Part shown: positions 1-34,458 of the stretch, piece after piece
How the letters are laid out: each line of letters begins with the position of its first letter
Position numbering within the stretch: position 1 is the stretch's first letter
Source: Terriglobia bacterium
GTDB taxonomy: Bacteria > Acidobacteriota > Terriglobia > Bryobacterales > Bryobacteraceae
Length of the DNA stretch: 34,458 bases
Assembly: GCA_025358575.1 (NCBI GenBank)
Contig: JANYJA010000112.1
Span: 1-34,458 of the forward strand
Direction of reading: 5' to 3'
The notes under the pieces: model-generated
What the model saw: only the letters and a program-made list of their open reading frames with translations
Told to the model about the DNA's origin: nothing
Database searches by the model: none
Made by a program: the position numbers and the translations under genes

Positions 1-1
1 C

Positions 2-1534
2 CTCGCGCTGAAGGAGCAGTTGCAGGGGGAAGGTCACGTCTTCAAAACGCAGACGGATACCGAGATCATCGCGCATCTGGTGGAGAAGTACTTCAAAGGG
101 AATCTGGAATCGGTGGTTCGCGACACCGTTAAACAGCTTACTGGCGTCTTCGCCATGGCGGTTCTCTCGCGGCAGGATCCGAACAAGATTGTGGCGGCGC
201 GGTCCGGGCCCCCCGTAGTGATTGGTCTGGGCGATGGTGAATACTTCGTGGCGTCCGATGTTCCGGCGATTCTCTCGCACACCCGCGACATGTTTTTTCT
301 GGCGGATGGCGACATGGCGGTGTTGACTCCCGAAGGCGTGCGTCTCAGCGACTTCGACGGGAAGCCCGTGAATAGGCAGGTCCAGCACATTCTGTGGGAC
401 CCCATCATGGCGGAGAAGGGCGGCTACAAGCACTTCATGCTCAAGGAAATTTATGAGCAGCCGCGCGCCATCCGCGACACTACGTTAGGCCGGGTCGGCC
501 AGGAAACCGGCAAGATTTTTCTGGATGAGATGGATATCTCGGCGCAGGAGTTTCGTGCTTTCAAACAGGTGAAGATCATCGCTTGCGGAACAAGCTGGCA
601 TGCGGCGCTGGCGGGCAAGTTCATGATCGAGAAGCTGGCACGGATGCCGGTCGAAGTGGATTACGGCAGCGAGTTTCGCTATCGCGATCCGATCCTGCCG
701 CCCGATACGCTGACCGTCGTGATCTCCCAATCGGGTGAAACGGCCGATACGCTCGCGGCGCAACGCGAAGCCAAGAGCAAGGGATCGAAGACGCTCGCGA
801 TTTGTAACGTGGTTGGCTCGATGATAGTGCGCGAGGCCTCGGGCGCGATCTACACGCACGCCGGACCCGAGATTGGCGTGGCATCCACCAAGGCGTTTAC
901 CTGTCAGTTGACAGCGCTTTTTATTTTAGCGATGTACCTGGGGCAGGCGCGCGGCGTTCTGGATGAGAGGACAAGCTGCGCGCTGGTGCAGGAGTTGGTG
1001 CGAATCCCAGGCAAGCTGGAAGCTATTCTCTCGAACGATGGCTTGTATGAGGAACTCGGAAGGAAGCTTTTTCGCTCGACCGATTTTCTGTTTCTGGGAC
1101 GGGGCGTTCATTTCCCGATCGCGCTTGAAGGTGCGTTGAAGCTGAAGGAGATTTCTTATATACACGCGGAAGGATATCCGGCGGGTGAGATGAAGCACGG
1201 CCCCAACGCATTGATCGACGAAAAACTTCCGGTTGTCGTTTTGGCCGCGCGCGACCCTTCCAGCCCCGAGAGTAAGGTTCTCTATGAGAAAACGCTCTCC
1301 AACATTCAGGAAGTGAAAGCCCGCGAAGGCATTGTGCTGGCGATTGTGACCGAGGGCGACAACGAAGCAGCCCAAGTGGCCGACCACGTCATCGAGATTC
1401 CCGCATCTTCGGAATTGCTGCTGCCCATTCTGGAAGTGGTGCCGCTGCAATTACTCGCTTATCACATCGCGGTGCGCCGCGGCTGCGATGTCGATCAGCC
1501 CCGCAACCTCGCCAAGAGTGTAACCGTTGAGTGA
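2..1534 (+). CDS. glmS: Glutamine--fructose-6-phosphate aminotransferase (isomerizing), 5'-truncated by window edge
   Basis: GlmS makes glucosamine-6-phosphate from fructose-6-phosphate and glutamine, the first committed step to UDP-GlcNAc for peptidoglycan. The frame is open from base 2, so the gene begins upstream; about 100 of the usual ~610 residues are missing, including the N-terminal catalytic Cys. The first visible residues ([20 protein letters not shown]) belong to the end of the glutaminase domain. Two SIS domains follow: [13 protein letters not shown] and [12 protein letters not shown] in the first, then [26 protein letters not shown] in pieces and the typical C-terminus [13 protein letters not shown]. 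The TTG at base 20 is internal, not a start. The stop overlaps the next start (GTGA, 1531-1534), so the two genes are translationally coupled. Identification is secure. Confidence 0.97.
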
Positions 1535-1953
1535 AACAATTTACGCGCCAATTGCAGGTACAAACACGCGGCAAGGGGCTGTATTCGATCACGAATCCGG
1601 TGGCCGCATGGGTCGCGGAGCAAAAGCTAAAAACCGGAATGCTGACAGTATTCATCCAGCACACCTCAGCATCATTGCTGATTCAGGAAAATGCCGATCC
1701 GGATGTTTGCCGCGATCTGAATGAATTCTTTGGGCGTTTAGTTCCCGAAGATGCCCCGTGGTACCGGCACTCAGCCGAAGGCGCGGACGATATGCCGGCC
1801 CACATCCGCACGGCGCTCACCACCACGCAGCTTTCGATTCCAATTATCCACGGGGAGATGGCGCTTGGCGCTTGGCAGGGGCTGTATGTGTTCGAGCACC
1901 GCTTGAATTCTCACCGGCGAATCGTGGTGCTGCATCTGCTAGGGGAGCCGTAG
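1531..1953 (+). CDS. yjbQ: YjbQ/UPF0047 family protein (secondary thiamine-phosphate synthase type)
   Basis: This 140-residue protein has the full family length. Family signatures are visible: [18 protein letters not shown] near residues 42-60, [11 protein letters not shown] near 85-97, and [13 protein letters not shown] near 112-124, which carry the conserved His, Asn, Asp and Glu residues of the UPF0047 fold. Members have weak thiamine-phosphate synthase activity, but their main role is unsettled. The start is GTG at 1531 and overlaps the glmS stop by four bases. I see no thiamine genes nearby, so the thiamine link is family knowledge only. The gene ends 37 bases before the convergent DUF2442 frame. 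Confidence 0.9.
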
Positions 1954-1990
1954 AAGCCGCGCGCAATGACTGAAAGGTACAACGAGCGGC

Positions 1991-2254
1991 TTACGACGCC
2001 AGAACAGTGCGTGACTCCGCAGTCCCAGAGATCGTCTTGTATAACGCATCGGGAGCAAGATCCGCCCCATTTGGCCAGCACACCGCGCCATACTCGTCGA
2101 CATTCACCTGAGCGAACAAATCGGCATTGCGCAGGGGCTCAAACATGGGACCAAAAAGTCGTGTGGACAAATCGACCTTACCGCTCACGCCGTCGGCGAA
2201 CGTTACCTCTAGCGTGTATTTCTGACCGACGCTGACGCGAACAACGCGATTCAT
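1991..2254 (-). CDS. DUF2442 protein, alternative independent reading
   Basis: This is the in-frame 3' part of the fused frame, read from its own ATG at 2254. It gives an 87-residue protein of normal DUF2442 size (MNRVVRVSV...). The bases just upstream (GGAGTAGGAAAC) contain a plausible ribosome-binding GGAG, which supports independent translation whatever the state of the upstream G run. DUF2442 proteins usually pair with DUF4160 and have been proposed as the antitoxin-like member. Both readings are listed because the sequence alone cannot tell which is used. Confidence 0.55.
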   Translation of the reverse strand: MNRVVRVSVGQKYTLEVTFADGVSGKVDLSTRLFGPMFEPLRNADLFAQVNVDEYGAVCWPNGADLAPDALYKTISGTAESRTVLAS

Positions 2255-2521
2255 GTTTCCTACTCCAAAGGCGGAATGGGATTGAGCGCTTTGTGCTCTT
2301 CCCCCCCGAGTCCAATTATCTCGCAGTTCCTGCTGATGAAACTTCGCCCATTCCGTGGCCAAGCCGAGAGCCCGGCGCGGAAGCTTCCCCTCAATAACCT
2401 CAAACGTGTTGATGTCTATCTGAGCTTCGTGCTCTCCATTTATTGCGTGAAAATGCGGCGGCGGGTGATCGTCGTAGTACATCCTAATGACGATTCCAAA
2501 AAAGATGCTGAGCGTTGGCAT
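1991..2521 (-). CDS. DUF4160-DUF2442 fused frame (probable toxin-antitoxin-like pair joined by a +1 frameshift)
   Basis: The 176-residue frame has two parts. Residues 1-70 match DUF4160 (MPTLSIFFGIVIRMYYDDHP, then PPHFHA, VIEGKLPRRA, QELRDNW). Residues 90-176 match DUF2442 (MNRVVRVSV start, FADGVSGKVDLSTRLFGPMFEPL). These are normally two adjacent small genes, often listed as TA-like, with DUF2442 downstream. Here they are read as one protein through a nonstandard linker (residues 71-89). Dropping one G from the seven-G run (2301-2307 on the plus strand) restores the canonical DUF4160 ending ALNPIPPLE and a TAG at 2260-2262, six bases before the DUF2442 ATG at 2254. The fusion is therefore either a recent or reversible slippage event or a sequencing error. 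The biochemical function of both families is unknown to me. Confidence 0.7.
   Translation of the reverse strand: MPTLSIFFGIVIRMYYDDHPPPHFHAINGEHEAQIDINTFEVIEGKLPRRALGLATEWAKFHQQELRDNWTRGGRAQSAQSHSAFGVGNMNRVVRVSVGQKYTLEVTFADGVSGKVDLSTRLFGPMFEPLRNADLFAQVNVDEYGAVCWPNGADLAPDALYKTISGTAESRTVLAS
2301..2307. other. Seven-base G/C homopolymer at the DUF4160/DUF2442 frame junction
   Basis: A run of seven C on the plus strand (seven G in the sense of the genes) lies exactly where the canonical DUF4160 frame is lost. Six G would give the standard DUF4160 C-terminus and stop; seven G fuses DUF4160 to DUF2442. Such runs are prone to replication slippage and also to assembly or sequencing error. Confidence 0.6.
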
Positions 2522-2548
2522 CAGTGGCGATTGTACGAAACATTCTAC

Positions 2549-2608
2549 CCCCTCAATAAAAATTAGGCTGCGCCGCAGCTTCCCCTCAATGAAAATTATG
2601 CTGCGCCG
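2549..2608. repeat. Imperfect 27-bp direct repeat at the 3' end of dnaE2
   Basis: Positions 2549-2575 and 2582-2608 are 27-base copies that differ at two sites. Each runs from CCCCTCAAT to GCTGCGCCG, separated by six bases. The second copy contains the last codons and the stop codon of dnaE2 (stop at 2586-2588), so the first copy is a downstream duplication of the gene tail. It looks like a small tandem duplication; no function is evident. Confidence 0.7.
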
Positions 2609-5600
2609 GGGCCGCTGCGCTTGCTGTCGGCAGCCGCTCCACGCGCTGCGCCAGCACGTGAATCACGTTGTCTACATTCTGAATTTTCCCCTCCACCAGC
2701 AGCCACGGCTCCGTCACCAGCATCAGCCGTTGCGTCTCAAACAAATCCGGCATCACCACCGCATTCGCAATGCCGGTCTCATCTTCGATACTCAAAAACA
2801 CGATACCCTTCGCCGTCCCCGGCCTCTGCCGCACCACCACATTCCCCGCGATGAGCACCCGCTTGCCCGAACGCATCCGCGCCAAATCCTTCGCCGCCGT
2901 CACTCCCAATAAGCGCATCTCCGCGCGACGGTGCGCCATCGGATGTCGGCCCACGGTCACGCCCGTCCCGTGATAATCCGCCGTGATGCGTTCATCCGTC
3001 GTCATCTGCCGCAGCGGTGTCACCGCCGAGGCAGTCACGTTCTCCGGCACCATTTCCAGCAGCGGACCCACCGGCCGTGCCGCCCGCCCCGCTTTCCACA
3101 AAGCATCGCGACGGTGCACGGCATCCAGCGCATTCAGCGCGCCCACCTCAGCCAGCTTCTCCAGCTCATCCTGCCGCAGCTCCGGAACGCGGCGCGCAAG
3201 ATCGTCGATATCCGTAAATTCATCCGCCTCGCGCGCGCGCACCAGCGCCTTGCCAGCCTCCGCCCGCAGCCCTTTCACATAACGCAGCCCCAACCGCAGA
3301 GCCATCTCCTCCATGGTGCAGTTCCACTCCGACCGCAACGCACTCACCGGCAGCACGCGCAATCCATGCCGCTGGGCGTCCTTAATCAAAATCGCCGGAT
3401 GGTAGAACCCCATCGGCTGATTGTTCAACAGCGCGCAAGTGAATGCCGGCAGATAGTGGCACTTCAAATAAGCGCTGGCATAAGCCAGCAGCGCGAAACT
3501 GGCCGCATGCGATTCCGGAAATCCATACAACGCGAACGCCGTGATCGATTGCACAATGGTGTCCTGCACCGCGCCCGTTATGCCATTGCGCGTCATGCCT
3601 TCGCGCAGCTTCACCTCAATCTGCACCATGCGTTGTTTCGACCGTTTAAATCCCAGCGCCCGCCGCAGCTCTTCCGCCTCGCCTCCCGTGAATCCCGCCA
3701 CCACCATCGAAATGCGCAGTAGCTGCTCTTGAAATAACGGAACCCCCAGCGTGCGCGCCAGCACCGGCTCGAGCGCTGGATGCAGGCAATCTACCTTCTC
3801 TTTTCCCTGCCGCCGCGCCAGATACGGATGCACCATCTTGCCCACAATCGGACCCGGCCGGATGATCGCCACCTGCACCACCAGATCGTAAAATTTCACC
3901 GGTTTCATGCGCGGCAGGGAAGCCTGCTGCGCGCGGCTCTCCACTTGAAACAGCCCGATGGTGTCGGCCTTCTGCAGCGCCGCGTACACTTGCGGGTCGT
4001 CCGCCGGAAGCTGCCCCAAATCCACTTCCTCGCCGTAATGATCGCGAATCAGCACCAGCGATTCTTCGAGCACCGCCATCATCCCAAGGCCCAGCAGATC
4101 CACTTTAATCACGCCCATGTCCGCGCAGTCTTCTTTGTCCCACTGCACCACCACGCGCCCGGGCATGCTCGCCGGCTCCAGCGGCACCACCGCATCCAGC
4201 TGCCCCTGGCAGATCACCATCCCTCCCGAGTGCTGCCCCAGGTGCCGCGGCAAATCCTGCAGCGCCACCACCAGATCCAGAAATTTGCGAATGCGGCCGT
4301 TCTGCATGTCGAGCCCGGCTTCTTCAAACTGGCGCTCGGCGGTGTTGTCGGGGTCGCGCCATCCCCAAATCGGCACCAGGCTCGAAAGCGTTTCCAGCGT
4401 CTCGACCTCGAAGCCCATCACCTTGCCCACCTCGCGCGCCGCCGAACGCCCGCGATACGTGATCACGTTCGCCGTCATCGCCGCGCCCAGCTTTCCATAC
4501 CGCGCGTACACATGCTGAATCACGCTCTCGCGCCTGTCGCCGCTCGGCAAATCGAGATCGATATCCGGCCACTCGCCGCGCTCTTCGGAAAGAAATCGCT
4601 CGAACAACAGTTCCATGCCGACCGGGTCCACCGCCGTAATGCCGAGCGAATAACACACCGCGCTATTGGCCGCGGAGCCGCGCCCCTGCACCAGAATCCC
4701 CTGCTCGCGGCAGAAATTTACGATGTCCCACACAATGAGAAAATAACCTTCCAGCCGCAGCTTTTCGATCATCGCCAGCTCGCGCTCAATCTGCACGCGC
4801 GCCTTCTCGTGATAAGGGCGATAGCGCCGCCGCGCCCCCTCATCCGTGCGCTTGCGCAAAAAGCTCATCATGGTCTCGCGCGGCGGCACCGGATATTCGG
4901 GGAACTGATAGCCCAGATCCGACAACGTGAAATTCAATCGCGATGAGATGCCCAGCGTATTGGCGAGCGCTTCCGGATAATCCGCAAACAGCCGCGCCAT
5001 GTCGCGGTCCGGTTTCATATGGCGCTCGGAATTGCGCGCCAGCAGTTGCCCCGCCGTTGCCAGCGTGACTTTGTGATGCAGGCACGTGAAGATGTCGAGA
5101 ATCTGGCGCTGCTCGGGAAGCGCATGGCAGACGCCGTTGGTCGCGACCAGCGGCACGCGCAGACTCTTCGCCAGTGCGATTACCGCCTGATTACGCGCTT
5201 CTTCATCGCGATGCAGGTGGCGCTGAATTTCGGCATACACATTCGGCTTCCCATAAATACCGATGAGCCGCTCGAAACCCTCGCGCGAGATGGGCTGCGC
5301 GTCGTCGCCCGTAAAGCAGATCAGCCCGTCGGCGTACTCCGCCAGATCTTCGGGCGTGGCCGTCGCCTGCGTATGCTTCGCAACGCGCAGCTTGGTGCGT
5401 GTAATCAGCCGGCACAAGTTTTGATACCCCGCGCGATTCTTCACCAGCAGCGGATAACGCCGCCCGTCGGTACATGTGATCTCGGCTCCGATGTGCGCGC
5501 GAATCCCGAGCTTCTTGGCGGCCAAATGGAATCGCGGCGAGCCATAAACGCCATCGCGATCCAGCAGCGCCATCGCGGGCTGCCCCAAATTCGCGCACAC

Positions 5601-5684
5601 CTCCGCGTATTGTTCCGGGACACTGGCGGCTTGCAAAAAGCTGAACGCCGAGCGGGCGTGGAGTTCGATATAGCGCATGGACAT
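2586..5684 (-). CDS. dnaE2: Error-prone DNA polymerase III alpha subunit DnaE2 / ImuC
   Basis: This is the catalytic subunit of the ImuA-ImuB-DnaE2 mutasome, which copies past DNA damage. The chosen start is the ATG at 5684, which shares one base with the imuB stop (TGATG); the ATG at 5678 (MRYIELHARSAFSFL) is equally possible. From 5684 the protein has 1032 residues, normal for DnaE2 and shorter than replicative DnaE. Visible parts: an N-terminal PHP domain with a reduced metal motif (LHARS where replicative enzymes have HxH), the palm with GRGSAANSAVCYSLG and the catalytic pair in PDIDLDLPSGDRRE, then GQHSGGMV, and a C-terminal OB fold (RVLIAGNVVVRQRPGTAKG). The last gene of a three-gene operon. 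Frames antisense to it are shadows. Confidence 0.95.
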   Translation of the reverse strand: MSMRYIELHARSAFSFLQAASVPEQYAEVCANLGQPAMALLDRDGVYGSPRFHLAAKKLGIRAHIGAEITCTDGRRYPLLVKNRAGYQNLCRLITRTKLRVAKHTQATATPEDLAEYADGLICFTGDDAQPISREGFERLIGIYGKPNVYAEIQRHLHRDEEARNQAVIALAKSLRVPLVATNGVCHALPEQRQILDIFTCLHHKVTLATAGQLLARNSERHMKPDRDMARLFADYPEALANTLGISSRLNFTLSDLGYQFPEYPVPPRETMMSFLRKRTDEGARRRYRPYHEKARVQIERELAMIEKLRLEGYFLIVWDIVNFCREQGILVQGRGSAANSAVCYSLGITAVDPVGMELLFERFLSEERGEWPDIDLDLPSGDRRESVIQHVYARYGKLGAAMTANVITYRGRSAAREVGKVMGFEVETLETLSSLVPIWGWRDPDNTAERQFEEAGLDMQNGRIRKFLDLVVALQDLPRHLGQHSGGMVICQGQLDAVVPLEPASMPGRVVVQWDKEDCADMGVIKVDLLGLGMMAVLEESLVLIRDHYGEEVDLGQLPADDPQVYAALQKADTIGLFQVESRAQQASLPRMKPVKFYDLVVQVAIIRPGPIVGKMVHPYLARRQGKEKVDCLHPALEPVLARTLGVPLFQEQLLRISMVVAGFTGGEAEELRRALGFKRSKQRMVQIEVKLREGMTRNGITGAVQDTIVQSITAFALYGFPESHAASFALLAYASAYLKCHYLPAFTCALLNNQPMGFYHPAILIKDAQRHGLRVLPVSALRSEWNCTMEEMALRLGLRYVKGLRAEAGKALVRAREADEFTDIDDLARRVPELRQDELEKLAEVGALNALDAVHRRDALWKAGRAARPVGPLLEMVPENVTASAVTPLRQMTTDERITADYHGTGVTVGRHPMAHRRAEMRLLGVTAAKDLARMRSGKRVLIAGNVVVRQRPGTAKGIVFLSIEDETGIANAVVMPDLFETQRLMLVTEPWLLVEGKIQNVDNVIHVLAQRVERLPTASAAAPAQHNFH

Positions 5685-6955
5685 CAGTCGTAATACCCTT
5701 CGATAAACCAGCGCGCGGCATCCCGATCCCGATACACGCGATACAGCCCGCCATCGCTCAGCGCAATGTCCCATTCATCGCGATTCCATGCGTTCGGGAG
5801 CCACCATTCGCCCGATGTGCGCCACGGTCCCGCGCAAGCCAGCACCCGCCCGCGCGCCGGTGCGCTTGAAATTTGCACGGGCCGCCCATCCTGCACCAGA
5901 ACCTGCGCGTGCAGAGACGGGCGCAACCTTCGCAATGCTAAAAATGCTAAATGGGTTTCGGCGGGAAGAACGGCCGCGGGCGATTTTTCAGAACGTTGCG
6001 CCACGAATCGCTGGATACGGAAGCTGTCGGGTCTATGCGAATCCATGCGTTCCGCGATGCCGACATTTTCGGCCCCGACAATTCCGGCGATGCGCGCCAG
6101 TGTTAGTTCCAATTTCTCCGGTTCCGGGGCCACCGGAATAAATAGCCCATGCTGCTGCACGCGCGGTTTCACGGGCTCCAGCGCCAGCGCGACCTTCAAC
6201 ACCGGCCCGCCTGGCGGACGGTCGCTCAACTCCAGCTGCAGAAGTTTTAAGAACGCCTTCGCATCCCGGATCGGAACCGGCAATCGCAGCGTGGCCGTAT
6301 GCGGAGCCGCATTTTCCAGATCCAATCGCAGACGAATCTCATGGGTCGCCAGAGACCGCGCGGCGAGCTTTCCGCACAGATCGTTCAACATGCGCGCCAG
6401 CAAAAACGAAAGCGGCTCCAGCAATTCCAGCGGATAATCCAGTTCCAGCGCTTCTTCGAAAATGAGAGCTTCGCCGGGAACGCGCAACAGGCGGTCGGCT
6501 TCCCCGCGCGCCAGCCGCTGCAGATGCACGCCTTCATCGCCCAGCCGCGCCGCCACGCCCAGCGGAGGCAGAGCCGCCAGTTCCCCGAACGTGCGAATGC
6601 CCCACAGGTCGAGCGTCTCCGCCGTTTCAGGCGACGCGCTCCCGCCCAGCAAATTCAGCGGCAGCGGTGCCAGCACACCGGCTTCGCGCCCAATGGGAAT
6701 CACCGTGACGCCCGCAATGCCGCGCGCCGCATGAATCGCCGCATCCGGATTCCCCGCGATCGCGACACTCGCGCCAACGCCATTGCGCTGCATCAGAGCT
6801 TTCGCGATCTCCTCGGTACTGCCCCATAGCGGTTCGAGGCCGTCGATATCCAGCACCACCGTATCGGGCGAAGTCTCTTCCACAAGGGGCGAAAACTGGT
6901 GCGCGCATTCCAGCAGCAACGGCAAATTTCCGGGCGCATGCAGGCAGGCAAACAT
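5684..6955 (-). CDS. imuB: ImuB, catalytically inactive Y-family polymerase-like protein
   Basis: ImuB is the scaffold of the mutasome: a Y-family-like protein lacking polymerase catalytic residues that in other bacteria bridges the beta clamp, ImuA and DnaE2. The family match is the block FSPLVEETSPDTVVLDIDGL followed by a little-finger-like C-terminal half (e.g. APARGRVLACAGPWRTSGEW). At 423 residues it is shorter than many ImuB proteins. After the first strand (MFACLHAPGN) it goes almost straight to the FSP block, so most of the N-terminal palm that carries the first metal-binding carboxylates in true Y polymerases is absent. The start is four bases after the imuA stop, and the stop overlaps the dnaE2 start. 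Order and spacing make the assignment strong. Confidence 0.9.
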   Translation of the reverse strand: MFACLHAPGNLPLLLECAHQFSPLVEETSPDTVVLDIDGLEPLWGSTEEIAKALMQRNGVGASVAIAGNPDAAIHAARGIAGVTVIPIGREAGVLAPLPLNLLGGSASPETAETLDLWGIRTFGELAALPPLGVAARLGDEGVHLQRLARGEADRLLRVPGEALIFEEALELDYPLELLEPLSFLLARMLNDLCGKLAARSLATHEIRLRLDLENAAPHTATLRLPVPIRDAKAFLKLLQLELSDRPPGGPVLKVALALEPVKPRVQQHGLFIPVAPEPEKLELTLARIAGIVGAENVGIAERMDSHRPDSFRIQRFVAQRSEKSPAAVLPAETHLAFLALRRLRPSLHAQVLVQDGRPVQISSAPARGRVLACAGPWRTSGEWWLPNAWNRDEWDIALSDGGLYRVYRDRDAARWFIEGYYD

Positions 6956-6959
6956 AGCA

Positions 6960-7634
6960 TCACCGTCCTGCGGAAAACGCCGCGCTGCGCACGCGGTAAT
7001 GCTTGCGGCTGTCGGCTTCGGCGCGCAGGCCCTTTAGAAGCTTGCCCGACCACAGAACCTGCGTCTGCCGCAAATTCAATTGCAGCGTGGAGCAGGACGC
7101 CGCATTCACATTCTGCGCGATAGCGACCAGCGCCGTTGCCGTCTTCTCCACCGCATGGCGCAGACGGAACCACGACGCCAGCGAGATGCGCCGGGCCTGC
7201 TGCGGCGGGGTGTCGGCGAGATCCATCACAATCAGCCCGAATCCCCCCGCCTGCACTAGCAGATCGGTAGCTTTGAGCGCGTGTTCCGCATTGCCGCCGC
7301 AGCGAATCCAAAGGATTTGCGGAAGACGGACACCGGCACATTCCGCGGATTCCGGGTCGAATGCGCCAGTAGTGTCGATCACCGCGCAGAACTCTTCACG
7401 GCTGGTAGCCTGCGCCAGCAGCGAGAGCATCACGGTGGTGCGCCCCGTGGATGCCGCCCCGAATATCTCCGTCAAGCCGCCGCGCGGCAGTCCGCCGGTA
7501 AGTTCATCAATTGATTGGATTCCGGTCGGCAGCGACTCCTGAACCGGCCGCCGGTCGACTCCAAATGCCGGGTCCCACCGTAGGCCAAGGGTGGATGAAA
7601 TATGAGAGCGGAGAGCCGCTGCGGAGGTCGCCAT
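6960..7634 (-). CDS. imuA: ImuA, RecA-like ATPase-fold protein of the mutasome
   Basis: ImuA-type protein of 224 residues from the ATG at 7634 (MATSAAALRSHI). The frame stays open to 7778, but the upstream residues are basic, low-complexity and unlike the family, so I reject the longer start. A RecA-like core is visible: LPTGIQSIDELTGGLPRGGLTEIFG leads to a Walker-A-like loop GAASTGRTT, in which the usual Lys is Arg, and then FCAVIDTTGAFDPES. This degenerate P-loop suggests a structural role. In other bacteria ImuA inhibits RecA and helps assemble ImuB/DnaE2, usually under LexA control. First gene of the imuA-imuB-dnaE2 operon; an inverted repeat lies 17-35 bases upstream. Confidence 0.85.
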   Translation of the reverse strand: MATSAAALRSHISSTLGLRWDPAFGVDRRPVQESLPTGIQSIDELTGGLPRGGLTEIFGAASTGRTTVMLSLLAQATSREEFCAVIDTTGAFDPESAECAGVRLPQILWIRCGGNAEHALKATDLLVQAGGFGLIVMDLADTPPQQARRISLASWFRLRHAVEKTATALVAIAQNVNAASCSTLQLNLRQTQVLWSGKLLKGLRAEADSRKHYRVRSAAFSAGR

Positions 7635-7650
7635 TTTCGCCTTTTCTTCG

Positions 7651-7669
7651 CTGCACTCTACTTTTGCAG
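7651..7669 (-). promoter_or_regulatory. Inverted repeat upstream of imuA, possible operator
   Basis: CTGCA-N9-TGCAG lies 17 bases upstream of the imuA ATG. Its position and CTG/CAG ends resemble a LexA (SOS) box, and imuA operons are commonly LexA-regulated. The spacing does not fit the E. coli CTGT-N8-ACAG pattern and I do not know the LexA motif of this lineage, so this is only a candidate. Confidence 0.25.
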
Positions 7670-8222
7670 AAAATGAGGAAAGGCGCAAGGGTGGTTCGTG
7701 TCTTGATCCCCAAGGGAAGCTTGGCCTTCGGCACCGCGTGCGGGTTGATCTTCTATCGGTCTGCCCTTCTCTGGTCAACGCGGGGCATCACCGACGACGA
7801 CTTGCCATTCCGACTTAAAAAGCTTTCAGTAAATGCTGCCGCCGCGCGTATCGGCCGAGATGGTCGCCAATAAACGCTGTCCAACATTTTTGCCGGTAAT
7901 GTTCCATTCGCTTCCCAACTTCCGAGTGGCCGACGATTTGGACAGTATCCGTAAACGCCACGCCGTCACCGTGGGTTATCTGCGGCGTTTCGCAGCCACA
8001 CTCTGGGAAACGCGGTTCTCCTTTCCTAATTTCCGGATTAAAAGGAATTCAGAGAGTTGCCGAACACATAAATTGTGGCGTTCGAAGGTCTACCATAGGC
8101 ATCGCCTCGTCGCCATTCCACCTAAAGCCTGCCTCAAGGGTCATCAGCTTGTTCGCGCATCTCATTGCACGCGTGGCAAGCCCTTCGTACATGACCGAAA
8201 GGGTGCTAGATAGAATCACTGT
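7670..8222. other. Non-coding spacer between imuA and the unknown pair
   Basis: About 550 bases with no convincing gene. Open frames here (for example 7833-8213 plus) are rich in Arg, Ser and Pro and lack any recognisable motif. One imperfect hairpin is visible at 8019-8046: TCCTTT-CC-TAAT, a six-base loop, then ATTA-AAAGGA, with a two-base bulge. The imuA promoter and the promoter of the 8223 gene must both lie in this spacer; I cannot place a -35/-10 pair with confidence. Confidence 0.5.
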
Positions 8223-8942
8223 ATGCCTGTGTCAATGGACGCTTTCAAAACAAGGATCGAAGAGCTAGTCACAGAGCACTACTTTCAGGAACGGGATCGA
8301 CCGCTTCTCCTATCCCATCTTGGTGCGTTAATCGAGAAGGAAGATGCCTGGCCAATGGACCGAAACGATCGGAACTTGCGCCAGTTGATTGAGGCCCTGC
8401 CGAACTCGGATCTGCAGATCGTGCGTGATCCGAAGTCGCCTGCCTATATAGCTGTAGCGCCCACGAGCGAAGTTCTCCGCGTGAACGAGACGATCGCCCG
8501 GCGAGCCAAGAGACTCGAAACGCCAGTTCGCCTAGAAGACATCGCGCGCCCCGTCTTGCTGGCGTTTTGTGCCAATGTTCCAGCTGGAAGCGCTGTATAC
8601 GTTTCCAGGTCACGGCCGTTCCGGTACACCACAATACCAATTGAGGCCGATCGCGCTTTTGAGTGGATTCACATTGAGCCGCAGTATCGTCGCCCGGGGT
8701 TACGGATCGAGAATTTAAGTTCCCTGAATCATGAGGATCGCCATGATCTAGCTACTCGCATTCAGAACTGGTGTGTATCTCACGACGTTCGGCCGGAGCA
8801 ATTCTCGAGGTCGCCCCAGAATGTATTTGCGGAGAACGCACCAACTGCTCTGGAGCGTCTTCTTGCAGCTCAGAAACCCGAAATTCTCCAGGCGCTTATG
8901 ATCCCGGCCGATATCGCGCAAATCTTGTCGAGGATGAAGTAG
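8223..8942 (+). CDS. Unknown protein with LOTUS/OST-HTH-like N-terminus, first gene of an accessory pair
   Basis: Protein of 239 residues that I do not recognise as a named family. Residues ~6-80 have the pattern of a LOTUS/OST-HTH winged helix: LLLSHLGALIEKE, then NLRQLIEALPNSDLQIVRD and a final strand AYIAVAP. These domains bind RNA or G-quadruplexes and in bacteria often accompany PIN/NYN nucleases; the match is by eye only. The rest (VLLAFCANVPAGSAVYVSR near 125-145, then FRYTTIPIE) is mixed alpha/beta without visible catalytic motifs. The start ATG at 8223 has no strong ribosome-binding site; ATG 8235 is an alternative. The next gene begins three bases after the stop, so the two are almost certainly cotranscribed. 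Not membrane-bound, with no signal peptide, so presumably cytoplasmic. Confidence 0.75.
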   Translation: MPVSMDAFKTRIEELVTEHYFQERDRPLLLSHLGALIEKEDAWPMDRNDRNLRQLIEALPNSDLQIVRDPKSPAYIAVAPTSEVLRVNETIARRAKRLETPVRLEDIARPVLLAFCANVPAGSAVYVSRSRPFRYTTIPIEADRAFEWIHIEPQYRRPGLRIENLSSLNHEDRHDLATRIQNWCVSHDVRPEQFSRSPQNVFAENAPTALERLLAAQKPEILQALMIPADIAQILSRMK

Positions 8943-8945
8943 CGC

Positions 8946-9941
8946 ATGCGAAATCGGCGCGACAAACGCCGTACTCTTCCCCTTTCCCGTCCAGTTGCGG
9001 TCAGCGCTGTGGATGTCTATGTGCTTGCCGGACTTCCCCAAGCAGTTTTCAACGCTGCTGCCGGTTTTCTAAATCAGAAAGCCAGGTCAGGCGCCAAAGT
9101 TGTCGGCGTCCCGTCTCCAAACAAGGACGGGCGGCTATACTCGGAAGCGCTGTTGAAGCAGCTACTCAGCTTGGTTCTTCCGTTTGCAGATAGGCGCGTT
9201 CGCAACCGGCCCTCTGGTGCTCCCGTCCAGCCGCAGCGGTTGATGCTTTTTTACGTCCCGGCAAACGACCAAGAGGTGTTGCTCGAGGCCTTCGACTTCT
9301 TTGTTTTTCCGGTCCCTTTGAAGGGGCTGAGCACTTTCGAGCACGGCAGGCAAGGCAGGCACGTTCTAGAATCCTGCTTCATAGGAATCCAAGAAGCACT
9401 GGAAAAAGCGCGCCAGCAATTTGAACTGTTGGTAAAACCAAGAGTTCTGAGCCGCAAATCGGCGGAGGCGCTTCTTTTACCCCCTCGCAATTTCCAATTA
9501 CAATCAGGCCAGATCAGACAGATGTTTCACGAGTTCACTCGAGGTGCCAGAGCTTGGGATGATCACTCAATGGAGGGCGCAACCCTAAAGACGTTTGACC
9601 ATGATGGTCTCCCGACATTTCTTCGAAAATCAGAGCGCCAGACCATTTTCCAGGATGCTCGCGATCTTGTCTTTCCGTGCGCACGACCGGCTGAGCACCA
9701 TGGCACGCCTCCACCCGCATCTGGTAACCAGGATCTTGCTTATCTCCAATACAACTTGAGGAGCGCCTTTCGCTTTGGCGTCCCACTAGAGGAGGGATTC
9801 CATCATGACGTGCAGTTTGAGCAAGGAAGGCTTATTTCCAGCGTGGAATTCCAGTGTTCCCGCAAGGGTTCTGTTCCAGTGAGCGCAAGCCACGTCAACG
9901 TTTATCCAAACGACTACGTTCGGCCCCCATCAACGAAGTAG
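8946..9941 (+). CDS. Unknown cytoplasmic protein, second gene of the accessory pair
   Basis: Protein of 331 residues, unrecognised. The first third looks like an alpha/beta fold: AVDVYVLAGLPQAVFNAA near 20-37, then VVGVPSPNKDGRLYSEALLKQL and the strand RLMLFYVPANDQEVLLEAFD. The C-terminal third has several His and Asp residues (FHHDVQFEQGR near 286-296) and ends with a compact HVNVYPNDYVRPP motif, which could be a functional site. No signal peptide or transmembrane helix. Start ATG three bases after the previous stop. A strong hairpin follows 17 bases after the stop. The pair lies between core repair genes and an aldehyde dehydrogenase, with long non-coding DNA on both sides, as expected for inserted accessory or defence genes; that role is inference only. 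Confidence 0.75.
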   Translation: MRNRRDKRRTLPLSRPVAVSAVDVYVLAGLPQAVFNAAAGFLNQKARSGAKVVGVPSPNKDGRLYSEALLKQLLSLVLPFADRRVRNRPSGAPVQPQRLMLFYVPANDQEVLLEAFDFFVFPVPLKGLSTFEHGRQGRHVLESCFIGIQEALEKARQQFELLVKPRVLSRKSAEALLLPPRNFQLQSGQIRQMFHEFTRGARAWDDHSMEGATLKTFDHDGLPTFLRKSERQTIFQDARDLVFPCARPAEHHGTPPPASGNQDLAYLQYNLRSAFRFGVPLEEGFHHDVQFEQGRLISSVEFQCSRKGSVPVSASHVNVYPNDYVRPPSTK

Positions 9942-10781
9942 GGCTGGAAACAAAAATAGCCGCAGCGCTAACTCGTAGCGACTGCGGCAAAATATCTCAT
10001 AACAAGTTCGCGCACTCTAATCTACGTTCCAGCCGGTCGGTTTGATGGACATTGCACCACCAACCACAGCTTTTCCAGCCGAAGCCGAAATTGCAGGGCC
10101 TAGATAAGGCCATCGGATCTCAAAGCCGCAGCTCTGGAGCATTTCCTTCCCTCTCGGGTCGGTCCGCATCGGATACCACTAGGCGGCGAACTAATGTTCA
10201 CCTCGATTATGCCACATTGGTGGGCTCTCCGAACAGGAAAACATTCGGGAGGTTGCGGACGCCATTCTCACCCAAAAAATTAGCTATCACGCCACAGTTG
10301 TGGCGTCACCCCTCTCCCCGGTGGCCCTTCAGACTCAGCGCGGACCACAGGCACTCAGATCTGAGAGAGTGGCGTTGCGGGAAAGTGCGTGGCCGCCGCT
10401 TGCATCGTAGGCGAATATTCGCTACTCGGAAGTTGAGTAATCGACGCTTGCGGGATCATGCCCGAAAAAGTTCCCGTTACCGGACATTGGCAATCGACTT
10501 TCAATCAGCCCTCGCCGCTAAGGAACCCCTGTGTAGTCGACTAGTGGTTACGGTGGCCCTGTTGCCAACCCTTTGCTCTTCATTTTCGGATTAATCCCGG
10601 ATCACGCGCATCCGGAAATTGTCCAAGGTTCGGGAACAGTCGTCTTGACGGACCGAAAACACTCTCCCCGAGATCTAAGTTCGAAGTCCTACAGCCGCCG
10701 CGAAGAATCACGAAGCACCAGATCCGCTTGCCTATTCGCGATTTGCATTCCTTAGCCCGGAGGCGTATTTTAACGGGAGAC
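9942..10781. other. Long palindrome-rich non-coding spacer
   Basis: About 840 bases without a credible gene; the longest frame (10052-10594 plus) is Arg/Ser-rich and motif-free. Visible structure: the 12-bp-stem hairpin at 9959-9988; a perfect 8+2+8 inverted repeat at 10289-10306 (ACGCCACA-GT-TGTGGCGT); a perfect 12-base palindrome GCGAATATTCGC at 10411-10422, followed at once by TACTC-N7-GAGTA (10423-10439); and TAGTCGACTA at 10534-10543. The promoter of the aldehyde dehydrogenase gene must be at the right end. It may be a decayed gene region or a structured spacer. Confidence 0.5.
9959..9988. terminator. 12-bp-stem hairpin after the unknown pair
   Basis: GCCGCAG-CGCTA, a five-base loop ACTCG, then TAGCG-A-CTGCGGC: a twelve-pair stem with one bulged A, 17 bases after the stop at 9941. 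On the plus strand it is followed by A-rich, not T-rich, sequence. On the minus strand it is followed by TATTTTTGTTT, so it is a better intrinsic terminator for leftward transcripts. It may act as a 3'-end stabiliser or weak terminator for the pair. Confidence 0.45.
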
Positions 10782-10788
10782 AAAGGAG
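10782..10788 (+). promoter_or_regulatory. Ribosome binding site of the aldehyde dehydrogenase gene
   Basis: AAAGGAG ends seven bases before the ATG at 10796, a near-ideal Shine-Dalgarno sequence that fixes the start. Confidence 0.8.
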
Positions 10789-10795
10789 CCCTCGT

Positions 10796-12295
10796 ATGGC
10801 TACAGCGACAGTGCAGATCGATCCTCAGGTTCAACGCTTTCTAGACGCCCCCCGCAAGATGCTCATCGGCAACCGGTGGGTGGAAGCCGTTTCTGGCAAG
10901 ACCTTTCCGGTTTACAATCCCGCCACGGGAGAGCAGATGGCCCGCGTCGCACAAGGCGAAGCGAAGGACATTGACCTAGCCGTCAAGTCGGCTCGCAAAG
11001 CCTTCCAACAAGGCCCCTGGCGCAAGATAACCCCCTCCGAGCGCGGACGCATGATGTGGAAACTGGCCGATTTGCTTGAAGCGAATTTGGAGGAGTTCGC
11101 CATGCTGGAGTCGCTCGACAATGGCAAACCGCTCACCGTCGCGCGCGGGGCCGACGTGCCGCTCGCCATCGACATGTTCCGCTACATGGCCGGTTGGACC
11201 ACAAAGATTGAAGGCAACACCATTCCAATCTCGGTGCCCTATACTCCCGGCGCTCAGTATCTGGCATACACACAGCGCGAACCCGTGGGAGTCGCTGGGC
11301 AGATTATTCCCTGGAATTTTCCTCTCTTGATGGCCGCGTGGAAACTGGCCCCCGCGCTGGCCATGGGTTGCACGGTAATTCTGAAACCGGCTGAACAGAC
11401 TCCGCTCACCGCGCTCCGTCTGGGTGAATTGATCCTGGAAGCCGGCTTTCCCGAGGGCGTTGTCAATATCGTTCCGGGCTATGGCGAAGCCGGCGCCGCG
11501 CTGGCAGCGCACCCCGATGTCGACAAGGTGGCCTTCACCGGTTCCACGGAAGTTGGCAAGCTGGTATTGCAGGCGGCGGGCGGCAATCTAAAAAAAGTGA
11601 CGCTCGAACTGGGGGGCAAGTCGCCCAACGTGGTCTTCCGCGATGCCGACGTCAATGCCGCGATTGATGGAGCCGCCAGCGCCATATTTTTCAACCAAGG
11701 GCAGTGCTGCTGCGCCGGTTCCCGCCTGTATGTGGAGCATGACATCTTCGACCGCGTGGTCGAAGGCGTGGCTGACCGCGCGTCGAAAATTCGCATCCGG
11801 CCGGGTCTTGATCCTGAAAGCGACATGGGTCCGCTGGTGTCACAAGAGCAGCTTGAACGGGTCTGCGGATATCTCGAGAGCGGCCTCGCGCAAGGCGCCA
11901 AGGCGATTTCCGGAGGCAAACGTTCCGGCTCTAGCGGCTACTTCGTTCAGCCAACCATTCTCGTGGACGCGCCGCATGACGCAAAAGTGATGCAGGAAGA
12001 GATCTTCGGTCCAGTGGTGACCGCAACTCCGTTTCGCGACATGGAAGAGTTGGTGCCGCACGCCAATGACTCGGTGTATGGATTAGCCGCGGGCATTTGG
12101 ACTTCGGATCTCGGCAAAGCGCATCGCTTGGCCGCGGAACTGCACGCGGGCACGGTTTGGATCAACTGCTACAACATCTTCGATGCGGCGCTTCCCTTCG
12201 GCGGCTATAAACAGTCCGGCTGGGGCCGCGAGATGGGGCACGACGCGCTCGAACTCTATACGCAGAAGAAGGCGGTCTGCATCCGAATCGGATGA
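10796..12295 (+). CDS. NAD(P)-dependent aldehyde dehydrogenase (phenylacetaldehyde/betaine-aldehyde-like)
   Basis: Full-length 499-residue member of the ALDH superfamily, oxidising an aldehyde to a carboxylic acid in the cytoplasm. Landmarks: the Asn of IIPWNFPLLMAAWK (residue 174), the cofactor loop VAFTGSTEVGK (~246-255), the general-base Glu271 in LELGGKSPN, the catalytic Cys305 within FFNQGQCCCAG, the EEIFGPV motif, and the C-terminal PFGGYKQSGWGRE. The overall pattern is closest to the broad class 1/2 and phenylacetaldehyde or betaine-aldehyde group; the substrate cannot be read from sequence. Preceded by a strong ribosome-binding site. It appears monocistronic, ending eight bases before the end of a convergent gene. 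Confidence 0.95.
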   Translation: MATATVQIDPQVQRFLDAPRKMLIGNRWVEAVSGKTFPVYNPATGEQMARVAQGEAKDIDLAVKSARKAFQQGPWRKITPSERGRMMWKLADLLEANLEEFAMLESLDNGKPLTVARGADVPLAIDMFRYMAGWTTKIEGNTIPISVPYTPGAQYLAYTQREPVGVAGQIIPWNFPLLMAAWKLAPALAMGCTVILKPAEQTPLTALRLGELILEAGFPEGVVNIVPGYGEAGAALAAHPDVDKVAFTGSTEVGKLVLQAAGGNLKKVTLELGGKSPNVVFRDADVNAAIDGAASAIFFNQGQCCCAGSRLYVEHDIFDRVVEGVADRASKIRIRPGLDPESDMGPLVSQEQLERVCGYLESGLAQGAKAISGGKRSGSSGYFVQPTILVDAPHDAKVMQEEIFGPVVTATPFRDMEELVPHANDSVYGLAAGIWTSDLGKAHRLAAELHAGTVWINCYNIFDAALPFGGYKQSGWGREMGHDALELYTQKKAVCIRIG

Positions 12296-12303
12296 GCCCC
12301 CGG

Positions 12304-14406
12304 CTAGAAGGGGAAAAACGACTGAACTGAAATTAACACTGTATCTGTCGCGCCGCCGACGTTTAGTGTGATGGCAATACTGCTGGAACCCACCGCAAGC
12401 GGTATGGCGACATTGATCTGGGTAACGCCAGCGACAATCCCCGGCGCGCTGCCCCCGTAACTTGGAATCACCAAGTCTCCAGAAGGAGACGGGAACCTAC
12501 TAATATTGACGAGGCACCCGACGCAATTGTCCACGGCCAAGACTGTCAGTTGTCCGTCATTGAGGGAGCCAAAGGTCGGGCCAGTGCCGGTCGCCCAAAG
12601 ACTCACGATGGAACCCGGCGGTGCCGCATTATCCCTAGAGTTGACCGTGCCGTCCTGATTCAGTGCGGCTGCGGTCCCGTCGGGATTGGCGAAGATCGCC
12701 GGCGCTGCGGGGACCACGACTGACCGAAAATGCGGCGTTACGGACGCGATGGCGATATCGGCCAGTCCGGCCGGGGCTCTCATGGGAACGATCGCATCGA
12801 TTCGACCCTCCGAGACATAGATCAGCGGGGCGCGCAACCCGCCAACGGTCACAGCGACGCCCGCCAAGGTGGTGGGCAAGACTCCGGCGCTATCAAACGT
12901 GGCATAGGCCTCCGCGGCCGGGCCGATGTGCCGTCCGTAAATTGAAATGAGCTCACCAGCTGCGATGCTGCCTCCCAGCGGAATTCCGTAGCCGCGGACG
13001 AAATCGGGCAACACTCTTTCTTTCGCCAGGGTGACTACGCCAAAGATTCGCGGCGATGGCGGGATTGTGGTTGAAATCGCGGCAACTGTGCCGGCAGCTC
13101 CGGCGGTGTAAACGAGCCCCGTCACGGGGCCCACGGCGACCGCTACCGCGACACCCCCGTAGTGATACAGCGCGGAGTAGACAAGGCGCGATCCTCCGCG
13201 GCTAATACCCACCAAAAACTCCGTGCCTTTCGGCTCGCCATTCGCGTTCGGAAATTCGGAAGAGGTGGTGCTCCCGCTTAACCAGACGACGCCGGCGGCA
13301 TCGACGGCGATGGATTGAGCTGCATCCCTCCCCGCGCCGCCGAGGAACGTGGACCATTCCAACCTTTTTCCGTCAGGCGGCAGCACGGATACGAATGCGT
13401 CGCCTCCCAAAAACCCGAGTCCTCCGAAGACCGGCTGGACGACTCCCGCCGTTACTGAAAACTTTGGATCGACGGTCATGCCGGCCACGTACGCGTTCCC
13501 CGCGGCATCGACAGCGATAGCCGACGCTGTGGTCTTGGCACCCCCGCAGTCATCGGCTGCGTCCAGATACGTCAGAAAATCAAGGCTGGTGCCTGCCGAA
13601 TTGATTTTGGCGACGAACGCGCCCACCCCCTGTTTCACAAGCGCTTCGGATGAGACCGGCAGATCCGTTGAATCGGTATTGCCCACGAGGTAAGCATTGC
13701 CGCTTCCGTCGACTCCAATGCCGACCCCTGCGGTTGTGAGCCCGTCCCCGGTCGGGTGACAATCCAGAGGGAGCGCCGTCCCGGCCAGTAGCCCACCATA
13801 AAGAATGTTGTCGCCGCCCGGCGAGATTTTCGCGACAAACGCACCTTGACGAACTCCGACGTTGCCGCGGGCATCGGGCATGCCGCGAGTTACCGGAAAA
13901 TCCGATGCGTAAGTTGAACCCGCGACGTACAGGTTCCCCTGAGCGTCCGTGGCGACGGCCGCGATGCTCGATGCCCCCAGTGTCCCGCCAAACCAAGTCG
14001 AATACAGAATGGTGCCGCCGTCGGGACTGAATTTCACGATAAAGCCAGAACCGCCCGAGTTGGGCTTCTTTTGCAGAGCTTTGCTTAGAGGAAAGTCGAG
14101 CGACGTGCTCGATCCCGCGACGTAAATTTTTCCGGCAGGGTCAAGAACGATGGAAGTGGAAGTGTCTATTCCTTTGCCACCCAGCGCGACAGTAAACACG
14201 AGGCTTCCATTGGGGTCAAGTTTGGTGAGGAAGACATCGGTCGAGGCCGGAGGCGAGAGCAGGCGCGATCCCGCGATGTAGGCATTGCCGGCGGCGTCCG
14301 TCGTTATGGCGGCCGAATGGTACGGATAGTTGTCGCCGATGTAAGTGCTATATTCAGCTCCCAATGCCGGGAGCACCAGGATCAAGAGGCCGAATTTCGT
14401 TAGCAT
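12304..14406 (-). CDS. Secreted SBBP-type beta-propeller protein with C-terminal TIGR03437 module
   Basis: A 700-residue exported protein with a short hydrophobic leader (MLTKFGLLILVLPALGAEYS). Residues ~20-440 are repeats of the SBBP type: each has a phrase like AVDAAGNAYVAGMT or ATDAQGNLYVAGST, then a DFP element and a KFSPDG or KISPGG strand, giving a beta-propeller of seven or so blades. The C-terminal ~230 residues (GGSIAAGELISIYGRHIGP, ATGTGPTFGSLNDG, GVTQINVAIP) match the Solibacter-type TIGR03437 domain. Function is unknown; it is presumably surface or extracellular. It is the best taxonomic marker in the window. No neighbour is clearly linked: convergent with the aldehyde dehydrogenase and nine bases downstream of the TIM-barrel gene on the same strand. 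Confidence 0.9.
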   Translation of the reverse strand: MLTKFGLLILVLPALGAEYSTYIGDNYPYHSAAITTDAAGNAYIAGSRLLSPPASTDVFLTKLDPNGSLVFTVALGGKGIDTSTSIVLDPAGKIYVAGSSTSLDFPLSKALQKKPNSGGSGFIVKFSPDGGTILYSTWFGGTLGASSIAAVATDAQGNLYVAGSTYASDFPVTRGMPDARGNVGVRQGAFVAKISPGGDNILYGGLLAGTALPLDCHPTGDGLTTAGVGIGVDGSGNAYLVGNTDSTDLPVSSEALVKQGVGAFVAKINSAGTSLDFLTYLDAADDCGGAKTTASAIAVDAAGNAYVAGMTVDPKFSVTAGVVQPVFGGLGFLGGDAFVSVLPPDGKRLEWSTFLGGAGRDAAQSIAVDAAGVVWLSGSTTSSEFPNANGEPKGTEFLVGISRGGSRLVYSALYHYGGVAVAVAVGPVTGLVYTAGAAGTVAAISTTIPPSPRIFGVVTLAKERVLPDFVRGYGIPLGGSIAAGELISIYGRHIGPAAEAYATFDSAGVLPTTLAGVAVTVGGLRAPLIYVSEGRIDAIVPMRAPAGLADIAIASVTPHFRSVVVPAAPAIFANPDGTAAALNQDGTVNSRDNAAPPGSIVSLWATGTGPTFGSLNDGQLTVLAVDNCVGCLVNISRFPSPSGDLVIPSYGGSAPGIVAGVTQINVAIPLAVGSSSIAITLNVGGATDTVLISVQSFFPF

Positions 14407-14415
14407 ATTAACCGG

Positions 14416-15342
14416 TTATCCCTCCAAACTTCCGAGGCTCTGTTCGATCAGTTGTTGCGTTCCGGTATATGGATCGGCCTCGCCTTCCCATTCCATCGAA
14501 AAAAAGCCCCGGTATCCGCTCGATTTTGCAATCTTAAAGATATGCGCAACGTCCACCCGGTAGACCTTGCCGCCATCCACCTCTGAATCCTTCACGTGCG
14601 AAATGTTGTAGGCGTGGCGGAACATGGCGCGCAGTGAACGGTCGTTGTATTCCGAATCGCCCACCAGCATGGAATTGCAAAAATCCGGCAGCGCATGCAG
14701 CCATGGGCTGGCCACGCGTTCAATAATTCTCGTGATGAATTCGGCCTTCTCGCTTTTCGGATCGTCGTTCTCCAAGTTCACGACAACCTGCTTCTGCCGC
14801 CCGTAAGCGGCAAGCGCCTTCAGGCTGGCGACGGAGCGCTCCACATCGGGTTCAGTTCCGTGAATTCCTTCAATGTGCGCCCGGACACTTGGCGACCCCA
14901 GCATCACGGCCGCATCCACCCACTGGCGCGCGTCGTCCACCGCCGCCCGCCGCTTGGCGTCGTCCGAATCGCCGAAACTGCCCGCGGGGCTGAACGGAAT
15001 ATTCACGATTCGGGCCCCAGCCTTCTTATGAGCGTCACGAAGTTCCTTCAGGTACCGCGGTTCACGCGATACGAAATGCTCGCTCAACGGTTCCGTATTG
15101 TGGACGTTGAACCGCTGCACAACCATCGACGGAAAGTCAGTGAGCGGCATTCGCGCCTTGCCATCCTGACGAGGCTTCGCACCGGGGTATTGAATAAATT
15201 CGCGGAACGGGTAAGACGCTACCGCCAGCCGTTCACGCGCGTTCTTGGGAAATGCGATCGCCGCGACCTTCGCCTGCAGTAACGTGGTACTGTTCGCCAG
15301 CAGCCCCAAGCCACCGACTTCCAAAAAACTGCGCCTCTTCAT
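14416..15342 (-). CDS. Tat-exported xylose-isomerase-like TIM-barrel protein
   Basis: A 308-residue protein from the ATG at 15342. The chosen start puts a twin-arginine-like leader first (MKRRSFLEVGGLGLLANS); the frame is open to 15426, but those residues run through the intergenic promoter. The mature part follows the sugar phosphate isomerase/epimerase (AP endonuclease 2) TIM barrel: RLAVASYPFREF, RFNVHNTEPLSEHF, VRAHIEGIHG, VVVNLENDDPKSE, and FFSMEWEGEADPY near the end, with Glu and His residues where the metal is bound in this family. Substrate unknown; such exported barrels are common in Solibacter and Planctomycetes and often sit near GMC and Gfo/Idh genes, as here. Transcribed divergently from the sugar operon. 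Confidence 0.88.
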   Translation of the reverse strand: MKRRSFLEVGGLGLLANSTTLLQAKVAAIAFPKNARERLAVASYPFREFIQYPGAKPRQDGKARMPLTDFPSMVVQRFNVHNTEPLSEHFVSREPRYLKELRDAHKKAGARIVNIPFSPAGSFGDSDDAKRRAAVDDARQWVDAAVMLGSPSVRAHIEGIHGTEPDVERSVASLKALAAYGRQKQVVVNLENDDPKSEKAEFITRIIERVASPWLHALPDFCNSMLVGDSEYNDRSLRAMFRHAYNISHVKDSEVDGGKVYRVDVAHIFKIAKSSGYRGFFSMEWEGEADPYTGTQQLIEQSLGSLEG

Positions 15343-15370
15343 AGTTCGATTCTGCCTCACCTGCACGTCC

Positions 15371-15428
15371 GCTTGCATGAGCGCTTGCATATGCGTGATA
15401 GGCTCGATTTTAGGTAACCCATGCAAGC
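15371..15428. promoter_or_regulatory. Repeated GCTTGCAT octamer in a divergent promoter region
   Basis: GCTTGCAT occurs at 15371-15378 and 15383-15390 in direct orientation (12 bases apart), and again inverted at 15421-15428, where it overlaps the likely GMC start codon. The second copy runs into the palindrome GCATATGC. The 78-base divergent spacer makes a shared operator plausible. No regulator gene is adjacent. Confidence 0.3.
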
Positions 15429-17205
15429 TCCTCAGATGCAGGCTAAGGAAGTTGACCTAAAGATGGTGTATGACGCCGTCGTTGTCGGCTCCGGAGCCGC
15501 GGGCGGAATGGCCGCGCACGTTCTCACTTCGCACGGCATGAAGGTGTTGCTGCTCGAAGCCGGCAAGAAGCTGAATGTCACCAAAGAGCTGAAGTCCATG
15601 GAATGGCCCTACGACCATCCTCGGCGCGGCGAGATGCCGCCCGATTTCCATGCTCTTTCCGGCAAAGAATATTCCATCCGCAATCCGCCCTATACGGCCG
15701 ATTCGCCCTACCCTCACGTCAAGAACTACGTCCAAGGCTGGAATGGCGCGGACTACAGCAAGAACATCGTGGTTGAGGAGAAGGACCATCCCTACACCGG
15801 AACCAAATACGCCTGGGTGCGCGCGCGCTGCGTGGGCGGCAAGACCAATATTTGGGGCCGGCTTGCGCTGCGCCTTTCCGATTACGATTTCAAGGCCAAG
15901 TCGCGCGACGGATACGGCGAAGACTGGCCGCTCTCTTATGCCGATATCGAACCTTATTACGACAAAGTAGATCTCTATCTGGGCATCTCAGGGCAGAAGG
16001 AAAATCTGCCGTATCTGCCCGACAGTTTATTTCAGCGCCCGATCAAGTTGACCGCGGCGGAGATGAAGCTTCGCGGCGGGCTGGCCAAAATGGGCCGCGT
16101 GTTGACCCCTTACCGCGCCGGCGTCACCACCGATGGATTGAAGCACAACAAGTACCGCAGCCGCTGTTATGGCCGCGGCGCGTGCGACCGCCACACCGGC
16201 GGCTGCGATATACACGCGGCTTTCGATTCCCCGACAGGCTTGATTCAGCCGGCAATGGATACCGGCCACCTGACCCTTCGCCCCAACTCCATCGTCCACG
16301 AAGTGAATGTAGATCCGAACACCGGCAAAGCAAGCGGTGTGAGTTTCATCGATTCCGATAGCGGGCAGACGTACCAGGTGCGCGCTCGGTCCGTGATTTT
16401 GGGTGCCTCCACACTGGAAAGCGCGCGCCTCATGCTGCTCTCGAAATCGACGCTCTATCCGAATGGGATTGGCAACTCCAGCACGCACGTCGGCCATAAC
16501 TTTTGCGAACATCTGATGGGACCGGGAATCACCGGTCTGGTGAAGGATCTCATCGGGAAGCCTCGCACGCTTGACGACGGGAAACCCGGAAGCTTCTATG
16601 TTCCCCGGTTTCGAAATCTTTCCGATCGCCAGCCCGGCTTCCTGCGCGGCTACGGTTTCGAAGGAAGCAGTGGAACTACCATGCGTCCGGAAAGTGCGTT
16701 CCTCGCCGCTGGTTTTGGCACCAGCTACAAGAAAGCGGTCCGTGAATACGCCGGGGCTTACATCGGCATGGGTGCATTCGGCGAAGTTCTTCCCCGCTAT
16801 GAAAACTTCGTCACTATCGACCCCACGGTGAAAGATAAGTGGGGCATCCCGGTGCTCCAGTTCAACTACAACTTCGGCGAAAATGAGCGCAAGATGGCGG
16901 CCGACATGGCCGTCTCGGCTCGGGAGATGTTCGAAGCCTCGGGCATCGAAGTTCTCGAGGTCACCCGCGATCTGCTGACCGAGGGCTGGTCTATTCACGA
17001 ACTGGGAACCGCCCGTATGGGAAGCGATCCGAAGAAATCGGTCCTCAACCAGTTTCAGCAATCGCACGATGTGAAGAATCTTCTGGTGGTGGATGGCAGC
17101 AGTCACGTGAACGCATCCTGCCAGAATCCGACTTGGACCATCATGGCGCTCTGCTGGCGCTCATGCGACAACTTGGCTGAAGAGTTAAAGAAAGGGAACG
17201 TCTAA
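15421..17205 (+). CDS. GMC-family FAD oxidoreductase (sugar/gluconate dehydrogenase-like large subunit)
   Basis: A 594-residue flavoprotein. The N-terminal dinucleotide-binding loop VVVGSGAAGGMAAHVL is clear. ARCVGGKTNIWGR (~137-149) is the typical GMC substrate-domain signature. The C-terminus has the GMC_C features ELGTARMGSDP and GSSHVNASCQNPTWTIMA, with the active-site His/Asn pair. It belongs to the branch that pairs with a gluconate-2-dehydrogenase subunit 3-type partner, and the next gene is exactly that, starting directly after its stop. No own signal peptide, so it may ride out through Tat with the partner (known for related complexes; inferred here). Start uncertain: ATG 15421, 15436 or 15463 (MVYDAVVVG). 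It would oxidise a sugar, aldonate or glycoside hydroxyl. Confidence 0.92.
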   Translation: MQAPQMQAKEVDLKMVYDAVVVGSGAAGGMAAHVLTSHGMKVLLLEAGKKLNVTKELKSMEWPYDHPRRGEMPPDFHALSGKEYSIRNPPYTADSPYPHVKNYVQGWNGADYSKNIVVEEKDHPYTGTKYAWVRARCVGGKTNIWGRLALRLSDYDFKAKSRDGYGEDWPLSYADIEPYYDKVDLYLGISGQKENLPYLPDSLFQRPIKLTAAEMKLRGGLAKMGRVLTPYRAGVTTDGLKHNKYRSRCYGRGACDRHTGGCDIHAAFDSPTGLIQPAMDTGHLTLRPNSIVHEVNVDPNTGKASGVSFIDSDSGQTYQVRARSVILGASTLESARLMLLSKSTLYPNGIGNSSTHVGHNFCEHLMGPGITGLVKDLIGKPRTLDDGKPGSFYVPRFRNLSDRQPGFLRGYGFEGSSGTTMRPESAFLAAGFGTSYKKAVREYAGAYIGMGAFGEVLPRYENFVTIDPTVKDKWGIPVLQFNYNFGENERKMAADMAVSAREMFEASGIEVLEVTRDLLTEGWSIHELGTARMGSDPKKSVLNQFQQSHDVKNLLVVDGSSHVNASCQNPTWTIMALCWRSCDNLAEELKKGNV

Positions 17206-17751
17206 ATGGATGGACATTCACGTCGTGACCTGTTTCGCGTGACCGCTGGCGCGATCGCCTCTACGCCGTTAGCGACCTTGCGGGCCGCGGTGGCGGATGA
17301 CCCGAAGTTTTTCACGCCCGACCAGTATCGCCTGGCCGACGAACTTTCCGAGATGATCATCCCCACGGACGAGCATTCCCCGGGGGCTCGCGCCGCGGGC
17401 GTTATGGTTTACATCGATCGCCGCCTAGCCGAGGCCTTCACCGACGAACCCAGAAAGACTTGGCGAGACGGATTGAAGATGATCGACGCCTATTCGTCGA
17501 CGGTAAACGGAGCGCCGTTTCTCAAGAGCACGCCAGAGCAGCGCGTGGCGATTCTCACGGACCTTCTAAAAAATGAGTTCAAGCCAAAGACGCCCGAGGA
17601 AATCTTCATGCGTCACGTGAAGACCGAAACCGCGTCGGTCTATTACAGCTCCAAGATCGGCATTCACCAGGAGATCGAATACAAAGGCAACGTGATGCTG
17701 GAAGAGTTTGTCGGGTACGACGCGGGCTTGGTGACCATCAAGCCCGTCTAA
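17206..17751 (+). CDS. Gluconate 2-dehydrogenase subunit 3-like protein, Tat signal
   Basis: A 181-residue partner of the GMC enzyme. The leader has a twin-arginine motif (SRRDLFRVTAGAIAS), and residues 40-80 match the subunit 3 family: QYRLADELSEMIIPTDEHSPGARAAGV. In known sugar and gluconate dehydrogenases this small subunit is needed for export and assembly of the flavoprotein. The ATG follows the GMC stop with no spacer and is preceded by AAAGGGA. Its TAA shares one base with the next ATG (TAATG). There is no separate cytochrome subunit in this operon, so the electron acceptor is unclear. Confidence 0.88.
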   Translation: MDGHSRRDLFRVTAGAIASTPLATLRAAVADDPKFFTPDQYRLADELSEMIIPTDEHSPGARAAGVMVYIDRRLAEAFTDEPRKTWRDGLKMIDAYSSTVNGAPFLKSTPEQRVAILTDLLKNEFKPKTPEEIFMRHVKTETASVYYSSKIGIHQEIEYKGNVMLEEFVGYDAGLVTIKPV

Positions 17752-18851
17752 TGCCAAACGGCAAAGTAAAAGTCGGCATCATCGGTTCGCGGTTTGAAGC
17801 GGATATTCACGCGGCCGCATTCCAGATCATGCCCGAGGAGGCCGAGGTCGTGGCCGTGGCATCGCCCACGGCGGACCACGCTGAAGAATTAGCGCGCCGT
17901 TACGGCATCCCGCGGGTGTTCCGGGATTATCGTGACATGCTTGCCGAGCGCGACATCGAAATGGTCACCATCGCGGCGCCCAACGCTCTGCACAAGCAAA
18001 TGACGTGCGACGCCGCCCGTGCCGGCAAACACGTGGTCTGCGAGAAGCCGCTGGCGATGACGCTAGCCGAAGCCGACGAAATGATCGACGTTTGCCAACA
18101 GGCGGGCGTCCTGCTGCTCTACGCGGAAGAGTTATTCTTCACCCCGAAATACGTCAAAGCTAAAGAAATGGCGGACCAGGGCGCATTCGGAAAAGTCCAC
18201 CTCGTTAAGCAGAGCGAAAAGCATTCCGGCCCGCATAGCCCGTGGTTTTGGGACGTGGAACGCTCGGGCGGCGGAGCGTGGATGGACCTCGGCTGTCACG
18301 GCATCGCGTTTTGCTACTGGTTTCTGGGACGGCCGAAAATCGAATCCGTTTACTGCCACATGGGGACCTACGTTCACGCCGACAAAACGCTGGGCGAGGA
18401 CGAAGCGATCGGCATCCTCGAGTTCGCTGGCGGTGCTGTCGGCATGATTGAGAATAGTTGGACTAAGCGCGGCGGCATGGATGATCGCGTCGAGGTATAC
18501 GGCGACGCTGGCGTGACCTACGCCAATTTGCACATGGGCAACGCCTTGCCCACTTACAGCGAGCGCGGCTATGGTTACGCCGTGGAAAAAGCCCCGTCTA
18601 CGGCTGGTTGGAGCTACCCGGTATTCGAAGAGTTGTGGAATTACGGCTTCCCGCAGGAGATGCGTCACTTCGCGCGTTGCGTGCGCGGCAGAGAGACGCC
18701 GCAATCCACGGGCGAGGATGGGCGCGTGGTGCTGGAGGCGTTGTGCGCCGGATATGCTTCGGCTGGAAGCGGATCTAAAGTAGCCCTTCCCTTCTCATGC
18801 GCGGAATGGAAAAAGCCAATTGACGGCTGGCTTGGCCAAAAGCTCGGATGA
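17751..18851 (+). CDS. Gfo/Idh/MocA family NAD(P)-dependent oxidoreductase
   Basis: A 366-residue protein with an N-terminal Rossmann fold (KVGIIGSRFEADIHAAAF) and the family EKP motif at residues 98-100 (HVVCEKPLAM), whose Lys usually takes part in catalysis. The C-terminal domain includes MDLGCHGIAFCYWFLG with the usual active-site His, and an AVGMIENSW strand. No signal peptide, so it acts in the cytoplasm. Family members reversibly oxidise sugars, inositols or sugar-derived glycosides. Translationally coupled on both sides (TAATG at 17751 and ATGA at 18848-18851), so the product is probably needed in fixed ratio with the SIS protein. Confidence 0.93.
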   Translation: MPNGKVKVGIIGSRFEADIHAAAFQIMPEEAEVVAVASPTADHAEELARRYGIPRVFRDYRDMLAERDIEMVTIAAPNALHKQMTCDAARAGKHVVCEKPLAMTLAEADEMIDVCQQAGVLLLYAEELFFTPKYVKAKEMADQGAFGKVHLVKQSEKHSGPHSPWFWDVERSGGGAWMDLGCHGIAFCYWFLGRPKIESVYCHMGTYVHADKTLGEDEAIGILEFAGGAVGMIENSWTKRGGMDDRVEVYGDAGVTYANLHMGNALPTYSERGYGYAVEKAPSTAGWSYPVFEELWNYGFPQEMRHFARCVRGRETPQSTGEDGRVVLEALCAGYASAGSGSKVALPFSCAEWKKPIDGWLGQKLG

Positions 18852-19867
18852 AAGCGACGGCGATGCTCGACAACATAGTCGGTCAGCCGCAATCGCTGCG
18901 CGCCGTGTCTGAGTATTGGTTCGGCGAAGGCTCGGAAGCACTGCGATTGGCTGCTCACGCGGTGCGCGGCGCGGGTCAGGTTGTCTTCGCGGGTATGGGC
19001 AGTTCGCTGTACGCATCGATGGCGGCCGCGGCCTGCTTGCAGTCTCACGGCTTTTCAGCGCGCGCAATAGACGCTTCGGAGTTGCTCCACTTCGGCGGTG
19101 CGACGCCCTGTCCCGGTGCGGCAGTGGTGCTGGTATCACGCTCCGGCGAAACCGTTGAAGTGACGAAATTGCTTGCTGGAATGGAACATCGCGACGCCGT
19201 CATTGGCGTCACCAACTCGCGCGACAGTCAACTCGCGGGCGCGACGCGCTTTCCGCTATTCGTCAACAGCGCCTCGGATCGCATGGTGGCAGTGCAGACA
19301 TATACCGGGACTATGGCCGCGCTCCTGCTGCTGGCCGCTGCGGTGCTGGAAATTCCGCGCGCTGAATCGCGCCGCGCTCTCGATCAAGCCATCGCCGCAT
19401 TGGCTGCTTCCATCGACCACGAGTTGCCCGCGAAGCCCGAGTGGATTGAATTTCTCACTGGCGCGGAAGTGGTCTACTTTCTCGGACGTGGCCCTTCGCT
19501 CGCTTCCGTTCACGAAGGGGCGCTGCTGTTCCACGAAGCCGCTCGCACTCCCGCAATTGCCATGTCCGCCGCCGGTTTCCGGCATGGTCCGGTGGAAGTG
19601 GTGGACCGCCGTTTCCGCGCGATCGTCTTCGCGTCCCAACCAGTCACGCGCCACCTGGACGTAGCTCTGGCGCACGACTTGCAGGCAATGGGCGGCGGCG
19701 TGCACATCTGCGAAACGACCGGTTCGCCGCACTTCGCGCCTCTATCTGAAATTGTGCCAGTGCAGCTAGCGGCATGCTGGCTCGCTCTCGAAAAAGGTCT
19801 CGACCCAGGCGATTTCCGCCATGCCACGTTGATAACGCGAACCGAAGCCGGCTTCGACAAACCGTGA
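18848..19867 (+). CDS. Double-SIS-domain sugar-phosphate isomerase/deaminase (GlmS-isomerase/AgaS/FrlB-like)
   Basis: A 339-residue protein with two SIS domains and no glutaminase domain, so it resembles the isomerase half of GlmS. Phosphosugar-binding motifs: FAGMGSSLYASMAAAA and SRSGETVEVTKLL in the first SIS domain, FLGRGPSLASVHEGALLFHE and AAGFRHGPVEVV in the second. Such stand-alone proteins often act as deaminases or deglycases of amino-sugar phosphates (GlcN-6-P, fructosamine-6-P). With a ROK kinase directly after it, a route for an amino sugar is the simplest reading. Overlaps the Gfo/Idh stop by four bases and the ROK start (GTGA, 19864-19867). Substrate not determined. Confidence 0.9.
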   Translation: MKATAMLDNIVGQPQSLRAVSEYWFGEGSEALRLAAHAVRGAGQVVFAGMGSSLYASMAAAACLQSHGFSARAIDASELLHFGGATPCPGAAVVLVSRSGETVEVTKLLAGMEHRDAVIGVTNSRDSQLAGATRFPLFVNSASDRMVAVQTYTGTMAALLLLAAAVLEIPRAESRRALDQAIAALAASIDHELPAKPEWIEFLTGAEVVYFLGRGPSLASVHEGALLFHEAARTPAIAMSAAGFRHGPVEVVDRRFRAIVFASQPVTRHLDVALAHDLQAMGGGVHICETTGSPHFAPLSEIVPVQLAACWLALEKGLDPGDFRHATLITRTEAGFDKP

Positions 19868-20748
19868 CCCTCGGCGTAGACATCGGGGGCACCAACACCA
19901 AAGTCGCGTTGGTGCGAACGGGTGTCGCCACCAACATTGAAACATTTCCGACTGGCTCGGATAGCGCGCGGCTCGTTGCCAACATTTGCGAGGCGGAACG
20001 CCGCTGCCGTCAAGGTCCGCTGCGCGGAGCTGGAGTCGCCGTGGCGGGGTTTCTCAACGCCGCGCGCGATCGGCTGGCTTACAATCCTAACCTCGCCTGG
20101 TTGGCGGGCTTCCCGCTCCGGGAGGCACTCGCCGAGGCCCTCGGAACCGGCGTGCGGCTCGAAGTGGATTCGAACGCCGCGTGTTTGGCCGAGCACCATC
20201 TTGGCTCGGGCCGAGGCTCTCGCCGTTTCCTCTGTTTAGTCGCGGGCACCGGCCTCGGCGGTGGCATGATGATCGACGGCGATCTTCTTCGTTTCAACGG
20301 AGAATGCCTCGGCGATGTGGGACACGTCGTGGTCGATCCCGACGGCCCCGCATGCTCGTGCGGCGGGCGCGGATGCGCGGAGGCCATGGTGTCCGAGCGC
20401 GGGATCGTCGAAAACGCCGGTGCGGGAGACACTCTGCGCGACGTGATTGAAAGCGCTACACAGGGCGATCCCAGGGCCGTCGAAGCGCTCGCCGGGGCAG
20501 GCCGCGCACTGGGCATCGCGATGGCTTCCCTGGCGCAGATTTTCTCGCCCGATCGCATCGCGCTAGCCGGTGGATTGGCGGAAGCGGGAGCGCTCGTGAC
20601 CTCTGCCGCGGAGCTTAGTTTCCGGCAAGCGGTGAATGCCGAAGCGCGTAGCGCGGTCACAGTCGTGAAAGCCGAACTCGGCTGGCGCGCCGCGGTAATC
20701 GGCGCCGCGGCCGCATGGGATCGAAATTTTCCGCTGAGTGTGATCTAG
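19864..20748 (+). CDS. ROK family sugar kinase
   Basis: A 294-residue kinase starting at GTG 19864, which overlaps the SIS stop by four bases; the frame is open upstream, but that part lies inside the SIS gene. The phosphate loop GVDIGGTNTKVAL is at the very N-terminus. EVDSNAACLAEHHLGSG and LVAGTGLGGGMM form the catalytic and sugar sites. The ROK zinc motif CxCGxxGCxE is present (CSCGGRGCAE), with the preceding His in GDVGHVVV. No N-terminal winged helix, so it is a kinase and not a repressor. Probable substrate is a hexose or N-acetyl-hexosamine, phosphorylated for the SIS enzyme. Confidence 0.92.
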   Translation: MTLGVDIGGTNTKVALVRTGVATNIETFPTGSDSARLVANICEAERRCRQGPLRGAGVAVAGFLNAARDRLAYNPNLAWLAGFPLREALAEALGTGVRLEVDSNAACLAEHHLGSGRGSRRFLCLVAGTGLGGGMMIDGDLLRFNGECLGDVGHVVVDPDGPACSCGGRGCAEAMVSERGIVENAGAGDTLRDVIESATQGDPRAVEALAGAGRALGIAMASLAQIFSPDRIALAGGLAEAGALVTSAAELSFRQAVNAEARSAVTVVKAELGWRAAVIGAAAAWDRNFPLSVI

Positions 20749-20758
20749 TAGATCCTGT

Positions 20759-21148
20759 ATGCTTCGCATCACTCTCCTCGCAGTTCTCTTATTCGGCGTG
20801 TCCGCGGTCGCGGCGGATCGCTCCGGTGAATATGAAGGCACGTATGCCAGTACCGATGGCGATTCCGCGGGCAAACTCCGCATCGTGGTTCAAAAGAATA
20901 GCGATTCAACATGGCGTTGCCAGGTCTTCTTCACTGCCGGTGGCGGTGAGATTCCCACCAAACAGATTTCCTGCTCGGCGGACAACGATCAGATTGTCAC
21001 CGAATTCGATGCGGATGTTGACGGCTCCACCTTCCACGCCACTCTCAAAGGCTCAGCGGTCGATGGCAAGACGTTCGAGGGCACCTATACTACGGCAGGC
21101 TCGGGCGGCGACGACCAAGGTAAGTGGAAAGTATCGCTGCGTTCCTAG
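20759..21148 (+). CDS. Small secreted beta-rich protein of unknown function
   Basis: A 129-residue protein with a clear signal peptide (MLRITLLAVLLFGVSAVAAD). The mature ~110 residues alternate short strands and Gly turns (GEYEGTYAS, KLRIVVQKN, FHATLKGSAVDGKTFEGTY), suggesting a small beta-barrel. It begins ten bases after the ROK stop, so it is probably the last gene of the sugar operon, and it ends 12 bases before a convergent gene. A similar G-W/Y...G-T pattern appears in the C-terminal extension of the PLP enzyme at 32890. I do not recognise the family. Confidence 0.8.
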   Translation: MLRITLLAVLLFGVSAVAADRSGEYEGTYASTDGDSAGKLRIVVQKNSDSTWRCQVFFTAGGGEIPTKQISCSADNDQIVTEFDADVDGSTFHATLKGSAVDGKTFEGTYTTAGSGGDDQGKWKVSLRS

Positions 21149-21160
21149 TGGTGCGGTGTC

Positions 21161-22327
21161 TCACTGAGAAACTGCTTTCTTGACGGCGGCTGCCAGGAGC
21201 GCCGCATAGAGTCCGTTTGCCGCGGCGTCGGGATGCAGCCCGTCATGGCTCACGCTGCTTTTGTGTCCATAAGAGTCCAGCCCGTGCGCCCAGCGCGGGC
21301 CTAAGTCGATTTTGTAAACATGGGAGTCGCCCGCGTTCGCGACCGCGCGGTTCAAACTGTCGCGGTTCATCTGACCGAAGGGGATGATCACGAAAATGGC
21401 CGTGGTCCCGTCCACGGCGGCGCGCACATCGCGCAGCCATCTTTCGGCGGCCTGGGAGGTGTCATGATCGCCATCATTCGTTCCCAGATTGACAAAAACA
21501 TAGTCCGGTGCCGGGCTTAGTTTGCGGTTAAAAAGTCGACTGTGGTTCTCAAAGTAAAAATTCCACGCATCGGGCAAGGCGGGGAAGAGGTGGACCGGAT
21601 TGAGCCAGCTCATCCCGCCGAAACCGCAAGTTCCATACTCGGAATCCATGGCGGCCGCGAGCCACCGGGGCCACGCCTGCGTAGCATCCGAGTGCGCCAC
21701 CCAGTCCACCCAGCGTCCCTCGATTAGCCGGTTCGAATCACCGTTTACCCACCCGCCCTCGGTGATGCTGTCTCCGAAGAAGACAGCTTGCTTGGGAAAT
21801 CGGCCCAGGGCGCCGGACGGCGCTACCGTACTCCCGCCAGCGTCGAGAAGAATCCCCTGAATCCGAATGGCTTCCGCCGGTGTTTTCCACCGATCGTAGT
21901 TCGCATCCGTCGCCGCCAAATAGAAAATTAGGGAGTGACTGCCGCCTTTCAATCCCGAGGCCAGCAACAAAGAATCGGCTCCGCGCTGAAGTTGCTTTGT
22001 GAGAAGAGGGAAATTGTCGACAGACCAACGGACTTTCGGCATCTGGCCCTCCGAAACCGAACTCGCATCCAGTTTGAGGCGGGCGCTGGTTCCAGTGAAC
22101 GTGGTCTTGAAATAACTGCCCGGATGAGTCCACAGCGCGTAAGTGCTTCCCGCGTGAATGTTATTGCGAAGAAGCTCACCGTTGCCATCGGAATAGGTGT
22201 TGTATGGGCTGAAGACCAGCGCCTCGTCGGTAACTGGAACGGTCACGGAAGATTCCCGGGTTCGGAGAGGACCGCTGAGGATCGCAATCATGGGAAGCGA
22301 GAAAATGGTGAGAAGCGTTCTCTTCAT
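21161..22327 (-). CDS. Secreted SGNH/GDSL-type hydrolase
   Basis: A 388-residue exported protein with a signal peptide (MKRTLLTIFSLPMIAILSG). The catalytic SGNH motifs are in the C-terminal two thirds: block I FFGDSITEGG (nucleophile Ser), block III VNLGTNDGD (Asn), and block V SHDGLHPD (Asp-x-x-His). The N-terminal ~150 residues form a beta-sandwich-like region (GSYFKTTFTGTSARLKLDAS), as in carbohydrate esterase family 2-type acetylxylan esterases; that link is by eye. Likely removes acetyl or other acyl groups from polysaccharide outside the cytoplasm. Divergent from the PQQ dehydrogenase across a spacer with an 11-bp tandem repeat. Confidence 0.88.
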   Translation of the reverse strand: MKRTLLTIFSLPMIAILSGPLRTRESSVTVPVTDEALVFSPYNTYSDGNGELLRNNIHAGSTYALWTHPGSYFKTTFTGTSARLKLDASSVSEGQMPKVRWSVDNFPLLTKQLQRGADSLLLASGLKGGSHSLIFYLAATDANYDRWKTPAEAIRIQGILLDAGGSTVAPSGALGRFPKQAVFFGDSITEGGWVNGDSNRLIEGRWVDWVAHSDATQAWPRWLAAAMDSEYGTCGFGGMSWLNPVHLFPALPDAWNFYFENHSRLFNRKLSPAPDYVFVNLGTNDGDHDTSQAAERWLRDVRAAVDGTTAIFVIIPFGQMNRDSLNRAVANAGDSHVYKIDLGPRWAHGLDSYGHKSSVSHDGLHPDAAANGLYAALLAAAVKKAVSQ

Positions 22328-22357
22328 TTGGTGCTTTTCACTTTAACAGCGGACGCC

Positions 22358-22412
22358 GTGGCACTGTCGTAGCACTGTCGTAGCATTGACGTGGCACTGT
22401 CGTAGCATTGAC
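22358..22412. repeat. Five tandem 11-bp units in a divergent promoter region
   Basis: Five head-to-tail 11-base units: GTGGCACTGTC (22358-22368), GTAGCACTGTC (22369-22379), GTAGCATTGAC (22380-22390), GTGGCACTGTC (22391-22401), GTAGCATTGAC (22402-22412). Order of variants is A-B-C-A-C. The array fills most of the 96-base gap between the divergent SGNH and PQQ genes and ends 11 bases before the TTG start at 22424. A unit of about one helical turn would place every copy on the same face of the DNA. Confidence 0.9.
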
Positions 22413-22423
22413 GTGAGGAAACT

Positions 22424-24268
22424 TTGAACCACATACTCGCTATTCTTGTTGTTTCGGTAATCGCCGCGGCGTCCCTGTCCGCTCAGGATCACTCCACCTG
22501 GCGCGATTATGGCGGGGGCTCGGACGCGGCCCAGTATTCCAGCCTTAGCCAAGTGAACCGAGCCAACGTGAAGCAACTCGAGATTGCCTGGAGCTATTCT
22601 ACTGGCGATACCAACAAATACGCTTTCAATCCCGTGGAAGTTGACGGCGTGTTGTATGTGCTCGCGCAGAATAATTCGATTGTCGCTCTGGACGCAATTT
22701 CCGGAAAGGAGATCTGGGTCCATCCCGCATTGCCGAATACTAAGATCATCACCAATCGCGGAATCAACTATTGGCAAAGCAAGGACGGTTCAGACCGGCG
22801 TCTGCTATTCGCCAGCAATCATTTTCTGAGGGCAATCGACGCTCGAACCGGCAAGACCATTTCATCTTTCGGGAAGGACGGCGCTGTCGACCTCAAAGAA
22901 GGGCTCGGACGGGATCCAAAGACGATTGCGCTGGTTCAAGCCACCACGCCGGGGCGGGTCTTTCAAAATCTGCTGATACTCGGTTCGGCGACAAACCAAG
23001 GCTACGGATCGGCACCAGGAGATATCCGCGCGTTTGATGTTGTGACGGGCCGGTTGGTCTGGAGTTTCCATACGATCCCTCATCCTGGCGAGTTTGGATA
23101 TGAGACCTGGCCTAAAGACGCGTGGAAGAAAATCGGCGGGGCCAACGTTTGGGGCGAGCTTTCGCTGGATGAGACCCGGGGTATTTTGTATGCGCCGACT
23201 GCCAGCGCCAAGTACAACTTCTACGGCGGTGACCGTTTGGGGAGTAACTTATTTGCCGACTCGCTGCTGGCCATCAATGCGCTTACCGGCGAGCGCATCT
23301 GGCATTTTCAAATGGTTCATCATGACATTTGGGATTACGACAACGCCACCGCTCCCAAGCTCCTGACCGTGCAGCACGAGGGCAAAGCGGTGGATGTCGT
23401 CGCGCAAGTGGGGAAACAAGGCTTCATCTGGGTCTTCAATCGCGTGTCGGGTAAGCCGCTCTGGCCCATCGAAGAGCGCCCCGTCCCGAGCAGCGACATG
23501 CCGGGTGAGACTGCCTGGCCAACCCAGCCGTTTCCTTCGAAGCCGCCGCCCTTCGCCCGTCAGAAATTTATGGTGGACGACCTCAGCCCGTTCCTGAACA
23601 GCGACGATCGAGCCCGTTTCCGCGACGAGATTCTGACCGCTCGCAATGAGGGTTTGTTCACGCCGCCGAGCCGCCGCGGGACCATCCAAATGCCCGGAAA
23701 TAATGGCGGAGCAAATTGGGGCGGCGCCGCGGTCGATGCCCGCAACGGCAAGCTGGTGGTGGTGTCGAAGGATCTTCCGTGCCTGCTTCAACTGTCGCCG
23801 GATAAGGCGGCGGACCGGTACGTGATGAATGGCTTTGGGTTCATGACGGCAACCGATGGGTTGGCGGCGATCAAGCCTCCGTGGACCTCGCTCACGGCCT
23901 ACGACTTGAACGAGGGAACCATCAAGTGGAGTATTCCGCTGGGTGCCGTTCCCGAACTAGCCGCCAAGGGATTTGCGCAAACCGGCACTCAGTATCCGAA
24001 AGTGGGTCCGGTCATAACGGCGGGAGGACTGGTGTTCACCGGCACGCGCGATCGGAAGGTGAGGGCGTTCGATTTAGATTCCGGCAAACTCCTATGGGAG
24101 TTCGGAGTGGACATGGCGCTTGAGGGAATACCGGCGTTGTATGAGGTCGCGGGCCGCGAGTACATCGTGTTCTGTGCATCCGCCCAGGCCGGGCTGATCG
24201 CGGCAACGCAGTCTCCCATACACGGTGCTTACATTGCGTTCGCGCTGCCCGCGGCACAAAAGCGCTAA
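22424..24268 (+). CDS. Secreted PQQ-dependent dehydrogenase (quinoprotein), no haem domain
   Basis: A 614-residue periplasmic quinoprotein. The only start that keeps the signal peptide (MNHILAILVVSVIAAASLSA) is TTG 22424, preceded closely by GAGGAA; a rare start suggests modest translation. The mature protein is an eight-bladed PQQ propeller: WRDYGGGSDAAQYSSLSQV at the N-terminus, as in membrane glucose-type and alcohol-type enzymes, and MVHHDIWDYDNATAPKL with the conserved His/Asp cluster. No CxxCH, so electrons must leave to a quinone or a separate cytochrome. Substrate (glucose, other sugar or alcohol) not readable. Ends four bases before the convergent DUF362 gene. Confidence 0.92.
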   Translation: MNHILAILVVSVIAAASLSAQDHSTWRDYGGGSDAAQYSSLSQVNRANVKQLEIAWSYSTGDTNKYAFNPVEVDGVLYVLAQNNSIVALDAISGKEIWVHPALPNTKIITNRGINYWQSKDGSDRRLLFASNHFLRAIDARTGKTISSFGKDGAVDLKEGLGRDPKTIALVQATTPGRVFQNLLILGSATNQGYGSAPGDIRAFDVVTGRLVWSFHTIPHPGEFGYETWPKDAWKKIGGANVWGELSLDETRGILYAPTASAKYNFYGGDRLGSNLFADSLLAINALTGERIWHFQMVHHDIWDYDNATAPKLLTVQHEGKAVDVVAQVGKQGFIWVFNRVSGKPLWPIEERPVPSSDMPGETAWPTQPFPSKPPPFARQKFMVDDLSPFLNSDDRARFRDEILTARNEGLFTPPSRRGTIQMPGNNGGANWGGAAVDARNGKLVVVSKDLPCLLQLSPDKAADRYVMNGFGFMTATDGLAAIKPPWTSLTAYDLNEGTIKWSIPLGAVPELAAKGFAQTGTQYPKVGPVITAGGLVFTGTRDRKVRAFDLDSGKLLWEFGVDMALEGIPALYEVAGREYIVFCASAQAGLIAATQSPIHGAYIAFALPAAQKR

Positions 24269-24272
24269 CCGA

Positions 24273-25370
24273 TTACGCAAGCTCGAACTTAACTACGGAA
24301 ATATCCTTATCGTTGAATTTGCCGAGCCCGAGCATCCCGGCGATCTCAATGTGCTCTACCTGGCAATTCATGAAATGACTGTCCTTGTCGGGTTTGGAGA
24401 GCGCGATGGACTGCATGCCCTTCGCCGCGCGCTGGGCGTCAAGCGCTTTCAATCCCGTTTTGTCCAGCGCCACCGGATCGGTCGCGAAGTACATGGTCTT
24501 GTGCTCCCAAACAAATTCGGGCTTGCCTCCGGGACCGCCGTGCCACTGGGCTTTTACGGCGTCGCAGATATGCAGCACCGCTTTTTTGCGAAACACGGGT
24601 AGGCTCACCACCGCGGGAATAAAAGCGCCGCACGCGTTGAGCGTTGGCGTGAGATGGCTCCGGTTCACATTGTTTACCATTCCGTGTGACATGTTCTTCA
24701 GGCAAATTGTGACGCCAGCCGACTGGTGGTGCTTCAGCACGGGTAAATTGATCAGCTTGTTAGCTTCCTGCGTAAGCACTTTAGCCACATGGGAACGGCG
24801 GAAACGCGCGTCGTTTGGGTCTTCGCCCGGCTTGGTCAGAGCCATTTCCATATAAACATTGGGGTCGTAACCGTCCATATCCAGTTGGACCTCGTCATAG
24901 TCTTCCGATGCTCCAGTCCAGCGAACCCCGGCTGGGAGCCATTTATCGATACCGGCGGTGACGATCTCGCGGCGATAGCGGCTGAAGACGATAATGTCGC
25001 GCGCGGCGACGCCCGCTTGCCGCAAACCGTCGATAATTTGGTTCAACACCAGGGCATCGGAACAGAGATTCGGACCGCCGACCGGGCTAACCTTGATCGC
25101 GACCACGTCGCCTTTCTGGAACAGGGACTTCCAGGCGTCGGGCCACGCGGGTGCGCTGGTCAGTTCGGTCATGCCCTTGTGCATCATCGATTCGATTGGC
25201 CCGGACTGGTAGACGCCGTTTTGAATAGAATCTGGATGGCGGACTTCAATCACGCGGCCGGGATAAGGACCGGGCATTCCATTCTTTACCGGCGACGACC
25301 CTTTAGCGGTTGCGCCAATCAACGCAGCTAGGAGCGGGGATTTGAGAAGTTCACGGCGACGGAGCGACAT
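24273..25370 (-). CDS. DUF362 domain protein with twin-arginine-like leader
   Basis: A 365-residue protein. The N-terminus (MSLRRRELLKSPLLAALIG) is a probable Tat leader. The DUF362 core is seen in VVAIKVSPVGGPNLCSDALV, then LINLPVLKHHQSAGVTICLKN and the end of the domain MYFATDPVALDKTGLKAL. DUF362 proteins often hold Fe-S clusters, but I see no CxxCxxC ferredoxin cluster here. Function unknown; export suggests a periplasmic redox or scaffolding role. Convergent with the PQQ gene and 29 bases downstream of the amidohydrolase on the same strand. Confidence 0.85.
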   Translation of the reverse strand: MSLRRRELLKSPLLAALIGATAKGSSPVKNGMPGPYPGRVIEVRHPDSIQNGVYQSGPIESMMHKGMTELTSAPAWPDAWKSLFQKGDVVAIKVSPVGGPNLCSDALVLNQIIDGLRQAGVAARDIIVFSRYRREIVTAGIDKWLPAGVRWTGASEDYDEVQLDMDGYDPNVYMEMALTKPGEDPNDARFRRSHVAKVLTQEANKLINLPVLKHHQSAGVTICLKNMSHGMVNNVNRSHLTPTLNACGAFIPAVVSLPVFRKKAVLHICDAVKAQWHGGPGGKPEFVWEHKTMYFATDPVALDKTGLKALDAQRAAKGMQSIALSKPDKDSHFMNCQVEHIEIAGMLGLGKFNDKDISVVKFELA

Positions 25371-25399
25371 GGGCGTATCTTATCGCGTTACGGTCAGGA

Positions 25400-27193
25400 T
25401 CAAAAATCAACCGACTGATAGACCACTTTACCCCCCACCACTGTCTGTAGCACCTTCACTCCCGCGATTTCCTTGGCTCCAATGTCCATGACATTGCGAT
25501 CTAGAACAATCACATCGGCTAACTTGCCGACTTCGAGCGACCCGGTCTCCCGTTCCTGATGCAGCTCGTAAGATGAATTCATCGTAATCGCCCGCACGGC
25601 GGCACTCCGGGACAAACCGGAATCTTCGCCGAGCCGTCCGGCATATCTGTCGTCCGCGGTGGGAGAGTTGAGCCGGGTCACGCCGACCTTTAAGGCGAAC
25701 CATTCGTCCAGCTCGTCGACGGGCCAATCGCTACCGTAGGCCACGCGCGCTCCCGAGAGGGCAAGATATCCTTCCGGCTCGAGCACTTTGAAGCGATCGG
25801 GTCCGAGATAGTCGCGAAGGCCGTCAACGGTATCGGGCGCGGGTTTGGCCCACTGGAAGGATAGAACCGGGATCGCGTCCAATTGAGCGAAACGCGCGAA
25901 ATCCGCCGGGTCGACAATCTCGTCATGGGCGATCGCCGCCCGGATGTCGTGCCCGGCGAATTCGCGGCGCATTGCCTCCACTGCGTCCAGCCCCTCGCGC
26001 ACGGCGCGGTCGCCGTCTGCGTGCATGTGCGGCTCCATGCCTGACTTTGCCAATTCAAGCAAAATCAAGCGCAACGCGCCGGGCCGAAAATAGACGTCGG
26101 GACCTCGACTCGGTCCCGGCTCCCAAAGTGGATTCTCAGCCGAGCCTCGATTCACCAGATAAGGCTTCAGCATGGCGCCGGTGAAGGCCGGTGCCGCGAT
26201 CACGCCATCCAGAAAGAGTTTCGCGTTGCGCACGGTTATGCTGGGTGCCGCTAAAACGCGCCCCCGGTCGAAACGTTTCGCGATTTCCTTTACGGCCGAG
26301 ACTGCTTTGGCAGGGTCACCCGCGTCGTCGGGACGAATGAGCGGCGCGAAATGCGCACGCGCTGTTAAGCCTCCGGTACGCGCGACGGCTGAAAAGGCTT
26401 CCATCGCCGCGGGGTCGGCCGCGGCATCGAGGAAGGTCGTCACACCCTGCCTGCGCAGGGCATCAAGCGCCGCGCGTGCGGCGGCAATATTGTCCTCCGG
26501 GGTGGGCTTGGGAAGAAGCTTGGTTACGGGTTCGTACGCGGCATCCTCCAGAATTCCTGTCGGCGTTCCCGAAGAATCGTGAACGACCACGCCGCCGAGA
26601 GGATCTGCGGTTTTGCCGGTGATTCCGGCAATTGCGAGACCGCGTGAATTCGCGAGCACGGTGTGGCCAAACGACGACATCACGGAAATCGGACGTTGTG
26701 TCTTTAAGACATCCAAAGTTCCTTTGGTTACTAAGGTCCCTAATGGACGCATGTCTTGTTGGAACCAGTTGACCACTTCAAGCCAGCCATCGGGCTCCTT
26801 GGTGCGGGTGCTGTCCAAACAATCCTGAATCTTCGCCTGAAATTGAGCGGTTGTAAGCGCCTGGTAGTTCAAATTGCACTTCAGGAGCTGTGCGCCGCCC
26901 GACAAAGGATGCATGTGGCCATCCACTAGCCCCGGCATCAGCATCCGCTTGCGCAGGTCGATTACCTTGGTGCTGGGGCCGATAAATCCCGCCGCCCCGT
27001 CATCGTCACCTACGTACACGATTTTTCCCGCGCGAATCGCCAGAGCACTTTTCACGCTGTCGGCGGCGTCGACCGTGTAGACATAACCGCGGCGATACAC
27101 CGTATCCGCGGAATCGGCAGCGGCGCTCGCCGCGCAAAACGAGATGAAAGTCAGGAATGTGAAGACAACCCGAGACCTAACGCACAATAGCAA
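25400..27193 (-). CDS. Secreted YtcJ-type amidohydrolase
   Basis: A 597-residue metal-dependent amidohydrolase with a signal peptide (FTFLTFISFCAASAAAD), unusual since most YtcJ/NfdA-type relatives are cytoplasmic. The metal site is visible: the beta-1 motif PGLVDGHMHPLSGG (HxH), the later His of MHADGDRAVREGLDAV, and the Asp of YGSDWPVDELD. Domains: small N-terminal beta sandwich, TIM barrel with the family insert, then the C-terminal sandwich strand KLADVIVLDRNVMD. Substrate probably an amide, N-formyl compound or similar; not determined. Start is TTG 27193, chosen because it gives the signal peptide; the gene upstream (27228) is on the same strand, 34 bases away. Confidence 0.88.
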   Translation of the reverse strand: MLLCVRSRVVFTFLTFISFCAASAAADSADTVYRRGYVYTVDAADSVKSALAIRAGKIVYVGDDDGAAGFIGPSTKVIDLRKRMLMPGLVDGHMHPLSGGAQLLKCNLNYQALTTAQFQAKIQDCLDSTRTKEPDGWLEVVNWFQQDMRPLGTLVTKGTLDVLKTQRPISVMSSFGHTVLANSRGLAIAGITGKTADPLGGVVVHDSSGTPTGILEDAAYEPVTKLLPKPTPEDNIAAARAALDALRRQGVTTFLDAAADPAAMEAFSAVARTGGLTARAHFAPLIRPDDAGDPAKAVSAVKEIAKRFDRGRVLAAPSITVRNAKLFLDGVIAAPAFTGAMLKPYLVNRGSAENPLWEPGPSRGPDVYFRPGALRLILLELAKSGMEPHMHADGDRAVREGLDAVEAMRREFAGHDIRAAIAHDEIVDPADFARFAQLDAIPVLSFQWAKPAPDTVDGLRDYLGPDRFKVLEPEGYLALSGARVAYGSDWPVDELDEWFALKVGVTRLNSPTADDRYAGRLGEDSGLSRSAAVRAITMNSSYELHQERETGSLEVGKLADVIVLDRNVMDIGAKEIAGVKVLQTVVGGKVVYQSVDF

Positions 27194-27227
27194 AACCCCT
27201 CCGTCCCTTTACAACCCTGTGCACCCG

Positions 27228-27683
27228 TTACCGATAGGGGAACCCGCCAGGCCCGCCAATCTCCAAGCGAGAAAGCCGGACTTTGATGAGCACATGCTGC
27301 AGCACCGACCCAGACCCGTCCTTCGCCGTGAGCCCCACGAATTCATGAAGCGTTTGCGAAATTTCATGAAATGCTCTACGATCTTTTGCGGCGTGACTTT
27401 GAAGCAGCCTCGACGCGTACAGAAGTGCACCGGGAACGACGAAAAGGACGCATGCAGTTGCCGTCGAGATTGGATCTCGATAGATCTGGCTCAACCCTCT
27501 GGACCCGTATAAGTTCCCCAGGTAACTGAGGCCAATCAGTATCATCATGGCCGATAAAACAATCAGCGCGCGATGCCAGAAAAAAGCCCGACGGGAGCTT
27601 GATTTTAAGCGTTCGGCTAACGCCAGCAAACCCTCTAATTCCCCGGCGTCGACGCTTGATTGAGTTTGGCTATCAAGAGGCAC
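27228..27683 (-). CDS. Small membrane protein with two TM helices, partner of the GTPase
   Basis: A 151-residue protein with a soluble N-terminal helix (~residues 12-32), two hydrophobic helices (~38-60, ALIVLSAMMILIGLSYLG; ~72-94, ATACVLFVVPGALLYAS) and a soluble C-terminal tail. It starts at GTG 27683 inside the GTPase gene, an 11-base overlap, so the two are translationally coupled. I do not recognise a family. The helical hairpin with cytoplasmic ends could recruit the GTPase to the membrane. Codon use is less G+C-rich than in the metabolic genes around it, which hints at transfer. Confidence 0.78.
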   Translation of the reverse strand: MPLDSQTQSSVDAGELEGLLALAERLKSSSRRAFFWHRALIVLSAMMILIGLSYLGNLYGSRGLSQIYRDPISTATACVLFVVPGALLYASRLLQSHAAKDRRAFHEISQTLHEFVGLTAKDGSGSVLQHVLIKVRLSRLEIGGPGGFPYR

Positions 27684-28497
27684 AATTTCGGTCTACCCTC
27701 CGCAACAATCCAGTGATCAGTTGGTCTCTTTGCGATGACTTAAGCTTCGATGGAATGGTATGGCCCGCCCACTCCATATCCTCTAAGATTGCACATACAG
27801 GAACCGAATCCCAGTTGAAATTAAGTGATCCAACGGACTCCGACAGAGCATTCAGCTCGTTGACAAATTCATTGTTTCCGTAAGGTGAATAATAGTTTTC
27901 CGCTGCATCCAAGTCATCCGAATAAAGATCGCATTTCGTGGAAACGACGATCATCCAAATGGGTTTATGATGTTTCAGGATACTCCGCTGCACAAGACTG
28001 CAGCTTCGTCGGAGATCCGCGATCTCCTGGAGTAACATGTATTCGCGATACTTCTGAATCGAATCCACACCTCTCTTTTGAAGCGCGCTCCGGGCAGGCT
28101 TGCTCCTAAGCGTCGCGTATCCGTTCGCCGCGACGTGGAGGACGCCGGAAATCGGCTGCTTACCTTCGAAAATGCGTGTCGCCGCCTCATACCTGGCCCC
28201 AATTTCTTGACCGGGAATCGTTACCAGACGGATCCGCTTCTTGGGGGCCAGCACCTTGCCTTCCTCGGAAGTAGGCGATGGTTGAACCGGCAGCGGATGT
28301 CCTCGCTCATAAGCTTCGCCGGTTAAGTGTTCAAGCAAGACGCTCTTGCCGATACCAGGCATTCCGGTAATACCAATCAAGCTCTTCTTACCAAGCAGGT
28401 ATGACGTGATCTTTTCCCAAACCGAGAGAATCTCGTCCTTGTGCTTGTAGCCCTCTTCGATCGCCGGAATTACCCAGGAAGCGTGTTCGATTGGCAT
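27673..28497 (-). CDS. P-loop GTPase-like protein of unknown role
   Basis: A 274-residue soluble protein. An amphipathic N-terminal segment (~7-36, IPAIEEGYKHKDEILSVWEK) precedes the G domain. G1/Walker A is perfect at 45-52 (GMPGIGKS). The G3 position reads TIPGQE (~93-98), where Ras-like GTPases have DxxGQE; the Asp is replaced by Thr. G4 is STKCDLY (~186-192), matching the (N/T)KxD guanine-specificity motif. It is therefore probably a GTPase with a divergent switch II. No AAA or STAND domains. It overlaps the two-TM partner and starts 39 bases after the end of the PLP-enzyme gene on the same strand. Function unknown; signalling, trafficking-like or defence roles are guesses. Confidence 0.82.
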   Translation of the reverse strand: MPIEHASWVIPAIEEGYKHKDEILSVWEKITSYLLGKKSLIGITGMPGIGKSVLLEHLTGEAYERGHPLPVQPSPTSEEGKVLAPKKRIRLVTIPGQEIGARYEAATRIFEGKQPISGVLHVAANGYATLRSKPARSALQKRGVDSIQKYREYMLLQEIADLRRSCSLVQRSILKHHKPIWMIVVSTKCDLYSDDLDAAENYYSPYGNNEFVNELNALSESVGSLNFNWDSVPVCAILEDMEWAGHTIPSKLKSSQRDQLITGLLRRVDRNCAS

Positions 28498-28536
28498 GGC
28501 TGGTAGATCGTCATCATACCACCGTGCGTCTTGACC

Positions 28537-29772
28537 TCAGCCCACCGCTTTCGTTAGAACCTCGTGCAAGCGCCGAGCCACAATCGACTCCTCGCCCGGC
28601 TCGAGCATCCAGACTCCCACGACAATCGTGTTCTCATCGGACACCAATCCAGCCGATCCCGATGTCCGGCCAGTGGCGGGATTGAGCTCAATTGCGGGCG
28701 ACCCGTTGCGCAGTTCTTCAGCCACCGCCAGCGGGCTCTTGCGGACCTTGCTTTGGTCATAACGCAAGATCAGATGCGGCACGTGGTTGGCGGCGGGGGG
28801 CGTAACGATCTCATATTTCAGCGTGGGAACATCTTTGAGCATCGCGGCGATCCTTTCCGCGCGGCGTTGAAATCCAGCTTGCATCTCCTCTTCGTTCTGG
28901 CCCACGAACCAATCCACAGCCGCCACCATTCCGATGATCTGCTCTTTCGCGACCTTCATACCCCGGCCGACGGTCTCATCGTAGGGGTTATTGTTAAGCG
29001 CAGCGGCCTCAATGAGGTCTTTGCGGCCTAGCAACAAACCGGCATTCTGAGGACCGCGCATTCCTTTCCCGCCGGAAAAGGTGACTAAGTCGAAACCCAT
29101 TTGGGTATAAGCCCATAGATTCGAAATTGGCGGAACATCGGCGGCGGCGTCATTGAAGCAGGGCACTTGATGCTGGTGCGCCACGCGGATCCAATTCTCG
29201 CGGCTGATCTGTCCTTGTTCCGCGGCGTTGAAGAAGTGGCACATGACGGTGCGATCTGTAAAAGCGCGCTCGTATTCAGCTGGGGTTTCAACTTCTATGA
29301 AACGAGCGCCGCAATTTTTGATCGCGTGATCGTAGCCGTAGCGATGCGCCTTTTGAATGATGACTTCATTCTTCAAACTCTGAACGTCATTGGGCAGCAA
29401 CTCCATGGCAGCTCGGTTCCCGACGGTCATGCACGCCGCGGTGCCCAGTGTAAGCGCGGAAGCGGCTCCGGCGCTCACGAGTGCACCTTCGCACTTCAAC
29501 TTACTTGCTAAATATTCCCCGGCCTTCTTCTGTAACTCGGCCAGGCGCACTGGATGCTTCGCCGCCAACGCCACCGCGGCCTGCACTCGCGGCGGCATCA
29601 CGGATGCCGTGAACATAGTGTAAGTGCCAGCCGCATTGATGATCTTAGTTACGCCGAGTTTGTCATAATAATCGATGCCAGCCTCCTGCCCTGGTTGGGT
29701 CTTAGCCGCGGCCAGCAATGCGGGGGCCGCCGCTCCCATGCCAAAGAATGTCCGTCGCGTGCTTGATTTCAT
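28537..29772 (-). CDS. Tat-exported SelA-like PLP-dependent enzyme (paralogue 1)
   Basis: A 411-residue fold-type I PLP enzyme of the SelA / D-glucosaminate-6-phosphate ammonia-lyase branch. The leader STRRTFFGMGAAAPALLAAA is a twin-arginine-type signal. Core features: YYDKLGVTKIINAAGTYT at the start of the domain, VSAGAASALTLGTAA, the cofactor Asp208 (FNDAAAD) and the Schiff-base Lys236 in FSGGKGMRGPQNAG. It is not a selenocysteine synthase by context: no selB or selD is present and it is exported. Export of a PLP enzyme is unusual; Tat would allow folding with cofactor in the cytoplasm. Good ribosome-binding site GGAG five bases before ATG. Third gene of the operon 32816-28537, nine bases after the PQQ gene. 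Confidence 0.88.
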   Translation of the reverse strand: MKSSTRRTFFGMGAAAPALLAAAKTQPGQEAGIDYYDKLGVTKIINAAGTYTMFTASVMPPRVQAAVALAAKHPVRLAELQKKAGEYLASKLKCEGALVSAGAASALTLGTAACMTVGNRAAMELLPNDVQSLKNEVIIQKAHRYGYDHAIKNCGARFIEVETPAEYERAFTDRTVMCHFFNAAEQGQISRENWIRVAHQHQVPCFNDAAADVPPISNLWAYTQMGFDLVTFSGGKGMRGPQNAGLLLGRKDLIEAAALNNNPYDETVGRGMKVAKEQIIGMVAAVDWFVGQNEEEMQAGFQRRAERIAAMLKDVPTLKYEIVTPPAANHVPHLILRYDQSKVRKSPLAVAEELRNGSPAIELNPATGRTSGSAGLVSDENTIVVGVWMLEPGEESIVARRLHEVLTKAVG

Positions 29773-29781
29773 GAGTGCTCC

Positions 29782-32085
29782 TTAGTCCGGCAGTCCAAAA
29801 GAAAGAATGTTGCCGTTTACGGCGACCGCGATGTATTGCTTACCCTTCGCTTGGTAAGTCATCGGTGAAGCGTGCCACTTCGCGCTTAACGGAAAGTGCC
29901 AAAGTAACTGCCCGGCTTTTGCATCCAGAGCGCTAAATGAGCCATCGTCGTTGCCGAAAAACACCAGGCCGCCAGCCGTGGCGAGCACGCCGCCCCAAGC
30001 TTCCCCGGAACCAACCTGCTCATGCTCCCAGGCAATTTTCCCGGTTTGCGGATCGATGGCGCGAAGATACTTACGCGGCATCTCGGACGCCACCGGTCGC
30101 GCCGAGCCACCGTAGAACGACTCGCCTTGCTTCCACCATTCGGAATTCTTGCTGAAAACGTTGCATTTTTCGAGCGCCAGCAAGTAAAACAAACCGGTTC
30201 CGGGATGATAAGCCGTCGACATCCAGTTTGACGCCCCGTCCATCGATGGGCATATTTCAGTTCCTTCCACCGAAGGCAGCCAGCCGGCCCCCAGCACGGG
30301 CCGTCCGTCCGGACCTATGCTTGTCGCCCACGTCAGCTTCTTCACGAATGGACTCGCTGCGAGGAATTTGCCTTCTGCGCGATCCAGAATATAGAAGAAT
30401 CCGTTGCGGTTGCCCTGAAGCAGTAACTTGCGCGGCGCGCCATGATATTCCATGTCTACTAACATGGGCGTCTCTGTCGCATCCCAGTCATGCAGGTCAT
30501 GCGGCGTGAACTGATAATGCCATTTCCGCTTGCCCGTTTTCGGATCGAGCGCCACCACCGAATCAGTGTAGAGGTTGTCGCCCTTGCGCTCGTCTCCATT
30601 GAAATCGGGACAAGGATTGCCGATCGGCCACATCAGGGTATCGGTCTCCGTATCGTAGGTTCCAGTCAGCCACGTAGCTCCGCAGCCATGCTCCAATGCC
30701 CGCCCCACCCAAGTGCTGGCCTCGGGATCGCCCGGCGCGGGGATCGGCCAGAAACGCCAAATGTGCTCGCCGGTCTCAGCGCGGAAGGCATTCAATTGCC
30801 CCCGAATTCCTTCATCTCCGCCCGAGACACCGGCCACTACCAAGTCGCCCACCACCAGAGGCGCCGAAGTAGAACCATAATGTTTTGTGGAGTCGGCCAT
30901 CTCGACATCCCACAGCAATCCGCCGGTGAGACGATGGAGCGCGAGTAAGTGAGCGTTGTCGGTTACCAGAAAGACGCGGTCCCCGAGTAAAGCCACGCCG
31001 CGATTGATACCGCCCGAGGCATCGCCAACTAAACCCTTCGACGCTGGCCGGTTATATTCCCATATCTGCCGCCCGGTGCTCGCATCCAGGGCATACGCCG
31101 AATTCACCTGAGTCACATACATCACTCCATCCGCCACTACCGGGGTTACTTCCAAAGTGTGTCCGCCGCCAAGCGAAAACATCCACTGTGGCGCAAGATT
31201 TTTCACGTTTGCGGTGGTGATTTGGGCCAGGTCGGAGTAGCGGTTCCCGCCGAGCTTCCCGTGATAGGAAGGCCATTCGCCGGACTTCGGATGCGCGACG
31301 GATTCCCACGCGACGCCGCCCGGCAGCGGCGCGCCCAGCGCAACGTCGGGTCCAGGCTTCCACTCGGGCATGTGGCTCAAAAATGCGATCAGGTTCCGCG
31401 TTTCTACTTCGCTGCCCGTCCAAGGCGGCATGGCGGAGTGAGCATCCCGTTGCACCGATGAAATTTGGCTGGTGGAGAGAAGATGCAACCGGCCGTCAAG
31501 TCCCTGAAGCTGCATGTCCGCGCCGCTCTCATTCCGGATGAACCCGCGCAATTGCCCACCCTTGTTCAGCACTACTGTAGCCACCGCATAACCCGCAACC
31601 CTTCGCGTATCGGGATTCCGCAGCGACGTTTCCACCTCGGCTAAAGTGAGTTTCTTCGCCGCTTCGGTAAGGTCGGGACCGTTCGCTCTTCCCCTTCCCC
31701 ATGCCATGTGGCACTCCGCGCACTTCCCTTTGCCGAAAAACAACGCTTGCCCCGCGCTCGCGTCTCCAGCAACCGCCGTTTTCATTAGCGGCAGGACCCT
31801 TGACTGAAGGAAAGCCACAAGATGGTTGAGTTCCTCCGGGGGCACGGTGAAGGCCGGCATCCCCACATCGGGAATGCCATGCACAATCAAGTCGCGAATC
31901 GCGCTTTCGGTTTCCATGCGCGATCGAAATCCGTGACCGATTGCCGGCGCCCGTTCGCCGCCCAGCCCGTCTTGCCCGTGACAGCCTGCGCAGCGAATGT
32001 TAAAGCGGCCGCGACCGGCTTCCACGTCGCCGGGGGCCGAAGCAAACGCCGGGATAACCAACAGCAGAAGTGATAGTGATCTCAT
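29782..32085 (-). CDS. Secreted diheme cytochrome c-PQQ dehydrogenase fusion
   Basis: A 767-residue periplasmic quinohaemoprotein. After the signal peptide (MRSLSLLLLVIPAFASA) come two haem c sites: CAGCH at 32-36, with a downstream GMPAF supplying a likely axial Met, and CAECH at 122-126, in a module like the haem-binding domains of Planctomycete/Acidobacterial dehydrogenases (GFIRNESG, SSVQRDAHSAMPP). Residues ~265-767 are the PQQ propeller: GKLGGNRYSDLAQITTANVK and HDLHDWDATETPML. Canonical quinohaemoprotein alcohol dehydrogenases carry one C-terminal haem; here two are N-terminal. Electrons can thus pass directly to a terminal acceptor. Its ATG overlaps the end of the CBM9-like gene. Substrate unknown. 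Confidence 0.93.
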   Translation of the reverse strand: MRSLSLLLLVIPAFASAPGDVEAGRGRFNIRCAGCHGQDGLGGERAPAIGHGFRSRMETESAIRDLIVHGIPDVGMPAFTVPPEELNHLVAFLQSRVLPLMKTAVAGDASAGQALFFGKGKCAECHMAWGRGRANGPDLTEAAKKLTLAEVETSLRNPDTRRVAGYAVATVVLNKGGQLRGFIRNESGADMQLQGLDGRLHLLSTSQISSVQRDAHSAMPPWTGSEVETRNLIAFLSHMPEWKPGPDVALGAPLPGGVAWESVAHPKSGEWPSYHGKLGGNRYSDLAQITTANVKNLAPQWMFSLGGGHTLEVTPVVADGVMYVTQVNSAYALDASTGRQIWEYNRPASKGLVGDASGGINRGVALLGDRVFLVTDNAHLLALHRLTGGLLWDVEMADSTKHYGSTSAPLVVGDLVVAGVSGGDEGIRGQLNAFRAETGEHIWRFWPIPAPGDPEASTWVGRALEHGCGATWLTGTYDTETDTLMWPIGNPCPDFNGDERKGDNLYTDSVVALDPKTGKRKWHYQFTPHDLHDWDATETPMLVDMEYHGAPRKLLLQGNRNGFFYILDRAEGKFLAASPFVKKLTWATSIGPDGRPVLGAGWLPSVEGTEICPSMDGASNWMSTAYHPGTGLFYLLALEKCNVFSKNSEWWKQGESFYGGSARPVASEMPRKYLRAIDPQTGKIAWEHEQVGSGEAWGGVLATAGGLVFFGNDDGSFSALDAKAGQLLWHFPLSAKWHASPMTYQAKGKQYIAVAVNGNILSFGLPD

Positions 32086-32816
32086 TTTTCAAATTTGATT
32101 GTTCCGAAATTTTCCGGAACGTGATTGGGGTCGCGGTTCACCACACAAGTCGGCTGCCAGCACATGAAATGGCGCTGCGGGTCGGCACCGAGCCCTTCGA
32201 TGCGGTACAGATTGGCACGCCACTTGGTGCCGGCTTTCACGCTCTGCTCGGAAATAGACCGCAGCGGTATTTTGGCGGCGGCGTACCAGATTTTACTTTT
32301 CTCATCGATGCGCGCGCTGGTCCGCCAACCCGAACGCCAAGTCTGGTCGTAGCTTTCCTTATCCAGGTTGATGGCTAAGTCGATCCAGTCTCCGGTTGGC
32401 GCAATCTCAAATTCCCGGTAATGCCGAATGTGCGTCCAATCATCGCCCAGAAACATTTCCACCACATCGCGATCCCAAAGCTTGTCCCGCGGACCGCCCC
32501 CCTTGGCTGGAAGGAAAAGATTCAGGTCTTTGAAAGGACACTCAAAGAGCAAATAAAGGTGGGTATCCGTCCAGAATCCACGCACCTTCGATGCAAATTT
32601 CGGATAGTCCACCACGTGGCTGCAGTCTTTCGAGATCGACGTTACCGAAGCCGCTTTCCATGTGGATGAACCGGGGTCTGTGTTCAACTCGGGCGCGCCC
32701 GATCTCCGGTGAATCGTGAAGCTCGCCGTGGGCTGGTCTACCTTGCAAACTTCCTGCGCCTGTAGAGCGGCGGTCGCAAGAAAAAGAATTGTCGGAAACA
32801 GCGCGCATTTATTCAT
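32082..32816 (-). CDS. Secreted carbohydrate-binding family 9-like protein
   Basis: A 244-residue protein from the ATG at 32816, the start that gives a signal peptide (MNKCALFPTILFLATAALQAQ); the frame is open to 33041, but that part crosses the divergent promoter. The mature region follows the CBM9-like / DUF1083 beta-sandwich: STWKAASVTS, WTDTHLYLLFEC, LWDRDVVEMFLGDD, YREFEIAPTGDWIDLAIN, and a C-terminal WQPTCVVNRDPNHVPENFGTIKFE, which is the usual family ending. It may bind a sugar or deliver substrate; family members are often found with dehydrogenases and esterases. First gene of the operon that continues into the cytochrome-PQQ enzyme (four-base overlap). Confidence 0.88.
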   Translation of the reverse strand: MNKCALFPTILFLATAALQAQEVCKVDQPTASFTIHRRSGAPELNTDPGSSTWKAASVTSISKDCSHVVDYPKFASKVRGFWTDTHLYLLFECPFKDLNLFLPAKGGGPRDKLWDRDVVEMFLGDDWTHIRHYREFEIAPTGDWIDLAINLDKESYDQTWRSGWRTSARIDEKSKIWYAAAKIPLRSISEQSVKAGTKWRANLYRIEGLGADPQRHFMCWQPTCVVNRDPNHVPENFGTIKFEK

Positions 32817-32846
32817 ACCGGTTTCTATTGTGGTATCACAGTCGGA

Positions 32847-32871
32847 GTGTTCGGATAAAGATTCCGAACAC
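32847..32871. promoter_or_regulatory. Perfect 9-7-9 inverted repeat in a divergent promoter
   Basis: GTGTTCGGA-TAAAGAT-TCCGAACAC lies between the divergent CBM9-like (start 32816) and PLP-enzyme (start 32890) genes, ending just before the GGGAG ribosome-binding site of the latter. A nine-base perfect arm with a seven-base spacer is the form of a dimeric repressor operator and could control both transcripts. A smaller TGTG-N4-CACA lies at 32829-32840. Confidence 0.5.
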
Positions 32872-32889
32872 CAGGGAGAATTCAAAACC

Positions 32890-34458
32890 ATGCGTTTGTG
32901 GCAGCGATTGAGTCGGAAGCGGACGGGGTCTAGCGTCATCAGCCGCAGAGATCTCCTGCGAAACGGGGGGGCGATGGCGGCGCTGCTAGCCACTCGCGAG
33001 GGCGAGAAGGCCTCCGCAAGTCCATTGGCGATTGGCCGCAATATCTACGAATCCATCGGCGTGCGCCCGATCGTCAACTGCAAGGGCACTTTCACCATTA
33101 TCAGCGGCTCGCTCAGTCTGCCCGAAGTGAAGCGCGCCATGGCCGAAGCTGGCCAACACTACGTTCACATGGATGAGCTGATGCTCGGCGTAGGTCACCG
33201 GCTCGCCGAGATCACTGGAGCGCCTTGGGGCATTGTGACCGCGGGATGCGCCGCCGCCATGACGCACGTCACAACGGCGTGCCTGGTGGGGTCGGACCCC
33301 GAGCGCATGCAGCAACTGCCCAGTCTGCACGGGCTCAAGAGCGAAGTGGTCATTCCGAAGTTTTCGCGCAATGTGTATGACCACGCCATCCGTATGCTCG
33401 GCGTGAAAATTATTGAAGTTTCCGATCCGGCGAAACTAGCCGACGCATTCAGCGAACGCACCGCCATGGCTTACGTGCTGGCTGGCCCTGGCGATGAAGG
33501 GCCGCTGGGCACCAAGGCGGTTGTGGAAGCAGCGCGCAAATGGAACGTGCCGGTGATGGTGGACGCCGCCGCGGAAGACCTCACAATTCCCAATATTCAT
33601 TTGGGCCGCGGCGCGACTGTAGTCAGTTACAGCGGCGGCAAGTGTCTGCGCGGGCCGCAGTGCGCTGGCATGGCTCTCGGCGATAAAAATCTGCTGCAAG
33701 CGGCGTGGGCCAATAGCGCCCCGCACCACGCCTTCGGGCGCTCGCTGAAGGTGGGCAAGGAAGAGATCATGGGGATGCTGGCGGCGGTGGAAATGTGGAC
33801 CAAGCGCGACCACAAGGCCGAGTGGAGGCAGTGGGAAGCCTGGCTGGGACACATCTCTGACCGGGTGACCAAAGTGCCGGGCGTGACTACCGAAATCCTG
33901 CAGCCGGAGGATCTATCGAACCACGCGCCGCAGCTTCGGATCAAGTGGGACGGCGCGAGGGTGGGGATCACGGGGCGCGAGGTGGAGAAGATTCTGCTGG
34001 ACGGAACGCCGCGCATCGTGGTGGGCGGGTCAGGGGGCAATTCGCTGACGGTGATGCCGTATATGATGATGCCGGAGGATCATAGGATCGCGGCGGACGC
34101 CCTCTATGCCGTGCTTTCGAAGCCACCCAGGGTGGAGGTGCCGAAGCCGCCCGCGGGCGAACCCGTTAATCTTGCGGGAAAATGGCAGGTCCACGTTGAA
34201 TACTCTTTGGGGAGCGCCGAGCATACACTGACCATCGACCAGGCAGGCGAGAAAATATCGGGGAGCCATGCCAGCGAGATGTTCACGGGCCAGTTGCGCG
34301 GCAACGTGCAGGCGGCCCAGGTGCAGTTCCACAGTTCGCACCGGATTCAAGGGACGGCTATCGGCTATGATTTCACGGGTACGGCGGACTCGGGCGGGAT
34401 GCAGGGAACGGTGGCGATGGGGGAATACGGGCAGGCCCGTTGGACGGCTCGGCGGGCG
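32890..34458 (+). CDS. Tat-exported SelA-like PLP enzyme (paralogue 2) with C-terminal beta domain, 3'-truncated by window edge
   Basis: At least 523 residues, running off the window without a stop. The leader has a twin-arginine motif (ISRRDLLRNGGAMAALLA). The PLP fold follows: IYESIGVRPIVNCKGTFT, VTAGCAAAMTHVTTA, cofactor Asp225 (VMVDAAAED) and Schiff-base Lys251 in YSGGKCLRGPQCAG. It shares the whole core pattern with the paralogue at 28537 but reads in the opposite direction. From ~428 it has an extra module (LAGKWQVHVEYSLGSAEH and later TGTADSGGMQGTV) that paralogue 1 lacks and that looks like a small beta-barrel. Start ATG 32890 has GGGAG ten bases upstream. Related to glucosaminate-6-P ammonia-lyase/SelA; substrate unknown. 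Confidence 0.88.
   Translation, partial: MRLWQRLSRKRTGSSVISRRDLLRNGGAMAALLATREGEKASASPLAIGRNIYESIGVRPIVNCKGTFTIISGSLSLPEVKRAMAEAGQHYVHMDELMLGVGHRLAEITGAPWGIVTAGCAAAMTHVTTACLVGSDPERMQQLPSLHGLKSEVVIPKFSRNVYDHAIRMLGVKIIEVSDPAKLADAFSERTAMAYVLAGPGDEGPLGTKAVVEAARKWNVPVMVDAAAEDLTIPNIHLGRGATVVSYSGGKCLRGPQCAGMALGDKNLLQAAWANSAPHHAFGRSLKVGKEEIMGMLAAVEMWTKRDHKAEWRQWEAWLGHISDRVTKVPGVTTEILQPEDLSNHAPQLRIKWDGARVGITGREVEKILLDGTPRIVVGGSGGNSLTVMPYMMMPEDHRIAADALYAVLSKPPRVEVPKPPAGEPVNLAGKWQVHVEYSLGSAEHTLTIDQAGEKISGSHASEMFTGQLRGNVQAAQVQFHSSHRIQGTAIGYDFTGTADSGGMQGTVAMGEYGQARWTARRA

Follow-up and report, generated by a model that had tools for sequence, protein, structure and literature searches.

An unnamed gene pair with a conserved structured RNA element in Acidobacteria and Proteobacteria, a possible RNA-protein module

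Analysis of a 34,458-nt stretch of DNA from a Terriglobia bacterium (contig JANYJA010000112.1, hereafter the window; the genome carrying it comprises 4.77 Mb in 261 contigs) disclosed an unnamed pair of genes, A and B, accompanied by a structured RNA element. The pair and its element are well supported; a function as a defence or toxin-antitoxin-like ribonucleoprotein is the best explanation we can offer and remains unproven. The features are listed in Table 1.

Table 1. Position and composition of the gene pair and the RNA element in the window
Feature	Position	Strand	Description and basis
Gene A	8223..8942	+	239 aa, ATG start; ORF call
Gene A, predicted parts			LOTUS-like winged helix (~residues 1-83), then middle region, then helical C-terminus ending IPADIAQILSR
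Gene B	8946..9941	+	331 aa, ATG start; ORF call
Gene B, predicted parts			Rossmann-like N-terminal domain (~20-170), then C-terminal domain with conserved residues
Structured RNA core, convergent to gene B	10013..10193	-	R1 match of 141.1 bits (window row in training set), covariation, conservation
Terminator-like hairpin of the RNA gene	9949..9988	-	Stem GCCGCAG..CTGCGGC (9959-9988), then T-rich run (9949-9958); by eye

Both open reading frames are intact and lie 3 nt apart, as an earlier note on this DNA, made from the sequence alone, had described them. That note placed the pair between about 550 and 850 bases of non-coding DNA. The lengths are about right, with 444 or 588 nt between imuA and A, set by the choice of imuA start, and 854 nt between B and the aldehyde dehydrogenase gene, but the downstream part encodes a conserved structured RNA. 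GC3 is 0.59 in A and 0.55 in B; of 18 other genes measured in the window, 17 have values of 0.64-0.75 and one has 0.575. Judged by composition, the low values of A and B are as would be expected of acquired genes. An insertion was not demonstrable by comparison with an empty site, because the flanks of imuA in 10 relatives lack the window's aldehyde dehydrogenase. No tRNA gene was found in the window, and the repeat finder, applied to positions 7500-11000, returned one two-copy direct repeat (25 nt, 76% alike, 1284 nt apart).

A and B are co-inherited as a sparse, conserved pair. A lies directly upstream of B in all 17 intact copies of B that were found, with a gap of -37 to +11 nt, which answers the question whether the genes travel together and meets the objection, raised in the earlier note, that homologues might never occur as a pair. 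In this count, L017, L022, and L029, which repeat L010, L011, and L012, were not entered a second time, L154 forms part of L018, and L023 and L024 represent one site in two relatives, whose upstream DNA is 95% identical. Trees of A and B are congruent (r = 0.961, n = 17; r = 0.870, n = 12), and none of 5000 permutations gave a correlation as high. Six more loci are fragmentary or decayed (L009, L027, L025, L028, L063, and L067). Remnants of A before B are still visible in L009, where the copy is split by IS110- and IS3-like elements, and in L027, where it is spread over several frames; no A remnant was detected in the other four. L063 (9989-10633), on the Cupriavidus plasmid pMTS3, is a solitary B-like ORF with no detectable A.

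Neither protein could be assigned to a known family. Searches against Pfam (RVT_1 included) and PADLOC 2.0.0 gave no family at E<=10 for A or B, six proteins of a sister clade described below gave none in PADLOC at E<=0.1, and NCBIfam and PHROGs gave no family, the few listed rows having E values of 0.08-0.24. The earlier note had found no known motif in either protein and would have been refuted by a known housekeeping family; none emerged from these profile searches. A and B belong to undescribed families, a statement that we make only against the libraries searched.

Relatives of the pair occur in Acidobacteria and Proteobacteria at 29-51% identity, the most divergent being L029 at 16-21%. 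Among 61 related genomes, B was found in four (the window's own included, and one marginal) and A in three. Of 72,556 plasmid records, two carry A and the same two carry B, namely Sphingobium pTK1 and Agrobacterium p1; a search of 50,697 phage records gave no match to B. Scanning genome contigs with a profile yielded 14 loci, which belong to Acidobacteria, Komagataeibacter, Phenylobacterium, Brevundimonas, and Marinicella. A search of genome contigs with a single protein recovered none of 65 candidate stretches, and viral contigs searched with the A/B alignment gave no match. The 396 genomes of the phylum contributed three matches, the window and two marginal ones, and 385 alphaproteobacterial genomes matched in the centre genome only.

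With L029 as the query, matches appeared in 6 of 121 genomes, and three of these (L064, L065, and L066) define a sister clade, A'B', of which a further copy, L070, is present in one contig of the viral collection. The sister-clade profile matched 1 of the 396 phylum genomes, the window itself, and plasmids searched with B' gave no match. B and B' are homologous without the linking member (hhalign E 6.8e-8; the control comparison of A against B gave 0.3-0.6%). A and A' are linked through L029 only (E 2.4e-5 and 1.7e-13), their direct comparison giving 0.7% (E 0.078). One genome, G483, has both kinds of pair (L066 and L018).

An RNA element downstream of B, missed in the first reading of this DNA, is conserved, covaries, and co-occurs with the pair. 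The corresponding DNA is common to the loci; among five of them, the element is 66-82% identical in nucleotides, compared with 51-69% for the coding DNA of A and B and 40-48% further downstream. Both strands fold well below shuffled sequence: a six-locus alignment gave -87.5 for the minus strand (z -17) and -70.2 for the plus strand (z -15) against column shuffles. RNAalifold on 13 sequences proposed 21 pairs, 14 of them with compensatory change. In an alignment of 15 sequences, which was fitted to the model, this structure had 94.9% of its cells paired, and 14 pairs (34 cells) carried two-sided changes. No shuffle out of 500 scored as high on four measures including the covariation score, three reached the pair-type count, and slid versions of the structure had at most 7 pairs with two-sided changes. 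A structure of 44 pairs, from the best-folding of five unfitted alignments, had 91.2% of its cells paired and 30 two-sided pairs, compared with maxima of 21 in shuffles and 16 in slid versions. The multi-helix core is conserved, and the hairpins are very variable.

Searched across 54 loci, the model R1 of this RNA gave 15 matches, all of them adjoining the pair or what remains of it, and it found L025 (E 5e-48) and L028 (E 1e-18), neither of which was in the training set. It had no match in 31 control regions, nor at L009, L063, L067, L029, L064, L065, L066, or L070. Under stricter filters, five of 151 related genomes matched, and the pair is present in all four with a strong match (G000, G020, G050, and G483). 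A weak 67-nt match of 21 bits (L157, G024:C17:248766-248832), in a genome without a match to A or B, is probably due to chance. Viral contigs searched with the RNA pattern gave none. In Rfam 15, no covariance model matched window positions 7600-10900 at E<=0.1, and the scan of six other loci returned two tRNAs and one sub-threshold Acido-Lenti-1, none of them at the RNA element. The Acido-Lenti-1 similarity (L023:3516-3560, Granulicella; 29.4 bits with a cut-off of 37) lies shortly downstream of the pair.

A separate RNA gene with a transcript of ~250 nt is inferred from these data, in the absence of expression data. On the minus strand, most of 15 loci show, by eye, a hairpin with a T-rich run that adjoins the stop codon of B; a consensus scan of window positions 9900-10450 returned neither promoter nor terminator. 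Of the 15 loci, 9 have promoter-like sites 39-44 nt ahead of the core, and only those of L022, L024, L025, and L016 clearly beat shuffled sequence; in L020, L026, and L027 such sites are at chance level and elsewhere, and none was found in the window, L008, or L028. Of all the results, this RNA most strengthens the suggestion of the earlier note that the unit is directed at nucleic acids.

A second conserved element precedes A' in the sister clade (L064 600-924, L065 5570-5896, L066 2290-2626, and L070 4850-5188), showing that both clades share the plan of a structured RNA element touching the pair. It contains a TTGACA box, and a GC stem with a T-run just before A', although the promoter boxes had no shuffle control; the fold is -54.6 on the plus strand versus -28.3 on the minus strand. 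Since this RNA has no match to R1, common descent of the two RNAs is unproven, and the sister-clade element is a candidate for a separate RNA family. Its runs of three to five G beside a LOTUS-like protein are suggestive, with no test against chance; binding of G-quadruplex RNA is reported for LOTUS domains, including those of bacteria (PMC12247748, citing Ding 2020).

The N-terminus of A is supported as a LOTUS-like winged helix by a predicted model and by profile comparison, the latter giving only moderate support for the window clade. The model (pLDDT 89.7, pTM 0.57) places helices at residues 5-22, 30-39, and 52-57 and strands at 64-69 and 72-80, and in this prediction A meets the winged helix-turn-helix fold criterion of OST-HTH/LOTUS. 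Foldseek alone returned nothing significant for it (best E 0.21). By VIA fold comparison, LOTUS domains make up six of the nine best-ranked aligned chains and come from Tejas (Z 6.7, rmsd 2.7, 71 aligned), TDRD5 (Z 6.7, rmsd 3.1, 74 aligned), Oskar (Z 6.6, rmsd 2.5-2.6, 66-68 aligned), and TDRD7 (Z 6.5, rmsd 2.8, 73 aligned); the top rows include the chains 8wxs_B (6.7, 2.7, 71) and 3s93_B (6.7, 3.1, 74). Because ORC, at rank 3, and other winged helices lie within one Z unit of the LOTUS rows, the fold alone leaves the assignment undecided.

Profiles were compared with OST-HTH domains from related genomes, with LexA winged helices as the control. The N-terminus of the whole family matched the OST-HTH profile at 94.3% (E 1e-7), that of the sister clade at 91.0%, and that of the window clade at 44.6%, against 0.1-0.2% for the LexA control and a best of 100 column shuffles of 17.2% (window clade) and 3.1% (sister clade). 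Compared directly, the N-termini of the two clades gave only 5.7%. In OST-HTH domains, helices 2 and 3 are separated by an insert containing two or more helical turns, and this insert harbours the Ghxph motif (PMC2848206). This helical insert is absent in A, residues 40-51 being without helix in what is only a predicted model. By eye, the window clade keeps hxph without the defining glycine, and Ghxph is present in four sister-clade proteins (GFKNF, GLKNF, GFGKF, and GLRNF). The Pfam model PF12872 (cut-off 23.8 bits) does not match the window protein; all three sister-clade A' proteins scanned match it below the cut-off (14.1-18.9 bits, E 0.0014-0.044). Sequence profiles against the PDB gave chance-level rows only for A. 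The LOTUS/OST-HTH N-terminus proposed in the earlier note therefore holds at the level of the fold, where other winged helices tie with it, and in the family-wide profile search, where similarity exceeds the LexA control, but is weaker for the window protein itself. Set beside OST-HTH/LOTUS proteins (PF12872) and the bacterial LK-nuclease/DUF88-LOTUS proteins, A shares the winged-helix fold and profile similarity, and sister-clade A' also the Ghxph motif; A differs in having no Pfam match to DUF88 or LK nuclease, in remaining below the Pfam cut-off, and in having a separate partner, B, and an adjacent putative RNA gene.

The best of five models of B reached pLDDT 85.7 and pTM 0.85, the other four having pLDDT 69-79. 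Its N-terminal half is Rossmann-like in this prediction, with a best VIA Z of 7.6 to generic receiver-like folds, a level also reached by models without relatives. Foldseek against PDB and BFVD gave no match at E<=0.001, and sequence profiles against the PDB gave none. The C-terminal alpha/beta domain is a fold without a recognised relative in these searches. The VIA rows barely test it; PIN/NYN, CARF, and restriction folds are missing from the listed rows, which excludes nothing. Across 17 sequences from both clades, no substitution occurs at D237 (the Asp of a D-x-R stretch), H286, D288, P321, or V325, and almost none at N318 and R326. Of the two motifs singled out in the earlier note, the HVNVYPND end is borne out at N318 and P321, as well as at V325 and R326, while its first H varies between H and Y; in the HHD cluster, the two outer residues, H286 and D288, never vary, and the sister clade has Y in place of the middle H. 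The conserved D, HxD, N, P, and R look like an active site, a reading that rests on sequence alone. As the C-terminal fold has no recognised relative, the term nuclease for B is a guess from these residues.

Some copies of the pair have defence genes as neighbours. The neighbours picked by eye are AbiEi and AbiEii in Sphingobium; an AbiP2-type reverse transcriptase and an ORF whose Mrr-like match narrowly misses the Pfam cut-off on Agrobacterium plasmid p1 (L009:12138-18735); a type I restriction subunit in G050; PtuA and PtuB (Septu) with a methyltransferase in Marinicella; a PLD/NgoFVII-like protein ~5 kb away in Komagataeibacter; an integrase in Phenylobacterium; and a ParB-methylase beside the copy of the viral contig. 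We read the AbiP2-like gene as another system. A rule-based scan used 149 of 155 picked ORFs within 5.5 kb at 22 loci, six short ones being dropped; its crude ORF rule missed real genes (AbiEii; PtuA lay beyond range). As a control, 191 ORFs were taken from 21 hand-placed regions, very long, edge, and a few other ORFs were omitted, and 148 proteins were drawn at random from the remainder. At E<=1e-15, among the matches listed (25 of 76 families), the neighbours matched AbiP2, type I restriction, AbiEi, DrmC, and type II methyltransferase models, together with the generic PD-T4-6 and C3a189 kinases, mad3, and mad6. The 148 control proteins matched only mad3 (4 proteins), mad8, and RtcR/PspF CARF-AAA-HTH models, with no match to the AbiE, AbiP2, type I restriction, or Septu models. 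The DrmC match, by one neighbour within 5.5 kb of a pair locus, has E 1.6e-143. tRNA genes at L064:2823-2896 and L026:13424-13497, the latter beside a phage-type integrase (12252-13358), are possible island borders.

This enrichment is suggestive but small, and we saw no known defence gene next to the copy in the window, nor next to most of the other copies in Acidobacteria. The possibility of a defence module, raised in the earlier note, thus gains some defence-gene neighbours and a link that is circumstantial. Literature on LOTUS/OST-HTH with defence terms yielded no such module among the matches listed; in PMC3710099, which matched OST-HTH and anti-phage, OST-HTH and LOTUS are absent from the main text.

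The mutasome genes adjoining the pair were considered separately. A dyad, CTGCA-N9-TGCAG, lies just upstream of imuA (window 7651-7669) and is a two-mismatch variant of CTGTA-N9-TACAG, a sequence that 5 of 30 relatives have ahead of imuA; the window dyad is a possible SOS operator. Because no such site was found near A, co-regulation of the pair with the mutasome was dropped. In Acidobacteriaceae TAA 166 (L021:7251-14886), the order on one strand is A-B-imuA-imuB-dnaE2, which makes this a second pair locus next to the mutasome, though differently arranged; its dnaE2 is matched in two pieces that lie in different frames and meet near 14035.

Our best explanation is an undescribed three-part RNA-protein module, possibly for defence, and we consider it evenly poised between right and wrong. 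Its parts would be a ~250-nt structured RNA from its own gene, the LOTUS-like A, and B with a putative acid/histidine/arginine site. Most likely, A binds the RNA and either recruits B or holds it back. B would be the effector and is probably a nuclease or some other enzyme that processes nucleic acids or nucleotides. Activity of an invading phage or plasmid would upset this complex and release or direct B, bringing either the invader or the cell to a halt. It is inferred, rather than shown, that the RNA is transcribed separately, that A binds it, that B is catalytic, and that the module serves defence. Weighing against this explanation are the C-terminal fold of B, which has no recognised relative; the lack in window A of the OST-HTH glycine, helical insert, and PF12872 match; the lack of an R1 match in the sister-clade RNA, L009, and L063; and the absence of a promoter match for the window RNA and of expression data. 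That the module is a new kind of immune system, in which an effector enzyme from a family not yet described is controlled by a LOTUS-like protein that reads a dedicated structured RNA (perhaps one with variable hairpins that act as sensors or guides), can be held only tentatively. An RNA-based toxin-antitoxin of type III-like logic seems rather unlikely. Toxin B would be neutralised by the RNA with A as an adaptor, plasmids and islands would be stabilised, and abortive infection would be a by-product; plasmid-borne copies, decaying copies (L009 and L027), and compact coupled genes with a structured RNA agree with this. Like ToxIN, the unit is small and mobile and combines a structured RNA with what may be an effector protein. 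Type III antitoxins, however, are repeat RNAs upstream of one toxin gene, whereas here two proteins are kept, the RNA has no tandem repeats and is convergent and downstream of B in this clade, and there is no family match.

RNA-guided interference, in which variable segments of the RNA, itself a scaffold, would base-pair with RNA or DNA of the invader and A and B would cut this target, draws on the conserved multi-helix core with very variable hairpins, the nucleic-acid-binding type of fold predicted for A, and the putative active site in B. It is improbable in our view, as the variable parts are inside hairpins with no evident free guide segment, and no known guided-nuclease family is matched. 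Retrons and defence reverse-transcriptase systems with an RNA likewise have a structured RNA by protein genes and some defence neighbours, but the module here has no reverse transcriptase. We find it quite improbable that the downstream element is a mere regulatory tail or bidirectional terminator and A-B an ordinary accessory enzyme pair. In this clade the element does abut the stop codon of B, no promoter match was found for it in the window, and the plus strand also folds well; yet the minus strand folds better, only there does a T-run follow the stem, promoter-like sites exist in 9 of 15 loci (few clearly above shuffled sequence), and the sister-clade RNA precedes A' and has promoter- and terminator-like sites. 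A stress or repair module, with the pair acting with ImuA-ImuB-DnaE2 or being induced by DNA damage, is very improbable despite the two loci that adjoin the mutasome: no mutasome gene is present in six other pair loci (L016, L018, L019, L024, L064, and L066), a strong ImuA match (E<=1e-25) occurs in 45 of 61 genomes compared with four for B, and no operator-like site was found near A.

The three-part module, our preferred explanation, resembles Septu and AbiE, which are both compact two-gene systems, sparse, and located beside some copies of the pair; it differs from them in that A and B have no PADLOC match and in its RNA component. Both proteins and the RNA stand outside the described families of the libraries searched, yet they remain associated in lineages from Acidobacteria to Alpha- and Gammaproteobacteria. 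If a complex of the RNA with A controls B, this would be a new RNA-protein system, possibly immune, and would place a LOTUS-like domain in a dedicated bacterial ribonucleoprotein. The LOTUS domain is known from small-RNA biology in animal germ cells, and an immune module of this kind, if true, would be a prokaryotic counterpart of that link.
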